Below, one piece after another: positions 1 through 64,000 of a stretch of DNA of 64,000 nucleotides (positions are counted from its first letter, which is position 1; each line of letters starts with the position of its first letter). A program made the translations under genes and the position numbers. The notes beneath the pieces are model-generated. The model made no database searches. It saw only the letters and a list, made by a program, of their open reading frames with translations, and was not told where the DNA came from. This DNA comes from a virus: positions 60,323 through 124,322 of the IMG/VR virus record IMGVR_UViG_3300035698_018475. The stretch is one strand, 5' to 3'.

Positions 1-2
1 TT

Positions 3-812
3 ATAGATATTCCTAAAGGTGTTTATAAAAGAACTGAATTTCATAAAGAACGTATGAGATCAGGAAAAGTCCTTATAACAAGGGTTTGTCCTATATGTGG
101 GGATACTTTTGAATGTGGGGATTGGGCATATAAGTATACTTATTGTAGTATTCGATGTTCTGGTATTTCACAAAGAGGTAAAGTGATTTCACAAGAACAG
201 CGAGATAAAATAAGTACGACTCTACGAACTGTTAAAAGAGAAAGAAGGAAGTGCCTGGAGTGTGGAGAAATATTTGAGATTAAGGTGAATGTTACTAAGA
301 AATTTTGTAATAGAACTTGTTACTTTTCTTATAAAAAACGTGGTATGTATAAACATTCAGAGGAGACAAAGAAGAAGATAGGAGATAGACATAGAAGAGA
401 GAAGTTGAAGAAAGTCTGTCTTTCTTGTGGGAAGGAATTTTATGTATGTAAGTGTTTCAAATCCACTAAGTATTGTTCTATGAAGTGTTTTGGTTTGGAT
501 CATAGAGGGGATGGAGCAGCTGCTTGGAATGGTGGCACATCAAACTTTCCATATCCATTTGATTTTGATAAAGAACTGAAGGAGTTAATTCGTAAGAGAG
601 ATAGTTATGAATGTAGATTTTGTGGTATGTCACAAGAAGAACACTCGGAAGTTCTGGGAGAGCAGTTAAGTATACATCATATTGATTATGATAAGGAAAA
701 TTCTGATCCAAACAATCTTATTTCCTTATGTAGAGGATGTCATCTCAGGACTAATGTTAATAGAGAAAGTTGGAAGAAGATTTTTAGATTAAAGTTAAAA
801 ATGGCGATTTAG
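3..812 (+). CDS. HNH homing-type endonuclease, 5' truncated by window edge
   Basis: The reading frame is open to the window edge; the first internal ATG is at 54 and the in-frame residues before it (IPKGVYKRTEFHKER) look like protein, so the true start is probably outside. Counting from the ATG at 54, three Cys4-type zinc fingers lie at about residues 12-35, 67-89 and 122-145, a NUMOD3-like SEETKKKIGDRH motif at 102-113, and a C-terminal HNH nuclease at 187-230 (CRFC, HHID, NN, CRGCH). NUMOD-type DNA-binding motifs plus HNH are typical of free-standing or intron-borne homing endonucleases that nick phage genes. It sits directly before the tail tube gene, 23 nt away. Target and possible intron are not visible here. 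Confidence 0.85.
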   Translation: MDIPKGVYKRTEFHKERMRSGKVLITRVCPICGDTFECGDWAYKYTYCSIRCSGISQRGKVISQEQRDKISTTLRTVKRERRKCLECGEIFEIKVNVTKKFCNRTCYFSYKKRGMYKHSEETKKKIGDRHRREKLKKVCLSCGKEFYVCKCFKSTKYCSMKCFGLDHRGDGAAAWNGGTSNFPYPFDFDKELKELIRKRDSYECRFCGMSQEEHSEVLGEQLSIHHIDYDKENSDPNNLISLCRGCHLRTNVNRESWKKIFRLKLKMAI

Positions 813-835
813 GGAACTATATAAGGAGAATAATT

Positions 836-1354
836 ATGAGTCCGACTATGGGAGTGGACAATCTTCGGGATAACTTAACTAATCCACAACGTACTTATAT
901 GTGGGAATTCCAATGTGTGAATCCCATAGGAGGTGGTGATGGGGAGACCCTACTCCTTCGTTGTCAGACTATGGTTTGGCCGGGAGAAGCTTTCGGTGAA
1001 ATACTTATTCCCTACAAGCAGACTGCCGGTCTGAAGGTTCCCGGTAAACGTAGCTATACTCATACTTTGGATACTACAATGATCGAGGGGGAAGATGGGG
1101 TAGTACATGATATAATCCACGCTTGGATGCAACTTATTGTGGATAATAAAACTGGGATAGGAGTGGGGGATAATGCGGTGAAAACTGATATTTATCTTCG
1201 ATTACTTTCTACTAAGGGGGAACAAACCAAGAGGATCCGGGTGATAGGTTGTTATCCACAGGCCAGAGATGAAATACCCCTATCCTATGATGATGAGGGT
1301 AATACATTGTTCCCCGTAACTTGGAGTTATGATCGTTGGGAAGAGGTTGTGTAG
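836..1354 (+). CDS. Tail tube protein (T4 gp19-like)
   Basis: 172 aa, close to the usual size of contractile-tail tube proteins (T4 gp19 is 163 aa). It should polymerise as hexameric rings forming the inner tube. The N-terminal NPQRTYMWEFQ segment, the central strand pattern with CQTMVWPGEAF and the C-terminal FPVTWSYDRWEEV fit the gp19-like family. A strong AAGGAG site lies 8 nt before the ATG. It opens the tail/baseplate series, all in the same direction with gaps of a few bases. The family call is by sequence feel and context; a profile search would settle it. Confidence 0.75.
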   Translation: MSPTMGVDNLRDNLTNPQRTYMWEFQCVNPIGGGDGETLLLRCQTMVWPGEAFGEILIPYKQTAGLKVPGKRSYTHTLDTTMIEGEDGVVHDIIHAWMQLIVDNKTGIGVGDNAVKTDIYLRLLSTKGEQTKRIRVIGCYPQARDEIPLSYDDEGNTLFPVTWSYDRWEEVV

Positions 1355-1357
1355 TAT

Positions 1358-1927
1358 ATGGCTAAGTTCTCAGATTTAGTTTCTGGAGTTATGGGACCAC
1401 AATCCCTTTTGTCCTATCATAGGACTTATAATTGGGATATATATTTCTTCTTCTCCATGGGTGGTATAAGGGGAGAACTATTATCTAAGTTCTGTCAAGA
1501 CATTACATTTGGTGGTTATTCCATATCCGATCTGGTAGAATTACGTAAAGGAGGAAGACAAGAGTTTTATCCCGGGATGATGAATGTTAATACTGTTACT
1601 ATGACCTTTGTCATTCCGTCTCCTGATATAGTGGGTAAATTCTTTCAATCTTGGAGGGAGCTAATAGTTGATCGTCAAGGTTTTTATGGAGTGAAGAATG
1701 ACTATTCTAACAATATTTACATTTGGTTGGAGGGCAATAATTACTTTCCTAGTTCCAGATATGTATTAAAAAGAGCATTTCCTCTGGATGTACCTTTGTT
1801 CAATTTATCTTATGGAGATGAAGATGTAGTGAGATATCCAATAAACTTTAAGGTGGATGATGTACAATTGGCAGGAGTTGCTGATACTGCAATAGATTTT
1901 GCCACTGGTCTTTTTAAGTGGTTTTAA
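1358..1927 (+). CDS. Second tail-tube-like protein (tube or tube-initiator)
   Basis: 189 aa, beginning 3 nt after the tube gene. It shares the tube-fold layout: N-terminal RTYNWDIYFFF, a central PGMMNVNTVTMTFVIPSPD strand pair, and a C-terminal LSYGDEDVVRYPINFKVDDV that matches the last strands of gp19-like proteins. In T4-type tails, tube paralogs (gp48, gp54) cap the baseplate and start tube polymerisation, so this could be a tube initiator or a second tube subunit. Which of these cannot be decided from sequence alone. Confidence 0.6.
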   Translation: MAKFSDLVSGVMGPQSLLSYHRTYNWDIYFFFSMGGIRGELLSKFCQDITFGGYSISDLVELRKGGRQEFYPGMMNVNTVTMTFVIPSPDIVGKFFQSWRELIVDRQGFYGVKNDYSNNIYIWLEGNNYFPSSRYVLKRAFPLDVPLFNLSYGDEDVVRYPINFKVDDVQLAGVADTAIDFATGLFKWF

Positions 1928-1960
1928 GGAGATACATTTACAGAAGGGTTGGTAGATACA

Positions 1961-2710
1961 ATGGGAAAGGATTTTAGAAGCGTTAAATTACCGTCTAAAT
2001 GTTTGGTATATCCCGGGGTAAGTCCAGAGGATATATCTATCTGTCAATTAACTGGGGAGGAAGAAAGGTTATTATCGGAGGTCAATACTTCTAATTTGGA
2101 TAGGAAGGTTCTTGAGGTCCTAAAGAATGTAGTACGAGGTGTAGACGTTTCTGTACTAACCGCAGGGGATCGATTGTTTCTCCTGATATGGGAGATTATG
2201 AATTCCTTTTCTGATGAGATTCCTGTAAGTTATCTATGTTACAATTGTAACAAGAAAGTGGATATTACTGGGAAGTTCTCTACTATGGAGGTTATAGAAC
2301 TTCCAGATGATTTCAAACAACCATATCCAGTGACTCTGTCAGATGAAAAAGTAGTAAATCTCCGTTTACTCACAGCGGGTGATGAAGTTCTGATCTCTGA
2401 TTATGAAAGTAGTGGTAAAGATGCTTGGTGTTATAGGTATGCATTAAGTATAGTTTCTGATGATGATATTTTGAGAAGGATTAAGTTCTATCAGGATCTT
2501 CCAGTAAAAGATACTGCTAAAATCAGAGCTTTCCAAGAGAAGTTTTTCCATGGACCCAGTATGGAATTTCCCTGTAAATGTCCATACTGTGGGGAGGAGG
2601 AACTTGTTTCCATACCCTTTCGTATTGAGTTCCTTTTTCCGTCTGGCGAGGGGCTTGTCAGAAATCATGGAATTGGAGTTTCATCTGATGTGGTACCTAA
2701 GGATGAGTAA
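1961..2710 (+). CDS. T4 baseplate-family protein (gp26-like, PF12322-type)
   Basis: 249 aa from the ATG at 1961; a TTG at 1949 would add four residues, but the ATG has a GAAGGG site in front and gives the usual basic start (MGKDFRSVKLPSK). Two Cys pairs form a probable zinc ribbon: CYNC near residue 95 and CKCPYC near 207. Proteins of this T4 baseplate family take part in hub assembly. Its 3' end overlaps the next small gene by 44 nt in another frame, suggesting coupled translation. The function is inferred from family resemblance and position between tube genes and a tape-measure-like gene. Confidence 0.6.
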   Translation: MGKDFRSVKLPSKCLVYPGVSPEDISICQLTGEEERLLSEVNTSNLDRKVLEVLKNVVRGVDVSVLTAGDRLFLLIWEIMNSFSDEIPVSYLCYNCNKKVDITGKFSTMEVIELPDDFKQPYPVTLSDEKVVNLRLLTAGDEVLISDYESSGKDAWCYRYALSIVSDDDILRRIKFYQDLPVKDTAKIRAFQEKFFHGPSMEFPCKCPYCGEEELVSIPFRIEFLFPSGEGLVRNHGIGVSSDVVPKDE

Positions 2711-2798
2711 ATCTGATCTTCTGCAGTGTTCTCTGAAAGAAAGAGATTGGTTATATAACAGATTGATACAGGTGATTAGTAGGAAGAAAGATGGCTAA
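2667..2798 (+). CDS. Small baseplate/chaperone-like ORF (possible gp51 analogue)
   Basis: 43 aa (starts MELEFHLMWYLRMSKSD, ends ISRKKDG). It begins inside the 3' end of the preceding gene in a different frame, and its stop overlaps the next gene's ATG at 2791, an arrangement typical of real coupled phage genes. Acidic-hydrophobic small proteins with an EFH...YLxMS...ERxW pattern occur as tail assembly chaperones or baseplate assembly catalysts in contractile-tail phages; this assignment is from memory of the pattern, not from a search. A weak GAGGGG site lies upstream. It could also be expressed by frameshifting from the upstream gene, but no obvious slippery site was found. Confidence 0.45.
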   Translation: MELEFHLMWYLRMSKSDLLQCSLKERDWLYNRLIQVISRKKDG

Positions 2799-4311
2799 GA
2801 GACCTACTTGGATTAGATCTTATATGAAGCTTGGGAGGTAGGCTTTTGATGATTACACCCTTTCTGTACTTCGCCTAATAGAGAAGAAGTACTCTGAGGA
2901 CTATGTAGTATTTCTTAAACAACTTAGATCTCATTTTTCTCCCGGCACTTCTATAGGAGAAAAGGCACGTATTTTAGAAAAACAGGTTCATCAGTCTATT
3001 AAGACCATCAGGAATCTCCGTGGTTGGTATGGTGGGAAAGCCACGAGAAAAGAAATATCTGAATTGTATGTGACCTTGGAAGCAATAGAATTGGGGATAA
3101 AAGATATTGCTGAGATGTCGGGAGCTTCCCAGGAGTTGAAAAGTGTACTGGTTTCTATACAGGAGCAGGTTAATGTTTCAGTAGAAGAAATCCAGAAAGC
3201 AGGAAAAGCGATTAAGAAAGGAGTATCTTCTGCAAGAGTAAAAGGAAAAGGTAGAAAAAGGCAGAGAAGGGATTCTTCTTTCCAAAGGGATATTTTAAGA
3301 GGCTTTCTTGGGGAAATGGTGGTGGGGAGAGGAGATGGACGTAGGACTAAAGGTAAGGCAGAGGGTCGTGGAAGAACCAGGTTAATGCGGGCTCTGACTC
3401 CAGTTTCTACCCCTGAGATAGGTGGAGAGAGGCCCAGAACCAGGGCAACCACAGTAGGAGGAGTATCTGCAGGAGGTTTATATGAATTCTTTGACCAAGG
3501 TGCTTATAAAGCCACATGGACCAGAGATGTTATTAGTGAGTTGAGGGAGATTAGAACCAAATTAACCATTGGTACAAAAGGTAAGGGAGTGGGTGGTTTA
3601 CTGGGTAAGTTGGCTTTAGTTCTTGGTGGTGGGGCGGGAGTGGTGGCACTTATGGGTGGTTTGGTCGTTACTCTAGGATTATTGGCAGGTGCTGTTGTAA
3701 CTTCTATCGGTGCTTATAATAAGTTCAAGAATATGATAGTAGGAACAAAAGAGGTGGGTAGGAGAGCGGGGGAGGCTGTGTCAGAAAGAGCTTCTGCAGA
3801 TAGGATAAGACAAAGTCTTGGTTTACCATCTGTTGCAAAAGCATTTGGAGAATCTCCAGAAGTACAGAGAGATCTTAGGAGAGCCAAAGCACAGGAGAAG
3901 TTATGGTCTTCAAAGACTAAGATCAAAGAAAGATCTAAGTCACTGGTACAATGGTTGTTCCCCGGAATTAGGACAGATCCTTATCAACCTCATAAGGGGA
4001 CAGAGATAGGTATGACAGCATCAATAGAAAGTATTCTGAAAAGTAGAGAAGCCACGGCAGCAGAAGCCAAGAGAATTACAGAGATGTTAGGAATATCTGG
4101 GGCTGGGGGAAGACCAAGAGGAGGACTTCCTCCCCCAAAATCAGATGTGTTTACCCAGCAGTTTATGACAGAACATGGGAATACCATGAAGAAGGTAGAT
4201 AGTTCTTTGAATCAATTAGTTAAGCAAAGAGGTAAGAAAGATCCCACTCCTATTACTAAAGATAGGCAGTTTGAGGTGGATACTACTCATAATTGGATGA
4301 ATACAAATTAA
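2791..4311 (+). CDS. Tape-measure-like tail protein interrupted by an in-frame TAG
   Basis: The frame opens at ATG 2791 (MAKRPTWIRSYMKLGR), which overlaps the stop of the preceding gene, meets a TAG at 2839-2841, then stays open to 4311. With the amber read through the product is 506 aa; the only start codon after the TAG is a TTG at 3064 without a clear Shine-Dalgarno, giving 415 aa. The protein has charged helical segments, a Lys/Arg-rich stretch, and a Gly-rich hydrophobic hairpin (about 165-200 residues after 3064) typical of tape-measure proteins. Size and position match a short T4 gp29-type tail-length protein. A CAG-to-TAG change is the simplest explanation; it may be a real mutation, a suppressed codon or a sequence error. 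Confidence 0.55.
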
Positions 4312-4321
4312 GGAATAGGAT

Positions 4322-5248
4322 GTGACCATAACGGCGGAACCAACTACTGGGGAACAGTATATAAAAACTTTGGGTAAGACTGCCAGGAATCCAAATAATA
4401 TCCGTGTCCGTTTTCGAGAAGTTCCACAGGTGACACAGAATCAATATTCCCGAGTAGGTTATCTTCCCGAAACGTCTGGAACTCCCGATGCTTATATAAC
4501 TACTATTATTAGTAGGACTTTACAATGTAAGATATATGCAATTATTCCGGAAGAGATAAGATTTGTGGTAAATAGTGTGTGGGAACCTTTTCCAGGATTA
4601 GGTATGTTTAGTGATTTGGCAGAACTAATTCCACAAGCACTGTTTGGGGTAACTTTGGTTCAGCCTTGGATGAAGAGGAGGATGTGGCGGGGTTCAACTC
4701 CTATTCAGATACAGGTTCGGATGCAATTTGTAGCTTATGATAATGCGATGAATAATGTGGTTACTCCTTGTATGTACCTCCAGCAGATGACTTTACCTCA
4801 TGAGAGTTTTAACCTAGATTATGTGGAAAATGAGGGGGCTAAAAATGAGAGTTCTGAGAGATTGTTCACCGCTTACAGTCCACCGGGACCAAGTCCGTTC
4901 ACTGTATTTGAGGATGTAGGAAAGGGGGATAAGATAGACCTAACCTTTGGTACCTTCTTACAGTTTGAGAATGTTATTATCACTGAAGCCGAGATTACTT
5001 TTGATAGTCGGTTTACTCCTGAGGGATTTCCAGTATCTGCTGCAGCAAATATTACCTTTGAAACATTTGAGATGGTAACAAAAGAGAAGTTAAGAGCAGC
5101 CTATGAGTTTAATACTTCGATTCCCAAATTAGATGAGGGGCAAATGCAATCAATTACCTTAAATCAACTTGGAAAAGGTTTGGGGGATACCGTACAAGAT
5201 ACAGTGAATAAAACTTCTAGTTTTGCCAAGAAATTTTTACCAGGATAA
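4322..5248 (+). CDS. Baseplate tube-cap protein (gp48/gp54-like)
   Basis: 308 aa from GTG 4322, with GGAATAGGAT just upstream. The C-terminal half contains the pattern typical of tube-cap/baseplate connector proteins: a strand with VIITEAEITFDSRF, then TPEGFPVSAAANITFETFE. In T4, gp48 and gp54 sit on the hub and template the tail tube. The neighbours (tape-measure-like upstream, gp53-like downstream) agree. I cannot tell gp48 from gp54 type. Confidence 0.6.
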   Translation: MTITAEPTTGEQYIKTLGKTARNPNNIRVRFREVPQVTQNQYSRVGYLPETSGTPDAYITTIISRTLQCKIYAIIPEEIRFVVNSVWEPFPGLGMFSDLAELIPQALFGVTLVQPWMKRRMWRGSTPIQIQVRMQFVAYDNAMNNVVTPCMYLQQMTLPHESFNLDYVENEGAKNESSERLFTAYSPPGPSPFTVFEDVGKGDKIDLTFGTFLQFENVIITEAEITFDSRFTPEGFPVSAAANITFETFEMVTKEKLRAAYEFNTSIPKLDEGQMQSITLNQLGKGLGDTVQDTVNKTSSFAKKFLPG

Positions 5249-5255
5249 ATAAACC

Positions 5256-5561
5256 ATGGATAGGACTAAGTTTTTCAAGAGAACTACCGTTGCCGGGGTA
5301 CGGGAATTGGATTTTCTATACAATACTATATCCAATTTGGTTCCTAGACATAAAAGTACATTCTATCGTCTATCCATACTGGACAGAAAGAGACCAGATA
5401 TTACCAGTTTCAGGAATTATGGTACCCCCAGCTGGTGGTGGATAGTTTTAGCATTTAATGGTATACAAGATCCCTTTTTTGAAACTAAGGTGGGAAGGAT
5501 GTTGGAAATACCAAACGTTTTGGATATTTATGAGTTTGCCAAGGATTTTAAGTTAAGATAG
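5256..5561 (+). CDS. Baseplate wedge protein gp53-like
   Basis: 101 aa. It carries the hallmark of the phage gp53/LysM-like wedge family: DITSFRNYGTPSWWWIVLAFN followed by DPFFETKVGRMLEIP and a terminal DIYEFAKDF. In T4, gp53 joins the wedges into the hexagonal baseplate around the hub. The LysM-like end (GRMLEIPNVLDIY) matches the tail protein X pattern. It starts 7 nt after the previous gene with only a weak ribosome site, so translational coupling is likely. Confidence 0.75.
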   Translation: MDRTKFFKRTTVAGVRELDFLYNTISNLVPRHKSTFYRLSILDRKRPDITSFRNYGTPSWWWIVLAFNGIQDPFFETKVGRMLEIPNVLDIYEFAKDFKLR

Positions 5562-5565
5562 TAAT

Positions 5566-6852
5566 ATGTTAACAAGAACTACTGATTATTCTGTACGCTT
5601 GAAGTTTGGGGATGTTGAAGCCACAGTGGACCCTCATACTATGAGGGAATTCACAGTTACCCAGGATATCAATAGTTTCCTTCCATCTTTTAAGATTCGG
5701 ACCGTGGATCGTCAGGGATTATTGACCCATGTAGTTCCTTTTGATAGAAGAGTGAGTAGAATCTTTGTTCAGTTCAGTGGTTTTGAAGATATTCAAAATG
5801 GGGAGAATCATAACTTTTTTAATTTCATAGTGCATAGGAAATTCCCGGATAGTGATGGTTTGTTCCATATTGAAGGATTGTTGGATGTAGATGGTCTGTT
5901 CTATCCAAAGAGAACCATTGGCAGACAAGGAATGGTATCTTCAATCATAAAAGAGATATCTGAGAATGAACTACGGGTGGTAGAAACAGATATAAGTCCA
6001 TCTCTTGCAGGAACAATGACTACGGTTCAGGGGGATTCTAGTAATGCTGAGTTTCTCAAGTGGTTAAAAGATCAGTCTACTGGATCCAATAATGAGGGAT
6101 GTTTCTTTTGTTTTGTCCGAGTTAGAAGAGGAATAAGAGAATTGGTTTTTCGAAGTTTGCATGATTTTGTCAGGTTAGAACCAGTGAACAACTTTGCTTT
6201 CTTTAGGGAAAAGGTGGAAGATTATTATCCTATCTTAGATTATCAAATAGTAGATACTTTTACGTCTCATAGAATGGGTGGATATAAGACTCAAACCTAT
6301 TCTTACTTTGATTATTATCAAGGAAAGTATGTAAACCAATCTTTGGATACCACGGAGTACTTTGCACTGGCAGAGAAGTTTCTAATAGATTCGAATAGAC
6401 CGGATGAAGATGTTAATGAGATATCGAATCTTGGGAGAAACAAGGAAGATGATAGGACCTACACCGGTAAAATAAAAGGACTGTACTATAAAGCACTTAC
6501 TTCTCTATCAAAGATGTGGATTACTACCAGAGGTATGCAGAATATATGTCCGGGAGATATAGTGTTATTGGCCTTCCCTGGTCCTGCAATAGATGGTAAG
6601 ATCCTGGATTATCAATATTCCGGTTTTTGGTTGGTGGAAAGGATTGTCCATTCCTTTGGTACAAGTTATATTAGTAAAATACTTCTTACTAGGAATGGAG
6701 TGGATTCTACTATTGAGTCCACCTTATTACCAGCTAGTATCAAGAAGACCAGATCCAGAGAGTTTGGTAGAAGAAGAACTTTCGAAACTCCTTCGGTTCG
6801 GAAGGAGATAGGAGAGACTGGGAGAGATGGAGAATCTATTACAACCAGTTAG
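5566..6852 (+). CDS. Baseplate hub protein (gp27/gpD-like)
   Basis: 428 aa. It lies directly before the spike gene, the standard position for the trimeric hub. Mixed beta segments, a late TRGMQNICPGDIVLLAFPG stretch followed by FWLVERIVHSFGTSYISKILLTRNG resemble the end of gpD/gp27-type hub proteins, where the final domain makes a VgrG-like tube-compatible ring. The C-terminal 40 residues are basic and probably disordered. The family assignment rests on layout and this C-terminal pattern. Confidence 0.65.
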   Translation: MLTRTTDYSVRLKFGDVEATVDPHTMREFTVTQDINSFLPSFKIRTVDRQGLLTHVVPFDRRVSRIFVQFSGFEDIQNGENHNFFNFIVHRKFPDSDGLFHIEGLLDVDGLFYPKRTIGRQGMVSSIIKEISENELRVVETDISPSLAGTMTTVQGDSSNAEFLKWLKDQSTGSNNEGCFFCFVRVRRGIRELVFRSLHDFVRLEPVNNFAFFREKVEDYYPILDYQIVDTFTSHRMGGYKTQTYSYFDYYQGKYVNQSLDTTEYFALAEKFLIDSNRPDEDVNEISNLGRNKEDDRTYTGKIKGLYYKALTSLSKMWITTRGMQNICPGDIVLLAFPGPAIDGKILDYQYSGFWLVERIVHSFGTSYISKILLTRNGVDSTIESTLLPASIKKTRSREFGRRRTFETPSVRKEIGETGRDGESITTS

Positions 6853-6858
6853 GAATAA

Positions 6859-7362
6859 ATGGAAGAGAAAGATAAAATTCTAGGTAATTATAGAGGAAAA
6901 GTTCTTTCCACAGACGATCCGGATCAAAAGGGTAGGATCAAGGTTGAGATCTATCCTTGGTTTATTGGAGTTCAAGCAAAGTTTCTCCCGTGGGCAGTTC
7001 CTTGCCGATCCATGTTTTGTGGAGCTGGAGATGGTATAGGTTCTTTTTGTATACCCAGTGTAGGTAGTTATGTTTGGTGTTTCTTTGAAGCAGGAGACAG
7101 GCATCAACCAGTCTACTTCGGGGAAGCCCCTGATTTTGTACATGGTATAGTCCAAGAGGCACTTGATAGTTATCCTAATGTTCGTGCTTGGAAGACTCCA
7201 TCTGGGATAGTTATACAAATAGATGATTCTGCTCCAAGTATAACAATCACTCATCCACAGGGAGCTAGTATTGAGATAGATAGTACAGGTGCTTTAACAG
7301 TATCTTCTGAAGGAATTATAACATTACAAGGGCAAGAAGTTAATATCAATCCGGAAATATAA
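6859..7362 (+). CDS. Baseplate central spike protein (gp5/gpV-like OB fold)
   Basis: 167 aa. The N-terminal OB-fold is typical: YRGKVLSTDDPDQKGRIKVEI, then a central GDGIGSFCIPSVGSYVWCFFE (family motif P.vGd.VwvaFe) and GDRHQPVYFG. The tail (TPSGIVIQIDDS, ITITHPQGASIEIDSTGALTV) fits the start of a trimeric beta-helix spike. It should form the membrane-piercing spike below the hub. There is no lysozyme domain, unlike T4 gp5. The last base overlaps the next ATG. Confidence 0.85.
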   Translation: MEEKDKILGNYRGKVLSTDDPDQKGRIKVEIYPWFIGVQAKFLPWAVPCRSMFCGAGDGIGSFCIPSVGSYVWCFFEAGDRHQPVYFGEAPDFVHGIVQEALDSYPNVRAWKTPSGIVIQIDDSAPSITITHPQGASIEIDSTGALTVSSEGIITLQGQEVNINPEI

Positions 7363-7661
7363 TGGCTAAGAGAAGAATAGCTTGTTTGGGGGATCCTATG
7401 ATGACTCCTGCAGGTGCGTCCAGAGGTACTATAATAGAGTCAGGACAAGAATCTTGGGCAAATAAGTTTAAGGTGAATGGTTTGGAAGTAGCGGTAGAAG
7501 GTGCTAAATCCAAGTATGCTGCTAATCCTAAGAGGAACCTGGTTCCTACTGTACTTAAAACTTTTTCAAATGGTAAGAAGATAATAGTGGCAGGGGATCC
7601 ACATGATGGTCCTGGTACTGCTGTTGCCACTCCTCCAGATCGTTCAGTATATGTGGAATAA
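7362..7661 (+). CDS. PAAR-like spike tip protein
   Basis: 99 aa. Starts MAKRRIACLGDPMMTP, with later VNGLEVAVEG and a terminal GDPHDGPGTAVATPP, matching the PAAR repeat layout of a small sharp cone that caps the spike and often binds a metal at its tip. The ATG overlaps the last base of the spike stop codon. PAAR genes normally follow the spike gene in contractile systems, so context supports the call. Confidence 0.75.
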   Translation: MAKRRIACLGDPMMTPAGASRGTIIESGQESWANKFKVNGLEVAVEGAKSKYAANPKRNLVPTVLKTFSNGKKIIVAGDPHDGPGTAVATPPDRSVYVE

Positions 7662-7664
7662 ATT

Positions 7665-8087
7665 ATGGCCAGTAAAATTTTAGTTGAAGAGACTTCTCTG
7701 ATAAATCCGGGAGAAGTTTGGAGTGAGATCCATCAAGAGATTATCTTGGATTCCCGTGGGACCGTAAAGAGGGTTGTCAATGAAGCAGCTGTGGTGGCTT
7801 CCATAGATAATATACTTCGTACCTCAGTTTATGAGAGAGTGATGTTGCCCAGTTTTGGGGCAGGGATTGATAAACTTCTGTTCGATCCTATATCTCAATC
7901 TTTAGCCACTGAAATATCTACTAAGATAAAAGAGAACATTAGTAGATGGGATGATAGAGTTATAATTAACTCTATAGATTTTACACAACAACCGGATTCT
8001 AATTTTATGGGTTTGAGGATGGTCTTTTCTATTGCGGGATATGAGAATGTATTTGAATATCAAGCAGATATACCTGTTGGAGATTAG
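7665..8087 (+). CDS. Baseplate wedge protein gp25-like
   Basis: 140 aa, the usual size. The gp25/GPW signature is clear: ASIDNILRTSVYERVMLPSF, then GAGIDKLLFDPIS and IKENISRWDDRVIINSIDF. In T4, gp25 links wedge to sheath and is needed for sheath assembly. It is followed by a gp6-like gene whose start overlaps its stop, the usual gp25-gp6 pairing. Confidence 0.9.
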   Translation: MASKILVEETSLINPGEVWSEIHQEIILDSRGTVKRVVNEAAVVASIDNILRTSVYERVMLPSFGAGIDKLLFDPISQSLATEISTKIKENISRWDDRVIINSIDFTQQPDSNFMGLRMVFSIAGYENVFEYQADIPVGD

Positions 8088-8089
8088 TG

Positions 8090-9889
8090 ATGCCGAACCT
8101 TTTGGACTACGTAAATTATGACTTTGATAATCTAGTGGCTCAGCTCCAAGAACGGTTGAGGGAGAACGATGCTTGGAAAGATGCTTATAGATCTGGCACA
8201 GGGCAGATGCTGATTGAATTCTATGCTTATGTGGGGAATTTAGTTCTTTACTATGTGGAAAGAAGAGCAGAAGAGGGTTATATAGGTACTGCACAGAATA
8301 GATCCAGTGTGGTGAATTTAGTTAAACTACTTAACTATTCTCCGAAGAGAAAAACTTCTTCCACCGGGTTATTAACATTTTCTCTAGCATCAGCGAATGC
8401 TTTTGATATCTATATAGAGAAGTTTGTACGAATCAGTACTTCTGCTGGATTAAAATTTGTTGTAGGAGAGAAAGAACTGGACGAGGATGGAGAATATACC
8501 GGCAATATAGTTGGTGGTGGGGTATTAAGAGCAGGTTCTACCAGTATAGACCTGACAGCTATACAGGGAGAATTGGTACAGAAAGAAATAACCTCCCCCG
8601 GAACTGCGGATCAGACTTACATAATAGAGGATACTAATGTAGAGAACTACACTTTGTCCGTAACAGTAGATGGAATAATTTGGACCAGAGTCACTTCTTT
8701 TGCTGCATCCGAATCTAGTGATGCTCATTATGTGGTCAGGGAGGAATTGGATGGTACTCTGAAGATATTATTTGGGGATAATGAGAAAGGATATATTCCC
8801 CCAATACTGAGTACTATATTTATTCAATATATACTGTCTGATGGGTTGGATGGTAATGTGTTTCAGGGAGATCAAATAACCACTATAGATTCTGATATCT
8901 TCGATGTAGAGGCAAATTCTATAACTTTGACTGTCACTAATTCAAGTGCAATTGATCCTGATACGGGAGATACCATTGGTGCTTTTGTGGGTGGGGATAA
9001 TGAAGAAGATATTGAAGAAATCCGATATGAAGCACCCAGAGTGTTCAGAACAGGAGAAAGGGCGGTCACTAGGAATGATTTTATTGCTATACTTGAGAAT
9101 TATGCCGGAATTGCAACTGCCAATGCCTGGGGAGAAAATGAAGAGACCCCACCAGATTATGATATGTTCAATACGGTAAATCTTTGCTTCCTTTTGTATG
9201 GATGGGCACAACCAACTACTACCTTTAAGTCAGTATTGTCTGATTATTTGTATGGTAGATCCCTGATAACCGTAAAGTATGAGTATGTAGATGTGGAAAT
9301 AGTTTATGTCATTCCTGTTATTGATGTTATTACTACCAAGAACTATTCTTTATCCCAGGCAAGGTTAGATGTGGAAGGAGTATTTGAAGATCAGTTCGTA
9401 CTAGGAAGTACCACAAAATTGGGAGAGGCTAAAAATTATTCTAATCTTGTCAGTATGGTTGATGAATTAACTGGAGTATCTTACCATCATTTGGTATTGG
9501 AATTACATCAAGAAATACAGGATGAAGAGGAGTCATCCTTAGGTTCTGGTGGTACTTATTCTGGAACTTTATTATTGATTCCTGTAAAAGCAGAAGCAGA
9601 ATCGGTTAAGGTCTATCTGGGTTCTGGAAGTACTGCAACTCAGATTGGGGAAGATGATGGTTCTGGAGTATTAGCTTCTACTGGAGTCACATATACAGTT
9701 ACGGGAACTATCAATTATACTACTGGAGTATTTTCTGTGACAGTAAGTCCGGAACCAACTTCAGGGACTGTGATAGCCATAAGATATCAGCAGGATTATA
9801 CTGATCGTGAGCAGGATGTAGTAGTAGATTACAATCAGATATGTCGATTACAAGACGTGGATATAACCAGTATTTCAAGCGAGAACTAA
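8090..9889 (+). CDS. Baseplate wedge protein gp6/gpJ-like
   Basis: 599 aa from ATG 8090 (a GTG at 8087 overlaps the upstream stop). The N-terminus (DYVNYDFDNLVAQLQERL) and the segment RYEAPRVFRTGERAVTRNDF are standard Baseplate_J/gp6 features; the latter precedes the conserved EAILENYAGI-type helix. Wedge proteins of this family dimerise to form the inner baseplate ring. Near the C-terminus is an inserted beta-rich stretch (about 490-570, VKVYLGSGSTATQIG ... YTTGVFSVTV) that looks like a small Ig/jelly-roll-type domain. It runs with the gp25-like gene. Confidence 0.85.
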   Translation: MPNLLDYVNYDFDNLVAQLQERLRENDAWKDAYRSGTGQMLIEFYAYVGNLVLYYVERRAEEGYIGTAQNRSSVVNLVKLLNYSPKRKTSSTGLLTFSLASANAFDIYIEKFVRISTSAGLKFVVGEKELDEDGEYTGNIVGGGVLRAGSTSIDLTAIQGELVQKEITSPGTADQTYIIEDTNVENYTLSVTVDGIIWTRVTSFAASESSDAHYVVREELDGTLKILFGDNEKGYIPPILSTIFIQYILSDGLDGNVFQGDQITTIDSDIFDVEANSITLTVTNSSAIDPDTGDTIGAFVGGDNEEDIEEIRYEAPRVFRTGERAVTRNDFIAILENYAGIATANAWGENEETPPDYDMFNTVNLCFLLYGWAQPTTTFKSVLSDYLYGRSLITVKYEYVDVEIVYVIPVIDVITTKNYSLSQARLDVEGVFEDQFVLGSTTKLGEAKNYSNLVSMVDELTGVSYHHLVLELHQEIQDEEESSLGSGGTYSGTLLLIPVKAEAESVKVYLGSGSTATQIGEDDGSGVLASTGVTYTVTGTINYTTGVFSVTVSPEPTSGTVIAIRYQQDYTDREQDVVVDYNQICRLQDVDITSISSEN

Positions 9890-9891
9890 TT

Positions 9892-10386
9892 ATGGGTAGA
9901 CATCAACTTTATGTATGTGAGTGGACCTTCACTCATAGGGATCTAAATGGAATACTCTCCAAGAAGACCATAAGGAATGCTTTGGTAGATCAAGGAGAGA
10001 GACTGATACTGGAAACCTTCTTCCGTGGACAGAATACTCCTACGGATTTCTTTGTAGGTCTTGCCTATGGATCTATGTCAGAATCCAGTACTCTGGATAC
10101 CATTCCTGGAGAGCCCTCCGGTAATGGTTATGCCAGAGTTACTTTGAGTAGGAATACCACGGACTTTCCTGAGATGGAACAGGATGAAGGGGATTGGGTG
10201 GTTTATACGCTGGCGAAGGTTTTCACGGCAAGTGGGGGAAGTATTGGTCCAGTTAATCTGGCTTTCATGGGGGCGAATATAGGAGATGGTACTTCCAGAC
10301 TAGTCAGTTATTTATCATTGCCGGTGGAAACTACTTTACAAGATGGGGAGACTCTTACCTTTACACTGAAGATGAAAGCGATGTAA
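9892..10386 (+). CDS. Baseplate-associated structural protein, unknown
   Basis: 164 aa from ATG 9892, two bases after the gp6-like stop; a longer frame from 9841 would overlap that gene and lacks a ribosome site. It contains RNALVDQGERLILETFFRG and GEPSGNGYARVTLSRNTT, a pattern seen in proteins next to phage baseplate and fibre genes, but I know no named family. It is beta-rich with no membrane or signal sequence. Position between gp6-like and gpI-like genes suggests a baseplate or fibre-connector role. Confidence 0.55.
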   Translation: MGRHQLYVCEWTFTHRDLNGILSKKTIRNALVDQGERLILETFFRGQNTPTDFFVGLAYGSMSESSTLDTIPGEPSGNGYARVTLSRNTTDFPEMEQDEGDWVVYTLAKVFTASGGSIGPVNLAFMGANIGDGTSRLVSYLSLPVETTLQDGETLTFTLKMKAM

Positions 10387-11697
10387 ATGAGAATAGAATT
10401 TGAGATACAGGTAGAACGGTCCAGGCAACTTGATCTATTACAACTTATTCCTGATAAGTTCCATGGTTCTGTGGTATTAAAAGATCTTATCAGAGAAGTG
10501 GGTTATCTTGTGGGAACCTGGTTGGAGAAGATAGAAGATCTTATTAAGTTGCAAGACCCTGATATAATTCAACTACGGTATCTTTATGAGTTGGGTAATC
10601 TACTGGGAGTGGAATTTCCTTATGTTAGTTCCAAATTTGAAGTCAGGGTAAGAAAAGAATTAAGGAATGTTATTGATTGGTATAGAGTAAAAGGTACATA
10701 TTCTGCACTTACCATTATTGCTAATTTGTTAGGAGTAGATGCAAATATATATGATTTTTACACCAACGATTATACAAACTTTTACGCCTCAGAATGGTTT
10801 GTGGGAGAAGCGGGGGAAAACCCTCCCGATTTTGATTCCACCTATTATAAATCTCCTCACTTTGGGTTCGAAGTCATATTGTTATATAAATTAGATACCG
10901 AGGGAGAAGGTTCCTCCGAGGGAGTCGGGCATTTGTGGACTTTTGGCAACTTCTCTGATCTAATAAGGTATTTGGATCAGGTAAGACCTGTAAATACAGT
11001 GCCTCATTTTATACTCCTCTTAGATATCGATCTGGATGAGACCACTGAATATGATTGGCCCTCTGATTGGTATGAACTATGGGCGGACGATTCCTTTGGG
11101 ACCGGTGGACCACCGGTGGTTATAGGGGATATTGTTGGTAGAACCCTGGTGGATCGTCCTGATGCTAAGATCTTTTTTGATGAAAGATTTATGGTAGAAG
11201 GGAGGAATATTAGATTCGATCAAGATGATGGTGAAGGTACGGGAGATAATCATCGGTTTGATGATTATGATACTACCTTTATGTTATCCATCAATAGTTG
11301 GACTATTGGTCAAGGAAATAAAAATGCTACTATATTAGAAAAAGCTGCGGCTTTGTTAGAAACAGATTTTGATATCGAAACTCCATATCTGTCAGGCACA
11401 AGAGCATCTTATACCACTGAGTCAGATCCTATTACTGGGAGAGCGAGATATATTTGGGTGGATGCATTGGGGGTAGATATTTTAACCCTCTCCGATTTGG
11501 AAGATAGTTGGGAGTTTGAGATTATATTAGATCCCGAAGATAGGATAGCGGGACTATCAGAGGCTGTTTTGTACATAGATGGAGAGCCTGCGGCGGGGGC
11601 ACTCTTTCCTGATATTGATAAAGATGGGGAAGGTATATATGATTGGTATACCTTTACTGGAGTACAATTACGTATTGTTTTTAGACTATATAAATAA
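10387..11697 (+). CDS. Tail protein I-like (P2 gpI family) with long C-terminal extension
   Basis: 436 aa. The first 130 residues match tail protein I: a helical start, LRYLYELGNLLGVEFP, then EVRVRKELRNVIDWYRVKGTY and SALTIIANLLGV. This family joins baseplate wedge to tail fibres. The remaining 300 residues are acidic and beta-rich, much longer than the usual gpI (about 200 aa), and may be a fibre-docking domain. It abuts the upstream gene with no gap. Confidence 0.7.
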   Translation: MRIEFEIQVERSRQLDLLQLIPDKFHGSVVLKDLIREVGYLVGTWLEKIEDLIKLQDPDIIQLRYLYELGNLLGVEFPYVSSKFEVRVRKELRNVIDWYRVKGTYSALTIIANLLGVDANIYDFYTNDYTNFYASEWFVGEAGENPPDFDSTYYKSPHFGFEVILLYKLDTEGEGSSEGVGHLWTFGNFSDLIRYLDQVRPVNTVPHFILLLDIDLDETTEYDWPSDWYELWADDSFGTGGPPVVIGDIVGRTLVDRPDAKIFFDERFMVEGRNIRFDQDDGEGTGDNHRFDDYDTTFMLSINSWTIGQGNKNATILEKAAALLETDFDIETPYLSGTRASYTTESDPITGRARYIWVDALGVDILTLSDLEDSWEFEIILDPEDRIAGLSEAVLYIDGEPAAGALFPDIDKDGEGIYDWYTFTGVQLRIVFRLYK

Positions 11698-11712
11698 GTG
11701 AGGAACTAAACA

Positions 11713-12861
11713 ATGGCTGTTCCAGATCAATTATTGTCGGTGGAGTATCAGGATTATGCAGATTCTCCAGTAGTGAATAGGAGATTCCGAAACATAAGAC
11801 CTCTAGGGATTTACCATGGGGGATATATTACTTTAGAATCTGCAACCAGTATAAAAATAGGAACCCTGGATTGTGAAGTATCGTCTACTTATCTGAGTAC
11901 TATACATCAGATAAAATTAGAGACCACTACTGATACTACCATGACCGGACTTGTATCTACCCAGAGATATGTGGTTATACGATGGCAGTATGCTCCAGTC
12001 AGGGGAAGTAATGATGCTCAGATATTAGTGGTAGCCTTGGGAAATATACAGACCTATGATTTGGTAGTAGGTATACTTACTTGGAATGCAGGTGGTACTG
12101 CTATTATTGCAGTGGGTTATTATGATTCTAGTAATAAGGTAAGGCGGGACACGCCGGAACATCCTGAACAATTACTGAAAGTGGTTCCCCATCCCAGTGG
12201 TGCAAGAAATGTGATGGTCAAGTATGGTCGGGCCACTGTTGGTTCTGTCTTATACACTGTAGATGAGCAAGCAGTAGTTTGTACATCTGCCCCTGGATTT
12301 ATCTATGTAAATAGTTCCGGAAGTTTGGTATTTGAAGTTGGGGGTACTTATACTGGAAAATTAGTTCTAGCTGCAATCAGTAATGATCTTATAATTGTAT
12401 CATCTTCCATAACTGATTTGCGGAGCTTCATTTCCTTACCCAGTTCTTCCAGTAACTATGCATCAGCAACCAGTATAACTGCATTTAGTATAGCAAAAGA
12501 TACTGGTACTGGTCCGGATGGTCAGGGCTCTTTCTATGACATCCCAGTAATGTCTGTAGATATAACAACTACTGGTGGACCTTTATTAGTCATGTTTAAT
12601 GCTTCTATGGGTCAGAAGGTTAATGTTTCTAATTATGTTAGATTATTGGTCGAACGTACTTTAATAGCCAAAAAGATTTTGCGTACGGGAGAAGGATTTT
12701 CTCATCCAGATGCCAGTTTAATGGGAGTATTAGCAGTGGCTGCAGGGACTCATACAGTAAAAGCACAGGTATGGCCCAGAAATTCAGCAGTGAATAATAT
12801 TTGGGATGCTACATGGGATTATGAGAACAGGAGAAATCTTGTTGCTGTAGAGTTAGGTTAA
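11713..12861 (+). CDS. Tail fibre-like protein with jelly-roll-type C-terminus
   Basis: 382 aa, rich in Ser, Thr, Gly and Val. The N-terminus carries a repeated-strand layout common to fibre shafts. The end (FSIAKDTGTG ... PVMSVDITTTGGPLLVMFNASM, then VLAVAAGTHTVKAQVWPR and NLVAVELG) resembles the C1q/TNF-like jelly roll found at the tips of receptor-binding fibres. It follows the gpI-like adaptor, as fibre genes usually do. Receptor is unknown. Confidence 0.6.
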   Translation: MAVPDQLLSVEYQDYADSPVVNRRFRNIRPLGIYHGGYITLESATSIKIGTLDCEVSSTYLSTIHQIKLETTTDTTMTGLVSTQRYVVIRWQYAPVRGSNDAQILVVALGNIQTYDLVVGILTWNAGGTAIIAVGYYDSSNKVRRDTPEHPEQLLKVVPHPSGARNVMVKYGRATVGSVLYTVDEQAVVCTSAPGFIYVNSSGSLVFEVGGTYTGKLVLAAISNDLIIVSSSITDLRSFISLPSSSSNYASATSITAFSIAKDTGTGPDGQGSFYDIPVMSVDITTTGGPLLVMFNASMGQKVNVSNYVRLLVERTLIAKKILRTGEGFSHPDASLMGVLAVAAGTHTVKAQVWPRNSAVNNIWDATWDYENRRNLVAVELG

Positions 12862-12863
12862 GT

Positions 12864-14027
12864 ATGGCTAATAAGAGAATGGAACTAGTGGATGAAGAGT
12901 CGTTTCCTCCCGATGGGTTTGTGGTAGGTCCCAGTCCTGGTTTAAGGTTTGATCTAGAAGATGAATTTACCATTGGTGATGAGTATATCCGTATTTATAC
13001 TGATATACTTTCAGGTCATGGTAAATATGCTATTCCTCCTTATGCAGGTAATCTCAGTATTCATGCTCTTGATGGTTCATATACAGGTCCTATCAATCAT
13101 GATGGAAGTAATACAGTAGATGTAATTGTGGTGGACTATCTTGGAAGTTTCTACGTTGGGATTACTGGTCCAGGAGCTGAAGTTTCAAAATATAATAGTG
13201 CAGGAGTTAAAGTCGCATCTTGGGGAGTTGGTGGGGATATTGCTCTTAGTAGTACAGGAATATATGTAAATCCAGATCGTTCATTGTATATTACTACATC
13301 TATTGCAGGTAGAGGAATAGAGAAGTATGATAAAGATGGCATTTTAGAATGGTCAAACGGTCTTTCATTTCCTGGATATCCAACTTCTATAGATGTGGAT
13401 GATGATCTGAATATTATAGTAGGTCTTACTACTTCAGGTGCTTCTGGTGTTCCTCTTATCAGTAAATACAGTGCAGCAGATGGATCTTTACTAGAAGTTA
13501 TAATGCTTGGGGCCTCAAGAAGTCGTATATATTGGATAAAGTATGAACTTGATGATGATAGAATGTATTGTATATTTAATCGTTATACTACTGGAGCACA
13601 TGCTTTTTGGATAAGAAGTTTGAGTGGTGGTACTAATTTGGATACCTTATCATTTGATGATATGAAACAGTGTGTGTATTTTGAAGGTTTCTTCTATGTT
13701 ACCGCTGGTAATCCTCAGACTGTACAAGGATTTTATGGTACTATATTTAAGTTAAAGGTTACGGGTGATGTTATAACCGTAGTAGCTACTTATGATACCA
13801 ATGCTTACTCCAGATCTATATGTATAGATCAGTATAAAAGAGTTTGGGTGGGGGGAAACATAGGGACTAATCCAGATGCAACAGATGCTATATTTTGGGT
13901 ATTAGATATAGATCTTAACTTTTTGTATGCAGGGTATCCTCCACTGAAGAATAATACATTCATTTCTCAGTGGCTTGCATCTATACCAACAGGAAGAGAT
14001 TATGATATAGGATTTTTACCTGGATAA
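12864..14027 (+). CDS. Beta-propeller-like protein at the end of the tail operon
   Basis: 387 aa. Repeated segments of the type YLGSFYVGITGPGAEVSKYN, DRSLYITTSIAGRGIEKYDK and LNIIVGLTTSG...ISKYSA look like NHL/YncE-type propeller blades; five or more can be made out. It starts 2 nt after the fibre-like gene, so it is probably virion-associated, perhaps binding a surface carbohydrate or protein. No signal peptide. Enzyme activity cannot be inferred. Confidence 0.55.
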   Translation: MANKRMELVDEESFPPDGFVVGPSPGLRFDLEDEFTIGDEYIRIYTDILSGHGKYAIPPYAGNLSIHALDGSYTGPINHDGSNTVDVIVVDYLGSFYVGITGPGAEVSKYNSAGVKVASWGVGGDIALSSTGIYVNPDRSLYITTSIAGRGIEKYDKDGILEWSNGLSFPGYPTSIDVDDDLNIIVGLTTSGASGVPLISKYSAADGSLLEVIMLGASRSRIYWIKYELDDDRMYCIFNRYTTGAHAFWIRSLSGGTNLDTLSFDDMKQCVYFEGFFYVTAGNPQTVQGFYGTIFKLKVTGDVITVVATYDTNAYSRSICIDQYKRVWVGGNIGTNPDATDAIFWVLDIDLNFLYAGYPPLKNNTFISQWLASIPTGRDYDIGFLPG

Positions 14028-14037
14028 GGATTGATCA

Positions 14038-14679
14038 GTGGGTGGAGCCAAAGTATTTGTAATCGGGGGTGGTCCTTCTTTAGAGCAGTTTGATCTATCT
14101 CTCCTGGAGCAGGAAGATACTATCTGTGTGAACCAGGCAGTATTTGATGTTCCTAACCCCACTTACCTTATAACCTGTGATTATACTTTCCTGCATAAGG
14201 TAGGGAGACAAAAAGTAGCTAATTCCCCTGCTAGGAAGATATTTGTAGCTCAGTTTATAGGTGATACTTTACAAGATATTGATTCTCGTATAGTGGACAC
14301 CCAGCACAATATTGTTTATGATCTATCACTTTTTGATCAGATTATAAGAGCATATACCAGATCTGGTTTGGGCCTTACCTTTAATGATTTTCGGAGTGGT
14401 GGTAATAGTGGCTATTGTGGTCTGCAATTGGCAGTACTTCTGGGTTATAGGGAAATAAGACTCCTGGGGTTCGATCTGGGTGTAAGAGGTAGGAGAACTC
14501 ATTATCATAATGTTTATAGATCTAGTCCTGAAAAATTTCAGAAAAAACTTGATGCTTATTTGAAAGAGTTTATAATTGGGATCGAACAGTTGCGGAAGGA
14601 GATGCCAGATAGAGAAGTATATTCCTCCAGTCCTTTTAGCAGATTGAATGATTATATCCCCATGAAGGAGGGCGTATAG
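14038..14679 (+). CDS. DUF115/MptE-like Rossmann protein
   Basis: 213 aa from GTG 14038 behind an AAGGA site. The start (GGAKVFVIGGGPSL), NPTYLITCDYTF, SGGNSGYCGLQLAVLLGYREI and LLGFDLGVRGRRTHYH match the DUF115 (6-hydroxymethylpterin diphosphokinase MptE-like) family, which includes glycan-linked proteins near flagellin and capsule glycosylation loci. A second member lies at 37117 fused to a glycosyltransferase. It marks the transition from tail to glycan genes. Whether it acts on a pterin or a sugar nucleotide is not known. Confidence 0.65.
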   Translation: MGGAKVFVIGGGPSLEQFDLSLLEQEDTICVNQAVFDVPNPTYLITCDYTFLHKVGRQKVANSPARKIFVAQFIGDTLQDIDSRIVDTQHNIVYDLSLFDQIIRAYTRSGLGLTFNDFRSGGNSGYCGLQLAVLLGYREIRLLGFDLGVRGRRTHYHNVYRSSPEKFQKKLDAYLKEFIIGIEQLRKEMPDREVYSSSPFSRLNDYIPMKEGV

Positions 14680-14849
14680 TGTTATTTAGACCTCCCAGGA
14701 TCTCCCCTAAGAGGGGATTTCCCCGATTATGGAGTGCAACCCATGTATTTGCTATTATGAAGGGAATGGCTTATAACTCCTTATGTTATAAGGGTTTAGA
14801 GATTGTTTTTATTATATGTTCCATAACTCGTTATTTTATAAAGGGTTAG
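14679..14849 (+). CDS. Possible 56-aa ORF over repeat DNA
   Basis: A GTG at 14679 overlaps the preceding stop and has AAGGAGGG about 7 nt upstream. The frame runs 56 codons (MLFRPPRISPKRGFPRLW ... ITRYFIKG). However, it reads through a CCCCTAAGAGGGG hairpin and two copies of a dispersed palindromic repeat, so the open frame may be accidental. No family resemblance. Confidence 0.25.
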   Translation: MLFRPPRISPKRGFPRLWSATHVFAIMKGMAYNSLCYKGLEIVFIICSITRYFIKG

Positions 14850-14852
14850 AGA
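14771..14852. repeat. Dispersed palindromic repeat, tandem pair A and B
   Basis: Two copies 50 nt apart: 14771-14802 and 14821-14852. Each has the layout ATAACTCCTTAT, a 3-nt loop, ATAAGGGTT, then TAGAGA (second copy with changes). The arms pair over about 10 bp. A T-rich run follows each. Related copies lie at 50951-50982 and 51039-51070. They could be terminators at operon ends or a mobile/host-derived repeat. Confidence 0.6.
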
Positions 14853-14886
14853 AACTTTTTGATACCAAGGATTCTACTTCTGTATT

Positions 14887-14901
14887 GGAGTATATTATAT
14901 A
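14887..14901 (+). promoter_or_regulatory. Candidate promoter motif GGAGTATATTATATA
   Basis: The 15-mer GGAGTATATTATATA lies just before the first glycosyltransferase of the glycan block. The same 15-mer occurs on the minus strand at 60758-60772, and AGAGTATATTATAAAT at 60831-60845. No good -35 box accompanies it here. It may be a phage-specific promoter element or chance AT-rich similarity. Confidence 0.3.
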
Positions 14902-14904
14902 CGT

Positions 14905-15585
14905 ATGGATAGTATTACCATAGTTATACCAACAAGGAATAGATATGAGAAGTTGATCAAAACTTTAGAGTCTATTCCCGATCTTTCTTATGTGAAAATC
15001 ATTGTAATTTGTGATGGTGAGGATGAGACAAGAAGATTATTGGAAAAAGAGTACATAAGATTTGCGAGAAATATGGACGTTTGGGATTTTGCTATTCAGG
15101 CAGGTGCAGTACGTTGTAGGAATCATGTTATACAACGTATAAGTGATGGAGTATTATATGCAACTGATGATATAACATTCCAGGAGGGAGCAATAGAATC
15201 TGCTTTTCACACTTTTAATAAGAACTTCCCCGATGATGATGGAGTAGTGGGATTTGTACAAATTCCAGGTTCTTTTGATCCAACAGGAGTGGCCCTAGTG
15301 GGTCAAAAGTTTCTCCACAGATACCCGGAGAAAAAGTTGTTCTTCCCTGGATATTTTCATTTTAGTTCTCAAGAAGTTCATAGATTATGCGAAAGAATTG
15401 AATATGTTCATCATGGTATAACTACTTTTGTTCAGGATAAGAATGCGGTGGTGGAGCACCTTCATCCTGGTAAGTTCAAGGATCAGATGGATCAAACTCA
15501 TTTAGATGCAAGGATCTTCCGAAGTAGAGATCTTGAATTGTCCAGAAGAAGGAAAAAGGATGCATTAGTTTGGGGTAATGTTTAA
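14905..15585 (+). CDS. GT-A (GT2-like) glycosyltransferase
   Basis: 226 aa. GT2 fold pattern: SITIVIPTRNRYEKLIKTL at the N-terminus, a YVKIIVICDGEDE nucleotide-binding strand, AGAVRCRNHVIQ, and YATDDITF where TDD is the DXD-type metal and sugar-nucleotide site. The C-terminus carries HHGITTFVQDKNAVVEH, a region often holding the catalytic base. It opens the glycan block after a 225-nt gap. Donor and acceptor are unknown. Confidence 0.8.
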   Translation: MDSITIVIPTRNRYEKLIKTLESIPDLSYVKIIVICDGEDETRRLLEKEYIRFARNMDVWDFAIQAGAVRCRNHVIQRISDGVLYATDDITFQEGAIESAFHTFNKNFPDDDGVVGFVQIPGSFDPTGVALVGQKFLHRYPEKKLFFPGYFHFSSQEVHRLCERIEYVHHGITTFVQDKNAVVEHLHPGKFKDQMDQTHLDARIFRSRDLELSRRRKKDALVWGNV

Positions 15586-15597
15586 GGAGTTTTAGTA

Positions 15598-16482
15598 GTG
15601 GGAAAACCATGTTTCTTTGCTGATGTGGGAGAATTGGGTTGGAGTCTTGACCTTTCCGCTCATATGAGATATCGAAAGTGTTTGGGTGAAGAAAGTCATG
15701 TTATGACTTACCCAGAGAGGTTCTGCCTATATGAGGGTCTTTGTGGATATTCACAAGTACCTGATTCTTTCTACTCAAATTTTAGTGAGTTGTTTCCAGA
15801 TGGCTTTGGTTTTTATGACGAGTTTGGTAGAAGAGTAAAGTTATGGGATTACTTCTCTAAATTAGTACCAGAGGGTTTTGAGATGTATCCTGGTATGAGG
15901 TTTAAGTGTGATAAGTTTTGGGTAGGGAGTTGTATATATCAATCTTATCCAGTTAAGAATCAAATAGAAGGTAAGTATATTCTGGTCTTTCCAAGGTATA
16001 GGAAGGAAGCACCTTATAATAGGCGTAATTTATCACAACAATTTTATGTAGATTTAGTGAGAGAATTATGCAGAACTTTTTCTAATACGAGAATTATTAT
16101 GGTAGGGGATAGTAGATCTTCCTATTCCTTAGGATTAGTTGGTATATGCCATAATTATGTTGATTATACAAGTGTTCGACCAGATCTGCAGAAGATGATA
16201 GATCTTTGTGGATCTGCAGTTGCAGCTATTGGTGGACAATCAGCTTTACCAAAACTATCATTGCTTCAGAAAGTCCCAACTTTTATGATAGGTCATGAAC
16301 GGGAAAGACATATAAAGGAACAAAATTGGACGAATACCGAGGTTGGTTTTTATGAAGTGGAGGAAGATGGTTATTCTGATCTTACTTTAGACAGTCATTT
16401 GTTCCATCCTGGAGTGGATCAGACTATAAGTTGTGGGGAATCTATCATCTCTTTTGTGAGGAGTTGTTTATGTCCATCTTAG
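15598..16482 (+). CDS. GT-B-like glycosyltransferase (GT9-like layout)
   Basis: 294 aa from GTG 15598, with AAGGAG 11 nt upstream. The second half has the sequence IEGKYILVFPRYRKEAP, then TRIIMVGDSRSS and DLCGSAVAAIGGQSALPKLS followed by VPTFMIGHERERH. That order (strand, nucleotide-binding loop, GGQSALPKL acceptor-site helix) resembles the C-terminal Rossmann domain of heptosyltransferase-like GT9 enzymes. The N-terminal domain is not recognisable. It sits between GT-A genes; assignment is moderate. Confidence 0.55.
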   Translation: MGKPCFFADVGELGWSLDLSAHMRYRKCLGEESHVMTYPERFCLYEGLCGYSQVPDSFYSNFSELFPDGFGFYDEFGRRVKLWDYFSKLVPEGFEMYPGMRFKCDKFWVGSCIYQSYPVKNQIEGKYILVFPRYRKEAPYNRRNLSQQFYVDLVRELCRTFSNTRIIMVGDSRSSYSLGLVGICHNYVDYTSVRPDLQKMIDLCGSAVAAIGGQSALPKLSLLQKVPTFMIGHERERHIKEQNWTNTEVGFYEVEEDGYSDLTLDSHLFHPGVDQTISCGESIISFVRSCLCPS

Positions 16483-17285
16483 GGGTATGTATTGTTACTT
16501 GTGATAGACCAAATCATCTTGAGAGTTGTATTAAGTCTATACGTAAAGGTAATTATCCTTGTAAAATTGTTGTAGTGGATAATGGGGATGTGAAGAAGGA
16601 GCAAACTTATCGTATTGTTGAAGAACTCTGTTGTACTTATCTGGAAGGGAGAAATGGAAATTCCCCTGAAGGACAGAATATAGGTTTCAATTACTTACAA
16701 ACAAATGTTGATTTTATACTTAAGTCCGATGATGATATTGAGTACAGTGGAGACTATATCAATAAGTTAATGGAACATATTTTGTTTGATCAGGGTATAT
16801 GTGCTGTGGGAGGGACTTGTTACTCAAGGCACAGGAAAGAGCGGGTGGAACTTAAAAATGGGAAGTGGTTTTGTGGGGATAAAGATGTATCTTCCCGGTT
16901 TATGTTATGGAGGGTGAGGCGGCCTCCAAATCTGGTAGATATGAGGTTCTTACATGGTGGATTTATTTATAGAGTAAAAGATGCTCTGACTTTGAGAAAA
17001 CATACCCAAAAGGTAAGGGGAGAAGGACCTTTTGGAGACTACTTTTCCAGGGTGGCTTATAGGGAGGAAACTGAATTTAGTTTTTTACTAAGAGAAATGA
17101 CTGGACAAAGATTAGTGTTAGATACTTCTGCAGAATCTTTCCACTACTATGCCAAAGGTGGAATAAGAAGATTTGATGTTAAGGCCTGTTCAAGATCAGA
17201 CGAGAAAAATATGATGAATGTTTTTGAGAGGTTAGGTAAAGTCCCAACCATATTACCACCTTTTATTGGAGTTCTAGATGAATAG
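16470..17285 (+). CDS. GT-A (GT2-like) glycosyltransferase
   Basis: 271 aa from ATG 16470, which has TGAGGAG 7 nt upstream; a longer frame from 16431 only adds overlap with the previous gene. The fold is clear: GVCIVTCDRPNHLESCIKSI, then CKIVVVDNGD, NIGFNYL and FILKSDDDIEYSG with the DDD metal-binding motif. LHGGFIYRV and REETEFSFLLREM match the acceptor-side ED motif of GT2 enzymes. It overlaps the preceding stop by 13 nt. Confidence 0.85.
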   Translation: MSILGVCIVTCDRPNHLESCIKSIRKGNYPCKIVVVDNGDVKKEQTYRIVEELCCTYLEGRNGNSPEGQNIGFNYLQTNVDFILKSDDDIEYSGDYINKLMEHILFDQGICAVGGTCYSRHRKERVELKNGKWFCGDKDVSSRFMLWRVRRPPNLVDMRFLHGGFIYRVKDALTLRKHTQKVRGEGPFGDYFSRVAYREETEFSFLLREMTGQRLVLDTSAESFHYYAKGGIRRFDVKACSRSDEKNMMNVFERLGKVPTILPPFIGVLDE

Positions 17286-18207
17286 AACAGTAATAGTTAG
17301 TTACGGGATTTACCCGGATAATAAAGGTGGAGCTTGTTTGTACAATCATTATCTACAAAGGATGTTCCCAGATATTAAGATATATGGATGGAATAATTTT
17401 ATTCTTAGTACGAAATATCCGGATGTTTCAGAAGTGGAAAAGGCAGCTCTTTTGAATGCTTTTTTGTGTGCTAAAGGGTATATCAGAGAAGGAGATACAA
17501 TTCTGGGAGACGGTATCTGGGGGAATTTTGGTTTAGATCTTAATAAGTATAATTTAATAAGTGTATGTCACGGGCCATGGAGTTCTGTTTGTTCCCCCAG
17601 TGATCCCAGGATAGAAAAGCAAAGATTTGGTTATATCCGATCCAAAAGAGTTATAGCTGTATCTTCCAGTGCTGTGCAGGAATGTAAAGAATCTTATGGA
17701 GTAAAAGCTCATGAGATTTTGACTGGGTTGGATACTGATTTTTGGAAACCTATTTGTGGCAAGGAGAGGAACACTGTTATCTGGGAGGCCGGGAAGTGGA
17801 ACAGTCTGAATACTTTAAGAGATGAGTGTCAAGCAAGACTAAGAGAGTTTTCTCATGTTGAAATAAGAACTTTTGATGATAAAGAAGTTCGAGAACTTTA
17901 TAGTACTGGATTTGTATATGTTCATCTTACCAAGTGGGAAGCAAATAGTTTTGCTATCTTAAAAGCACTGTCTTGTGATAGACCAGTGATTGGAAGTAAT
18001 ACTGGTTTACTGTTGTGTAAGAGTATTATGGGGAAGAACAAGTTGGGAATTCCAGTTTCTTCACCTGTGCAGAATGTAGTATTAGCTATAGAGAAGATAC
18101 ATCAGTTACAAGATACATACCATCCAAGAGATTGGATTCTTCGTAATTGTACCTTAGAGAAGTTCAAAGAGCAATGGTTACCCATACTAGACCAAGACGT
18201 GCAGTAA
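17278..18207 (+). CDS. GT-B (GT4-like) glycosyltransferase
   Basis: 309 aa, overlapping the previous gene by 8 nt. A GT4-like layout: NKGGACLYNHYLQRM at the N-terminus, then SKRVIAVSSSAVQECKESYG followed by HEILTGLDTDFWKP, and C-terminal FVYVHLTKWEANSFAILKALSCDRPVIGS, which is the E-x7-E-type donor region (EANSFAILKALS). The protein is a little shorter than typical GT4 enzymes (350-400 aa). Confidence 0.75.
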   Translation: MNRTVIVSYGIYPDNKGGACLYNHYLQRMFPDIKIYGWNNFILSTKYPDVSEVEKAALLNAFLCAKGYIREGDTILGDGIWGNFGLDLNKYNLISVCHGPWSSVCSPSDPRIEKQRFGYIRSKRVIAVSSSAVQECKESYGVKAHEILTGLDTDFWKPICGKERNTVIWEAGKWNSLNTLRDECQARLREFSHVEIRTFDDKEVRELYSTGFVYVHLTKWEANSFAILKALSCDRPVIGSNTGLLLCKSIMGKNKLGIPVSSPVQNVVLAIEKIHQLQDTYHPRDWILRNCTLEKFKEQWLPILDQDVQ

Positions 18208-18974
18208 GAAGAAAGCAGAGAAGATCTGTTAAGAACCTCTGTTCTACCAGATCCAGATCTTCACTACTCCAGGATATGTCCAAAGTAGGAATAGGTATTT
18301 GTACTTATAACAGATTAGGACCATTGGTCAAACTGATAGATATGGTTCAATCTACCACTAAGGCCAGATTGGTTGTGGCAGATGATGGTAGTCAGGATGG
18401 GACTTCTGTTTTTCTGGGAGCCAGAAATATAGAGCACGTTACTGGGGAGAACCTGGGAGTTGCAGGTAATAAAAATAGGTTGTTCCAAGCATTGAAGAAT
18501 CACGATTTCATTTTTATATTGGAAGATGATGTTACAATTAAAATGAAAGGTTGGATAGAACCATATCTGGAGGCTCATCAAAAGACTGGTATTCATCATT
18601 TTATATTCTGTCCACCAAGAAAATATGGATCTACTGGTCAAGTTTCAGAGATAAATAATGTGCGTATAGATCATCCTAGTCAAGATGGAGGGGTATTCAG
18701 TTTTTATACTAAGCAAGTGATTGAAACTTGTGGTGGAATGGATCCTAGGTTTGTAGGTTATAGTTTTGAACATTGTGATTTCACTGAGAGAATCCACCGT
18801 GCGGGGCTTTCGGGAAGTTATGTACATAATCATCTTCCGGAGAGTGAGAGGTATATAAATTTTAATAAACTGCCTTCCACTCTGGATAAGGGGAAGAAGA
18901 AGGAGTTCCAGGATCATAACCTTGGTCTTTGGATGGACAATAGGAATAGAGGAGTAGTGAAGACCTTACTTTAA
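18174..18974 (+). CDS. GT-A (GT2-like) glycosyltransferase with Arg-rich N-terminus
   Basis: 266 aa from ATG 18174; alternatives are ATG 18147 and ATG 18276, the last giving a bare GT domain. From 18174 the protein begins with about 34 residues rich in Arg (THTRPRRAVRRKQRRS). The GT domain starts VGIGICTYNRLGPLVKLID, with ARLVVADDGSQDGT and FIFILEDDVTIKMKGW (EDD metal site), and FVGYSFEHCDFTERIHRAG. Arg-rich ends also occur at 30369 and 37117 in this block. It overlaps the upstream gene by 34 nt if this start is right. Confidence 0.75.
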   Translation: MVTHTRPRRAVRRKQRRSVKNLCSTRSRSSLLQDMSKVGIGICTYNRLGPLVKLIDMVQSTTKARLVVADDGSQDGTSVFLGARNIEHVTGENLGVAGNKNRLFQALKNHDFIFILEDDVTIKMKGWIEPYLEAHQKTGIHHFIFCPPRKYGSTGQVSEINNVRIDHPSQDGGVFSFYTKQVIETCGGMDPRFVGYSFEHCDFTERIHRAGLSGSYVHNHLPESERYINFNKLPSTLDKGKKKEFQDHNLGLWMDNRNRGVVKTLL

Positions 18975-18989
18975 GATGGGAGAACCAAT

Positions 18990-19283
18990 ATGTGGGAAAA
19001 GATTTGGGATACCTTAGAAGAGTTTAAGAAGGTAGTATGGTTACTATATGTGATATCTTTTGTATCTGTAATGATATTTGCATTTAAGTGTGATGGTTAT
19101 TTGCCTCTTGGTATTGTGGTATTTCTTGGTGGTTTAATATTTTGTCTTTTATTTTCTTGCCATATACTATCAGGTGATTTAGGTTATGAGGAATTCTGTA
19201 TAAAATTGGTATTATTATTTCTTTGTGCAATTGCTACTGCGGTCATTGCAGTGGTACTCGCAAGTAAGGGTAATGGGAGTTAA
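18990..19283 (+). CDS. Small membrane protein, three transmembrane segments
   Basis: 97 aa with three hydrophobic stretches (about 20-35, 41-60, 69-90). No signal peptide or known family. It lies between a glycosyltransferase and a sugar-nucleotide dehydratase gene, with a GGGAG site 5 nt before the ATG. It might anchor glycan enzymes to the membrane, which is conjecture. Confidence 0.6.
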   Translation: MWEKIWDTLEEFKKVVWLLYVISFVSVMIFAFKCDGYLPLGIVVFLGGLIFCLLFSCHILSGDLGYEEFCIKLVLLFLCAIATAVIAVVLASKGNGS

Positions 19284-19285
19284 AT

Positions 19286-20287
19286 ATGAAAGTACTTATA
19301 ACAGGAATAACCGGGTTTGTAGGAAGTCACTTGTTGGACTACCTTCTAACTATGCCATATATGGAGATTCATGGTTTTAGCCGTTGGAGGTCTCCTTTAG
19401 ACAATATCTGGCATTGTAAAGATCAGATAATGTGTAACCTTCATATGGGGGACTTACTGGATATTTGTTCTATAGAGAAGTGTATTGAGGAGGTAAAACC
19501 AGATATCATATTTCATCTGGCTGCACAGTCTTATGTTCCCTACAGTTTCACAGCACCAATATCCACCATGGAAGTTAATAGTGAGGGAACTTTTAATCTT
19601 CTTGAAGTGGTGAGACGTATTAGAGATAGATCAAATGGTAAATTTGATCCTGTGATTCATATATGTTCATCTTCTGAAGTATATGGACAGGTCAAAGAAG
19701 AAGATATTCCTATAACAGAGGACCAACTATTTAATCCTGCTTCTCCCTACGGAGTGTCCAAAGTGGCACAAGATATGTGGGCATTACAATTCTTTACTTC
19801 TTATGGGTTGAAAACTATGAGGACCAGGATGTTTACTCACACCGGTCCCAGGAGAGGTTCAGTATTTGTCTTATCTGATTTTGCTATGCAGTTGGTTCGT
19901 ATTGAAAAGCAATTACAAAAGAGAAAAGTTTATGTGGGTAATTTAGATAGCTTACGAACTTTTGCTGATGTGAGAGATGCAGTGAAGGCCTATTGGTTGT
20001 TAGTCACCAAGTGTCAGTATGGGGAAGCATATAATATAGGAGGAGAAACTACAATAACTGTAAGAGAGATGCTTATGTGGTTGATAGATGTATCTGGTCT
20101 TGTAAATATTCATATAGTAAAAGAACAAAAAAGACTCCGTCCCTCTGATGTTACTAATCAAGTTCCTTGTTCAGATAAGTTCAAAGAAGCGACTGGGTGG
20201 GAACCAGAAATTCCATTTGAAACAACTTTAATAGATACTCTTGACTATTGGAGAAAGTTATATGATGCAAAATCAGGTCCAGTGTGA
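19286..20287 (+). CDS. NAD(P)-dependent sugar-nucleotide dehydratase/reductase (GDP-mannose 4,6-dehydratase/Rmd-like)
   Basis: 333 aa, extended SDR. N-terminal GITGFVGSHL is the dinucleotide motif; HICSSSEVYGQ and SPYGVSKVAQD supply Ser and the YxxxK pair; MFTHTGPRRGSVFVLSDFA is the signature of GDP-mannose dehydratase/GDP-6-deoxyhexose reductases, followed by the late AYNIGGETTITVRE and RPSDVTNQVPCSDKF. It should make a deoxyhexose donor for the glycosyltransferases. Dehydratase and reductase subtypes cannot be separated by eye. Confidence 0.8.
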   Translation: MKVLITGITGFVGSHLLDYLLTMPYMEIHGFSRWRSPLDNIWHCKDQIMCNLHMGDLLDICSIEKCIEEVKPDIIFHLAAQSYVPYSFTAPISTMEVNSEGTFNLLEVVRRIRDRSNGKFDPVIHICSSSEVYGQVKEEDIPITEDQLFNPASPYGVSKVAQDMWALQFFTSYGLKTMRTRMFTHTGPRRGSVFVLSDFAMQLVRIEKQLQKRKVYVGNLDSLRTFADVRDAVKAYWLLVTKCQYGEAYNIGGETTITVREMLMWLIDVSGLVNIHIVKEQKRLRPSDVTNQVPCSDKFKEATGWEPEIPFETTLIDTLDYWRKLYDAKSGPV

Positions 20288-21230
20288 TTTATACACGAAG
20301 ATGTTTCTTTGTCGGTATGTGGAAGAAGTTATCCAGAGGGAGTACTTTGATGATGAAATGAAAACCCCTATGCATATGTCGATGGGGAGTGAGCATATAG
20401 CTGCCGGGTTGTGTCAAGCTCTGGGAGATAGAGGGAGAGTGTTTGGTACTTACCGCTCTCATGCTTTGTACCTCGCTCGTACTGGAGATACTGATGGGTT
20501 CTTCGCTGAGATGTATGGTAAGCAAACTGGGTGCTGCAGGGGAAAAGCTGGGTCCATGCACTTAAATAATCCTAGGTTAGGTTTCATGGGAGCCTCGGCA
20601 ATTGTTGGTAGTATTATTCCAGTAGCAGTGGGGTATGCATATAGTAACTTAAAACAAGGTATAAATGACATCACTGCAGTTTGCTTCGGGGATGGTGCTA
20701 CAAACGAAGGTACTTTCTGGGAGAGTTTGAATCTTGCCTGTGTTAAGAAACTTCCAATTCTGTTTGTTTTGGAAGATAATGATTTAGCAGTTCATACTTC
20801 TAAATGTGAGAGAGATGGGTATGATTTAAGAGATGTAATTAAAGGATTTAACTGTGTATCTAATCAATCTAGCTGGACAGGAGTTGATAGAGTATATGAT
20901 ATTGTTTGTTCTTGTTTATCTGAGATGAAAGAAAAAGGTGAACCTGGATTTTTAGATTTTAAGTACTATCGTTATTTGGAGCATGTTGGGGTCAAAACCG
21001 ATTTTGATAAGGGGTATCGTTCAGAAAATGGGTATAAGAAATGGTTGGAGAGAGATCCACTTATGCTATGGAGAAAAAAATTACAGGAAGATTTTGGTTT
21101 TCACCCTGACCACTTATTAGCAATCGAACTAGAAGTTACAAATAAGGTGGAAGTGAGTTTACAAAAGGCAAAGGAAGCCCCTTTTAGTCCTGTACAAGAA
21201 CTTTATGCTGGAGTATATTATGACGAGTAA
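20262..21230 (+). CDS. TPP-dependent dehydrogenase E1 alpha subunit-like
   Basis: 322 aa from the tandem ATG at 20262 (GGAGAA site upstream); the frame overlaps the preceding gene by 26 nt. It matches the alpha chain of 2-oxoacid or acetoin dehydrogenases: PMHMSMGSEHIAAGL, GTYRSHALYLARTGD, CRGKAGSMHLNNP, and the thiamine-pyrophosphate motif GDGATNEGTFWESLN ending in EDN. The beta subunit follows with a short overlap. No E2 or E3 is present, so a full dehydrogenase complex is unlikely. Lying among sugar enzymes, it may do a carboligation that builds a branched sugar; this is inference. Confidence 0.85.
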   Translation: MMQNQVQCDLYTKMFLCRYVEEVIQREYFDDEMKTPMHMSMGSEHIAAGLCQALGDRGRVFGTYRSHALYLARTGDTDGFFAEMYGKQTGCCRGKAGSMHLNNPRLGFMGASAIVGSIIPVAVGYAYSNLKQGINDITAVCFGDGATNEGTFWESLNLACVKKLPILFVLEDNDLAVHTSKCERDGYDLRDVIKGFNCVSNQSSWTGVDRVYDIVCSCLSEMKEKGEPGFLDFKYYRYLEHVGVKTDFDKGYRSENGYKKWLERDPLMLWRKKLQEDFGFHPDHLLAIELEVTNKVEVSLQKAKEAPFSPVQELYAGVYYDE

Positions 21231-22269
21231 TAGATCAATTACTTACTGTCAAGCAATAAGTGAAGCCACTCATCAGGCAATGGAGAGAGATCCCAAGGTA
21301 TTTCTATATGGTATAGGAGTACCGGATCATACTCAAATATATGATAGTATAAAAGGTGTGGTAGATACCTTTGGGGAGGAACGATGTATGGATGTTCCTC
21401 TTTGTGAAGATACCTTGGCCGGGTTTGGTTTAGGTGCCGCTCTTGGTGGACTTAAGCCTGTGTTTATCAACATAAGAGTCGATTTTCTTCTTCTGGCTAT
21501 GAATCAGTTGGCCAAAACAATATCCAGTTATAGGTACAATTCTGGGGAAGAATTAGAAGTACCACTTGTTATTCGTGTTCTTATAGGGAGGGGATGGGGA
21601 CAGGGATGTCAGCATTCTAAGAGTTGCCAATCTTTGTTTGCACATATACCGGGATTGAAAGTGGTAATGCCCACTACTCCAAGAGATGCCAAAGGATTGT
21701 TCCTAGCGGCACTGGAAGATAAAAATCCTGTCATTATCCTGGAACACCGGTGGTTGTATTGGCAAGAGGGTATGGTCGAGGAAGAACCATTTATTACTCC
21801 GATAGGACAGGGGGAGGTCCTAAAGGAAGGGATTGATATTACAGTAGTAGCTACTTCATGGATGAATGTGGAGGCAATTCATGCGGCTAACATTTTGGAG
21901 AAGCATAATGTTAGTGTGGAAGTGGTGGATCCTAAATCGGTATATCCTTTGGATGAAGATATTATTTGTAATTCAGTTAATAAAACCAAGCATTGTATTG
22001 TGGCAGATTATGATTGGCACTTTTGTGGTTTTAGTGCAGAAATAGCTTCTGTGGTTAATAAGCAATGTTTTCATCGGTTGGAAAAACCAGTTACCAGGAT
22101 AGGTTTTGCACCTACTCCTTGTCCTACTGCAAGACATTTGGAGAATGAGTTTTATCCAAATGCGATTACCATAATACAAGCAGTAGAAACTATGTTAGGA
22201 CTTATTGAGATAGATCTGTCGAGTGAAGAATTCTATAGTCATGAGAAGAAGTTCAAAGGACCATTTTAA
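21220..22269 (+). CDS. TPP-dependent dehydrogenase E1 beta subunit-like
   Basis: 349 aa from ATG 21220 (GGAG 6 nt upstream), overlapping the alpha gene by 11 nt. Typical transketolase-like beta chain: ITYCQAISEATHQAMERDP, VPLCEDTLAGFGLGAALGG, then RVLIGRGWGQGCQHSKS and LEHRWLYW, with the C-terminal domain starting DITVVATSWMNVEAIHAA and EVVDPKSVYPLDEDI. It should pair with the alpha subunit as a heterotetramer. The alpha/beta pair moves as a unit within the glycan block. Confidence 0.85.
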   Translation: MTSNRSITYCQAISEATHQAMERDPKVFLYGIGVPDHTQIYDSIKGVVDTFGEERCMDVPLCEDTLAGFGLGAALGGLKPVFINIRVDFLLLAMNQLAKTISSYRYNSGEELEVPLVIRVLIGRGWGQGCQHSKSCQSLFAHIPGLKVVMPTTPRDAKGLFLAALEDKNPVIILEHRWLYWQEGMVEEEPFITPIGQGEVLKEGIDITVVATSWMNVEAIHAANILEKHNVSVEVVDPKSVYPLDEDIICNSVNKTKHCIVADYDWHFCGFSAEIASVVNKQCFHRLEKPVTRIGFAPTPCPTARHLENEFYPNAITIIQAVETMLGLIEIDLSSEEFYSHEKKFKGPF

Positions 22270-22284
22270 TTGAGGTGATTAGAG

Positions 22285-22992
22285 ATGTGTTGGCATGACA
22301 GAATAGCATATGAACAGATTCATCAAATAGCTTATGACTTTGGGATCTCTGTTTTTATTGAAACCGGTACCTTCAAAGGAGTGAATGCTAAGTTTCAATC
22401 AAAGAATTTTAAGACTGTAATATCTTGTGAGATCAATAAGACTTATTTTGAAGCAGCAAAAGAGCGGACAAAGAATTGTCAAAACGTACATCTACTTAAT
22501 GACAGTAGTGTACAGTTCCTTGCAATGTTTACAGCTTTATATAATGCGGCTGAGAGAGAAGATATTGTATTTATTTATCTGGATGCACACTTTTATGATC
22601 CTAACCTCCCGAAGGAGAAGAGATGGGTTGTTATTGAAGAGTTGAAGGCCCTACAAGGATTTCACAATTGTATTATCTGCATTCATGACTTTCATTGCAA
22701 CGGATTAGGAGGTTTAACTTATGATAATATTCCTCTTGATTTTGATCTGATAAAGGACTATATTTATAAAGTTAATGAAAACTTTTGGTTGTATTGTAAT
22801 ACAAAAGAGAGTTGTGAGATACACACTGAACAATCAATCATAGGAGTTCCGGGACTAGAGGCTGATGAAGAGACCGTGGATAATATAAGGTTCTCCCATA
22901 CTACTGAAGCCAGGAAGTATCGTGGTATGCTATATTGTGTACCATCTTCATTAGATCTTTCAAGATATCAATTAAGGAGTTTTAGAGAATGA
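22285..22992 (+). CDS. SAM-dependent methyltransferase-like protein
   Basis: 235 aa. The first third has a class I methyltransferase start, SVFIETGTFKGVNAKFQSK, then FKTVISCEINKTYFEAAKE (acidic end of strand 2), and later IVFIYLDAHFYDPN and CIICIHDFHCNG. The LDAH and HDFH pairs suggest a metal-dependent variant, as in sugar O-methyltransferases. It sits between the E1 pair and the glycosyltransferase array, overlapping the next start by 4 nt. Confidence 0.65.
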   Translation: MCWHDRIAYEQIHQIAYDFGISVFIETGTFKGVNAKFQSKNFKTVISCEINKTYFEAAKERTKNCQNVHLLNDSSVQFLAMFTALYNAAEREDIVFIYLDAHFYDPNLPKEKRWVVIEELKALQGFHNCIICIHDFHCNGLGGLTYDNIPLDFDLIKDYIYKVNENFWLYCNTKESCEIHTEQSIIGVPGLEADEETVDNIRFSHTTEARKYRGMLYCVPSSLDLSRYQLRSFRE

Positions 22993-23705
22993 GTGATCCA
23001 GTGATTAGTTTAATAGCAACAGCTATACACACAGAGTTTTGGCAGCAACTTCATGCAGATTTAAGTAATGGTAATACTATACCGTTTGAAATGGTATTTG
23101 TAGGGCATACTCCACCAACCTTTCCTCTACCGGAAAACTTTATTTACATTCATAGTGAGGCCAAACCAGTTCAATGCCTGGAGACAGCCTGTAGGAATGC
23201 TAAAGGTGAGTATGTTATGATGGTTATGGATGATCAAACTCTACCTCCACAGATGTTGAATACTATGTATTCTTATGTTAAGCGTATGATTAGTGATAAA
23301 GCTAATGTTATGGCCAGGTTTGCTGATTCAGTGGAAGGTCCTCCAAGGGATCTTCTATTAGTGTATGATGTGTATAATCCTGATTCTCCGGTTCTGGGTG
23401 TTAATTTTATTATCAGACGTAATCTTTGGCAAGAACTAGGAGGTTTGGATCGGCGATTTTATGCGTTCAAAGCAGATCTTGATCTGCAGATGAGAGTATA
23501 TGAGGCTGGGGGGCATCCTTTTTTGGTTCCAAATTGTCTCGCCAGAGAAAAACCACGACCAGGTTCTCGATTGACCAATACTTATAGTGCATCGGATAGT
23601 GCTACATTATACTCATTTTGGACACTTCCGGATGGGTCTGTCAGTAGGAAGCGTTTAGATGAAGTTCAAACTTTTACTGCTGAGGAGATTTCAATAGTAA
23701 GGTAG
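22989..23705 (+). CDS. Array glycosyltransferase 1 (GT2-like)
   Basis: 238 aa. First of nine paralogs. Shared layout: N-terminal PVISLIATAIHTEFWQQLH, FEMVFVGHTPPTF, KPVQCLETACRNAKGEYVM, a DD metal pair (MVMDDQTLPP), VLGVNFIIRRNLWQELGGLD, then DLDLQMRVYEAGGHPFL. This is a short GT-A enzyme with both catalytic regions. It is closest to copies 2 and 3 and ends EEISIVR. Its ATG overlaps the methyltransferase stop. Confidence 0.75.
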   Translation: MSDPVISLIATAIHTEFWQQLHADLSNGNTIPFEMVFVGHTPPTFPLPENFIYIHSEAKPVQCLETACRNAKGEYVMMVMDDQTLPPQMLNTMYSYVKRMISDKANVMARFADSVEGPPRDLLLVYDVYNPDSPVLGVNFIIRRNLWQELGGLDRRFYAFKADLDLQMRVYEAGGHPFLVPNCLAREKPRPGSRLTNTYSASDSATLYSFWTLPDGSVSRKRLDEVQTFTAEEISIVR

Positions 23706-23717
23706 AAAGGTTTTATT

Positions 23718-24455
23718 ATGAGTGATCCTATTATTAGTGTAATAGCTACCGCAGTTCATACTGAGTTTTGGCAGCAATTACATGCAAATTTAAGTAATGG
23801 TAATACCATACCATTTGAAATAGTATTTGTGGGGAATGTAAGACCAACCTTTGATCTACCAGAAAACTTCATATACATCTGTAGTGGAGCCAAACCGGTT
23901 CAATGTTTGGAAACCGCTTGTAGGAATGCCAGGGGTGAGTTTGTTATGATCATAGCGGACGATCACTTACCTCCTCCACAGATGTTGAATACTATGTATT
24001 CCTACGTACGTAGGATGATAAATAGCAAATGTGTTGTTGTGGCAAGATACATGGATGATATAGAGGACTGGATTCGTGATGAATTACTAAGTTTTTATGT
24101 ACATGGTGCCACTTTTATAGAGGTTAGTCCGGTTGTTGGAGTAAATACAGTCCTTCGGAGAAGTGTTTGGACTGAATTGGGTGGTTTAGATAAAAGGTTT
24201 ATATCGGTAAAATCTGATCTTGACATGCAGATGAGGTTCTATGAAGCTGGGGGACATCCTTTTATTGTTCCCACCTGTATAGTACGGGAAAGATCACATG
24301 ATACACGTGATAGATTATTAGATGCAAGTGGGGATACAGATCTAGAGACTCTACGTACTCTTTGGATAAAGGATGATATAATAAGTAGACAACGTTTAGG
24401 TAGTGTTCAATCTTTTACAAGTGATGAGATACCTATTGTTAGGGAGAGAAATTGA
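23718..24455 (+). CDS. Array glycosyltransferase 2 (GT2-like)
   Basis: 245 aa. Very close to copy 1 in the first third (HTEFWQQLHANLSNGNTIPF against HTEFWQQLHADLSNGNTIPF), with later divergence. The metal site is IIADDHLPPPQ. It shares the GLDKRF...DLDMQMRFYEAGGHP acceptor half with the other members. It has an AAAGG ribosome site and a 12-nt gap after copy 1. The recent pair suggests tandem duplication. Confidence 0.75.
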   Translation: MSDPIISVIATAVHTEFWQQLHANLSNGNTIPFEIVFVGNVRPTFDLPENFIYICSGAKPVQCLETACRNARGEFVMIIADDHLPPPQMLNTMYSYVRRMINSKCVVVARYMDDIEDWIRDELLSFYVHGATFIEVSPVVGVNTVLRRSVWTELGGLDKRFISVKSDLDMQMRFYEAGGHPFIVPTCIVRERSHDTRDRLLDASGDTDLETLRTLWIKDDIISRQRLGSVQSFTSDEIPIVRERN

Positions 24456-25174
24456 TGAGTACTCCAGTTATTAGTGTCATAGCTTCAGCAATTTTTACAC
24501 AATACTGGGAAGAACTATATGAGCAATTATCTCATAAGAACAAAATACCTTTTGAGATAGTATTTGTGGGAAATGTAAGACCAATCTTTCCTCTACCAGA
24601 AAACTTCATTCATATCTATAGCGAAACCAAACCGGTTCAGTGTTATGAGATAGCTGCTAGGAATGCTAAAGGGAAATTCTTAATGACTTGTCAAGACGAT
24701 TTAGTGTTTCCCGAAAAGTTTCTGAATGTCATGTATATGTATCTAGTTCGTATGCCTAATCCAGCGAAGATAGTTCTAACGCCAAGATTTAGTGATCGTT
24801 TGGATGGTCCACCACAAGATCAGTTGTTGAGTATATATCCAAACGATCTTGAATCGCCTATAGCAGGCGTTGGGACAATTTATAATCGACAATTATGGTA
24901 TGATCTGGGAGGGTTGGATAGAAGATTTAACTTATTATTCTACGACCTTGATATGATGATGAGGATATATGAAGCTGGGGGACATCCTTTTATTGTTCCC
25001 AGTTGTATTGTTCGAGAACGACTACGTGGTGATCGGCCAAGGTTGATTGATGACTATCATCCGGATAGAAAATTATTGTATGCACTTTGGTTATTACCCA
25101 GCGATAAGCTTAGTAAGACACGATTACTACCTCTTGAACCCTTTGGAAAAAATGAGATTTCAATAGTGAGGTAG
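24455..25174 (+). CDS. Array glycosyltransferase 3 (GT2-like)
   Basis: 239 aa from ATG 24455, which overlaps the TGA of copy 2; a TTG at 24452 is less likely. Same scheme: PVISVIASAIFTQYWEELYE, FEIVFVGNVRPIFPLPENF, CYEIAARNAKGKF, TCQDDLVFP as metal site and YDLDMMMRIYEAGGHPFIV. It ends NEISIVR like copies 1 and 2. The specificity loops (about 95-150) differ, as expected if paralogs use different donors or acceptors. Confidence 0.75.
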   Translation: MSTPVISVIASAIFTQYWEELYEQLSHKNKIPFEIVFVGNVRPIFPLPENFIHIYSETKPVQCYEIAARNAKGKFLMTCQDDLVFPEKFLNVMYMYLVRMPNPAKIVLTPRFSDRLDGPPQDQLLSIYPNDLESPIAGVGTIYNRQLWYDLGGLDRRFNLLFYDLDMMMRIYEAGGHPFIVPSCIVRERLRGDRPRLIDDYHPDRKLLYALWLLPSDKLSKTRLLPLEPFGKNEISIVR

Positions 25175-25176
25175 AT

Positions 25177-25965
25177 ATGGATTTAGATCTAGAAGGTAAG
25201 AGAGCAATAGTTACTGGTGGAAGTCATGGTATTGGCAGGGCCATATGTATAGCTCTGGCGGAAGAAGGATGTAATGTGGTTGTATGGGGAAAAACAGCAG
25301 AGCATGTTAAGGAAGTGGGAGATAGTTTACATAAGAAGTTAAGTGTAGATGTGGATCATCTGGGAATAGTTTGTGATGTTATGGATCGGATGGATGTTGA
25401 TTCTAAAATTGATGCGATTAAAAGAAAATGGCAGGGAGTAGATATAGTTATAAATAATGTAGGTGGTGGAGGTAGGTGGGGATCCCCACTCTATGAAGAA
25501 ACTCCCGTACATATATGGGAAGAAGTTTATAAGAAGAACGTGCTAACAGCAGTTAAATTTACTAATACCTTTCTTCCTGGGATGATAGAAAACAAGTGGG
25601 GAAGAATTATAAATATAGCTTCTATGTATGGAAAAGAGGGAGGAGGAAGACCCTGGTTTTGTTGTGCAAAGAGTACAATGATAGCTATGATGAAAAGTAT
25701 GTCCAAAGAGAAGGAATATGCTAAGAGGAATATAACCTTTAATAGTGTAGCTCCCGGAAATATCTTGATTCCTGATACTGGATGGGATAAAATACAAAAA
25801 GATGACAAAAAGTTATTTGAAGAAGAAGTGAGTAAAATACCTATTGGTAGAATGGGTACTGTAGAAGAAGTAGCGTCAATTGTTACTTTCTTATGTTCTG
25901 ATAGAGCTTCATTTATAAATGGAGCTTGTATTAGTGTAGATGGTGGACAGAGTAACAGTTTTTGA
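25177..25965 (+). CDS. Short-chain dehydrogenase (FabG-like) with Phe at the catalytic Tyr position
   Basis: 262 aa classical SDR. TGGSHGIG (13-20) binds NAD(P); NNVGG (93-97) and IASMYG (Ser 149) are normal; but where the family has YxxxK, this protein reads FCCAK (Phe 161, Lys 165). C-terminal NSVAPGNILIPDTG and SFINGACISVDGGQS are typical. The Tyr-to-Phe change would be expected to cut activity sharply unless another residue substitutes. It interrupts the glycosyltransferase array between copies 3 and 4. Confidence 0.85.
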   Translation: MDLDLEGKRAIVTGGSHGIGRAICIALAEEGCNVVVWGKTAEHVKEVGDSLHKKLSVDVDHLGIVCDVMDRMDVDSKIDAIKRKWQGVDIVINNVGGGGRWGSPLYEETPVHIWEEVYKKNVLTAVKFTNTFLPGMIENKWGRIINIASMYGKEGGGRPWFCCAKSTMIAMMKSMSKEKEYAKRNITFNSVAPGNILIPDTGWDKIQKDDKKLFEEEVSKIPIGRMGTVEEVASIVTFLCSDRASFINGACISVDGGQSNSF

Positions 25966-25979
25966 TAAGGAGTAATACA

Positions 25980-27005
25980 ATGAGTAAGTTTAGGAGTAAA
26001 AGAGAATCTTCAGAGGAAGTACCGAAAGAGAAAATAGTTCCAAGAAAAGTTGTAAAATCTTCAAAAAAGGTTAATGATAAGATTCAACTTTTTCATGTTG
26101 GAGGCGTTGGTAGTATAGGTCCAGCTGATGTACTTTTTGGTTTAGGACCAGATGGTATTCATCAGACTGTATTTGAAGCCAATAGTGAAGCACCACCTTC
26201 AAGTTCTCCCGTTCCCATTACACTTATTCCCAAGTGTTTGTGGAGTACTGAGAAAGAAATCGATTTTCATACCATGTGGAAACCCTTGGCTAGTAGTGTG
26301 TTTCGTGGAAGTAGGAAGAATAGAAAACTTCAACGAATGGATGTTGATAAGAGGTTAGTTGTGGAAGAAATGTGTCATGTGGTAAAAACAGAGAGGTTGG
26401 CAGCAACTACTCTTGATAAACTAATTGAAGATAAAGAAGTACCCATCCCTGACTTTTTGAGTATGGATGTTCAAGGAGCTGAGTTGGATATTATGAAGGG
26501 TGCAACAAAAGCTTTTGAAACAGACTTATTGGGTGTTTGTACAGAGATGGAGTTTCAAGAGTTGTATGAAGGCCAACCTTTATTTGCTGATCAGGATGCT
26601 TTTCTGAGAGCAAATCAGTTTACTTTATGGAGTTTCTTTAATGAAGAGTATTGGTATCCTGGTATTGTAATGGCACAAGGAGCTCTTACGGTAGTTGAAG
26701 GCGTTTATTTCCGGGATATGAGTTGGTTTATCAAGAGGTATAAGGATGATAAGTGGTCTCTTCTTGAAAGACTACTTAAACTGGCTCTGGTAACCAAGCA
26801 GTTTGGTTTTATCTCTTATGCAGTCTCGATACTGGATTGGATTTCTTACCAGATCAATGATACATATGCAGAGTTTCAAGCAGATTATAGGTACGCTTGG
26901 TTTGCAAATTCTATAATTGCATACCATACTTCTATGTGTAATGAGAGAATACCTTTTGAACAGATTCCCTCATGGATGCAAGTACTGGGTAGGCCTTCCA
27001 AATAA
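25980..27005 (+). CDS. FkbM-type methyltransferase with basic N-terminal extension
   Basis: 341 aa from ATG 25980 with AAGGAG upstream. After about 40 charged residues comes a methyltransferase core: VGGVGSIGPADVLFGLG, then VKTERLAATTLDKLIED and PDFLSMDVQGAELDIMKGA, the latter the FkbM motif (D-QG-E). Family members methylate sugars in surface polysaccharides. It lies among epimerase and glycosyltransferase genes. The first 40 residues may be disordered or mediate binding. Confidence 0.7.
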   Translation: MSKFRSKRESSEEVPKEKIVPRKVVKSSKKVNDKIQLFHVGGVGSIGPADVLFGLGPDGIHQTVFEANSEAPPSSSPVPITLIPKCLWSTEKEIDFHTMWKPLASSVFRGSRKNRKLQRMDVDKRLVVEEMCHVVKTERLAATTLDKLIEDKEVPIPDFLSMDVQGAELDIMKGATKAFETDLLGVCTEMEFQELYEGQPLFADQDAFLRANQFTLWSFFNEEYWYPGIVMAQGALTVVEGVYFRDMSWFIKRYKDDKWSLLERLLKLALVTKQFGFISYAVSILDWISYQINDTYAEFQADYRYAWFANSIIAYHTSMCNERIPFEQIPSWMQVLGRPSK

Positions 27006-27035
27006 AAAGTAATTGGAAGTAAGGAGTAAAATATA

Positions 27036-28022
27036 GTGTTAAATGCAGAGATATGTAATTATCTTAAGGGTAAGAATTGTTTGGTCACTGGTGGGACTGG
27101 TTTGATCGGCCGGCAGGTGGTGGAGTTGCTTGTTGGTTGTGGAGCAGAAGTTACTTCGGTTTCTTTGGATGATCTAAAACTGAATGATAAGGTAACCTAT
27201 GCTAAAATGGATCTATCTGGTTTTGAGGATTGTCTAGCTCTAACTTATAAGAAGGAGTGTGTATTTCATGTTGCTGGTATAAAGGGTTCTGTCCAGGTAA
27301 CCAAGGAAAAACCAGCAAGTTTCTTCGTACCACTTCTAATGATGAATACAAACATATTAGAAGCTTGTAGGATAAACGAAGTTTCGAAAGTGGTTTATAC
27401 TAGTTCTGTAGGAGCTTATTCCAGTGCTGAAGTGTTTCAGGAAGTATATGCTTATGATGGGGTTCCTATGGATGAGTACCCCGGTTGGGCCAAGAGGATG
27501 GCTGAACTACAAATACAGACTTATATGAAACAATATGGAATATGTAACTTTGCAATAGTTCGTCCGGCCAACATCTATGGACCGGGGGATAACTTTGATC
27601 CTGATAATGCAATGGTGATTCCATCTCTTATAGCTAAGATAGTGCGGGGGGACGATCCTATTAAAATCTGGGGAGATGGGAAGGCCATAAGAGATTTTGC
27701 TTACAGTTTGGATGTGGCAGAAGGAATTATTCAAGCTTTGTATTATGGCACATTTGGTTCACCTATCAACCTTGGGAGTGGAGTAGGTGTAACTATAAGA
27801 ACCTTGGTGGGAACTCTCCGTGAGATTGTGGAGTTTAATTATGAATTTGATGAAACAAAACCATCGGGTTATCCCAAGAGAGTTGTGGATATTTCTCATG
27901 CGAGAAGAAGATTAGATTATAATCCTTCTGTAAGTTTAAGGGAAGGTCTACAGGAAACTTACAATTGGTACAAAGAGTTTGGTAATCAAGAAGCAGATAA
28001 GAGAAAGAATTATTTCAAGTGA
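27036..28022 (+). CDS. NAD-dependent epimerase/dehydratase (extended SDR)
   Basis: 328 aa from GTG 27036, with AAGGAG 10 nt upstream. TGGTGLIGRQ binds NAD; YTSSVGAYSS gives Ser; RPANIYGPGDNFDP, IWGDGKAIRDF and SPINLGSG are standard for GDP-fucose synthase or UDP-sugar epimerase relatives. Before the Lys, the sequence is DEYPGWAKRMAELQ, so Tyr lies five residues from Lys instead of four. The substrate is probably a GDP- or UDP-sugar. The stop overlaps the next GTG. Confidence 0.75.
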   Translation: MLNAEICNYLKGKNCLVTGGTGLIGRQVVELLVGCGAEVTSVSLDDLKLNDKVTYAKMDLSGFEDCLALTYKKECVFHVAGIKGSVQVTKEKPASFFVPLLMMNTNILEACRINEVSKVVYTSSVGAYSSAEVFQEVYAYDGVPMDEYPGWAKRMAELQIQTYMKQYGICNFAIVRPANIYGPGDNFDPDNAMVIPSLIAKIVRGDDPIKIWGDGKAIRDFAYSLDVAEGIIQALYYGTFGSPINLGSGVGVTIRTLVGTLREIVEFNYEFDETKPSGYPKRVVDISHARRRLDYNPSVSLREGLQETYNWYKEFGNQEADKRKNYFK

Positions 28023-28807
28023 GCAAACCATTGGTTAGTATATATGCTGCGGCAATACGTCCTCAATTGTGGATGAGATTGTATGAATCATTACAGAAGA
28101 ATAATACTGTTGATTTTGAACTTGTACTTGTAGGTCATATACCCCCAACTTTTAATCTACCGGGTAATATGATACATATCAATTCTGGAGTTAAGCCTAT
28201 ACAATGTGCTGAAATAGGATTTAGAGCTTGTAAGGGGGATTTCTGTATCTTAGGATTCGATGACCTCATTTTTTGGGATGGGTGTTTAGATATTTTATAT
28301 GAAAAGTTTATGGCAGTGGGTAGCGATTGGTTTCTCCCATGCTGTACACAGTGTAATCCGTGGGATGTTCCACTTACTCCTCTCGATATGAGATTTTGGG
28401 CTGGTATTGAATCCTCACCTATACTTCCCATTTGTGGTATGTATAAAAGGAGTATACTCGAAAGTATAGGTCCTAGAGATCGAAACTTTGTCCGCTCTTA
28501 TGCTGATGTGGATCTGGCTATGAGATTTTATGGACAGGGTGGGAGAGCCGAGATTTTTGAAGTTGCTAAAGTAACTGAAAGACCTATAGATGCTACATTT
28601 GATTCTGGTTTGAATTGGTTGGGATCACAGAGAGATGGACCATATTTGAGAGATCTTTGGACTGTGATTAACCCTGAAAAGGATTGGCCTATTTATTGTT
28701 CTAATGGTGAGTCACATATTTCTAAAGTAAGATTACGTCCAGTTGAACCTTTTGAAGGGGATTTGTTACTTAAATCACAAGGAGTAAATGATGGTGATTG
28801 GCAGTGA
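28019..28807 (+). CDS. Array glycosyltransferase 4 (GT2-like)
   Basis: 262 aa from GTG 28019 overlapping the upstream TGA. First of six copies of the second subgroup: PLVSIYAAAIRPQLWMRLYE, KPIQCAEIGFRACKGDFCI, metal site GFDDLIFW, ICGMYKRSILES and YADVDLAMRFYGQGGRA. It differs from the later copies at the end (SQGVNDGDWQ). Domain organisation and length otherwise match its neighbours. Confidence 0.75.
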   Translation: MSKPLVSIYAAAIRPQLWMRLYESLQKNNTVDFELVLVGHIPPTFNLPGNMIHINSGVKPIQCAEIGFRACKGDFCILGFDDLIFWDGCLDILYEKFMAVGSDWFLPCCTQCNPWDVPLTPLDMRFWAGIESSPILPICGMYKRSILESIGPRDRNFVRSYADVDLAMRFYGQGGRAEIFEVAKVTERPIDATFDSGLNWLGSQRDGPYLRDLWTVINPEKDWPIYCSNGESHISKVRLRPVEPFEGDLLLKSQGVNDGDWQ

Positions 28808-29558
28808 AAAACCTTTAGTCAGCGTTTATCTACCGGCAATTAGACCACACTGGTGGATGCGTATGCATGAATCATTGCAGAGTAATAAGGATGTGGATTT
28901 TGAACTTATTTTTGTGGGTCATGTTCCTCCAGACTATGTTCTACCAGGTAATTGGACTTATATCAATTCTTCTGTCAAACCGGCCCAATGTGCAGAGATA
29001 GGTTTTAGAGCCTGTAAAGGTGAGTTTTGTATGGCACTTGCTGATGATATTGTATTTGGTGAGAGGTGTTTGGACATATTGTATAATAAGTTTATGTCTC
29101 TCAATAATGATTTGCTAGTGGTATCTTGCATACATCATGCCGGAGGGAAGGCTCTACCAAAAGAAACCAGTACTTTCATTCCCGGCAGAGCGGATACTCC
29201 TAATCATCCAATCGGAGGTATGCTTAAGACTGAGGTATGTAGATCTTTAGGACCTAGAGATAGGAATTTTGTTTGTACCTATTCCGATGCTGATATAATC
29301 TTTCGATTGTATGCTTTAGGAGGTCAAAGTGTGATTTGTGATGAAGCTCATGTTCATGAAGTAAATCCTCCCGATACAAAATTTGACTCAGGATTGAACT
29401 GGATAGGTAAAGATATAGATTGGCCACTGATGTTAAGTTTGTGGTTTGATGGGAATACCTATATAGTTAATAGGAAACGTCCTGTTGAACCTTTTGTAGA
29501 TCAAGATCTTTTAACTATCTCTCAAGGTCCTAAAGGACCAGAAGGAAGGTGGGTATGA
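28788..29558 (+). CDS. Array glycosyltransferase 5 (GT2-like)
   Basis: 256 aa from ATG 28788, which follows AAGGAG closely and overlaps copy 4 by 20 nt. Metal site ADDIVFG; KPAQCAEIGFRACKGEFCM; SDADIIFRLYALGGQ; ends LTISQGPKGPEGRWV. The sequence SKPGRA-type loops between about 110 and 160 differ most between members. Its TGA overlaps the next start, the ATGA coupling repeated through this array. Confidence 0.75.
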   Translation: MMVIGSEKPLVSVYLPAIRPHWWMRMHESLQSNKDVDFELIFVGHVPPDYVLPGNWTYINSSVKPAQCAEIGFRACKGEFCMALADDIVFGERCLDILYNKFMSLNNDLLVVSCIHHAGGKALPKETSTFIPGRADTPNHPIGGMLKTEVCRSLGPRDRNFVCTYSDADIIFRLYALGGQSVICDEAHVHEVNPPDTKFDSGLNWIGKDIDWPLMLSLWFDGNTYIVNRKRPVEPFVDQDLLTISQGPKGPEGRWV

Positions 29559-30367
29559 TGAAACCCGTAATAAGCCTATATGTTCCAAGTATACGTCCGG
29601 AGAATTGGTTAGCTCAATATACATCTATTAAAGAAACTAATGTAGTACCTTTTGAGATTATTTATGTAGGACATGTTCCTCCACAACCAGTGGGCTTACC
29701 TCCTGAAATCATCTATATTCACTCTCCTGTTAAACCTTCTCAGTGTGCGGAGATTGGTCGTAGAGCGTGTGAAGGTGAATTCTGTATATTTGCTCAGGAT
29801 GATATCGGGTTTGGTCCAGGTACTCTGGATATCTTACTTGCTAAATTCCAAGAAATGGGGAATGATAAGGTTGTTATATCTTGTATGCCTTACTTGAATA
29901 ATGTTCCATTAGAGACTGCAAGATATAGATTTTGGGATAGTGAGAGGGGTAGTCCTATGACTCCTTTGTGTGGTCTTTATAAGAAGAGTGTTCTTGAGCA
30001 GTTGGGTGGTATTGATAAAAACTTTATCTGTACAGCTTGGGATATTGATATAGCCATGCGGCTATTTGAAATAGGAGGGTATGGTATATTCTGTGAGGGA
30101 ACTATTGCTAATGAGGTTGTCCTTCCGAACATTCCAAGATTATGTTCTTATGGGGAAAATACAGATCGTCCATATATGCAAAATTTGTGGTCCATGACTC
30201 ATGAAGAATATGCTAAAGTGGATAAGAGTACATTTAAGATACATTATACTAATCCTTTACGAGTTCCTGATGGTGTTATATGTAAGAACAGAAGAAAACC
30301 TGTTGAGAGTTTCTCTCCCATAGACATACTCGTTGTATCACAGGGGCCAAAAGATAAATGGGTATAG
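29555..30367 (+). CDS. Array glycosyltransferase 6 (GT2-like)
   Basis: 270 aa from ATG 29555 overlapping the previous TGA. PVISLYVPSIRPENWLAQYT, FEIIYVGHVPPQP, KPSQCAEIGRRACEGEFCI, AQDDIGFGPGTLD as metal site, CGLYKKSVLEQLGGIDKNF and WDIDIAMRLFEIGGYG. Ends VVSQGPKDKWV. A longer variable C-terminal region (PNIPRLCSYGENTDRP onward) marks this copy. Confidence 0.75.
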   Translation: MMKPVISLYVPSIRPENWLAQYTSIKETNVVPFEIIYVGHVPPQPVGLPPEIIYIHSPVKPSQCAEIGRRACEGEFCIFAQDDIGFGPGTLDILLAKFQEMGNDKVVISCMPYLNNVPLETARYRFWDSERGSPMTPLCGLYKKSVLEQLGGIDKNFICTAWDIDIAMRLFEIGGYGIFCEGTIANEVVLPNIPRLCSYGENTDRPYMQNLWSMTHEEYAKVDKSTFKIHYTNPLRVPDGVICKNRRKPVESFSPIDILVVSQGPKDKWV

Positions 30368-30368
30368 T

Positions 30369-31379
30369 ATGGGTTATATTAGAAGACATGTTAGGAGGAA
30401 TCGTCGTACGGCTGGTCGTGGTAGTAGTACCACCGCTCGTACTCATAAGTCTTCTGTGGAGTCATCAGTAAGTGTAAAGAAAGAAGAATCAGTTATTTTG
30501 GATAGTTATATGGGAGAAGCTTTTGTAAATAAAGAAGATATAAAAATGAGTTGTAAAAAACCAGTTATCAGTATTTATACACCAAGTATACGACCTTGGT
30601 TTTGGGCAAGGATGTATAATTCCCTACTTTCAAGTTCCATACCATTTGAAATTATTTTTGTTGGTCCTAAAAGATCTTGTTATAAAATACCACCAAACAT
30701 ACATCATATTCGTTCTAATGTCAAACCAGCTCAATGTGCTGAGATTGGTTTGCGAGCTTGTAAAGGTGAATATTGTATGTTTGCCCAGGATGATATAGTT
30801 TTTAGTAAGAACGCTTTAGATATTTTATATGAAACTGCAGTTTCAGAAGGTGATGATGTTGTAGTGTCTTGTATTCCTTTTGTTAATGGGAAGAGGTATA
30901 ATACTTCCTACTACAGATTTTTTCCGGTAGAAGATAAGAATAAAATTCATAAGAAAAATAGTCCTATTATTCCTCTTTGTGGTATATATAATCTAGATGT
31001 TGTACGAGAATTGGGTGGAGTAGATAGGAATTTTATCAGTTCTTTTTGGGACATTGATTTAGTTATGAGGTTCTATGAAGCTGGTGGAAGAGCAATTTTC
31101 TCTGAATCTGCAGGAGCCAATGAAATTATTATTTCCCCATTAGGGAGATTAGGATGTGAAGGATTAAAAGATCGAACTTTAATAGAGGCATTATGGACCT
31201 TGAAGCATAAAGAGTATAATGCTTTAAGTCATACTACTAGAGAGAGTATAGAGATTATACATTTTGATCCAAACATACATGTTGGAATTATTCTCAAGCA
31301 TAGGACTCATCCAGTCGGATCTTTTAGAGATCATAATCTTTTAACGGTTTCTCAAGGTCCAAAAGGTAGATGGGTATGA
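30369..31379 (+). CDS. Array glycosyltransferase 7 with Arg-rich N-terminal extension
   Basis: 336 aa from ATG 30369, 1 nt after the previous stop; a longer frame from 30333 is not needed. About 60 residues precede the GT domain: MGYIRRHVRRNRRTAGRG, a Ser/Thr-rich piece, then an acidic piece. The GT domain begins KKPVISIYTPSIRPWFW (an internal ATG at 30546 could start a bare domain), with AQDDIVFSKNALDILYE and FWDIDLVMRFYEAGGRA. It shares 77 nt at 31011-31087 almost unchanged with copy 9. Confidence 0.75.
   Translation: MGYIRRHVRRNRRTAGRGSSTTARTHKSSVESSVSVKKEESVILDSYMGEAFVNKEDIKMSCKKPVISIYTPSIRPWFWARMYNSLLSSSIPFEIIFVGPKRSCYKIPPNIHHIRSNVKPAQCAEIGLRACKGEYCMFAQDDIVFSKNALDILYETAVSEGDDVVVSCIPFVNGKRYNTSYYRFFPVEDKNKIHKKNSPIIPLCGIYNLDVVRELGGVDRNFISSFWDIDLVMRFYEAGGRAIFSESAGANEIIISPLGRLGCEGLKDRTLIEALWTLKHKEYNALSHTTRESIEIIHFDPNIHVGIILKHRTHPVGSFRDHNLLTVSQGPKGRWV
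31011..31087 (+). repeat. 77-nt near-identical block shared by array copies 7 and 9 (copy 1 of 2)
   Basis: Paired with 32674-32750, about five differences in 77 nt. It encodes the acceptor-site segment around RNFISSFWD. Confidence 0.8.
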
Positions 31380-32218
31380 AACCAGTTATTAGTATATACA
31401 CACCAAGTATTCACCCAGAGTTTTGGATGAATATGTACAATTCTTTACTGGGTAATTCTATCTCCTTCGAGTTGATATTTGTTGGTCCAATTTCTCCTGA
31501 TTACGATCTCCCTGCAAACATCCATCATATATATACTGAAGTCAAACCAGCTCAATGTGCAGAAATAGGTTTTAGAGCCTGTAAAGGTGAGTTCTGTATG
31601 TTTATAGCTGATGATATAACTTTTAGTGAAAATGCTTTAGGTATTTTATATGAAATCTCAGTTTCAGAAGGTGAAGATGTTGTAGTATCTTGTGTACCAT
31701 CTGTAAATGGTACACTTATTGATACTTCTTACTACAGATTCTTCCCAATAGGACCAGAATCGGTTACTCGCAAAAAAGATAGTCCCATAACTCCTTTAGG
31801 AGGATTATATAGGAAGGATACCATAAAAGAGTTAGGAGGAATTGATAAGAACTTTGTCTCTGTTATTTGGGATTTTGATATAGTTATGAGATTTTATGAA
31901 CAGGGTGGAAGAGCAATGTTTTGTCCTCAAGCGATTGCTGATGAGACTGTCGTATGTGAGAGAAGTAGACTAATTGCCGAAGCAGCAGTAGATCGTACTT
32001 TACTGAACCATTTATGGTTGATCAATTATCACGATTATATGAGTATGAGCGAAGAGCAGATAAATGAACTTGAAGTTTGTTACGTAGATGATTACCAGAT
32101 AGTGGATTCTATAGGTCATGCGGGAGTTATTCTCAAACATAGAACCCGTCCTGTTGAACCTTTTGAAGATAAAGATTTACTAACTATATCTCAAGGACCT
32201 AAAGGAAGATGGGTATGA
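31376..32218 (+). CDS. Array glycosyltransferase 8 (GT2-like)
   Basis: 280 aa from ATG 31376 overlapping the previous TGA (an ATG 6 nt upstream is also in frame). KPVISIYTPSIHPEFWMNMY, FELIFVGPISPDYDLP, IADDITFSENALG as metal site, LGGLYRKDTIKELGGIDKNF, WDFDIVMRFYEQGGRA. Ends ISQGPKGRWV. Its first 90 nt of GT coding are almost identical to copy 9 (79-nt block at 31411). Confidence 0.75.
   Translation: MKPVISIYTPSIHPEFWMNMYNSLLGNSISFELIFVGPISPDYDLPANIHHIYTEVKPAQCAEIGFRACKGEFCMFIADDITFSENALGILYEISVSEGEDVVVSCVPSVNGTLIDTSYYRFFPIGPESVTRKKDSPITPLGGLYRKDTIKELGGIDKNFVSVIWDFDIVMRFYEQGGRAMFCPQAIADETVVCERSRLIAEAAVDRTLLNHLWLINYHDYMSMSEEQINELEVCYVDDYQIVDSIGHAGVILKHRTRPVEPFEDKDLLTISQGPKGRWV
31411..31489 (+). 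repeat. 79-nt near-identical block shared by array copies 8 and 9 (copy 1 of 2)
   Basis: Paired with 32250-32328. I count three differences in 79 nt, all at codon third positions in the stretch after GGTAATTCTAT. Similarity falls sharply on the 3' side. Confidence 0.85.
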
Positions 32219-33051
32219 AACCTGTAATAAGTATATATGCGCCCAGTATTCACCCAGAGTTTTGGATGAATATGTACAATTCTTTACTGGGTAATTCTAT
32301 TTCGTTTGAGTTGATATTTGTTGGTCCAGCCCCTCCTGATTATACTTTGCCTCCAAATACCCATCATATTAACAGTCCTGTTAAGCCTGTACAGTGTGCA
32401 GAGATTGGTCTTAGGGCCTGTCAAGGCGAATTTTGTATGTTCATGGCTGATGATATTGTTTTCAGTGAGAAGGCTTTGGACATTTTATATGAGTTTAGTA
32501 TATCATATGGTGAAGATGTAGTTGTATCTTGTGTACCGTCCCTTAATGGTAGACTTATTGATACTTCTTATTATCGTTTCTTCCCGGTTGATAATACTGG
32601 TATTCCCATCCATAGGAGAGATAGTCCTATAACTCCCATAGGAGGATTGTATAGAAAAAGTACTATAATAGAATTGGGTGGAGTAGATAGGAATTTTATC
32701 AGTTCTTTTTGGGATGTTGATTTATCTATGAGGTTTTATGAAGCTGGTGGGAAAGCACTATTTTGTCCTGCGGCGGTTGCTGATGAGATTATTCTGACTG
32801 AAAGGGGAAGATTAGCTTTACTGGGAGCAACAGATCGTCTTTTACTGGAAGAATTATGGACCATGCTTTATGATGATTATATGGATATGAGTGAAGAAGA
32901 GAGAAGTAAAATTGAGGTTTGTCATGTTGATGAGCATTTATCAGTAGGAGTTATTCTCAAACATAGAACTCATCCAGTTGAACCTTTTGAGGATTATAAT
33001 CTAATGACTGTATCACAGGGTCCTAAGGGATTAGAATGTAGATGGCCATGA
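32215..33051 (+). CDS. Array glycosyltransferase 9 (GT2-like), mosaic of copies 7 and 8
   Basis: 278 aa from ATG 32215. N-terminal coding is nearly identical to copy 8 (32250-32328), while the acceptor half (32674-32750, LGGVDRNFISSFWDVDLS) is nearly identical to copy 7. MADDIVFSEKALD is the metal site. Ends VSQGPKGLECRWP. This two-parent pattern points to recombination or gene conversion inside the array. Its TGA overlaps the radical SAM start. Confidence 0.8.
   Translation: MKPVISIYAPSIHPEFWMNMYNSLLGNSISFELIFVGPAPPDYTLPPNTHHINSPVKPVQCAEIGLRACQGEFCMFMADDIVFSEKALDILYEFSISYGEDVVVSCVPSLNGRLIDTSYYRFFPVDNTGIPIHRRDSPITPIGGLYRKSTIIELGGVDRNFISSFWDVDLSMRFYEAGGKALFCPAAVADEIILTERGRLALLGATDRLLLEELWTMLYDDYMDMSEEERSKIEVCHVDEHLSVGVILKHRTHPVEPFEDYNLMTVSQGPKGLECRWP
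32250..32328 (+). repeat. 79-nt near-identical block shared by array copies 8 and 9 (copy 2 of 2)
   Basis: Partner of 31411-31489; same orientation, 839 nt apart, which equals the gene period here. Confidence 0.85.
32674..32750 (+). repeat. 77-nt near-identical block shared by array copies 7 and 9 (copy 2 of 2)
   Basis: Partner of 31011-31087, same orientation. Copy 8, lying between, is clearly more different over this segment. Confidence 0.8.
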
Positions 33052-34469
33052 GAGTTCTTTTTGTTGTAGCACAATTAGATTTTGCCGATCATATAGCAGT
33101 GGCTTATCTGTCTGCAGTGGCGAAGCAATTAGAATGGGATACCTCTTTTTGTAACTTAGCAACTGATGATCTTAATTGGATGTTAGCTTATTTTGCTCCA
33201 GCAGTTGTGGCTTATTCAGCAAATATCATGGGATTTAGAAAGTTGGTAGAAGCACACGAACTTGTTGCTAAATTACGGGTCCAAACAGTTTCTATCATGG
33301 GTGGTCCTCATCCAACAGTATCTCCTGAGACTTTTCTTGAGAGTGGGATGGATGCTTATTGTATAGGAGAAGGAGAAGGTGCTTTCAAAGATTTTCTTAT
33401 AGCAGTAGAAAGTGGTCAACCCTTTTATGATATTCCAAATCTCATAACCAAATGTACTGCTCACCCTGGTTGGCAACAAAATGAAGTTCGTCCTACAATA
33501 AAAAATTTGGATTCCTTACCAATGCCAGATAGGGATCTAACTATTGCTAATTCTTTTCTTCGGGATGTACCTAAAAAGACTTTTTACGCAACTCGTGGTT
33601 GTCCTTTCCAATGTAATTACTGTTGCAATAATCACTATCATAAATTATACAAAGGGAAGGGACCATTGGTTAGAAGATTTTCAGTGGATCGTCTTATTGA
33701 TGAGATCCTAGATGTTAAGTCCAAATATAGAATGGACTTCGTCAAGTTCGGGGATGATCTTTTTGCTACAAAAGCAGATGAGTGGATGTATAAATTTGCC
33801 ATTGCTTATAGTACAGAAGTGAGTATCCCTTTTAATTGCTATCTGCGTTTTGATAGGGTGGATAAAGATCTGTTAAGGTTGTTGAAGGAAGCGGGTTGCT
33901 ATTCTGTTCACTTATCTGTTGATAGTACTTCTCAATATATTCGAGAAACTGTATTGAATAGGCAGATGAAGGACGTTAATATAGTTGGTACTTTGAAGAT
34001 GATACAAGATATGGGTCTGAGGAGTTGGGTGAATTTCATGCTTGCCCTTCCTGAATCTACCCTACAAAATGATTTAGATGCTATCAAAGTTTGTAGAGAA
34101 GCAAAAGTTACTTATGCATCCTATACTACTACTGATCCCATGAGAGGTACTAAATTGTTTGATTCGTGTGTAGAGAAGGGATATATAGATAAGGATTATG
34201 AAGGGGATATGACTAAGTTATGGGAGAGGTCTCCTTTATCTTGTTTCAGTAAGAAAGAGAAGAATATAAGATACAATATATATTTTCTCGGTTCTTTCAT
34301 TACTAAACTACCCCTATCACTATATAAGTTTGGGCTGTTTCTAATAAAACATGTTCCTCCAAATCCATTATTCAGATGGATTCATAATTGGTATTATCGT
34401 TACAGTATCACACATACAATCTTTCAATTACCGAAAGGAGAGATATGGAAACTGAAGAATCAAAGTTAG
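33048..34469 (+). CDS. Cobalamin-type radical SAM enzyme
   Basis: 473 aa from ATG 33048 overlapping the previous TGA. The N-terminal ~150 residues form a B12-binding-like Rossmann domain (VSIMGGPHPTVSPETFLESG, CIGEGEGAFKDF). The radical SAM core holds YATRGCPFQCNYCCNN, a CxxxCxxC iron-sulfur site, then FVKFGDDLF and VHLSVDSTSQYIRETVLNR. Enzymes of this class do methylation, rearrangement or thiolation; within a glycan block, C-methylation or a sugar rearrangement is plausible but unproven. Confidence 0.85.
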   Translation: MRVLFVVAQLDFADHIAVAYLSAVAKQLEWDTSFCNLATDDLNWMLAYFAPAVVAYSANIMGFRKLVEAHELVAKLRVQTVSIMGGPHPTVSPETFLESGMDAYCIGEGEGAFKDFLIAVESGQPFYDIPNLITKCTAHPGWQQNEVRPTIKNLDSLPMPDRDLTIANSFLRDVPKKTFYATRGCPFQCNYCCNNHYHKLYKGKGPLVRRFSVDRLIDEILDVKSKYRMDFVKFGDDLFATKADEWMYKFAIAYSTEVSIPFNCYLRFDRVDKDLLRLLKEAGCYSVHLSVDSTSQYIRETVLNRQMKDVNIVGTLKMIQDMGLRSWVNFMLALPESTLQNDLDAIKVCREAKVTYASYTTTDPMRGTKLFDSCVEKGYIDKDYEGDMTKLWERSPLSCFSKKEKNIRYNIYFLGSFITKLPLSLYKFGLFLIKHVPPNPLFRWIHNWYYRYSITHTIFQLPKGEIWKLKNQS

Positions 34470-34996
34470 TGGTACAGGGAACAAAATTACCCGGAGTCCT
34501 TCTATTTAAGAGAGAGGCGTTTGAAGACCATCGTGGGAGTTATGAACCATTGTGGAATCTACCGGTATATGAAGATATAATTCAAAAGATGTGTCATGTA
34601 AGACTATCTTTTAAGGAGGACGACATTGCAGTATCTACTAGAGGGGTTCTGCGTGGTTTACATGGGGATGATAGGACTTGGAAACTAGTAACTTGTTTGA
34701 AGGGGAAGTATTACATAATTGTTGCTTGTTATGATCAGGCATCTCCTAACTGTTTTGATTGGGAATCTTTTGTTCTATCAGATAGTAATAAGTTACAACT
34801 ATTGATTCCTCCTCATTATGGTCATGGTTATTGTGTTATGAGTGAGGAAGCTATTTTCCACTACAAGCAATCCTGTATTTACCAGGGTATGAGTGAGCAG
34901 TTTACAATAAGATATGATGATTCCAGATTTGGTTTTTGGTGGCCTATACAAAATCCTATTTTGTCCTTAAGAGATTCGAAAGGTGAAACAGTATGA
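34445..34996 (+). CDS. RmlC-like dTDP-sugar 3,5-epimerase (cupin)
   Basis: 183 aa from ATG 34445, which has AAAGGAGAG upstream; the frame starting at 34388 overlaps the radical SAM gene. RmlC-type features: FEDHRGSYEPLWNLP, RGVLRGLHGDD (catalytic His), LVTCLKGKYYIIVAC, PPHYGHGYCVMSEEAIFHYKQS and FTIRYDDSRFGFWWP. It should act on a 4-keto-deoxysugar nucleotide. Its stop overlaps the next ATG by 4 nt. Confidence 0.85.
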   Translation: METEESKLVVQGTKLPGVLLFKREAFEDHRGSYEPLWNLPVYEDIIQKMCHVRLSFKEDDIAVSTRGVLRGLHGDDRTWKLVTCLKGKYYIIVACYDQASPNCFDWESFVLSDSNKLQLLIPPHYGHGYCVMSEEAIFHYKQSCIYQGMSEQFTIRYDDSRFGFWWPIQNPILSLRDSKGETV

Positions 34997-35958
34997 ACAA
35001 GTTTTATGAGGGAAAGAGAGTCCTAGTTACCGGAGCATCTGGATTGAGTGGATCGCATCTTATGTATTCCCTTCTAAAAGCAGGTGCTCACGTAAGAGTT
35101 GTTGAACATGTTAAACTTATTGAAGATACTGCTCCTAATCTAGAAATCTTCAAAGGTGGATTGTGCAATATAGATAGTTGTAAAGATGCTGTGAAAGACA
35201 TTGATTTTGTGTTCCACTGTGCTGCAGTAACTTCTGGTGCTATGGATATAGTTAATAATCCGGCTAAACATATAACTCCCAATCTTATTATGTGCTCCAG
35301 GATGTTGGAATGTGCTGCTGCAGTGGGGGTCAAACGCTTTTTGTTCATGAGTAGTTCCACAGTGTATCCTGATTGTACTGATGCAATGAGAGAACCAGAT
35401 GCTTGGACTGAGGATGTTCATCCCGCTTACCAGGCTGTGGGATGGATGAAGAGATATGTGGAAAAGTTGTGTGAGTTCTATCATGATAGAACTGATATGA
35501 AGGTCTGTATAGTCCGTCCTGCAAACATATATGGTCCGGGAGATGATTTCGATCTGGAGACTGCACATGTACTTCCTGCACTCATTCATAAAGTAGTAAG
35601 AGGGGATAATCCTTTGGAAGTTTGGGGCACTGGGGATGATATAAGAGAATTCATTTATGTGGGAGATATAGTACGGGGAATGATACTTGCTTTGGAAAAG
35701 TATTGTTGTGGGAAACCAATCAATCTAGGTTCGGAAGAAACTACTTCTATCAGAGAAATTGTTCGTTTCATAGTTTCTTTTTGCGAAACTAATACTAAAA
35801 TTGTATTTGATCCTTCCAAACCCAGTACTATACCAATAAGAAGATTGGATTCTTCTCTGGCAAAAGCGGTTCTGGGTTTTGAACCAATTACAAGTTTGCA
35901 TAATAATCTGATGCAAACTATTAACTGGTATAAAGAACATAAGGAGAGTCACGGATGA
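34993..35958 (+). CDS. NAD-dependent epimerase/dehydratase (extended SDR)
   Basis: 321 aa. TGASGLSGSHL binds NAD, MSSSTVYPD supplies Ser, RPANIYGPGDDFDLE and INLGSEETTSIRE are typical. The Lys-bearing segment is AYQAVGWMKRYVEKL, where the residue four before Lys is Val, not Tyr. It resembles the epimerase at 27036 and could complete a deoxyhexose route with the RmlC-like neighbour. The stop overlaps the next gene by 4 nt. Confidence 0.75.
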   Translation: MNKFYEGKRVLVTGASGLSGSHLMYSLLKAGAHVRVVEHVKLIEDTAPNLEIFKGGLCNIDSCKDAVKDIDFVFHCAAVTSGAMDIVNNPAKHITPNLIMCSRMLECAAAVGVKRFLFMSSSTVYPDCTDAMREPDAWTEDVHPAYQAVGWMKRYVEKLCEFYHDRTDMKVCIVRPANIYGPGDDFDLETAHVLPALIHKVVRGDNPLEVWGTGDDIREFIYVGDIVRGMILALEKYCCGKPINLGSEETTSIREIVRFIVSFCETNTKIVFDPSKPSTIPIRRLDSSLAKAVLGFEPITSLHNNLMQTINWYKEHKESHG

Positions 35959-36419
35959 TAAGTAAAGAAAGACTATGGTTACCACATTTTGGAGAGTTAA
36001 TTGATAGGTTATGTATTCATCAACTAAAAGAAGTGAATATCCCGGAGCATAAAGATAGGTATTCTGTTGAGATGGTGCAGATAATGAATGATATTGATCT
36101 GCTTATCAAAGAGATGGATGTTCAAACTTCTGCAGAACTAATAAGAGCTATAATAGTTCTCGCCCAGATAAATACGCATATTTGGAATAATGAGAGTAAT
36201 GCAAGAAAAGGGGGAACCCAAGATCTAAAACTTCTTGAACTCACTCATGGGTTAAACGGCATACGAAATAGCACACAAAACTTTATCCTGGAACTTATAG
36301 GACAGTTGGATAGAAAAGATTACAAAACTGATTGTCTGGCAGCGGAATTCAAAGACTGGGAGATTAGTTTAGACCGATATGGAGAAGAGAGTACAAATGA
36401 AGATATCTCTGCTGGTTAA
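35955..36419 (+). CDS. Helical protein with GELIDRL motif, glycan-associated (DUF6165-like)
   Basis: 154 aa, mostly helical. The start FGELIDRLCIHQLKEVNIPEH resembles small proteins (DUF6165-like) found next to phage and bacterial glycosyltransferases; I recall the pattern GELIDKLTILEIK. Its function is unknown. It overlaps genes on both sides, so it is co-translated with the epimerase and the next glycosyltransferase. Confidence 0.5.
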   Translation: MISKERLWLPHFGELIDRLCIHQLKEVNIPEHKDRYSVEMVQIMNDIDLLIKEMDVQTSAELIRAIIVLAQINTHIWNNESNARKGGTQDLKLLELTHGLNGIRNSTQNFILELIGQLDRKDYKTDCLAAEFKDWEISLDRYGEESTNEDISAG

Positions 36420-37113
36420 TTCTCGAAAAAGATGTGAATCTCTAAAGCGTATGTGGGATTCAGCCTTAGGAACTGCTTCTTACCCTAAGAGGTTAGAGTT
36501 GATTCTTTATGTGGATGATGATGATGTTGATACTCAAATGTTCTACAGTTGTAATATAAGGGATGTGAAAACTAAACTTCTTACTGGTCCTAGGAAACCG
36601 ATTATAGCGGAGTGTACAAATCTTGCTTATCAGCATAGTAGTGGTGAAATAGTTATGCTATGTACTGATGATGTTATATTCCACACTCATGGATGGGATC
36701 GATTAGTGTTTGAAGCTTTCCTGGAGTATCCAGACAGAATAGTTATGGTTTATGGGGAGGATGATATTCAGCATGGTAGCATAGCTACTCTTCCATTTGT
36801 GCATCGGAATTGGGTGGATACTGTAGGTTACTTTATACCACCACACTTTGTGAATGAGTTTGGGGATATGTGGGTATCTGATGTGGCGAAGATGATTGGT
36901 AGGAAGAAGTACATTCCTCATATGAGAATACAACACTTGTCTCCCCATAAAGGGACCATGGAAGCCGATCAAACTTTTACCGAGAGAGCAGCTATGAGTG
37001 CTGCAGTAAGACCCTGGAAGAAGTGGATGGAGTATTATCACTCTCTTCTTCCTAAACGGAAGCAGGATGCTGAGAAGTTGCAAAGTTTTATATCAGGTTT
37101 TCCAAAGAGTTAA
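36397..37113 (+). CDS. GT-A (GT2-like) glycosyltransferase
   Basis: 238 aa from ATG 36397 (an ATG at 36379 is possible but the GGAGAAGAGAG between them fits as ribosome site). MKISLLVNSRKRCESLKRMW, ELILYVDDDDVDTQMF, TNLAYQHSSGEIVMLCTDD (TDD metal site), then VVYGEDD-like MVYGEDDIQHGS. Not part of the nine-copy family. Confidence 0.8.
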   Translation: MKISLLVNSRKRCESLKRMWDSALGTASYPKRLELILYVDDDDVDTQMFYSCNIRDVKTKLLTGPRKPIIAECTNLAYQHSSGEIVMLCTDDVIFHTHGWDRLVFEAFLEYPDRIVMVYGEDDIQHGSIATLPFVHRNWVDTVGYFIPPHFVNEFGDMWVSDVAKMIGRKKYIPHMRIQHLSPHKGTMEADQTFTERAAMSAAVRPWKKWMEYYHSLLPKRKQDAEKLQSFISGFPKS

Positions 37114-37116
37114 GTT

Positions 37117-38556
37117 ATGGGATATCTTACAACTCATGCAAAAAGAAACCACGCTTCTGTAACCAGAAGAAATAAGATTAGAACTAATCCTACCCATATA
37201 GACTCCCAGAGTAGTAAAGATATATCAGAGATACTTCATGCGGGAGATTGGGCGGGAAAGAGATGTTTTCTGTTAGGTGGGGGAGACAGTTTACGTGGTT
37301 TTGATTATACTTTCTTATCCGGAGAATTAACTATAGGAGTAAATAGGATTTTTGAAGTTTGGGATAGTACTATTAACTTTTCCATGGATATAGGTTTTTG
37401 TGAATGGTTGAATCATCATAAGACAAATCAAGAAGAGTTGGACAGGAGATTACAAAGGTGGAGAGAATTTACCGGGATAAGGTTATTCCTGGAATCCACT
37501 ACAAGAAATTATGGTCCAAATACTTATATAATCAAAAAAATGGCTGAGAGGGCAATAAGTCTTAGTCCCAAGAGGGGAATATACGGTGGGACGAATTCTG
37601 GTTTTGGTGCTCTTATGCTGGCAGTGGCTCTGGGAAGTAAAGAGATATATCTCCTTGGGTATGATATGAAAGTCCAAGGTGAATCTACTCATTGGCATGA
37701 GGGATATCCCGGTCAGTCTGCACAAAGAACCGCAAAAGTTTTAGGTAGATTTACCAAAATTTTTGAAGAGTTTAGTCCTTCTTTGGAGAGAATGGGTATA
37801 GAAGTCATTAACTTAAATCCAGATAGTGCACTAGATTGTTTTGTAAAACAAGATCTTACTTCTGTACTTACCACTAAAAGTCCTTCTTCTTCTCCTACTC
37901 ATAGTTTGACAGATACTATGGTACACCTAAGTAGTGGGGGTAATGCTAAATTCCCAGTTATAGTTTCTTTCTACACTAAAGATACCGGGTATCAGGAAGA
38001 AGCAAAGAGGTTGGCGGGTTCCCTTCGGGGACTAAACCTTGACTTTGAAATAGTGGCCATAAATGATAGAAGAAACTGGCAGGCAAATGTTCGGTATAAA
38101 CCAGTATTGATGAAGAAGATGCTAAAAAGACATCATCCAAGACCAATAGTATATGTGGATGCTGATGCTATTTTTGTACGTCATCCAGAATTGTTTCTAA
38201 ATTTAGAGACCGATCTGGCTATGCACAAAGTGAAGTGGAGTGAATATGGGAGGAATAAACCGGATGAACTTTTGGGTGGTACAATATACATGGCTAATAG
38301 TAGTCGAATAGATTCTATTCTGGATAAGTGGATACATGAGTGTGAGACTCAACCGATGTCGATATGGGATCAAAAGATACTGTATAAAATAGTGGGGGAG
38401 AATTTTTATAAGCTTCCTGCAGAATATTGTACTATATTTGATTCAATGGGAGTTAATGTACAAAATCCTGTTATATTGCATAATCAGGCAAGTAGAAGAC
38501 TAAGACATTCTCATAGGAGGATACGAAGGCCGGGAAGGAAAGTTCGTACCAGATAG
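37117..38556 (+). CDS. Fusion of DUF115/MptE-like domain and a GT-A nucleotide-sugar transferase, with basic ends
   Basis: 479 aa in one frame. Residues 1-30 are basic (MGYLTTHAKRNHASVTRR). About 45-250: DUF115-like (AGKRCFLLGGGDSLRGF, GGTNSGFGALMLAVALG, LLGYDMKVQGESTHWH). About 285-460: a GT-A domain (FPVIVSFYTKDTGYQEEAKR, RPIVYVDADAIFVRHPELF with DAD metal site, LGGTIYMANSSR). The C-terminus ends in an Arg-rich tail (RRLRHSHRRIRRPGRKV). The fusion links the DUF115 domain directly to sugar transfer. Last gene of the rightward block. Confidence 0.75.
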   Translation: MGYLTTHAKRNHASVTRRNKIRTNPTHIDSQSSKDISEILHAGDWAGKRCFLLGGGDSLRGFDYTFLSGELTIGVNRIFEVWDSTINFSMDIGFCEWLNHHKTNQEELDRRLQRWREFTGIRLFLESTTRNYGPNTYIIKKMAERAISLSPKRGIYGGTNSGFGALMLAVALGSKEIYLLGYDMKVQGESTHWHEGYPGQSAQRTAKVLGRFTKIFEEFSPSLERMGIEVINLNPDSALDCFVKQDLTSVLTTKSPSSSPTHSLTDTMVHLSSGGNAKFPVIVSFYTKDTGYQEEAKRLAGSLRGLNLDFEIVAINDRRNWQANVRYKPVLMKKMLKRHHPRPIVYVDADAIFVRHPELFLNLETDLAMHKVKWSEYGRNKPDELLGGTIYMANSSRIDSILDKWIHECETQPMSIWDQKILYKIVGENFYKLPAEYCTIFDSMGVNVQNPVILHNQASRRLRHSHRRIRRPGRKVRTR

Positions 38557-38636
38557 GAATTCATTTAGGTATCTCCACCCCGACGGCTCGGATGTGGGGT
38601 ATAGGAAGAAATTCTTATGCCCCCCTCCGGGCTTTC
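38557..38636 (+). terminator. Terminator between convergent blocks
   Basis: Two hairpin candidates: CCACCCCGACGG-type arm closing on GTGGGG (about 38576-38599), and GCCC near 38618 pairing with GGGC near 38628, followed by TTTCTTATTTTT. The second has a T-rich tail on the plus strand, as for intrinsic termination of the glycan operon. It separates the rightward block from the leftward one. Confidence 0.55.
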
Positions 38637-38801
38637 TTATTTTTGAATAAGAGTACACTGATCTTCATCAACTACAATTGGATCACTATATAAAGGTTCG
38701 AATTGTATTGCTAATTTCCTGCTAGGAGAATCAGAATTTATTTCCACTACTTTTCCTTTGACGTTTACACCATCTCCAATCTTTATACATTCTTTACTCA
38801 T
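38637..38801 (-). CDS. Small protein, 54 aa, unknown
   Basis: Reads MSKECIKIGDGVNVKGKVVE and continues to VVDEDQCTLIQK. It has AGTAAAGGAGAAGAA directly before the ATG, the conserved start cassette of this region. The beta-rich KVNVKGKVVEI pattern may be a small OB-like or KOW-like fold. No family recognised. It is the last gene of the leftward block. Confidence 0.65.
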   Translation of the reverse strand: MSKECIKIGDGVNVKGKVVEINSDSPSRKLAIQFEPLYSDPIVVDEDQCTLIQK

Positions 38802-38875
38802 TTCTTCTCCTTTACTGGTGCCAGGCTTACTTGATCCCTCCCAGGATCTGATTTAAGCGTGTTTTTCCATTGATT

Positions 38876-39397
38876 TTACTCATGACACCCTGTTTTGATA
38901 ATAGTCCTTAATTTCCGTTCTATTTCGATTCCTTCCCGGGAATTCAATTGTAGGACCTCTCTTATATAGGATCTGATTTTTTTGAAGTTACTACCCACTA
39001 ATTCAGAGATTGGCATTGGTGGTTTTATAAGAAATAGTAGATAAGTCATTTCCAGGGAAGTCACTTGTTTGTTGAAATCTATCAATACATCAAAAGCACT
39101 TGGTTGTACTATATTTGAAAGTGAAGTTGTGTTGTTCTCAATATTTACACATTTATAAGATTTTCTTACTATTATACTATATTTATTTTTCAAACTTCTT
39201 TTTAATAAAGCAGGAAAAGGACCTATTTCTTTTTTATACTTATCTCGAGTAGAGAGAAATACTACTATTCCTTCGTTTATAAGATCTTGAATTTCATAAT
39301 GAATGGTGGGTTTTTTTAGTTTGATTAAACAGACACGAGCATATTGTTCTATAATATCAATATAGTCACTCAGTGCTATTCTTTCTTCTTGGTGCAT
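38876..39397 (-). CDS. RNA polymerase sigma-factor-like protein
   Basis: 173 aa. The N-terminal half resembles sigma region 2: IQDLINEGIVVFLSTRDKYKKEI then FPALLKRSLKNKYSI, matching the helix order of sigma70-type core-binding and -10-binding region. The C-terminal half (ISELVGSNFKKIRSYIREVL) could be a region 4 HTH. It overlaps the preceding HTH gene by 32 nt. A phage sigma would switch on late promoters; the resemblance is moderate and needs a profile search. Confidence 0.5.
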   Translation of the reverse strand: MHQEERIALSDYIDIIEQYARVCLIKLKKPTIHYEIQDLINEGIVVFLSTRDKYKKEIGPFPALLKRSLKNKYSIIVRKSYKCVNIENNTTSLSNIVQPSAFDVLIDFNKQVTSLEMTYLLFLIKPPMPISELVGSNFKKIRSYIREVLQLNSREGIEIERKLRTIIKTGCHE

Positions 39398-39623
39398 TGG
39401 TGTTTCCTTTGTCTGGATTGTGTATGAAGATTCTACCCATGAAATTCTTGGCCACTAGTTTACCTTGACCAATTCTATTATATATAGTAGCTACTGATAC
39501 CTTCTCTTGTTTAGCTACGAGTGCTGCAGGTACCCACATGGGAGTACCATAGATATTAGATTCAGCCAGATCTGCTTGTTCTAGAACTGGTAGAGTATCA
39601 ACCAAACGTTTTTTTCTTGCCAT
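39366..39623 (-). CDS. HTH DNA-binding protein
   Basis: 85 aa. The segment VPAALVAKQEKVSVATIYNRIGQGKLVAK followed by GRIFIHNP is a winged or MerR/excisionase-type helix-turn-helix, with the wing-like strand after it. It has AAAGGA before the ATG and a sigma70 promoter at 39647-39675. Overlap with the sigma-like gene suggests a regulatory module. Confidence 0.65.
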   Translation of the reverse strand: MARKKRLVDTLPVLEQADLAESNIYGTPMWVPAALVAKQEKVSVATIYNRIGQGKLVAKNFMGRIFIHNPDKGNTNAPRRKNSTE

Positions 39624-39646
39624 TACTTATTCCTTTCGATTCTTGT

Positions 39647-39675
39647 ATAATAAATTAGACTTTTATAAAAATCAA
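39647..39675 (-). promoter_or_regulatory. Sigma70-type promoter P1 with palindromic spacer
   Basis: On the minus strand: -35 TTGATT (39670-39675), 17-nt spacer, -10 TATTAT (39647-39652). The spacer region contains ATTTTTATAAAAGT, one mismatch from the shared palindrome ACTTTTATAAAAGT. It drives the HTH/sigma-like genes. Confidence 0.6.
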
Positions 39676-39695
39676 ACATAAAATTTATTTTTTAT

Positions 39696-40178
39696 TCAAT
39701 AGGTGGGGGAACTTAATATTAGGTTTTTAGATATTACTTCTTTTGAAATAAAGAATTCATATAGTTCATACGATTCAGCAGAGTTCAAGTAAATCACTTC
39801 CTTAGTATGATCTGGCATCCAATCAATGATGTATCCCGGACTATGTAAGAAGTGGAATCTAATCTTTTCACAAGATACCATCCCTCGGTTTTTCTTCGAT
39901 CTTTTGATTAGAGTCAGTATTTTATCTATATCTTGTTGATCTCTAAAGGTTTTGTACATAGTCCATTGGTTGATGTCAAAGTCGTCCGGAGTACATATAT
40001 CAATCCGGGTGACTCTTGAAGTCTCATATTTGGACATAAGTTGTTGTAAAGATACTTCAGTATCCCATCTAGTATTACCCACTGGTGTGCCATCACAAGA
40101 GAATAATATGATACAAATTACAAGGATTGATCCTACCACTACTGCCACTGATATAAATCCTAAAATACGCCACAACAT
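39696..40178 (-). CDS. Membrane-anchored or lipoprotein, unknown
   Basis: 160 aa. Residues 5-27 are one hydrophobic segment ending IILFSC, a near-lipobox (LFSC) followed by Asp-Gly. The remainder is soluble and mixed alpha/beta with no known motif. AAGGAGCTAATT precedes the ATG. It could be a lipoprotein displayed in the envelope, possibly for superinfection exclusion; that is a guess from topology only. Confidence 0.6.
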   Translation of the reverse strand: MLWRILGFISVAVVVGSILVICIILFSCDGTPVGNTRWDTEVSLQQLMSKYETSRVTRIDICTPDDFDINQWTMYKTFRDQQDIDKILTLIKRSKKNRGMVSCEKIRFHFLHSPGYIIDWMPDHTKEVIYLNSAESYELYEFFISKEVISKNLILSSPTY

Positions 40179-40188
40179 AATTAGCTCC

Positions 40189-40461
40189 TTAACTGATTTT
40201 TATACCAAGTTCTTTGGCTTGTTTCTTAATTTCCGTCCAACCACAATCACATCGCTCGTCTACGTAACTGCCACTTCCTGATATCTCCGCATTGCATACG
40301 GGTCCGTGACCGCCCCGTTCTATCACCTCACTCAGTAGCTTGAGGGCGGCGTCGTTTTCATGTATAACTCTATCAGCTTCTGTTAGTATCCTATCCACAA
40401 AATTCCAAACTTTGTCATCGACTACATAAAATTTACCATCAATCGTTAAATAACTACTCAT
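40189..40461 (-). CDS. Small hypothetical protein
   Basis: 90 aa from ATG 40461 (GTG 40464 also in frame), with AAGGGACGA upstream. Features: TIDGKFYVVDDKVWNFVDRI, helical middle, and a Cys-rich end (PVCNAEI ... ERCDCGWTEI) that could bind a metal. No family recognised. Confidence 0.6.
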   Translation of the reverse strand: MSSYLTIDGKFYVVDDKVWNFVDRILTEADRVIHENDAALKLLSEVIERGGHGPVCNAEISGSGSYVDERCDCGWTEIKKQAKELGIKIS

Positions 40462-40471
40462 CACTCGTCCC

Positions 40472-42013
40472 TTACTTTGTTATACGTATTAGTTTTGAAT
40501 GTATTCCATAAGTACGAAATTTGTTTCCCGTTATATACCCATTTACTATATTTGTTGTTGCATAAGAGAATGCATTAAATACTGTATGAGCTTTCATCAA
40601 ATCGAAATAATACAAATATAACCACTGGGTCGATCCTTCCATGAAGTTACCGGGATATACCGGCTCCTTCCAGCCAATAAAGATCCCCCACTGGGTATCC
40701 CATAATCCAAGTGCATAAGCATAGTCAGTGTGAAGAGCAGAGTTACAGGCATCTATTTGAACATATTTGAATTTCTGTGTTTTCCAAATATCAAGAGAGG
40801 TCAAGAAGTAACCTTTATCCTCCCACTTTCCGGGGAGGTCGTCCCCTCCTGGTGGAGTCATGCTACCTGGGTGAGAGAATAGTCTTCCATCTTCTACTTC
40901 AATATAAGTTCTTTGAATATCTTGTACATGATAACTCCCATGTCCATGATGTATCCAAACTTTTGTCTTCGGACCAGATAAACAAGATAAAAGATTATCC
41001 CCTGTCAAGTGTTCATCATATAGTGTTATAAGATCATAGCCAAAACTTTTTAAGAGTGCTCTCTCTTTGAGTATAGTCTTAAATCTTGCTCTACCTACTT
41101 TGCTATTTTGTACACTCATAACTGCTTCTAAACTATTCATCTTACTTGCAGTTAGATTAGGTTTCTCCGAGCATACCTTTTCCCAATATTCTAACAAAAT
41201 ATCATTAGAACACATGGGTATATTAGGATCAGGTACATTAGGATCAGGTACATTAGGATCTACAACTTCAAAAAATTGTATTCGATAAAACCCTTCCATT
41301 GGAATACATGGATCTGAGATAGTTATTTCTATATCACCGCTATCATATTCTTGAGATTCCCAAAGGATAATATCATTTTCCCACTCATCCATATCTACTA
41401 TACGAAACTTTGCTTTATTATTTCCTATATAAGTAGTTATTATCTCAAAGTATTCTTCATAAGTATTACTAACGACGGTCTGATGAAATTTGTTATTGAA
41501 GTGGACAAATATAGATTGGGTTGCTATTACTCTGTCAAAAGTATTATAACAAATGACAGTTAAAATATGTTCTCCATTAGTATATAGGACAGATTCTAAT
41601 ATGCAAGAACTATCTATACCATCTCCTATATGAAGAGGTATATTATCTACGTGTATTTCATCTAATAGAAGATGGACGGTATCTACTCTTTCCTGATCAA
41701 TATCTTCAATCCAAATCTGTACATCTCCACTTATTGTATCAATAGGCTGATTAAGTTTGATATTAAATGGTAGGTTTATATTTAGATCTAAAAGATTCAC
41801 TATGCCATCTTCATTAAGATCATATATAGCACAGGTCGGACTATTCGGATCCAGGTAAATAGGTTGTTCTCTATCTTGAAGCCAACATCTTGAAAAAGGT
41901 AAGAAATCTTCAAAAGTAAGATTTTGTCCTTCTACTAGATTACAGGCAAAGAGTAGATAAAAGGCTAGGACTAAGAACAAAATTCTTTTTCTCTGTCTTT
42001 TATTAACCATCAT
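40472..42013 (-). CDS. Secreted clan CD (caspase/gingipain-like) protease candidate with dockerin-like repeat
   Basis: 513 aa. A lipoprotein-type signal (residues 10-24, ILFLVLAFYLLFAC) or a signal peptide cut after EG. At 61-80, CAIYDLNEDGIVNLLDLNIN resembles a dockerin EF-hand repeat. About 145-250: beta-sandwich-like; then a DPNVP linker (252-266). From about 270: KVWIHHGHGS (352-360) and KYVQIDACNSALH (416-428), the hydrophobic-block His-Gly and Ala-Cys pair of clan CD peptidases, with Cys 423. So it should be a secreted cysteine protease. Its own promoter is at 42037-42064. I know no named phage relative. Confidence 0.6.
   Translation of the reverse strand: MMVNKRQRKRILFLVLAFYLLFACNLVEGQNLTFEDFLPFSRCWLQDREQPIYLDPNSPTCAIYDLNEDGIVNLLDLNINLPFNIKLNQPIDTISGDVQIWIEDIDQERVDTVHLLLDEIHVDNIPLHIGDGIDSSCILESVLYTNGEHILTVICYNTFDRVIATQSIFVHFNNKFHQTVVSNTYEEYFEIITTYIGNNKAKFRIVDMDEWENDIILWESQEYDSGDIEITISDPCIPMEGFYRIQFFEVVDPNVPDPNVPDPNIPMCSNDILLEYWEKVCSEKPNLTASKMNSLEAVMSVQNSKVGRARFKTILKERALLKSFGYDLITLYDEHLTGDNLLSCLSGPKTKVWIHHGHGSYHVQDIQRTYIEVEDGRLFSHPGSMTPPGGDDLPGKWEDKGYFLTSLDIWKTQKFKYVQIDACNSALHTDYAYALGLWDTQWGIFIGWKEPVYPGNFMEGSTQWLYLYYFDLMKAHTVFNAFSYATTNIVNGYITGNKFRTYGIHSKLIRITK
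41215..41262 (-). repeat. Short tandem repeat coding for DPNVP linker
   Basis: A 15-nt unit (TTAGGATCAGGTACA on the plus strand) repeats about three times at 41218-41262, with the last unit changed. It encodes the VDPNVP/DPNVP/DPNIP linker between the N-terminal domains and the protease domain. Length could vary by slippage. Confidence 0.75.
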
Positions 42014-42036
42014 TTGATCTCCTATCTATGTAGTAT

Positions 42037-42064
42037 ATTATAGCTCTAATTTTATAAAAGTCAA
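42037..42064 (-). promoter_or_regulatory. Sigma70-type promoter P2 with palindromic spacer
   Basis: Minus strand: -35 TTGACT (42059-42064), 16-nt spacer, -10 TATAAT (42037-42042). The site includes ACTTTTATAAAATT, one mismatch from the shared palindrome. It starts just before the protease gene, whose ATG at 42013 follows AGGAGATC. Confidence 0.7.
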
Positions 42065-42070
42065 GTCTGG

Positions 42071-43849
42071 TTAGTGGATAATTCTTCGTCTTTTTGGTCT
42101 TTTTTCCTCTTTATTATCTCTTGCTACCTTTCTTTTAATCATACGTACTGCCTTTGCATCGTCTTCACTTAAAGATCTGTTCCATTTATTTTTTAACTTC
42201 CACCATTCAACAGCGGACCAAATCTTATCTTTGTCTACCTTTAATTGATCCGATATGAGTCTTACTAACCCTTTTTCTCTCTCTAACTCTTCTAGTCTCA
42301 TCCTTTTTATATTCTTTAATATAGAAAGAACCTCTAAATAATTTCCCCTATCTATCCTACTATTGACATAGTAATCTATATCCTCTAACTCTATCTGATC
42401 ATAATTAAGAACAAACCAGTAATCGGCCCCTATCCAAAACGTCACCCTCTTCTTCCTATCATAACTATCATCATAACGACGCCAAACTGAATCACCTGGC
42501 ATGTATAAAAAGCCAAACTTATCATCTTCTTGCTTCGAGATAGTATATATCCCTTTACCAGGAGAGGAAAGGAATCTATATTGATAGGCTACATAAGAGC
42601 CTATTGATCCAGATCTTAATTCATCACACCAACCATAAGGCAAACCACAAAAGTAGATCCTAGAACCTATCTTGATCTTACTATTGGTCTTCTCGTGCCA
42701 ATCCTTATATAGTAACGTCCCATCAGATAAACTTGGCTCATCATCCCTAATCAATTTTATACGATCCTGATAAGTAGAAGGATCCGCTAACTGAATTCCG
42801 AAAGGTTTAGGATCTAAAATAGCTGTTCTATCTAACAGACCCTGCAACATTATCATCTGCTTCTTATACTCCATCTCCTCTTCTTCAACACGTTCTAGAC
42901 CACCAAACCTATCACTTTTTATCTTTTCAAATTCATCATTAGAAGGGAATAATCTATGACCTATAGATATGTCACTCCATATACGATACACATTATTACC
43001 ATTTCTTATCAAAATATATGTACAATGATTCTCCATATTATTAAAGCAATTGAGAATAGCTTCCCCATAATCTTTATCCTTCCTCCTTATCCTCATACAT
43101 ACAATCCCTTTCTTCTCAGGGAGGATCTTTCCCATATTCTCCCCTGATAATAACCATTCATCAAACTTATGCACCCCCCTAAAATCTAAACCTTGATCTT
43201 CAACAACACCTACCTCCTCATCCATATATAGTCTCTGCTGATGTATACAAATAGGCTCTGACTCTTCACATGCAACCCCTTCTTGTATTTGAACAATCTC
43301 TTCCTCTATTCCTAAATACAATTCTATAATGCCTATAACTTTACATACCTTCTCCATCTTCTCCTTCTGCTCATGCAAGACAGAAAGCAAAGCATTACTC
43401 TTCCTTTCTAATAATGCTCTCATGATATTATACCGATCCATCCTACTTTGTATATCACCTTTTACTCTTTCCAATTGACCAGGATCGGCTCGTACAGCTA
43501 ATGCCGTTTCATCTACTTCCTCTTCTACACTCTCCTCTTCTTCATCAAACTCACCAATCTTTTGGAAAGTAGATTTTTCAAATTGGTCTACAAAAGAGTC
43601 GAAGTCCTCTTTCTTTTTTATATGACCTATAACAACAAATCTTTCCTGAAATTCCTCAAATTCAATCTTACCATAGGTACTCCAACCTTCTTCATACTCA
43701 ACTATCAGATGTATAGTTTTTCTTACACTTTTAACCAAAAAGATACTTCCCCTTGATATTTCTATAACCACATCATTAGACTTAGGAAGATTACTCTTGT
43801 CTATTGATAACGAAGACTTAGCTTTACTTATTTTAGTCTTACCTGACAT
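42071..43849 (-). CDS. Large hypothetical coiled-coil protein
   Basis: 592 aa, very charged. Order: basic N-terminal tail, a small beta-rich domain (40-90), an acidic Glu-rich stretch (100-120), a long coiled coil (about 125-195), a mixed central domain (240-400), a second mixed domain with aromatic patches (400-500), and a basic Lys/Arg C-terminus (RRRIIH). No enzyme motif or signal peptide. It does not resemble a family I know. It lies upstream of the secreted protease gene but has its own weaker start cassette. Confidence 0.6.
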   Translation of the reverse strand: MSGKTKISKAKSSLSIDKSNLPKSNDVVIEISRGSIFLVKSVRKTIHLIVEYEEGWSTYGKIEFEEFQERFVVIGHIKKKEDFDSFVDQFEKSTFQKIGEFDEEEESVEEEVDETALAVRADPGQLERVKGDIQSRMDRYNIMRALLERKSNALLSVLHEQKEKMEKVCKVIGIIELYLGIEEEIVQIQEGVACEESEPICIHQQRLYMDEEVGVVEDQGLDFRGVHKFDEWLLSGENMGKILPEKKGIVCMRIRRKDKDYGEAILNCFNNMENHCTYILIRNGNNVYRIWSDISIGHRLFPSNDEFEKIKSDRFGGLERVEEEEMEYKKQMIMLQGLLDRTAILDPKPFGIQLADPSTYQDRIKLIRDDEPSLSDGTLLYKDWHEKTNSKIKIGSRIYFCGLPYGWCDELRSGSIGSYVAYQYRFLSSPGKGIYTISKQEDDKFGFLYMPGDSVWRRYDDSYDRKKRVTFWIGADYWFVLNYDQIELEDIDYYVNSRIDRGNYLEVLSILKNIKRMRLEELEREKGLVRLISDQLKVDKDKIWSAVEWWKLKNKWNRSLSEDDAKAVRMIKRKVARDNKEEKRPKRRRIIH

Positions 43850-43867
43850 TACTTTTCTCTATCTTAT

Positions 43868-44062
43868 TTACAATACAGCTCCTGTATTTTTATCTACAAT
43901 GGTATAACCTAATTGGTTAATAATCTTTAAGTGTTCTGGGGTAAACTCTTCCTTTCCAATTAAGTTCGATAGTAATTGGGATTGTTTACAGACGGGAGTT
44001 ACCAAATATATTCCAAACTCTCTTCTGGCATGAACTTTGATTTTCATATCATTTTGGGGCAT
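43868..44062 (-). CDS. Small hypothetical protein
   Basis: 64 aa from ATG 44062 (MPQNDMKIKVHARREFGIYLV); GAGGAGAAGAAAG lies directly upstream, which decides the start over the ATG at 44089. Mixed alpha/beta, C-terminal LGYTIVDKNTGAV looks like a short hairpin. No family recognised. Its start overlaps the upstream gene by 14 nt. Confidence 0.6.
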   Translation of the reverse strand: MPQNDMKIKVHARREFGIYLVTPVCKQSQLLSNLIGKEEFTPEHLKIINQLGYTIVDKNTGAVL

Positions 44063-44489
44063 TCTTTCTTCTCCTCTTTTTTTGTACATATCGGGTAAAG
44101 GAAATCCTACAGTGGGGTTTTCTATCTTTCATGAAATGGTTAAGATGATTCCACAGATCTTCCACATATCCTATCCAACCATCTACCTCATAAGGGGCTA
44201 GTAAAGGTTGGGCAACCTCCTTCTTTTCACCCACCGTTGAGAAGTCAGGAGGCAGTTCTATGAGTTCTTCTTTGTTCTCATATTGAGTGCCTACCAGATC
44301 TAAACCCCTGACTTCTAGTACGACATCCATATAACCTGTTCCGGTTAAGCACTTCATTAGATCTTCATGGGAAAGTTTGACCTGTACAAATTCTATATGA
44401 GCATCAGTATCTTCAATTCGTATCATCATATAGTTGGGTTCAGTATTACTTTGCACATTCCTAATTGTTAACTTACCTTTTAAGTCCAT
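44049..44489 (-). CDS. Hypothetical beta-rich protein
   Basis: 146 aa. The N-terminal 75 residues are beta-rich (KLTIRNVQSNTEPNYMMIRIED, FVQVKLSHEDLMKCL) as in small phage ssDNA- or ligand-binding domains; the rest is helical and ends in a Lys/Arg tail (YVQKKRRRKNAPK). No signature. Strong AAAGGAG before ATG 44489. Confidence 0.6.
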   Translation of the reverse strand: MDLKGKLTIRNVQSNTEPNYMMIRIEDTDAHIEFVQVKLSHEDLMKCLTGTGYMDVVLEVRGLDLVGTQYENKEELIELPPDFSTVGEKKEVAQPLLAPYEVDGWIGYVEDLWNHLNHFMKDRKPHCRISFTRYVQKKRRRKNAPK

Positions 44490-44499
44490 GGTAACTCCT

Positions 44500-45060
44500 T
44501 TACTCTGTTCTATCCTCTAATCTAGCCAGGTCCTTTTTTACTCTTTTTTCCATAGTTGCGAGTTCATCTGCTCTTTGATCCAATTGTTTGAAGGTCCTAC
44601 TATCTCCAGACTCTCTTATTTCGACTCCCATGGATAGACCAATCACTTTACTTTCAAGTTGTTGTACTCCAAGAAGTTCATTAAGTCCCCTAGCAAAGTG
44701 ATAGCGTATTCTTGCAATAACTTTATCTGCCTCTATCAGACCAATATCGTACAGTATATATAATTGTTCATCTCCACCGGTTCTTACAAAGAGATGGTCC
44801 ATTCCATGCCGAACACAGTTCTTGGCTGTTGTCGCAGCTAATAAAAGAACAGCATCTCCTTTATGGTGCCCAAGAGTGTCATTAACAATTTTGAGATTGT
44901 CAACATCTACTCTAATGAAAGCCATGGGCACCTTTTGTTCATCCGCTTTGACAAACAGATGATGAACTAGACTCTTTGCATGGGATGGTACGGTCAATCC
45001 AGTAGTATCATCAGTAGTTAGTTTTTGCCATTGTTCTTCAGTTATTGTTTTTGTCTTCAT
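44500..45060 (-). CDS. GGDEF-domain (diguanylate cyclase-like) protein
   Basis: 186 aa. The DDTTGLTV stretch (17-24) corresponds to the usual DxLTGLxN start, VDVDNLKIVNDTLGHHKGD (51-69) holds the metal-binding and substrate residues, and FVRTGGDEQLYIL (91-103) is the active site with GGDEQ in place of GGDEF. VIGLSMGVEI (134-143) fits the late strand. There is no sensor domain beyond about 30 residues. It might make c-di-GMP or another cyclic nucleotide in the infected cell; the last residue change leaves activity uncertain. Confidence 0.75.
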   Translation of the reverse strand: MKTKTITEEQWQKLTTDDTTGLTVPSHAKSLVHHLFVKADEQKVPMAFIRVDVDNLKIVNDTLGHHKGDAVLLLAATTAKNCVRHGMDHLFVRTGGDEQLYILYDIGLIEADKVIARIRYHFARGLNELLGVQQLESKVIGLSMGVEIRESGDSRTFKQLDQRADELATMEKRVKKDLARLEDRTE

Positions 45061-45085
45061 TACTTTTCTCCTTACTTCATATCTA

Positions 45086-45352
45086 TTATATCCTATGATT
45101 TTTTGGTAATGGTTGACTTTTTTTTATTCCATTTATCCACAACCAAGTTTTTATCTTGAAGATCCACCTGATAATTCTGGTTTTTGTGGTTCTTCTTAGT
45201 ACATAATACCTTTTACAGGTAGAACATCTTTTTATGGTATACAGATTTGAATAACTTTTTCCTTCTTGAAGTCCAGATCGCAAAACTTCTGCAATTTGCC
45301 TTGTATTAAAACTTACCCCATGCTTGCATTTTTTTACTAATCTAAAATTCAT
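45086..45352 (-). CDS. Small zinc-finger-like membrane-associated protein
   Basis: 88 aa. A Cys pair (CSTCKRYY) and an N-terminal CKHGV suggest one zinc site. The C-terminal part (IIRWIFKIKTWLWINGIKK) is aromatic and basic, like an amphipathic or membrane-binding helix. Function unknown. AAGGAGATATAG lies before the ATG. Confidence 0.55.
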   Translation of the reverse strand: MNFRLVKKCKHGVSFNTRQIAEVLRSGLQEGKSYSNLYTIKRCSTCKRYYVLRRTTKTRIIRWIFKIKTWLWINGIKKSQPLPKNHRI

Positions 45353-45407
45353 ATCTATATCTCCTTATCCTTTAACCTTTCTACTTTCTCCTAAAATAAA
45401 TAACACC

Positions 45408-45432
45408 CACCCGGGCCGGAGGTGCCCGGGTG
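45408..45432 (-). terminator. Rho-independent terminator after the DUF932 gene
   Basis: CACCCGGG (45408-45415) and CCCGGGTG (45425-45432) form an 8-bp GC stem with a 9-nt loop. On the minus strand it is followed by GTTATTTATTTTAG. It lies 20 nt downstream of the DUF932 stop. Confidence 0.8.
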
Positions 45433-45451
45433 AGCATTGGAGAAAAGAATA

Positions 45452-46432
45452 CTACCCACTGGTGGCAGTGAGTAGATTGTAAGCTTTTTGTCTCAACATC
45501 GCTCCACCTTTATACAGTATGGAGCCAAAACGAATATCCTCTGCTTTCTTACCTTTTTGTACCCGCGAACCACGGTTGTGGTCCACCCAGGTGGTCACAG
45601 CATTGAATGCAGCCCACTTTGTACCACGGAAAGCCTTTGTGGTTTTGTCTCCATGGTAGATATCCAAGATGTGCTGTCGGGTGTTCTTCCTCTTGGTGGA
45701 CTCTTCTTTACCCTCTTTATTGGGCATTAAGGTTATAGCAAACTTTTCCATCTCCTTATCGGTGAACTTGACTTCCAACAGTAACTTGTTGTACTGCTCT
45801 TCCATGTACTTATAGTACGCGTCGACCAATTTCAGGGCTTTCCTACACTCTTCCATCCGTTGGTCATAACTACCGGTATGACGAATGGTGAAGGTACCTG
45901 ATCGGTCCCGTAATGCGGCGGACATGGTATTATTGCATACCACTCGGATGGGAGTAATCTTGGTGTGAATCGCCATGCTACCATCATGCCCGGCGGCAAG
46001 GAGGAGGTACTTATTGATCTGATCATCTCCCACCATCATATCACCTTTCAACTTGATGGTGATGAAAACCTTCTCACCATCGAACAGTTGTCCTGCGGTA
46101 TGGTAGATTGCCTGGCCCTCGGCGATAACTCCATCGAGGAAATCAAAGAGTTTCTCATTCGGCACCGGATGATAATTGGGACCCACTACGCCCAGGATTT
46201 TGTTATCCGTGTCCCTTACCACTGCCTGCCTGCTGGTTACCTGCTGACCAACAACCTTGATCTTATCTACTTCCTTCTTTCCGGCGAGATACATTGGTTC
46301 GGTGTGGAGAGTCCAGTCCAGTCCTGCCAGTTTAATAGCAGCGGCTGCTGTCACTTCCTTTTCCACCTTGATTCCAATTCCATGCCAGGGTACTTCCCCA
46401 GCATACATCATGCTTTTCACATTCGCGGCCAT
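45452..46432 (-). CDS. DUF932 phage/plasmid-like protein
   Basis: 326 aa. Strong family features: PWHGIGIKVEKEVTAAAAI at the N-terminus, NKILGVVGPNYHPVPNEKLFDF, then TPIRVVCNNTMSAAL and TKWAAFNAVTTWVDHNRGS. DUF932 proteins are common on phages and plasmids and may take part in replication or recombination, but the biochemical role is unproved. GC content by eye is distinctly higher than that of neighbours, which suggests separate ancestry. It ends at a strong terminator. Confidence 0.9.
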   Translation of the reverse strand: MAANVKSMMYAGEVPWHGIGIKVEKEVTAAAAIKLAGLDWTLHTEPMYLAGKKEVDKIKVVGQQVTSRQAVVRDTDNKILGVVGPNYHPVPNEKLFDFLDGVIAEGQAIYHTAGQLFDGEKVFITIKLKGDMMVGDDQINKYLLLAAGHDGSMAIHTKITPIRVVCNNTMSAALRDRSGTFTIRHTGSYDQRMEECRKALKLVDAYYKYMEEQYNKLLLEVKFTDKEMEKFAITLMPNKEGKEESTKRKNTRQHILDIYHGDKTTKAFRGTKWAAFNAVTTWVDHNRGSRVQKGKKAEDIRFGSILYKGGAMLRQKAYNLLTATSG

Positions 46433-46445
46433 TGTCTTTTTCTCC

Positions 46446-46538
46446 TTACTTTTTGAGTTTTGAATTTATTATTAAGGTTACGTTGACTATAATACATCCT
46501 GCAAATAGTCCAATAATAGCACATCAAAAGTCGCTCAT
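46446..46538 (-). CDS. Tiny membrane protein with in-frame TGA
   Basis: Start cassette AGTAAAGGAGAAAAGG, then ATG at 46538 and MSDF, TGA at 46524-46526, then CAIIGLFAGCIIVNVTLI and NSKLKK to a TAA at 46446. The part after the TGA is a perfect single membrane helix with a basic cytoplasmic end, and its stop forms part of the next gene's AAGTAAGGAG cassette. No other start lies in frame. Reading TGA as Trp (TGG with one change) restores a 30-aa protein. So it is either a broken gene, a recoding site or a sequence error. Confidence 0.45.
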
Positions 46539-46593
46539 CCTTTTCTCCTTTACTTAGTCTGAGGTTTTAGTATTAGTATTAGTCTTCTTCTTA

Positions 46594-46830
46594 TTACTTA
46601 AGTATATTTTGAAAATCATCGGAAAAATATTGAAATTTACGTACCTTTTCCACATCTTGATCTGTACATTGGTAAGTACTGGGGTGGTTGGGAAAGTCCA
46701 CCATATAGAAGTGAACATTATTATTCACAATTATTATTTCCCCGATGGTTCCTTTAGGTATAGGCGTGGATTTCCCTAATAGAGGAAGATCTTTTACCAA
46801 CCTAACCTTGTCATGTTCCTTTAATTTCAT
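46594..46830 (-). CDS. DUF4926-like small protein
   Basis: 78 aa. HDKVRLVKDLPLL, PKGTIGEIIIV and FYMVDFPN form the SH3-like beta barrel pattern of the DUF4926 family (DVVRLL...GTVG...VEF), often found in toxin-antitoxin or mobile contexts. The 30-residue C-terminal tail is less typical. Its gene has the AAGTAAGGAGAAAAG cassette and lies behind promoter P3. Confidence 0.6.
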   Translation of the reverse strand: MKLKEHDKVRLVKDLPLLGKSTPIPKGTIGEIIIVNNNVHFYMVDFPNHPSTYQCTDQDVEKVRKFQYFSDDFQNILK

Positions 46831-46877
46831 TTCTTTTCTCCTTACTTGTTTGAACTAATAACTTTTTCCATACCTTG

Positions 46878-46906
46878 ATTATAACCTATACTTTTATAAA
46901 AGTCAA
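46878..46906 (-). promoter_or_regulatory. Sigma70-type promoter P3 with perfect 14-bp palindrome
   Basis: Minus strand: -35 TTGACT (46901-46906), 17-nt spacer, -10 TATAAT (46878-46883). Perfect palindrome ACTTTTATAAAAGT at 46890-46903, overlapping -35 and spacer. It drives the DUF4926-like and following genes. Confidence 0.75.
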
Positions 46907-46944
46907 GGTTATTTTTCCACTAAAATTATAAACTATAACTCCTT

Positions 46945-47160
46945 CTATCTATTGGTTTTAGATTGTTTTACCTCGTTTTTTGATTCTAGGTGATCAAATA
47001 ATTCTCCTATTGCCCATATATTATAAATAGGATGCACTTCTTTTACTTCATGAATTTCATCTATACCAAATTTCAAAACTTTTGCTACATTTAGGATAGC
47101 TGATTTTGTACCTTGTACATAATATGAACTTTTACCTACTCGTATTCTACAGGCTTCCAT
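46945..47160 (-). CDS. Small hypothetical protein
   Basis: 71 aa, beginning MEACRIRVGKSSYYVQGTKSA, then a helix (LNVAKVLKFGIDEIHEVKEV). AAAGGTGAC precedes the ATG. No family recognised. It is the last gene before promoter P3. Confidence 0.6.
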   Translation of the reverse strand: MEACRIRVGKSSYYVQGTKSAILNVAKVLKFGIDEIHEVKEVHPIYNIWAIGELFDHLESKNEVKQSKTNR

Positions 47161-47176
47161 TTTTTGTCACCTTTCT

Positions 47177-47443
47177 TTAAGTACCTATCTTTACTTCATG
47201 TATTACCACTTCGCGTCCACAGAGATCGCATTTACCATCCTCATTCTTCTTACGGGAGGCTCCACAATATTTACACTCTCCCCACTCTTTTGCCCATTCT
47301 ATAGCTTCTTCTTTTGTTGTGAATCCGGTTGTTAAGTGGTCATCATAGGCTAGGAGTGTACCACGGGGGAAATCTGTTAGTTTCCCTTCTTGTAGGTAAC
47401 TGAATACTTCTCCGGTTTTTGCATTATGACACCATTTTTTCAT
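47177..47443 (-). CDS. Zinc-ribbon protein
   Basis: 88 aa. The N-terminal part (MKKWCHNAKTGEVFSY) includes an LLAYDDHLTTGFTTKEEAIEWA segment; C-terminal CKYCGAS and CDLCGRE give a four-Cys ribbon at about 57-76. GAGGAG before the ATG. Likely a regulator or binding protein of unknown target. Confidence 0.65.
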   Translation of the reverse strand: MKKWCHNAKTGEVFSYLQEGKLTDFPRGTLLAYDDHLTTGFTTKEEAIEWAKEWGECKYCGASRKKNEDGKCDLCGREVVIHEVKIGT

Positions 47444-47456
47444 CTGCTATTTCTCC

Positions 47457-47600
47457 TCATTTACAATAGGGACAATGTTTATGGGGGCTAAATTTTTTAC
47501 AATCATCACAATAGGTCCAGTTCTTTGTGAAGAAAAGATCTATCCATTTTACAATGGAGTAAAGGAGGTACTGTAATCTTTTGAGCTTTTGGTATTTCAT
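47457..47600 (-). CDS. Small zinc-binding protein (47 aa)
   Basis: Not long enough for standard calling. Starts MKYQKLKRLQYLLYSIVKW, ends YCDDCKKFSPHKHCPYCK. The N-terminus is amphipathic; the C-terminal CDDC and CPYC pairs form a four-Cys site. Its TGA stop overlaps the GAGGAG of the next gene. Upstream site AAAGGAAC. Confidence 0.65.
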   Translation of the reverse strand: MKYQKLKRLQYLLYSIVKWIDLFFTKNWTYCDDCKKFSPHKHCPYCK

Positions 47601-47609
47601 TTTGTTCCT

Positions 47610-47852
47610 TTAATCCAATTGTATCAACTCATCAAATTCAGGAGTACCTCGGTAGGCTTCACCGTCTTCTAGAACCATAAGACATTGTCTTAGAGAGTCC
47701 ACTGCTTTCCCTTTAAGTTCTTGTACAAATACCTTCTTAACTGCACACTCATAAGCATCGTAAGCGGACATGTTTTCTTCCATGCGGTGTAAAGTATTAT
47801 CATCAAAACCTAATTCCATAAACATTTGCTTTTCTTTCTCGAAAAACTTCAT
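47610..47852 (-). CDS. Small hypothetical helical protein
   Basis: 80 aa, acidic and helical: FFEKEKQMFMELGFDDNTLH, then AYDAYECAVKKVFVQELKG. AAGGGAGC before the ATG. No family recognised. Confidence 0.6.
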   Translation of the reverse strand: MKFFEKEKQMFMELGFDDNTLHRMEENMSAYDAYECAVKKVFVQELKGKAVDSLRQCLMVLEDGEAYRGTPEFDELIQLD

Positions 47853-47863
47853 TCTTAGCTCCC

Positions 47864-48100
47864 TTAGAAGATTAGTTTGAATAATCCTTTAACAGTCCAC
47901 CACAGAAGTTTGAAGGATGTTTTTATCACCCAACTCGAGAGCTTCCATACTTGGTACAATAGGAATAAGAATATACCCAGGAGTACACCCTCATAGATCC
48001 TATCATGTCTTCTTATATCCTCTCTAAACCTCTCTTGGGTTTGATACTGTTTGTATCTAAACCAATCCCGGTCCGACATGTTTGCTGTTGGTACGTTCAT
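47864..48100 (-). CDS. Small membrane protein, unknown
   Basis: 78 aa. Soluble N-terminal 35 residues (DRDWFRYKQYQTQERFREDI), then hydrophobic segments at about 39-55 and 60-78 (WWTVKGLFKLIF). Start cassette AGTAAAAAGGAGAAAAG. Function unknown; membrane insertion probable. Confidence 0.65.
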   Translation of the reverse strand: MNVPTANMSDRDWFRYKQYQTQERFREDIRRHDRIYEGVLLGIFLFLLYQVWKLSSWVIKTSFKLLWWTVKGLFKLIF

Positions 48101-48140
48101 TTCTTTTCTCCTTTTTACTCTTCTTTATAACCACTTAGTT

Positions 48141-48839
48141 CTATTGCGATTTTCCTTTACTTATTTGTTTAATTGTCCAGGAAATTCCTCTTATTTGTTC
48201 AAAGGAGAGTGGGTCTAGCGAGACAGCAAGAGCCGAACAATCCTCAACATTTAATATGGTGTTGATGTGTAATAAATCTGTTTTTTCTGTGTGTGTGAAA
48301 TGTACTTTTGTATTACCCATCGCTTCCTTACTTACAGTTTTTACTTCTCTGTTGGTCTTAATAGGAAGGGTAACCACTGTTTCATGCTTCCCATCAGGCC
48401 AGATCACTATGACATCCCTCCTGATTCTCACGGCGTAACGAATGGTGGCCCATGTACCACTCCTAGTCTCTTCATTAAACCCCGCAGGACACGCTATAAG
48501 GAGCTGACAGCAGTCAACAATATCCTTATTACGTTCAAGATAAGGCTTGCTTAGCCAGGCTCCGGAAGAGTTTACTCTTAATCGGCATTTTCCCCAGAAA
48601 GATCCTTGAGAGAAGTCACAGAAGAAAGGTTTTGCCTCTTTAGGATGCCCAGGATGCTCCACTATACGAAATTCTAACTCACTGGCAATATTATGTGCTT
48701 CTATATCAGCACCCTCACAGCACCCATGATGAAAGATGGTACCCTTCCCTTCCTTCTCCATCAACATTTGGAGAGTGAGTTTTTGTTGGGTGGCTAATCC
48801 TTTTCTTGTCCCGGTGAATCCCAATATTTTATACTGCAT
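48141..48839 (-). CDS. SLOG-domain (DprA/YspA-like) nucleotide-binding protein
   Basis: 232 aa. The first 150 residues are a SLOG Rossmann fold: LGFTGTRKGLATQQKLTLQ, FHHGCCEGADIEAHNIAS, then NKDIVDCCQLLIACPAGF and RSGTWATIRYAVR. SLOG domains bind nucleotides or small ligands and are known in DNA processing and in signal-based defence systems. The C-terminal 80 residues match no fold I recognise. TATAAGGAGAAAAG precedes the ATG. Confidence 0.8.
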   Translation of the reverse strand: MQYKILGFTGTRKGLATQQKLTLQMLMEKEGKGTIFHHGCCEGADIEAHNIASELEFRIVEHPGHPKEAKPFFCDFSQGSFWGKCRLRVNSSGAWLSKPYLERNKDIVDCCQLLIACPAGFNEETRSGTWATIRYAVRIRRDVIVIWPDGKHETVVTLPIKTNREVKTVSKEAMGNTKVHFTHTEKTDLLHINTILNVEDCSALAVSLDPLSFEQIRGISWTIKQISKGKSQ

Positions 48840-48854
48840 ACTTTTCTCCTTATA

Positions 48855-49379
48855 CTAATCATTCCAATACTTGGCTAATTCCTCAATCAATTGTTCTATT
48901 TCCGTCTGTAACTTTGGTTTGTATTTAATCCTGGCCTTACAGGCGGCCACTCGATTTTGTGCGTCAATCTCTCCAGGACGGTTTCTCCACTTCCTGTTCT
49001 TGTCTTTGAAATTCTCACCCAGTTGATACTGACGGATATGACCAAATTCATGTAGTATGGTGTCAAAGAAGATTGTCACATTTTCCTGGGGAGATTTCCA
49101 GTGGTACTTCCGGGGTTTCATTTCGACCCAACCATTGCAAAACACATGACCCTTTTTATCTGTACCATCCTTGTTTGAACGTTTCTTGGATAATACCCAT
49201 CTTGCCACCCACCTACAATTATGTGCAAAACTTATAACAGTTCGTCCACCTTTTGAAATAGTTACCAGAGTGGGATAATCCTCAGGTTCAATCAAATTCA
49301 AGTTGTACGCAATTAGTAGTAACCTTTTCAGTGGTTTGTCCGGGAGATTACTTTTTTTATTGTATACTCTTATTTTCAC
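48855..49379 (-). CDS. Zinc metallopeptidase-like protein (HEFGH)
   Basis: 174 aa from GTG 49379, chosen because AAGTAAGGAGAAAAG sits directly before it; the frame reaches back to 49535 without support. ILHEFGHIRQYQLG holds HExxH, and the downstream Glu of RPGEIDAQNRVAACK may be the third ligand. The N-terminal half is mixed and Lys-rich. This resembles compact intracellular metallopeptidases (SprT or ImmA type), but no subfamily can be named. Substrate unknown. Confidence 0.65.
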   Translation of the reverse strand: MKIRVYNKKSNLPDKPLKRLLLIAYNLNLIEPEDYPTLVTISKGGRTVISFAHNCRWVARWVLSKKRSNKDGTDKKGHVFCNGWVEMKPRKYHWKSPQENVTIFFDTILHEFGHIRQYQLGENFKDKNRKWRNRPGEIDAQNRVAACKARIKYKPKLQTEIEQLIEELAKYWND

Positions 49380-49396
49380 TCTTTTCTCCTTACTTA

Positions 49397-49618
49397 TTAG
49401 TATTTCTGTGAAAGATAATCCAATACGGCAAATTCCATTGTACCACCAAAGTAGTGTAAACAGTTGGCAATAAACTGATAAATTTGTTCGTCCGTTACCC
49501 GAGCATCGTAGTCCACATAATAAGATCGTGCACATCTACGCAAGGTTTCACGATCGTGTCCCCCTAGCTCGTTAACATAATTTCTAATAGTATCATCTAC
49601 TATTCCTTTATCTTTCAT
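49397..49618 (-). CDS. Small hypothetical helical protein
   Basis: 73 aa: KGIVDDTIRNYVNELGGHDR, TLRRCARSYYVDYDARV. AAGTAAAGGAGAAAAG upstream. No family recognised. Confidence 0.6.
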   Translation of the reverse strand: MKDKGIVDDTIRNYVNELGGHDRETLRRCARSYYVDYDARVTDEQIYQFIANCLHYFGGTMEFAVLDYLSQKY

Positions 49619-49633
49619 TCTTTTCTCCTTTAC

Positions 49634-49885
49634 TTAATAAGAGGAAGATCTCGGGGAGAAGCATTCTCCTTCACACCCATTAAGATCATGCCCAATGGTA
49701 GAAGCGATCTCATCATCGGTCATATTGTTCTTCTCTCCAAACTCGATGAATCGTAACAGAGCTTTTACTGCAGGTTCTCCCAGTGCTTTCTTGAATCTCA
49801 TTATGGCAGACCAAATCATTTGTTGATCCCAATCATAAAGTTTAAGATATTTGTAGATTCTTAGAGTCACTTCTAGCTGGTTCAT
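49634..49885 (-). CDS. Small hypothetical helical protein
   Basis: 83 aa from ATG 49885 (MNQLEVTLRIYKYLKLYDW), chosen because AAGTAAGGAGAAACGT is directly upstream; an ATG at 49936 gives 17 extra residues with no site. Ends GCEGECFSPRSSSY. Unknown. Confidence 0.6.
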   Translation of the reverse strand: MNQLEVTLRIYKYLKLYDWDQQMIWSAIMRFKKALGEPAVKALLRFIEFGEKNNMTDDEIASTIGHDLNGCEGECFSPRSSSY

Positions 49886-49899
49886 ACGTTTCTCCTTAC

Positions 49900-49950
49900 T
49901 TACCATAGTGCCAGGGTTACTAATACTGCTAACCAAAATATTCTTTTCAT
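49900..49950 (-). CDS. Possible 16-aa membrane peptide
   Basis: MKRIFWLAVLVTLALW, a single hydrophobic helix, preceded by AGTAAGTAAGGAAGAAC (a variant of the regional cassette) and ending within the next cassette (TGGTAAGTAAGGAG). The tiny size makes it uncertain. Confidence 0.4.
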   Translation of the reverse strand: MKRIFWLAVLVTLALW

Positions 49951-49961
49951 TTTGTTCTTCC

Positions 49962-50087
49962 TTACTTACTCTTCCTCTTCATTTCGAACCCACAGCAATA
50001 TAGTTTTGGTGGATTCCCTTCAGTTCCTTTTGTTGTTCTTGTTTTGCGACATTTTGTACATTTAAGTACCATTACTTTTTGTTTCAC
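49962..50087 (-). CDS. Small zinc-finger-like protein (41 aa)
   Basis: GTG start at 50087 with TTAAAGGAGAAAACA upstream. Starts MKQKVMVLKCTKCRKTRTTK, ends YCCGFEMKRKSK. The CTKC and CCG residues could bind zinc. Basic overall. Stop TAA lies in the next start cassette. Confidence 0.6.
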   Translation of the reverse strand: MKQKVMVLKCTKCRKTRTTKGTEGNPPKLYCCGFEMKRKSK

Positions 50088-50157
50088 TGTTTTCTCCTTT
50101 AATTAACTACTAATTTTTGAAGTACCACTCTTTCCAGTAACTCACCCATTACCATTT

Positions 50158-50583
50158 TTAACCATTAAAGTTGGCCTTCTCAAAAGGTTTCAGTAATTTG
50201 ATAACTTCTTCCGGAAGTTTGGCTAACCAATTCTCTTCCAGGAATTTCTTATACTTGTCCAGCTCCGAAAGTTTATACCTTGGTGTTTTGTCGCAGGATT
50301 TTGATTCCACATAACCATCCACCTCGGCAATGCTTACTGTTCCAGTCCGCATCCCAGCCTGACTAGTAGTGTGGCAAAGGATAACCTCTTTCTCCCCATC
50401 AAAAAGACTGACAATAGTTGTATAACAAGTTCTGGTTATACAACCTTCGAACTCTTCTTCTCTCAGTTCGTTTCTTTTCTCCGGGGTATCAAACTTGGGA
50501 TTTATCCTGGAGTGAATCTGAATAACTCTTTCGACCATTTCGTCCGTTCTCGAATGAGTAAATTGTTGTGTTTTCATTTCCAT
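50158..50583 (-). CDS. Hypothetical protein
   Basis: 141 aa. Mixed alpha/beta: THSRTDEMVERVIQIHSRI, CYTTIVSLFDGEKEVILCHT, GTVSIAEVDGYVES and helical C-terminus. No family recognised. GGTAAGGAGAAAAAG upstream. It is the first gene behind the long leader that starts at promoter P4, so it is probably the gene regulated by that leader. Confidence 0.6.
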   Translation of the reverse strand: MEMKTQQFTHSRTDEMVERVIQIHSRINPKFDTPEKRNELREEEFEGCITRTCYTTIVSLFDGEKEVILCHTTSQAGMRTGTVSIAEVDGYVESKSCDKTPRYKLSELDKYKKFLEENWLAKLPEEVIKLLKPFEKANFNG

Positions 50584-50908
50584 ACTTTTTCTCCTTACCT
50601 AAAATTTTGAAATTATAGGCAAGCTACTGGAAAGAGTAATACTTCTGATTCATATAAAATAGTTACCTGCTTCCTAGAGTGGTAACTAATTTTATCAGAT
50701 CTGATTGATATTACTTTGCTTTTCCCTGCGGGTGAACTCCTCAACCTCCAGGCCCGTAATAGACTTATTGGTCTTGCTATTAGACCACCTGGCTAGCTAC
50801 TGGCTTTTAACCCAGTTCCCGCTTCTCATCCACCGAATGGTATTTGGGTGTTTTGCACCATCCGGGAACTCTATTTAGTTGTCAAAGAGCAATTAGCGTT
50901 ACACCTTA
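50584..50908 (-). ncRNA. Long structured 5' leader or small RNA, about 320 nt
   Basis: Between promoter P4 and the gene at 50583 is a stretch of no gene with visibly higher GC than its surroundings. Reading 5' to 3' on the minus strand: AGTTCCCG (50863-50870) pairs with CGGGAACT (50814-50821), 8 bp, enclosing a smaller hairpin; ACTGG pairs with CCAGT (50799-50803 with 50812-50816), competing for 3 nt with the first stem; CCAGG/CCTGG (50788-50792 with 50748-50752) encloses TGGTC/GACCA (50783-50787 with 50769-50773); AGTTACC/GGTAACT (50681-50687 with 50661-50667). Overlapping stems suggest a switch. No tRNA, known riboswitch or protein motif is recognised. Confidence 0.5.
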
Positions 50909-50937
50909 ATTATAGCATATACTTTTATAAAAGTCAA
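50909..50937 (-). promoter_or_regulatory. Sigma70-type promoter P4 with perfect 14-bp palindrome
   Basis: Minus strand: -35 TTGACT (50932-50937), 17-nt spacer, -10 TATAAT (50909-50914). Palindrome ACTTTTATAAAAGT at 50921-50934. It reads into the structured leader and the small-gene block. Confidence 0.75.
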
Positions 50938-50950
50938 GGAAAAAATGGGT

Positions 50951-51070
50951 TTTTAACTCCTTATATAGCAAGGGTTTAGAGAAAATGATGAATTTTTCTT
51001 ACCTACTTTTACCGGGTATTTTGAAGGAATAACGGGGTTTATAACTCCTTATTTTATAAGGGGTTATAAG
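50951..51070. repeat. Dispersed palindromic repeat, copies C and D
   Basis: Copies at 50951-50982 and 51039-51070, the same scheme as 14771-14852: TTTTAACTCCTTATATAGCAAGGG and TTATAACTCCTTATTTTATAAGG. D overlaps the folE stop. C is followed by TAGAGA, like copies A and B. No gene lies between them (50983-51038). Likely terminator-like or mobile palindromes. Confidence 0.6.
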
Positions 51071-51615
51071 GACAGGAATTCATTTCTCACTTTGGGGTCG
51101 TCCCGGAATACTCCTAACAAACAACTTGTTGTGGTTATGGAGCCCGGTTTTTGCACTCCTCTTATGGCCATGCAGAGATGTTCTGCTTCGAGAATTACTC
51201 CCACTCCAAGAGGGCATAACTCATTTTGAATAGCTTCAGCCACCTTATAGGTCAGTCTCTCTTGTATTTGTAATCTCTTTGCAAAGCAATCCAATACCCG
51301 GGCCAGTTTGGACAATCCAATTAGGGTGCCACCCGGGATGTACCCGATCTTGGCTGTTCCTCTGAAAGGCAGCAAGTGGTGGGAACATAGGGAAGTAAAT
51401 GTTATATCCTTAATTACCACCATTTCATCACAGGGATCCTTAAATTTAGTACTCATAATATCAGATAGGTTCATGCTATACCCGGATAAAAAGGATTCTG
51501 TCCAGGCTTTGACCACTCTTGCCGGAGTATTTTTCAGGTGTTGATCTTCCATATTAAACAGTCCGGTTTCACATAGAAAATTCCTAATCGCGTTTTCCAT
51601 TCTTTGCTTGTTCAT
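51064..51615 (-). CDS. folE: GTP cyclohydrolase I (FolE)
   Basis: 183 aa, about the length of bacterial FolE. It turns GTP to 7,8-dihydroneopterin triphosphate, the first step of 7-deazaguanine synthesis. Zinc and active-site residues are present: SLCSHHLLPF (Cys 77, His 80), IGLSKLARVLDCFAKRLQ, QERLT, and EAEHLCMAIRGVQKPGS (Cys 148). AAAGGAGTAAC precedes the ATG. It overlaps the MazG-like gene by 32 nt. QueE and a DpdA-like protein lie 9 kb away on the other strand, so the three form a deazaguanine route. Confidence 0.93.
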   Translation of the reverse strand: MNKQRMENAIRNFLCETGLFNMEDQHLKNTPARVVKAWTESFLSGYSMNLSDIMSTKFKDPCDEMVVIKDITFTSLCSHHLLPFRGTAKIGYIPGGTLIGLSKLARVLDCFAKRLQIQERLTYKVAEAIQNELCPLGVGVILEAEHLCMAIRGVQKPGSITTTSCLLGVFRDDPKVRNEFLSL

Positions 51616-52012
51616 TTGTTACTCCTTTCAGTAACCAACTTAAATCTACGGGTTTATAGGTATCAGGTTTTAGTACTTTTCCACCAGCATCCTTATGTAT
51701 CTTCCCATCGGGGAAGATCTTGGTCATATTGGATATATGTATTTGTCTAAATATCTCTTGTATGGGTAAACCCATTTCTGTAGCCATTCCAAAGGTTACA
51801 TATAGAAGATCCCCCAGTGCGTCTGCAATTCCAATCAAATCCTTCTCTCTTACAGCATCAGCCAGTTCCCCTGCTTCAGACATTATAAGAGATAGTCTTC
51901 GTATCATATCTTCTGCAGGAATGAGAGTAGGTTTACTCGCTATTGGAACTTCAAAGTGTTTGTGAAATTCTAACATCTTAACTTCAAAACTAGTTACGAA
52001 TCTACCTTTCAT
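51584..52012 (-). CDS. MazG-like nucleotide pyrophosphohydrolase
   Basis: 142 aa. Two metal-binding segments typical of the MazG/HisE all-helix fold: LSLIMSEAGELADAVREKD (ExxE) and GIADALGDLLYVTFGMATE (DxxxD/ExxD). The remaining part (FPDGKIHKDAGGKVLKPD) matches phage MazG-like proteins. It should hydrolyse NTPs to NMPs, possibly clearing nucleotides or alarmones. It overlaps the primase stop by 4 nt. Confidence 0.8.
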   Translation of the reverse strand: MKGRFVTSFEVKMLEFHKHFEVPIASKPTLIPAEDMIRRLSLIMSEAGELADAVREKDLIGIADALGDLLYVTFGMATEMGLPIQEIFRQIHISNMTKIFPDGKIHKDAGGKVLKPDTYKPVDLSWLLKGVTNEQAKNGKRD

Positions 52013-52953
52013 AATCTCTCCGTGCTTTCTATAAGGCCCATCAACTTATTTCTACCATAGTCCTTACCATAACTATCAGGATCGTGCCCCGTTGGAAAGT
52101 GAACTACCTTTATAATATCTACGAAAGGTTGAAACATTTTAGCCATCTTTCGGGCTTTGAAATAAGCATCCGAATCCCAGGCAAGTACAAGTTCTTCCGG
52201 GTTGTAATCCAGAATAAGTCTTTTCTGTACTTTTGTAATGTGGATCCCAAAGGTACAAACTGCATCCTTTCCTATCCTCCATGCATCAAATACTCCTTCG
52301 GTTATAATTATTCTGTCATTTTTTAGAGAGTCAAAGTTGTATAGATATTGGTTAATCCCGGATGAAAGATGTTTATGTTTTACTCTTGCAGTTCCTGTCA
52401 TATCTGTTCCAGTGAATGATACCAGTTTATATTTATAAATAACCGGGATTATCATTCGGTTCATCCACTTCCCGGCCCTACAGTAATGGCATAGATAGTA
52501 TTCACATTTTGTTAAAGTGAAGTCCCTTTCAGATAGGAACTTGTCTAGCAGAGGAAGTGATGTATCTTCTGTTATAGGATAGCAAAATTTAGGCATATTT
52601 ATTGGTTCAAATTTCTCTCTCCCCTCTTGCGTATCCTCCTCCTCGGTTATTCCCCGTATTCTATCAAGAGCGGGTATACCACTTACAGTTTTTGCTCCTA
52701 CTGCCTGGACATATTCCTCCCAGGATATACCCATCACTTCCTGTAATAGATCGAATAGTTCTCCATTCGCATCGCACTTCCAGCAAGTGTAGTATCCCCT
52801 TTTCCTATGAATTCCCAGGTGGTTGGAATCATCACTACAGAATGGGCAGGTCATTCCATAGAATTTGTCACCTATGTTCTTCCCACGTTCCAGGTATGGG
52901 ATTTCATAAAAGTCCAACAGTTCTTTTACTTTATCTTCGTTAAGTGGTTCCAT
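52009..52953 (-). CDS. DnaG-like DNA primase (zinc finger plus Toprim)
   Basis: 314 aa. An N-terminal CHC2-type zinc finger: CPFCSDD, then YYTCWKCDANGELFDLL. The Toprim fold follows: RIIITEGVFDAWRIG, VLAWDSDAYFKARKMAK, with Glu and DSD acidic residues. VVHFPTGHDPDSYGKD ends it. A short primase typical of phages, which makes primers for the replisome. The MazG-like gene overlaps its stop. Confidence 0.9.
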   Translation of the reverse strand: MEPLNEDKVKELLDFYEIPYLERGKNIGDKFYGMTCPFCSDDSNHLGIHRKRGYYTCWKCDANGELFDLLQEVMGISWEEYVQAVGAKTVSGIPALDRIRGITEEEDTQEGREKFEPINMPKFCYPITEDTSLPLLDKFLSERDFTLTKCEYYLCHYCRAGKWMNRMIIPVIYKYKLVSFTGTDMTGTARVKHKHLSSGINQYLYNFDSLKNDRIIITEGVFDAWRIGKDAVCTFGIHITKVQKRLILDYNPEELVLAWDSDAYFKARKMAKMFQPFVDIIKVVHFPTGHDPDSYGKDYGRNKLMGLIESTERL

Positions 52954-52961
52954 TTCGTTTC

Positions 52962-53168
52962 TTAACTCTTAAGTTTATCTCTTATCTCTGCTGTCTTCTT
53001 TGTCACCTTAAAACCACACCTTACACATTTTTTTCTATGTCCCTTAGGTACTCTAAATGCTCTACCACTTGGAGTATATCTAACCATGTAAATTTCACTC
53101 CAATCAGAGAATTCATGTTGACAGGTTTTTTTGTTAATAAATAATTGTTTCACAGTTAAGAAATTCAT
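52962..53168 (-). CDS. Small zinc-finger-like protein
   Basis: 68 aa, with CQHEFSDW and CVRCGFK providing Cys/His residues for zinc, and a basic C-terminus. Starts MNFLTVKQLF. Weak ribosome site (AAGGGTAAAAA). Function unknown. Confidence 0.55.
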   Translation of the reverse strand: MNFLTVKQLFINKKTCQHEFSDWSEIYMVRYTPSGRAFRVPKGHRKKCVRCGFKVTKKTAEIRDKLKS

Positions 53169-53193
53169 TTTTTACCCTTTCATTCACTTTAAT

Positions 53194-53604
53194 TTATTTT
53201 ATGCCTAACAATTCATATATTTGTTGAATACTTCCTTCTGGATCATCCTGATTAAACCTGAACCCCTTATTATCCACATACAATTCAGCCACAGGCTTAA
53301 AGTTGTTGGAATAATCAGGATTGTGCTTAGTGCTATTCACAGAATCAAACTCAAACCCATTTACTTTCAACCACATGATTATATTTGCATCAACCTCTCT
53401 ACAAGTATAGAGAAATACTTTATAACCATTTTCCCTCAAAAGTCGAGTACATTTGGCCACTCCCGGAACTAGGGGCCCAAAAGTGTTGAGTTTTAACTCT
53501 TGATCAAATTTACAACAAACTCCATCAAAATCAAATCCCACCCACTTATCTTCCTTTTCATGTATAAGTCTGTAGGGTATATTTTTATCTAAGAGCATTT
53601 TCAT
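53194..53604 (-). CDS. HAD-like phosphatase/nucleotidase
   Basis: 136 aa. WVGFDFDGVCCKFD holds the HAD motif I (DFDG), FLYTCR is motif II, and HNPDYSNNFKPVAELYVDNKG plus DDPEG fit motifs III and IV. A small cap-less HAD protein, perhaps a nucleotide phosphatase, as common in phages. Target unknown. Confidence 0.7.
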   Translation of the reverse strand: MKMLLDKNIPYRLIHEKEDKWVGFDFDGVCCKFDQELKLNTFGPLVPGVAKCTRLLRENGYKVFLYTCREVDANIIMWLKVNGFEFDSVNSTKHNPDYSNNFKPVAELYVDNKGFRFNQDDPEGSIQQIYELLGIK

Positions 53605-53619
53605 TTTCTCTTTTTGTTA

Positions 53620-53937
53620 CTATTGGTCTCTAGGAGGTAAAACTCCAGTCAGGTCCACATAGCCTAGAAATATAATTTCACAGATAATTTCCCAAAACTG
53701 TTTTGTAATATTCAATCCACCAGCACCATCTTCTATATGTCCGGCCTTTCTCCATTTTTCTAGTACGTTGCGGTCGTCCTGATTCAAGTGTTGTGGATTT
53801 ATTCGTTGTTCATTCGTCATCGTGTACTGAATATATGGCATCAACCGCAGTTCAGTTTGGTCAATTTCATAACCTAATAGTAATTTTGATGCTTTTTTAA
53901 TTCTTTTTGTTAACTGTCCTCTTTTTTGTTCACTCAT
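53620..53937 (-). CDS. Small hypothetical protein
   Basis: 105 aa. Basic helical N-terminus (RGQLTKRIKKASKLLLGYE) and ELRLMPYIQYTMTNEQRIN; the second part contains WRKAGHIEDGAGGLNITKQFW. Possibly a DNA-binding or helicase-associated factor. GAGATAAT upstream. Confidence 0.55.
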   Translation of the reverse strand: MSEQKRGQLTKRIKKASKLLLGYEIDQTELRLMPYIQYTMTNEQRINPQHLNQDDRNVLEKWRKAGHIEDGAGGLNITKQFWEIICEIIFLGYVDLTGVLPPRDQ

Positions 53938-53949
53938 TATTATCTCCTT

Positions 53950-54240
53950 CTACTTCCTCCTATGCCTATGCCGTATGTATTCAATCCAATCACCTTTGTG
54001 ACCTATTCGATCCAAGTACTCTTCCCATATAGTCCTACTGTATGCTATTTGTTCCATTCGTAGTATTTGTTCTTTACTCCATCCTCTTTGTAACAATCTT
54101 CTCTTAAAGTCACCCAGTAGTTCCAGAGGATTCTGTTTTAAGAGATGTCCAATATTTGCCAAATCTCTGAGATGTTGTATAACTGCTTTCATATCTCTTA
54201 GGTTAACATAACATACTGGCTTCTTCCTACGGACTATCAA
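53950..54240 (-). CDS. Small basic hypothetical protein
   Basis: 96 aa from TTG 54240, which follows AAGGGGGCG closely and overlaps the helicase stop by 14 nt. RKKPVCYVNLRDMKAV, then helical with a C-terminal RHRHRRK tail. Probably nucleic-acid binding. Family unknown. Confidence 0.55.
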   Translation of the reverse strand: MIVRRKKPVCYVNLRDMKAVIQHLRDLANIGHLLKQNPLELLGDFKRRLLQRGWSKEQILRMEQIAYSRTIWEEYLDRIGHKGDWIEYIRHRHRRK

Positions 54241-55945
54241 TTACGCCCCCTTTCTGTTTTATGTAATCCAGAACGATCTTAGCTGCGTGAATTTCATTTT
54301 CCCTCTGTTTGGGAGCCTGCTCCTCCAGAGAACCTTTAGTTATCAGATCTATTATAAGACAAGTCTTCTCCTGTTTGGCCCTAATTATTCTTCCCTCACA
54401 TTGATCCCTCACAAGACCATTGCTTGTCTGATGGAAGAATATAATGGTAGAAGCTACTATTAACTCCCAACTCTCAGAGGCACAAGAGTCTTGTCCCAGT
54501 AAGATATTGGTCTTTTTATTATCCTTAAACCTCTTGAAGTTCTCGGATCGGTCTGTTTTTGAATCACTTCCCCTTATTGTGGTATATGGTATTTTACTTT
54601 TCTTCAACCACTCTTCCAGCATATCTCCCTCCTCAAGGTAAGAGAAGAATATGATGGCCTTTCCTTCCACTTCTTGTAGTATATATCCCAACTCCTGTAA
54701 CTTATTTGATTTCATCCTAATTGCCGTTCGTTCTTCATTAGGTGGTGAAGTATATATAAATCCACTGGCCAGTTGTTTTAGTTTATGGGTTTTTGTCAAT
54801 ACATTCCCTATATTTACCACCAGGTTATCTATAAGTTTTTGTTCCCATTTTATCTGTTCTTTCGTCATCATTACTGTTTTAGTCTGTCTGATCACTGGAG
54901 GAAGATCTATACATTCTCCCTTCTCATAACTTATACAGGAGGTAGATATTCTTCCCAGTATTTTCTCTTCATTCTTCTTACTCTTCAACTTCCAGTCAAA
55001 CCCATATTTCCTGAAGTAAGCATTTCTGAATTGAAAGAAATTGTTGCCCAAAGATGCTCCCAAATCTATCACCCTCATTATATTCCATAATTGTAACAGA
55101 TTATTATCCACACTCTTTTTCCTACAGGGGGATCCAGTGAGTCCTATAACTTTCTGGGCTCTCCAGGATAATTCATAGGCCAGTTTGGATTGTACTGTAT
55201 CACTACTTGATACTCTATGGATCTCATCAAATATGATACAATCAAAACGATCGGTTATAGAAGAGTGATTGATCTTCCACTTTTTTAGTAGGTGAAAATC
55301 TTGTAGAGAAATGGTTACCTCTTCCTTTTCCTCCTCTATGGTTAGTATAACAATTACAGAATCCTTATCGGGGAAATTTTTAACTATCCCTTTTTTACCA
55401 TTATATTTCTTATACTGTTCTCCAACGATCTTACCTTCTTTACCAATGTCTTCTTTAAGTCCTTTGGATGGACCTCCCACTTCTTGCTGCCCGAATAATA
55501 CTTTCAAGCCCTCGTAGTTGACTATGTAATAGTCATAGTCCTCTTCCATCAGTTGTTTTCTATCTGATGCCGATCCTGTTAAAGTCACGTAAGAGAAGTC
55601 TGTATATTTCTCCAAGTCTCGGATCCATCCATCAAAGGATGCATAAGGACCTACCACCAGGGTTCTTAATGGTTCCCATATCCAGGAAGTCCATATCCCG
55701 GCCAGAGTCTTACCAGTACCAATTCCATGGGGGAATAACACCCGGTTCTTCTCTGATGCAAAAGCTATGGAGGTATATTGATGAAGCATGGGTTTTGTGT
55801 ATTTGAATAGTGTGGGAGATACATCTTGGAATAGATCTTCCAATTCTGGGAGAGATAGTAGTTTGTAGTCAAACTTTTTTGGTATCTTTCTTGTGGTATG
55901 TCGAGTCCTTCGGACCTTACCACTTTTATCCCTGGTTATTCCCAT
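54227..55945 (-). CDS. SNF2/superfamily II helicase with inserted domain
   Basis: 572 aa. Motif I FPHGIGTGKT (72-80), motif II FDEIH (239-243), motif III LTGSPC (about 265), and C-terminal IIFFSYLEEGD, DQCEGRIIRAKQE (motif VI). Between motif Ia and II, about 150-225, is an insertion with GKKGIVKNFPDKDSVIVILTI, an SH3/KOW-like beta pattern. It could remodel DNA-protein complexes or open replication/transcription bubbles, like phage UvsW- or SNF2-type proteins. Confidence 0.85.
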   Translation of the reverse strand: MGITRDKSGKVRRTRHTTRKIPKKFDYKLLSLPELEDLFQDVSPTLFKYTKPMLHQYTSIAFASEKNRVLFPHGIGTGKTLAGIWTSWIWEPLRTLVVGPYASFDGWIRDLEKYTDFSYVTLTGSASDRKQLMEEDYDYYIVNYEGLKVLFGQQEVGGPSKGLKEDIGKEGKIVGEQYKKYNGKKGIVKNFPDKDSVIVILTIEEEKEEVTISLQDFHLLKKWKINHSSITDRFDCIIFDEIHRVSSSDTVQSKLAYELSWRAQKVIGLTGSPCRKKSVDNNLLQLWNIMRVIDLGASLGNNFFQFRNAYFRKYGFDWKLKSKKNEEKILGRISTSCISYEKGECIDLPPVIRQTKTVMMTKEQIKWEQKLIDNLVVNIGNVLTKTHKLKQLASGFIYTSPPNEERTAIRMKSNKLQELGYILQEVEGKAIIFFSYLEEGDMLEEWLKKSKIPYTTIRGSDSKTDRSENFKRFKDNKKTNILLGQDSCASESWELIVASTIIFFHQTSNGLVRDQCEGRIIRAKQEKTCLIIDLITKGSLEEQAPKQRENEIHAAKIVLDYIKQKGGVIDSP

Positions 55946-56235
55946 CTATGGGTACTCCTATTTTTTATGTTCAGTTGAAGTGAGGTACGTTGTTGTTTTT
56001 CATTATTTAATGTTATGTACATTACTATCTGTTTTATTAGTCGTTTCTGTGTCAGTTCTTTTAATGCTCTATAGTAAGTTCTTTCAGCCATACCTATTTT
56101 TCTTTTTATAATTTTACTGTGGGTTGTGATTATAGTACTTCTACCATGCGCTTGTGCGTAAATCCAACCATAGAGTATCTTACTACAAGTTCTTAAATCG
56201 GTTCTTCTTAAAATCCAATCTGGTATCATAACCAT
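55936..56235 (-). CDS. HTH replication-initiator-like protein
   Basis: 99 aa. IPDWILRRTDLRTCSKILYGW and GMAERTYYRALKELTQKRLI are a winged-helix type layout of phage replication initiators/loaders. AAGGAATAAAAT precedes the ATG. It overlaps the helicase start by 10 nt. Confidence 0.6.
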   Translation of the reverse strand: MVMIPDWILRRTDLRTCSKILYGWIYAQAHGRSTIITTHSKIIKRKIGMAERTYYRALKELTQKRLIKQIVMYITLNNEKQQRTSLQLNIKNRSTHRWE

Positions 56236-56248
56236 ATTATTTTATTCC

Positions 56249-56491
56249 TTATTTCATTCCTGATAATTTAGACACTACTCCTTGTAACGTACTTTGTGCT
56301 TCAAGCAAACTCTGTATCTTATCATGGGCATAAGTTACTGACTTTTTAAGCTTTTTCTGTTCAATAAGTAGATTCCACAAACAGATTCTTTGATCAGTGT
56401 GGCATCTAACATTATTTGTACCTTGTAAAGTAATAACACTGATCGATTCATTACTAAAAAATTCTTGTCCACAAATAGCACATTCATTCAT
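56249..56491 (-). CDS. Small zinc-finger and coiled-coil protein
   Basis: 80 aa. N-terminal CAICGQEF, then CHTDQRIC gives a Cys/His cluster (4-36); the rest is one coiled coil (KKLKKSVTYAHDKIQSLLEA). It follows the DnaB-like gene with a 2-nt gap and GATGGAGAT, so it may be a replisome partner. Confidence 0.6.
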   Translation of the reverse strand: MNECAICGQEFFSNESISVITLQGTNNVRCHTDQRICLWNLLIEQKKLKKSVTYAHDKIQSLLEAQSTLQGVVSKLSGMK

Positions 56492-56493
56492 AA

Positions 56494-57897
56494 CTAATCT
56501 CCATCATCTTGATCATCATCTTCATTTTTCTTCTTCTTCTTCCCATCTTGGGGAAACCACGAATCGGTACAGAATTGTCCAATATCCAGATTCTGTTTAA
56601 TCATACATCCTCTACCTTGTTGAACGGATCTACCACCCAGGATCCAGACTCTCATCTCTTCTTGCCGTTCTTGATGTTCGGTGTTAGATATTGCCAGGAC
56701 CATATCCACATTTCCCAGTTTTCTTATATCTTCGGCAAAGTCCGATTGTTTTAACACAGCTTTTTGTAAGGCACTTCTTGTAGCTTGACTGACGCAGACT
56801 GTTAGTATATTTCTTTCGTCTGCTATTTTCTTATGATCTATGTATATTTTGTTGATCTCTTCTCTTCTGTTTGAGGTGGATATGGACATGATATCCGGGT
56901 AATCATTGATAAGCATATCTGGGATAAAGTTATGGTAAGTCTCCAGATAATTCAAATACCTTTCAATTTCCATCATAGTACAAGTACCCATAGGATACTT
57001 CTTAATTATTAGTCTTCCACCAAACCTTTTCCAAGTCTTTCTCACTCTTTTCACTTCTTGGGCATTATATATGGATTTAACTTTTATTGTTTTTTGTCTA
57101 CAGATGGATCCTTTGTCCGTCATTTCTGTTATTTTAATAGAATTAACACCTTCGTTGTCCACCAGTCCACCTAACATCCTGTCATATCTTTCCTCAACCT
57201 CTTCTTGTTTCATTTCATGGGATATATGAAGAACATTCATACTTCTAAGTAGAGTGTGTTTTGCCAAGTGACCTACACACCAACTCTTTTTACCCTTGTA
57301 TCCCCCTAACACACAAATAAACCAACCTCTTTTCAATCCTCCCCTTAGAAGTAGATCTATCTTTTCTATCCCAGTGGGGAATAATACTTCCCCCAAATCA
57401 GTGTGGTAATAGGTTGGAGTATCATTCTCAAAGTACTCCAACCCCAGATTTTCTTGTTCTACCCCTGCACGAAGTGCTTCATGCATTAAGTACCGGGCTT
57501 CCTGGAACTTCCCTTTATCAACCAGTTTCACAAAATCTACCGCAGCCTCTTCAAAAGTCCTGGCCCGGACAAAATCTGATATTGTGTGTAGTACATAGTC
57601 AACATTTGGTGGATCCAGGGAAGCTATTTTCTTGATATAATCTGTATAGAGTTTGCGGTCTTCCGGGTCTTTACTTTTTATTCTCCGGAATAGTTCATCA
57701 TGAAGATGATTCTCCGGGGCTTTCTCAAACTGGTCAAAATAGTTATAGCACAGAGTAACAATAGTTGCAGTTACTTCAGAAGTAAAGTAATTGCTGGGTA
57801 CCGAACCCCTGACCAGTTTCAGGAATTCCTTGCTCATTACTGCCAGGTGTACAAAGCAGTCTTGAATATGTTGGTTAATTACTGATTGTTGTGCCAT
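56494..57897 (-). CDS. DnaB-like replicative helicase
   Basis: 467 aa, the usual DnaB size. An N-terminal helical domain (to about 150), then a RecA-fold. Walker A is LGGYKGKKSW (197-206), with Lys where the standard has Gly before KS; the catalytic Lys-Ser are present. Further RecA elements: NVLHISHEMKQEEVEERYDRM, MLINDYPDIMSI (Walker B-like), TVCVSQATRSA. C-terminal acidic tail (DDDQDDGD). It should unwind at the fork and be loaded by the initiators nearby. Confidence 0.85.
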   Translation of the reverse strand: MAQQSVINQHIQDCFVHLAVMSKEFLKLVRGSVPSNYFTSEVTATIVTLCYNYFDQFEKAPENHLHDELFRRIKSKDPEDRKLYTDYIKKIASLDPPNVDYVLHTISDFVRARTFEEAAVDFVKLVDKGKFQEARYLMHEALRAGVEQENLGLEYFENDTPTYYHTDLGEVLFPTGIEKIDLLLRGGLKRGWFICVLGGYKGKKSWCVGHLAKHTLLRSMNVLHISHEMKQEEVEERYDRMLGGLVDNEGVNSIKITEMTDKGSICRQKTIKVKSIYNAQEVKRVRKTWKRFGGRLIIKKYPMGTCTMMEIERYLNYLETYHNFIPDMLINDYPDIMSISTSNRREEINKIYIDHKKIADERNILTVCVSQATRSALQKAVLKQSDFAEDIRKLGNVDMVLAISNTEHQERQEEMRVWILGGRSVQQGRGCMIKQNLDIGQFCTDSWFPQDGKKKKKNEDDDQDDGD

Positions 57898-57902
57898 TAG
57901 AG

Positions 57903-58481
57903 TTATGTTCCTCTATTTATTTGGAACTTACTTTTATCTCGTACTAATGTATAATAAGTTATACTTCTTCCACCCCCAAAACTTTCGATATCATGCAGAT
58001 ATTTTTCTTCTTTAAGAACTATAGTAAATCCTTCTTTCAATAACCGGTTAGTAATATATTGGTGATGTTCTTCGTTCGATACTTTTAAGAAGTTACAATT
58101 GTCAGATATTTCTTTTCCCGATCTTTGCTTTATCTCAGTTTGGTATACTACAAAGCGAAGCAGATCTTTTTTCTTGCGGTGGTAGAAGAAAACAATTCTT
58201 TTACCTATTTTTTTCTTTTGTGTGGTAGTTCCATCATAAGTTGAAAATTTATCTGTATCTTTGTATTCTTCATCACTTTCTTCCAAGTAAAAGGTTGTGG
58301 TAACTATATAATTACCATTACATACTTCTCTTCCAATTCTGGAGAAACATTTTTGTATGTTTTCTATAGTATGGTGTTTCTGACTCGTAAAAAGTTTACC
58401 TAACCAACTTCTTGGATCTTTCATAGTTTGTAGTTCTTGTAGTAGTTTCTTATTATCAGCAAAGCATCTATCTGTTATCAT
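57903..58481 (-). CDS. Hypothetical protein of the replication block
   Basis: 192 aa. Basic, mixed alpha/beta: helical start, VTTTFYLEESDEEYKDT, KRIVFFYHRKKKDLLRFVVY. The late LHDIESFGGGRSITYYTLVRD resembles a small nucleic-acid binding beta sheet. No family recognised. Directly downstream of a DnaA-like gene. Confidence 0.55.
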   Translation of the reverse strand: MITDRCFADNKKLLQELQTMKDPRSWLGKLFTSQKHHTIENIQKCFSRIGREVCNGNYIVTTTFYLEESDEEYKDTDKFSTYDGTTTQKKKIGKRIVFFYHRKKKDLLRFVVYQTEIKQRSGKEISDNCNFLKVSNEEHHQYITNRLLKEGFTIVLKEEKYLHDIESFGGGRSITYYTLVRDKSKFQINRGT

Positions 58482-58482
58482 A

Positions 58483-59136
58483 TTATTCTCCTTTATCTAA
58501 AGTAACTGCCAAACTCAGTAATTCATCTTTTACTAATTTACTGAGAGTATAGTCCATTAAATACTTGAGAGTGTACTTCTTACCCTCCGGGCGTGGACTT
58601 TTAGAGAATAAGATTTCTATATCTTCCCTTGTAGTATACCAATTACAGCAGTTTATTACTGTTACATGATGAACATTTAGTAACATTCCTATTTTGGGGT
58701 AAGATAAGTTGTAGTAATTTCTTAGTATGTAGCATAGTATGGATCTTAAAGCGACCACTTTATCAGACTTTATTGTGTGTCTAGTGTAGGTGGGTGGGAC
58801 AATATGGTCTTCCGGTACTCCAGTAAGTTGATTGAGATAGGAAAGTACATGTTTTATTATCTTCTGATACTTTTTAGAATGTGCATATCTAAATATCTCA
58901 TTAGGTATTCTACTTTGCATGTTGTTCACAACTTCTTCTAATTTGGGATCTTCATTTAATACAACCTTTTTTTCTGGTAGTAGTATTTTGCTAAGTTTTG
59001 GGACTTCTTCCTCAGGGAGAACTATTGATAAGTGCTCATTTTGATACTCAAGAAATAGCTGTAACTTTTCATTTTTAAGTCTCCGTACTCTTAGAGTAGC
59101 CCCACTGGTAAAATTATATTCCAAAATAGAAGACAT
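58483..59136 (-). CDS. DnaA domain IV-like origin-binding protein
   Basis: 217 aa. The C-terminal half contains VVALRSILCYILRNYYNLS then YPKIGMLLNVHHVTVINCC, matching the DnaA C-terminal DNA-binding domain (R-iamYL...S...IG..f..DHTTV). Here HHVTV replaces DHTTV. The N-terminal 80 residues form a beta-rich region, not the AAA+ ATPase. So it may bind DnaA-box-like sites without ATPase activity, or block host DnaA. The neighbouring divergent region would be the first place to look for sites. Confidence 0.65.
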   Translation of the reverse strand: MSSILEYNFTSGATLRVRRLKNEKLQLFLEYQNEHLSIVLPEEEVPKLSKILLPEKKVVLNEDPKLEEVVNNMQSRIPNEIFRYAHSKKYQKIIKHVLSYLNQLTGVPEDHIVPPTYTRHTIKSDKVVALRSILCYILRNYYNLSYPKIGMLLNVHHVTVINCCNWYTTREDIEILFSKSPRPEGKKYTLKYLMDYTLSKLVKDELLSLAVTLDKGE

Positions 59137-59332
59137 AACTACACTCTCCTCTGAATTCCTTATTTTTCAGTAAAATCCAATTTGAGTTATGAAACCCTTC
59201 CTGCATACCTAAATTTCTCTCTTATTCCGTTCTATTTCTCTCTATCTCGGTCATACAATATATATTCATCCTATTTAGGCCAGAATCTCTTATGCAAGAT
59301 CCTGGGAGATCCTTGGCGTTTTCCTTATTTTC
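59137..59332. other. Gap between DnaA-like and initiator-like genes
   Basis: 196 nt without a convincing gene on either strand. AT-rich with short direct repeats AGATCCT at 59298-59304 and 59308-59314. No terminator or tRNA. It could hold initiator sites; nothing more can be supported. Confidence 0.4.
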
Positions 59333-60730
59333 TTAAAAATAATTTTCATCCACATATTTGGAGAATAAATTTCTCCATGTGCCTTTCGAACTTATGTGTG
59401 TTGTGTCTACTACCCTAGCATGATCCTCAATTTTACGCGACTCTAGGTAATCGAGGAATAAATCTATGGTCTTGCCCATAGAAACTGTATTTGGTTTCAT
59501 CTTCTTGTCGTAGTATATTTGGATTTTATCTGCAGCTTCTACTAATGCTTGATCTCTGTTTGAGTCTTCCCCAGGAATGTACTTCCCACTTCTTGTGAAT
59601 CTTTCGGAAAATGCGGCTCCCAGTCTTTGTGCTAATTTACTACTCTTGAATTTTCTGGTATAAGTGACTCCTGTCGATTCATCCATTCTTATCGCTAATT
59701 GATCAAATTGTTGTCTCAACTTATTAGTGGAGAGAATATTACCACGCCAAAAGTTGTCTTTTTGGCACCACTCTATTACATCAAGGATTTCCATTGGGTC
59801 CCTCTTATCTACTCTAAGCATAAGATCCACTGCTTCACTCCACTTTTGTAAATCGGGGAATTTGGTGTTTGGTCGATTTTTCTTAATCAAATGGAACAAA
59901 TGTTCAGCAAGTTGATACTCATCGTCTTTACGGGAAAACTTCTTCCCTCCCGAGGATTTTCCTCCTAAAGTATCATAATCTCCCAAAACCAAAATTCTTG
60001 TTCCAAATAACTCATAAAACTTCTGGAACCTAATAGCTCTATTATCATTATTATTATCTATATCAATATATAACTCTATTGGAACAAAAAGATAATATAA
60101 TATATAAACATCGTCGGATTTTAGATTCTGGAATAGATTCTTAAATCTGTTGCAAAAGTCTTGGTTTTTGAACTGTAATAAGGGTGGAAGTGGATTTTCG
60201 CTGAAGTAAGAGTTTTCTGGAGATTCCAGTTTCTTACTAGGGTTTTCACCCTCGGATTCCAGATTCTGGAAAGGGACTTCTAATAATGCCCGTAGTTCTG
60301 GAGGTATTTCTCCACCCACACAAACTATATTTTCCTCACTTTTTATTTTTGTAACAGTCACTTTTTGGAGACTTTCAAAGAAGGTTTTCATGTCTTCTTG
60401 TAGTTCTAATCTTTCAGAATTTTTGTAGGAGAATATACTATAAAAAAGGTTTTGTTTCTCATACTGATTTTTAGTAATGAAGCATAGTTTATATTTTACC
60501 CTGCTTATAGGAATTGCTATTGGTATAAGATATTCTATCTTTATCAGTTTACGTATACCTTTATATATAGTAGTCAAACATTCTTTAGTAAATATACTAA
60601 GTTCTTTAGTAGTTATTGATTCTTTTCTTTTATGGTTTAAGAGGTATTCTATTAGTTGAATCAACTTAAGTTCTAAGCTGTTAATCTTATTATTTAGTAC
60701 TAGTTGTCGTATAGTTTTAAGATTTTCCAT
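59333..60730 (-). CDS. Replication initiator / helicase-loader-like protein
   Basis: 465 aa. N-terminal 70 residues are a winged helix (TTKELSIFTKECLTTIYKGIRKL). The region about 300-360, WSEAVDLMLRVDKRDPMEILDVIEWCQ then FWRGNILSTNKLRQQFDQL, matches the conserved end of phage replication protein O/replisome organiser families. The protein includes a long variable linker. It begins at the divergent promoter region. It should bind the phage origin and bring the helicase. Confidence 0.65.
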   Translation of the reverse strand: MENLKTIRQLVLNNKINSLELKLIQLIEYLLNHKRKESITTKELSIFTKECLTTIYKGIRKLIKIEYLIPIAIPISRVKYKLCFITKNQYEKQNLFYSIFSYKNSERLELQEDMKTFFESLQKVTVTKIKSEENIVCVGGEIPPELRALLEVPFQNLESEGENPSKKLESPENSYFSENPLPPLLQFKNQDFCNRFKNLFQNLKSDDVYILYYLFVPIELYIDIDNNNDNRAIRFQKFYELFGTRILVLGDYDTLGGKSSGGKKFSRKDDEYQLAEHLFHLIKKNRPNTKFPDLQKWSEAVDLMLRVDKRDPMEILDVIEWCQKDNFWRGNILSTNKLRQQFDQLAIRMDESTGVTYTRKFKSSKLAQRLGAAFSERFTRSGKYIPGEDSNRDQALVEAADKIQIYYDKKMKPNTVSMGKTIDLFLDYLESRKIEDHARVVDTTHISSKGTWRNLFSKYVDENYF

Positions 60731-60885
60731 CTTTTACTTATACTTAAACCTTTCATATATATAATATACTCCGATCAAGAAGTAAATTTTCGGAATTTTC
60801 CATATTTTCCTGGGAATTTATTTTACAAGAGAGTATATTATAAATGTAAGGTTACCAGTACCTTATTTATAAGGAGTATAGTTAT
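60731..60885. promoter_or_regulatory. Divergent AT-rich intergenic region, possible origin and promoters
   Basis: Separates the leftward replication block from queE. It holds GGAGTATATTATATATATG on the minus strand (ends 60772), AGAGTATATTATAAAT at 60831-60845 on the plus, TGGGAATTTATTTTACAAG in front of it, and an imperfect palindrome AAGGTTACCAGTACCTT (60848-60864). With an initiator-like gene to one side and a DnaA-like gene next, an origin is plausible. Confidence 0.45.
60861..60874 (+). promoter_or_regulatory. Hairpin overlapping the queE ribosome site
   Basis: CCTTAT (60861-60866), TT, ATAAGG (60869-60874): a 6-bp stem whose right arm contains the AAGG of the AAGGAG ribosome site before ATG 60886. 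Its core equals the arms of the dispersed palindromes. It could reduce translation of queE until opened. Confidence 0.45.
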
Positions 60886-61650
60886 ATGGAACCCACTCTC
60901 AATATCTACAGTATCTATAACTCTATAGATGGGGAGGTCAACGGTTTTGGTGGTATAGGGGAATTAACTACTTTCATCCGTTTTCAGGGGTGTAATTGTC
61001 GATGTGCCTATTGCGACACCAAGTATGCACAAGAAGTAGAAGCAGATTCTCCTGAATCTTTAGGGTGGAAGAGTATTCCAGACATTATAAGTATGGTTAC
61101 TTTACCAAAAGTAACTATCACTGGGGGTGAACCTTTGATGCAGATGGAAGGTTTTACTCTTCTGGTCAAGGAGTTACTTAAGAGAGAGAAGAGGGTAACA
61201 GTAGAGACCAATGGTACTTATAGGTTTCCTTTCGATCCTCTCAAGCACTCTTTAGGGTATGCTCTAAGATATGTGGTGGATTATAAACTACCAGAAGAAG
61301 GTAAAGAATCTAATTTTAATTTTCAGAATTTACTTTTTATGAGGGAAATGCAGGATGTATTAAAGTTTGTCATTCGGGATAGAGAGGACTATGATACAGC
61401 AGTGGAGATAGTTCAGCAGTATGAGCTTAGTTGTAAGGTGGCGTTTAGTCCCATGTTTTCTATGCATAATGTGGATTCCAATATTTATGATCATGTACAA
61501 GGATTGGATGTAACTCCTGTTGCTTATTGTGTCCCTCAACTGGCAAATTGGATTATTGAAGATAGTTCTAAGGAAGCGTTTCCCAAAAATATTTGTTTTA
61601 GTTTACAGTTACATAAGATATTGTGGCCCGATTCGGGGGAAGAACATTAG
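60886..61650 (+). CDS. queE: 7-carboxy-7-deazaguanine synthase (QueE), radical SAM
   Basis: 254 aa. FQGCNCRCAYCDTKYA holds the CxxxCxxC iron-sulfur motif (Cys 36, 40, 43), with ITGGEPLMQ (about 98-106) for SAM binding, YVVDYKLPEEG and TVETNGTYRF conserved in QueE. It converts CPH4 to CDG. The product needs QueC, not present in this window, to reach preQ0. It is the first gene of a plus-strand operon with the DpdA-like gene. Confidence 0.92.
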   Translation: MEPTLNIYSIYNSIDGEVNGFGGIGELTTFIRFQGCNCRCAYCDTKYAQEVEADSPESLGWKSIPDIISMVTLPKVTITGGEPLMQMEGFTLLVKELLKREKRVTVETNGTYRFPFDPLKHSLGYALRYVVDYKLPEEGKESNFNFQNLLFMREMQDVLKFVIRDREDYDTAVEIVQQYELSCKVAFSPMFSMHNVDSNIYDHVQGLDVTPVAYCVPQLANWIIEDSSKEAFPKNICFSLQLHKILWPDSGEEH

Positions 61651-61668
61651 TCGAAAGGAGATTCAGTC

Positions 61669-62250
61669 ATGGGTAAGAAACCAGTAACAAACGATGCCGG
61701 GAAAGATGATGACAAATGTGATGTTTTTGGTGAAGAGTTCGATCCAAAATCAAAGGAGTGTCAGGATTGTAAGAAGGAGTATCCCAAGGAGTACGAACAG
61801 TGTGAGAAACTAACTGTTCAGAAGAAAAAGGAAGCTGACGAGAAGAAGAAGGTCGACGAGAAGAAAAAGGCTGGCAAGAAGAAAGCGGCTACCAAAAAGT
61901 CTGGGGATAATAAAGGGGAGGACAAACCAGAGGAAGCTCCTACAGAAGAGCCACCGAAGGATGAAACAAAGGAGCCGGAAGAGGGGAAGCCGGAAGAGGG
62001 GAAAAAGGTCAAGAAAAAGAATGCCCCTAAGATTCGTGATTACTGTAGGAAGTTGATCAAGGACGGTAAGAGTAAGGAAGAGGTACTTACAGCACTTGTT
62101 GTTGAGTATATTGCTATTGGTAGGGATGAAAAGTATGCCGCTGCCCGATCCAAGGTGATATATAGTTCTGTGGCCGAACCGGAAGCTCCTCCCCCAGAAG
62201 AGTCGAAAGGCAGGAGGGAAGGGTCAGAGGATCCCGAGAAGACTGACTAA
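61669..62250 (+). CDS. Lys/Glu-rich low-complexity protein
   Basis: 193 aa. An N-terminal Cys cluster (KCDVFGEEFDPKSKECQDC, then YEQCEK) may bind a metal. The middle (50-120) is a Lys/Glu/Pro repeat region, such as EGKPEEGKKVKKKN. A small helical domain follows (RDYCRKLIKDGKSKEEVLTALVVEY). Strong GAAAGGAGATTCAGTC. Between queE and the DpdA-like gene; perhaps a DNA-binding or scaffold partner of the modification. Confidence 0.55.
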   Translation: MGKKPVTNDAGKDDDKCDVFGEEFDPKSKECQDCKKEYPKEYEQCEKLTVQKKKEADEKKKVDEKKKAGKKKAATKKSGDNKGEDKPEEAPTEEPPKDETKEPEEGKPEEGKKVKKKNAPKIRDYCRKLIKDGKSKEEVLTALVVEYIAIGRDEKYAAARSKVIYSSVAEPEAPPPEESKGRREGSEDPEKTD

Positions 62251-62270
62251 GTAAGTAAAAGAAAGTTCTA

Positions 62271-63422
62271 ATGAAATTTTTGAAGTGCATATACATAGCC
62301 TCTCTGCACTCTTTGTACAACAGAGAAGAGTGGAAGGAGTGGTTACAGGATCTTAATAGTACCGGGACTTCCAAAATAGTAGCTTTAGAATCATTTTGGA
62401 ATTCTGGGTTGGACAAACTATTAGATGCTAATCCTGATATATCTTTGTTTCTTGATTCTGGTGCTTTTGGTTTATTGAATGCACAGACAAAACCTCAATC
62501 AAAAAAGGGTGGTGATAAGACTGTAGAGATAGGTAGAGAAGATTATCTGGCATTGGATTCAAATACCAGGATAGCCCATGCATCAAAGAAGTTCTGGAGG
62601 AGTGGTGCAAAGGCAGATAAGCGGGGTGCAGAGAGAAGTGGGTTGTCCCGATTGGTTAAGTCTGTGGATTTCTCACAGAAGAAAGAAGTTAAAGACTATC
62701 TTGAGCGTTATATCACCTTTTGTCATAAGTATAAGAAGCAGTTGATTACCTATGTCAATCTGGATATCATATTTAACGCCAAGGCAACTTGGGAAAATCA
62801 GAAGTATATGGAGTCCTGTGGGTTACATCCACTACCGGTATTTCACTTTGGGGAAGACTTTAAGTGGTTGAAGAAGTATGTGGATAATTATGAGCATATT
62901 GGTGTAGGTGGGTTAGGATCAAGTGTTACAAAGAAACAATACTTTGAAGCCTTTGGAGATCAATGCTTCCAGATAATTTGTAGTGGTGGTCCAATCCCGA
63001 AGGTTCATGGTTTTGCAACTACTTCTTTTGATCTGATGAGGCGTTACCCATTTTTCAGTGTCGATTCGGCGACGTGGGCAAAAGCTGCGGCTTATGGTAG
63101 GGTCATGGTTCCCAACTATAATGATTTTACGGGGGAGTTTATTTTTAAGCAACCAGTGACTTTAGAAATATCTGGGATGTCCAAAAGTGGTGTAGTGAAG
63201 TTTGAGACCGGGGATAACAAACTAAGAGCTAGGTTGAAAAGTAAGACGGCATTGGATTATCTAGATAAGTATTTCAAGTTGGTGGGGGTGGATAAGCAGA
63301 AGTTGGTTGAGGGATACTTGGAGAGAAGGAAGTTGAATGTCTATTTCTTCAAGAGATGTCAAGAGGAGAGTTTTGATATAGATACTAATGTTTTTATGTC
63401 ACGTTCAGGGAGTTTCTTTTAG
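62271..63422 (+). CDS. dpdA: DpdA-like 7-deazaguanine DNA transglycosylase
   Basis: 383 aa. TGT/DpdA-type TIM barrel: SLFLDSGAFGLL (58-69), YVNLDIIFNA (161-170, candidate nucleophile Asp 165), LPVFHFGEDFKWL, HIGVGGLGSS (210-218), and KVHGFATTSFDLM, SVDSATWAKAA (263-273). The phage DpdA enzymes exchange guanine in DNA for a deazaguanine base. Together with FolE and QueE it supports a modified genome. TGT and DpdA differ by ring-binding details I cannot judge, but a tRNA role is less likely beside these genes. Weak ribosome site. Confidence 0.8.
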   Translation: MKFLKCIYIASLHSLYNREEWKEWLQDLNSTGTSKIVALESFWNSGLDKLLDANPDISLFLDSGAFGLLNAQTKPQSKKGGDKTVEIGREDYLALDSNTRIAHASKKFWRSGAKADKRGAERSGLSRLVKSVDFSQKKEVKDYLERYITFCHKYKKQLITYVNLDIIFNAKATWENQKYMESCGLHPLPVFHFGEDFKWLKKYVDNYEHIGVGGLGSSVTKKQYFEAFGDQCFQIICSGGPIPKVHGFATTSFDLMRRYPFFSVDSATWAKAAAYGRVMVPNYNDFTGEFIFKQPVTLEISGMSKSGVVKFETGDNKLRARLKSKTALDYLDKYFKLVGVDKQKLVEGYLERRKLNVYFFKRCQEESFDIDTNVFMSRSGSFF

Positions 63423-63850
63423 TGGTGTATGTGAAAGTAAAGATTAGAGATTCTAGTGGAGTATGGGAAGAGGAATTGCCCGTATCTTCTGTTGAGAGTG
63501 CCGAAAAAGAAGTAAGAGAACTACTTAAGAGGTTTAATGAAGAAGAGGTATGTCGTTATGGAGAAGAAAAAGCTAAGGGACGTTTACGTAGTTTTATAGG
63601 TATTGTAGGTAATAATGAAAGTAAACCTCACAATTGGTATAGAACAAATTCTTTTTGTGATAAGAATAGTAACAATACTTATATTTGTACTGTTTGTGGT
63701 TTGATGTGTAAACAGATTGGTCCTCCGAGTTTGGGTAAGTGTTTTCCTAAACGAACTTGTAAAATATGTAATAAGGTTCTTACAAGTGAAAGAAAATATG
63801 AACGTCATTTGGAATCAAAAAGTCATAAACAGAAGAGGGATGGTATATGA
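63422..63850 (+). CDS. Zinc-finger protein, unknown
   Basis: 142 aa, GTG start overlapping the DpdA-like stop. Two zinc sites: NTYICTVCGLMC and the C2H2-like RTCKICNKVLTSERKYERHLESKSH at the C-terminus. The N-terminal 70 residues are beta/alpha mixed (MVYVKVKIRDSSGVWEEELP). It may bind DNA or RNA and be part of the modification operon. No family name. Confidence 0.6.
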   Translation: MVYVKVKIRDSSGVWEEELPVSSVESAEKEVRELLKRFNEEEVCRYGEEKAKGRLRSFIGIVGNNESKPHNWYRTNSFCDKNSNNTYICTVCGLMCKQIGPPSLGKCFPKRTCKICNKVLTSERKYERHLESKSHKQKRDGI

Positions 63851-63861
63851 TGATTAAATAT

Positions 63862-63967
63862 GGCCCCGTGGCGGAATAGGTAGATGCTTGGTAACTTTAC
63901 GGCCTCCTCCCCAAAAGGGAAGGTAAGTCCTTAATGTGATGTTGCAGGTTCGAATCCTGCCGGGGCC
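63862..63967 (+). tRNA. tRNA-Leu-like gene, anticodon not assignable
   Basis: Acceptor arms GGCCCCG (63862-63868) and CGGGGCC (63961-63967) pair over 7 bp. The D arm GCGGAATAGGTAGATGC and T arm GCAGGTTCGAATCCTGC are good class II tRNA (Leu-type) matches. Between them are 56 nt where a normal class II tRNA has about 28-38, with a CCTCCCC-AAAA-GGGAAGG hairpin. I could not place a standard anticodon arm. It may be a tRNA with an extra insertion, a degenerate tRNA, or a tRNA-like RNA. Confidence 0.6.
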
Positions 63968-64000
63968 TTTGGCTGCTGGGAAAATCAAGCCAATGTTGAC

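What the first reader, a model, noticed from the sequence alone, without database searches (positions are those of the whole stretch)
40472..42013. Phage gene for a secreted caspase/gingipain-like protease with dockerin-like and DPNVP linker modules
The protein combines a lipoprotein-type signal, an EF-hand dockerin-like segment (61-80), a DPNVP repeat linker and a C-terminal domain with the clan CD signature: hydrophobic block plus HHGHG, then hydrophobic block plus DACNS. Secreted clan CD proteases are rare in phages; it has its own promoter and lies in the early-type block. It might act at the cell envelope: superinfection exclusion, lysis aid, or interference with host surface proteins. 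It may point to a Planctomycetes-type host. The protease call is inference from the two motifs.
Basis: partly seen in the sequence, partly recalled or inferred. Interest (0 to 1): 0.78.

Follow-up and report, generated by a model that had tools for sequence, protein, structure and literature searches.

The report
Early phage secreted caspase-like protease candidate
An uncultivated T4-like phage carries, behind one of its own early-type promoters, a gene for an exported protein that joins a calcium-loop docking-type module to what looks like a caspase/gingipain-type protease domain; no relative of the protease part was found, so the protease identity rests on motifs and gene context and has no fold or homology behind it yet.

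Summary
The ORF is real: 513 aa, MINUS strand, 40472-42013. It has an export signal, one EF-hand/dockerin-like loop, a (DPN[VI]P)x3 linker, and a C-terminal domain with hydrophobic block + HHGHG, then hydrophobic block + DACNS, the published clan CD layout (His-Gly ... Ala-Cys). No other ORF of at least 150 aa among 694 fetched phage ORFs has this motif pair; shuffles gave none. Membership in a clan CD family is NOT shown: Pfam, NCBIfam, PADLOC and PDB sequence searches, and tblastn of phages and plasmids, gave nothing significant; pattern scans of IMG/VR and GTDB genomes found no relative; two AlphaFold runs without an alignment failed (pLDDT 32-33). Context strengthens the idea: the gene sits 24 nt behind one of three near-identical early promoters (CTTGACTTTTATAAAA...TATAAT) and leads a tight three-gene unit ending in a membrane/lipoprotein gene. 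A second secreted phage protein and a small secreted protein of another phage contig carry the same dockerin-like module, a recurring decoration of exported phage proteins. Best reading: an early, envelope-targeted cysteine peptidase acting on host surface proteins (superinfection exclusion or envelope remodelling). The host looks dockerin-using, possibly Planctomycetota, but is unproven.

The parts
40472..42013 (-). 513-aa ORF: exported modular protein, candidate clan CD-type cysteine peptidase
41927..42013 (-). export signal, residues 1-29: basic n-region, hydrophobic core, LFAC lipobox-like (Cys24) or VEG|Q type I site
   Evidence: sequence; hydrophobicity; no signal-peptide predictor available
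41762..41926 (-). dockerin-like module, residues 30-84 (half repeat F..F...WL + C...DLNEDGIVNLLD)
   Evidence: Dockerin_1 E=0.065; BLASTP E=2e-6 to L075:2706-2894 over residues 40-79; same motif in L003:4243-4761
41786..41821 (-). EF-hand-type calcium loop DLNEDGIVNLLD, residues 65-76
   Evidence: only two such loops in the genome
41264..41758 (-). residues 86-250, probably two Ig-like beta domains (inference)
   Evidence: weak phrog_9391 match 114-169, E=0.003
41216..41260 (-). DPNVP-DPNVP-DPNIP linker, residues 252-266
   Evidence: triple linker pattern without a match in genome contigs and viral contigs
40514..41146 (-). C-terminal domain, residues 290-500, alternating alpha/beta pattern, candidate caspase-haemoglobinase-like domain
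   Evidence: motifs and layout; fold not confirmed
40937..40951 (-). HHGHG, residues 355-359: candidate catalytic His358 (or His356)
40739..40753 (-). DACNS, residues 421-425: candidate nucleophile Cys423
42037..42064 (-). early-type promoter TTGACTTTTATAAAATTAGAGCTATAAT, 24 nt before the ATG
46878..46906 (-). second copy of the promoter family
50909..50937 (-). third copy of the promoter family
39647..39675 (-). diverged fourth copy (TTGATTTTTATAAAA...TATTAT), marks the end of the protease unit
40189..40464 (-). 91-aa ORF with Cys/His-rich segment (GHGPVC...CDCG), 7 nt after the protease; probably cotranscribed
39696..40178 (-). 160-aa membrane protein or lipoprotein (...ILFSC), 10 nt further; probably cotranscribed, possible partner
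   Evidence: no phage match

Best explanation
An early phage gene makes a protein exported by the host Sec system and held at the cell envelope, either by lipidation at Cys24 or through its dockerin-like calcium module. Two probably Ig-like domains and a DPN[VI]P linker hold a C-terminal caspase/haemoglobinase-type cysteine peptidase (His358/Cys423) away from the membrane. It cleaves host surface or periplasmic proteins early in infection, most likely to alter receptors or surface layers (superinfection exclusion, envelope remodelling). Shown: the ORF, the motif pair, the dockerin-like module in a second protein of this phage and in another phage contig, the promoter family, the compact three-gene arrangement. 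Inferred: export, fold, peptidase activity, early timing (from host-type promoters and block position), target.
For: Motif pair with hydrophobic blocks, as published for clan CD (PMC2772863; [quoted passage not shown] PMC4357240 dyad at the ends of strands beta3 and beta4), unique among 694 ORFs. Three-element order shared with a real C14 protein. Export signal plus extracytoplasmic-type modules. Own copy of an early promoter family and an AGGAG ribosome site. Dockerin joined to gingipain-like C25 is known in Cloacimonadota (PMC8542988), and cohesin/dockerin peptidase complexes are proposed in Planctomycetes (PMC6461901). A phage-derived secreted protease/lipoprotein pair that changes the cell wall is known (PMC8235301).
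Against: No significant family, PDB or homology match anywhere. No fold. Single-sequence HMM comparison with a CHAT protein was no better than shuffles (the intended C14 target was mis-selected there). The His-Cys gap of 65 residues is longer than the 42-49 of caspase-7, PmC11, MARTX-CPD and YabG, so an insertion is needed. With no relatives, conservation of His and Cys cannot be checked. No cohesin was looked for in a host.
Confidence: 0.5

Rival explanations
1. The C-terminal domain has the caspase-like fold but works inside its own pathway: it matures itself or the neighbouring 160-aa membrane protein (protease plus lipoprotein substrate/inhibitor pair), and the pair weakens the envelope for lysis.
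For: Compact unit with 7- and 10-nt gaps and a separate promoter after it; precedent of the Listeria phage metzincin/TIMP-like pair.
Against: Promoter family and block suggest early expression, whereas lysis is late; the 160-aa protein has no known relatives and no TIMP similarity was tested.
Confidence: 0.15
2. A non-peptidase surface protein: a binding or decoy domain (receptor masking, adhesion) whose HHGHG and DACNS are coincidental or structural.
For: No homology to any peptidase; no fold.
Against: Motif pair with both hydrophobic blocks not reached by shuffles; alpha/beta-like layout with three collinear elements.
Confidence: 0.25
3. A recently captured host secretome gene (moron) of no special use to the phage; a host-type dockerin peptidase carried along.
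For: Host-like modular build; absent from all 11 related records searched, several of them fragments; lower GC (0.340, GC3 0.245) than the window's mean gene GC of 0.381.
Against: It carries the phage's own early promoter and sits in a tight unit; neighbouring early genes are about as AT-rich; no host copy found in GTDB by patterns.
Confidence: 0.1

Closest known systems
Clan CD cysteine peptidases (C14, C25, C11, C13, CHAT; caspase/haemoglobinase fold)
   Same: Hydrophobic block + His-Gly, then hydrophobic block + Ala-Cys; alpha/beta layout inferred from sequence
   Different: No family match; 65-residue His-Cys spacing; N-terminal dockerin-like and probably Ig-like modules; phage gene
Dockerin-bearing C25 (gingipain-like) peptidases of Cloacimonadota ('Ca. 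Stygibacter', PMC8542988) and the proposed planctosome (PMC6461901)
   Same: Secreted peptidase joined to a dockerin-type module
   Different: Those are cellular, with C-terminal dockerins (Stygibacter) or metallopeptidases (planctosome); here a phage gene, module at the N-terminus and with a single EF loop
Phage-derived metzincin Mtz and TIMP-like lipoprotein Tim of Listeria (PMC8235301)
   Same: Secreted phage-origin protease next to a membrane/lipoprotein gene
   Different: Metzincin metalloprotease, unrelated type, Gram-positive host, lysogenic-switch control
Superinfection-exclusion lipoproteins such as Ltp of TP-J34 (PMC3952083, abstract only)
   Same: Phage-encoded, surface-exposed lipoprotein
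   Different: Not described as a protease; temperate phage; no sequence relation tested

Membership tests
Clan CD cysteine peptidase | His-Gly after a hydrophobic block, Ala-Cys after a second hydrophobic block, in that order | tested here: met
   KVWI-HHGHG 355-359, YVQI-DAC 421-423; definition
Clan CD cysteine peptidase | Caspase/haemoglobinase fold with dyad at the ends of beta3 and beta4 | tested here: inconclusive
   AlphaFold without alignment pLDDT 32-33; Foldseek on such a model is meaningless
Clan CD cysteine peptidase | Significant match to a clan CD family profile or solved structure | tested here: not met
   Pfam, NCBIfam, PADLOC, PDB. MEROPS clans are defined by structure, and members may lack sequence similarity
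Clan CD cysteine peptidase | His and Cys conserved across homologues; proteolytic activity | not testable with these tools
   No homologue found
Peptidase family C25 (gingipain) | Match to PF01364 | tested here: not met
Dockerin type I | Duplicated EF-hand segments; match over the PF00404 cut-off | tested here: not met
   One EF loop, 13.9 bits against cut-off 22.9
Phage dockerin-like secreted module (seen here) | Signal peptide plus D.N.DG.V[ND]..D loop after a Cys | tested here: met
   L003:4243-4761, L075:2706-2894, L076:5258-6169
Lipoprotein | Lipobox [LVI][ASTVI][GAS]C | tested here: inconclusive
   LFAC has Phe at -2; VEG|Q is an alternative type I site; the 160-aa neighbour has LFSC

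The most novel reading that the evidence does not exclude
A new clan CD family, phage-encoded, delivered to the host surface through a dockerin-like module so that it plugs into the host's own cohesin scaffold and trims surface proteins early in infection.
Probability: 0.15. Interest if true: 0.85.

Novelty: new variant of a known kind. Interest (0 to 1): 0.5.

Why it matters
If right, a phage exports a caspase/gingipain-type protease early in infection, with a docking-type module like those of hosts that build cohesin/dockerin complexes. That would be an unusual way for a phage to rework its host's surface, and a handle on phages of poorly cultured, dockerin-rich bacteria. The dockerin-like module on several exported phage proteins could also serve as a host marker.

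Tried and rejected
(1) Relatives by peptide pattern in viral contigs and genome contigs: none. (2) HGHG...DACN and [IV]DACNSA DNA patterns in viral contigs: all hits out of frame, broken by stops or clear chance. (3) Triple DPN linker in both collections: none. (4) tblastn of the protein and of the dockerin segment in phages and plasmids: nothing significant. (5) AlphaFold without alignment, twice, and Foldseek: useless. (6) Single-sequence hhalign with a CHAT protein no better than shuffles; pairwise alignment badly posed (free end gaps), no weight given. (7) Planctomycete genome search: no cellular genome handle could be obtained, so the host claim stays untested. (8) One search printed randomised copies of the domain meant as search decoys; they were not used. 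(9) alpha/beta hydrolase reading of HGHG rejected: the nucleophile context is DACNS, not G-x-C/S-x-G (established knowledge).

Full report
WHAT IS THERE. The window is bases 60323-124322 of a 124,322-base IMG/VR virus record. The record encodes a T4-like major head protein, a head maturation protease, a DNA polymerase, a primase and a DnaB-type helicase, so it is a T4-like tailed phage. The finding is a 513-aa ORF on the minus strand, 42013 to 40472. Its motifs are all present at the stated residues.

ARCHITECTURE. Residues 1-29 form an export signal; cleavage could be at a lipobox-like LFAC (Cys24) or after VEG. Residues 30-84 hold a half repeat (F..F...CWL) followed by C...DLNEDGIVNLLD, one EF-hand loop. 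Pfam Dockerin_1 sees it only at E=0.065. The same module occurs in a second exported protein of this phage, the 172-aa lipoprotein L003:4243-4761 (LVGC lipobox), and these two are the only such loops found in the genome. A scan of viral contigs for the loop pattern found five contigs. L075 holds a 62-aa exported protein (contig with terminase-like neighbours by inspection) that matches residues 40-79 of the finding at BLASTP E=2e-6, and L076 a signal + EF loop + LamG-like protein. So the module is a recurring decoration of exported phage proteins. Residues 86-250 look like Ig-type beta domains (inference; weak phrog_9391 match). Then comes the DPN[VI]P linker and the C-terminal domain.

THE PROTEASE CLAIM. 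Clan CD is recognised by His-Gly and Ala-Cys, each after a hydrophobic block, on strands beta3 and beta4 of the caspase fold. Here they are KVWI-HHGHG and YVQI-DACNS. In 694 phage ORFs of at least 150 aa only this one has the pair; shuffled sets have none. Adding GY-x-hydrophobic upstream leaves only this ORF (0.19 expected per shuffled set) and also matches a real C14 caspase-type protein, though that signature was drawn up after seeing both. The His-Cys distance, 65, is longer than the 42-49 of caspase-7, PmC11, MARTX-CPD and YabG (residue numbers), so an insertion is implied. Against the claim, no profile, structure or sequence search gives a significant match, and no relative was found in viral, genomic, phage or plasmid collections with the methods allowed. 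AlphaFold without an alignment failed twice. I therefore put the caspase-type fold at about two in three, and the full functional explanation at one half.

CONTEXT AND REGULATION. The gene starts 24 nt after CTTGACTTTTATAAAA-TTAGAGC-TATAAT. Two more copies, identical in CTTGACTTTTATAAAA and TATAAT, lie at 46906-46878 and 50937-50909, and a diverged one at 39675-39647, all on the minus strand of the non-structural block. Fifteen-base matches with up to 3 mismatches number 18 against 8.2 expected, with no shuffle reaching 18; part of that excess is the palindrome-like core being counted on both strands. The protease, a 91-aa Cys/His protein and a 160-aa membrane protein or lipoprotein follow each other with gaps of 7 and 10 nt and end just before the fourth promoter, so they probably form one transcription unit. 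Eleven other IMG/VR records share head and tail genes (46-55% identity in the major head protein for the closer ones), but none has the protease, and almost nothing of the minus-strand block is shared. Several of those records are fragments, so absence there is weak evidence.

MECHANISM. A sigma70-type promoter in the early-type block, an export signal and a calcium-type module point to an enzyme placed at the host envelope before lysis. Altering surface proteins, for superinfection exclusion or envelope remodelling, fits best. Cellular precedents join dockerins to gingipain-like C25 peptidases and propose cohesin/dockerin peptidase complexes in Planctomycetes. A phage-derived secreted protease with a lipoprotein partner alters the cell wall in Listeria. 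The host is not known. I recall the C...DLN.DG.VN module and DPN linkers from Planctomycetota secretomes, but could not test it: no planctomycete genome could be searched, and the exact triple linker pattern has no match in the GTDB genome collection.

NOVELTY. Two exemplar clan CD proteins (C14, CHAT) hit no PHROG family, and literature searches in the held library brought up no phage dockerin protein and no phage gingipain-type protease (titles and abstracts only). So if the protease call holds, this is an uncommon phage variant of a known kind; if not, it is an orphan exported phage protein.

Noticed in passing
window 44500-45060 (-): Stand-alone GGDEF domain protein (Pfam E=4e-20) with a TGGDEQ motif: a phage-encoded diguanylate-cyclase-like protein in the same block as the finding.
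   Followed up: partly
window 50909-50937, 46878-46906, 42037-42064, 39647-39675 (-): A phage early-promoter family with conserved spacer, CTTGACTTTTATAAAA...TATAAT.
   Followed up: yes
L003:4243-4761 (record bases 24243-24761): 172-aa exported lipoprotein with C-terminal dockerin-like loop, in a row of three exported proteins (L003:3573-4761) behind a membrane protein.
   Followed up: partly
L075:2706-2894, L076:5258-6169, L074:7949-8851: Other viral contigs with a hydrophobic N-terminal stretch plus single dockerin-like loop; L075 also encodes an exported protein that reads like a polysaccharide deacetylase (inspection only).
   Followed up: partly
window 14038-38556 (+): About 24 kb of glycosyltransferase-like and sugar-epimerase/SDR-like genes, several of them close paralogues (KPVISIY.PSI.PE.WM...): a large glycan block in a phage. 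From inspection only.
   Followed up: no
window 42071-43849 (-): 592-aa protein, residues 193-437 matched in Flavobacterium phage MaF61 (E=1e-28) and in part in two other large phages; no Pfam or PHROG family.
   Followed up: partly
L002:4981-5682: QueC-like queuosine biosynthesis protein (phrog_1550, E=5e-29).
   Followed up: no
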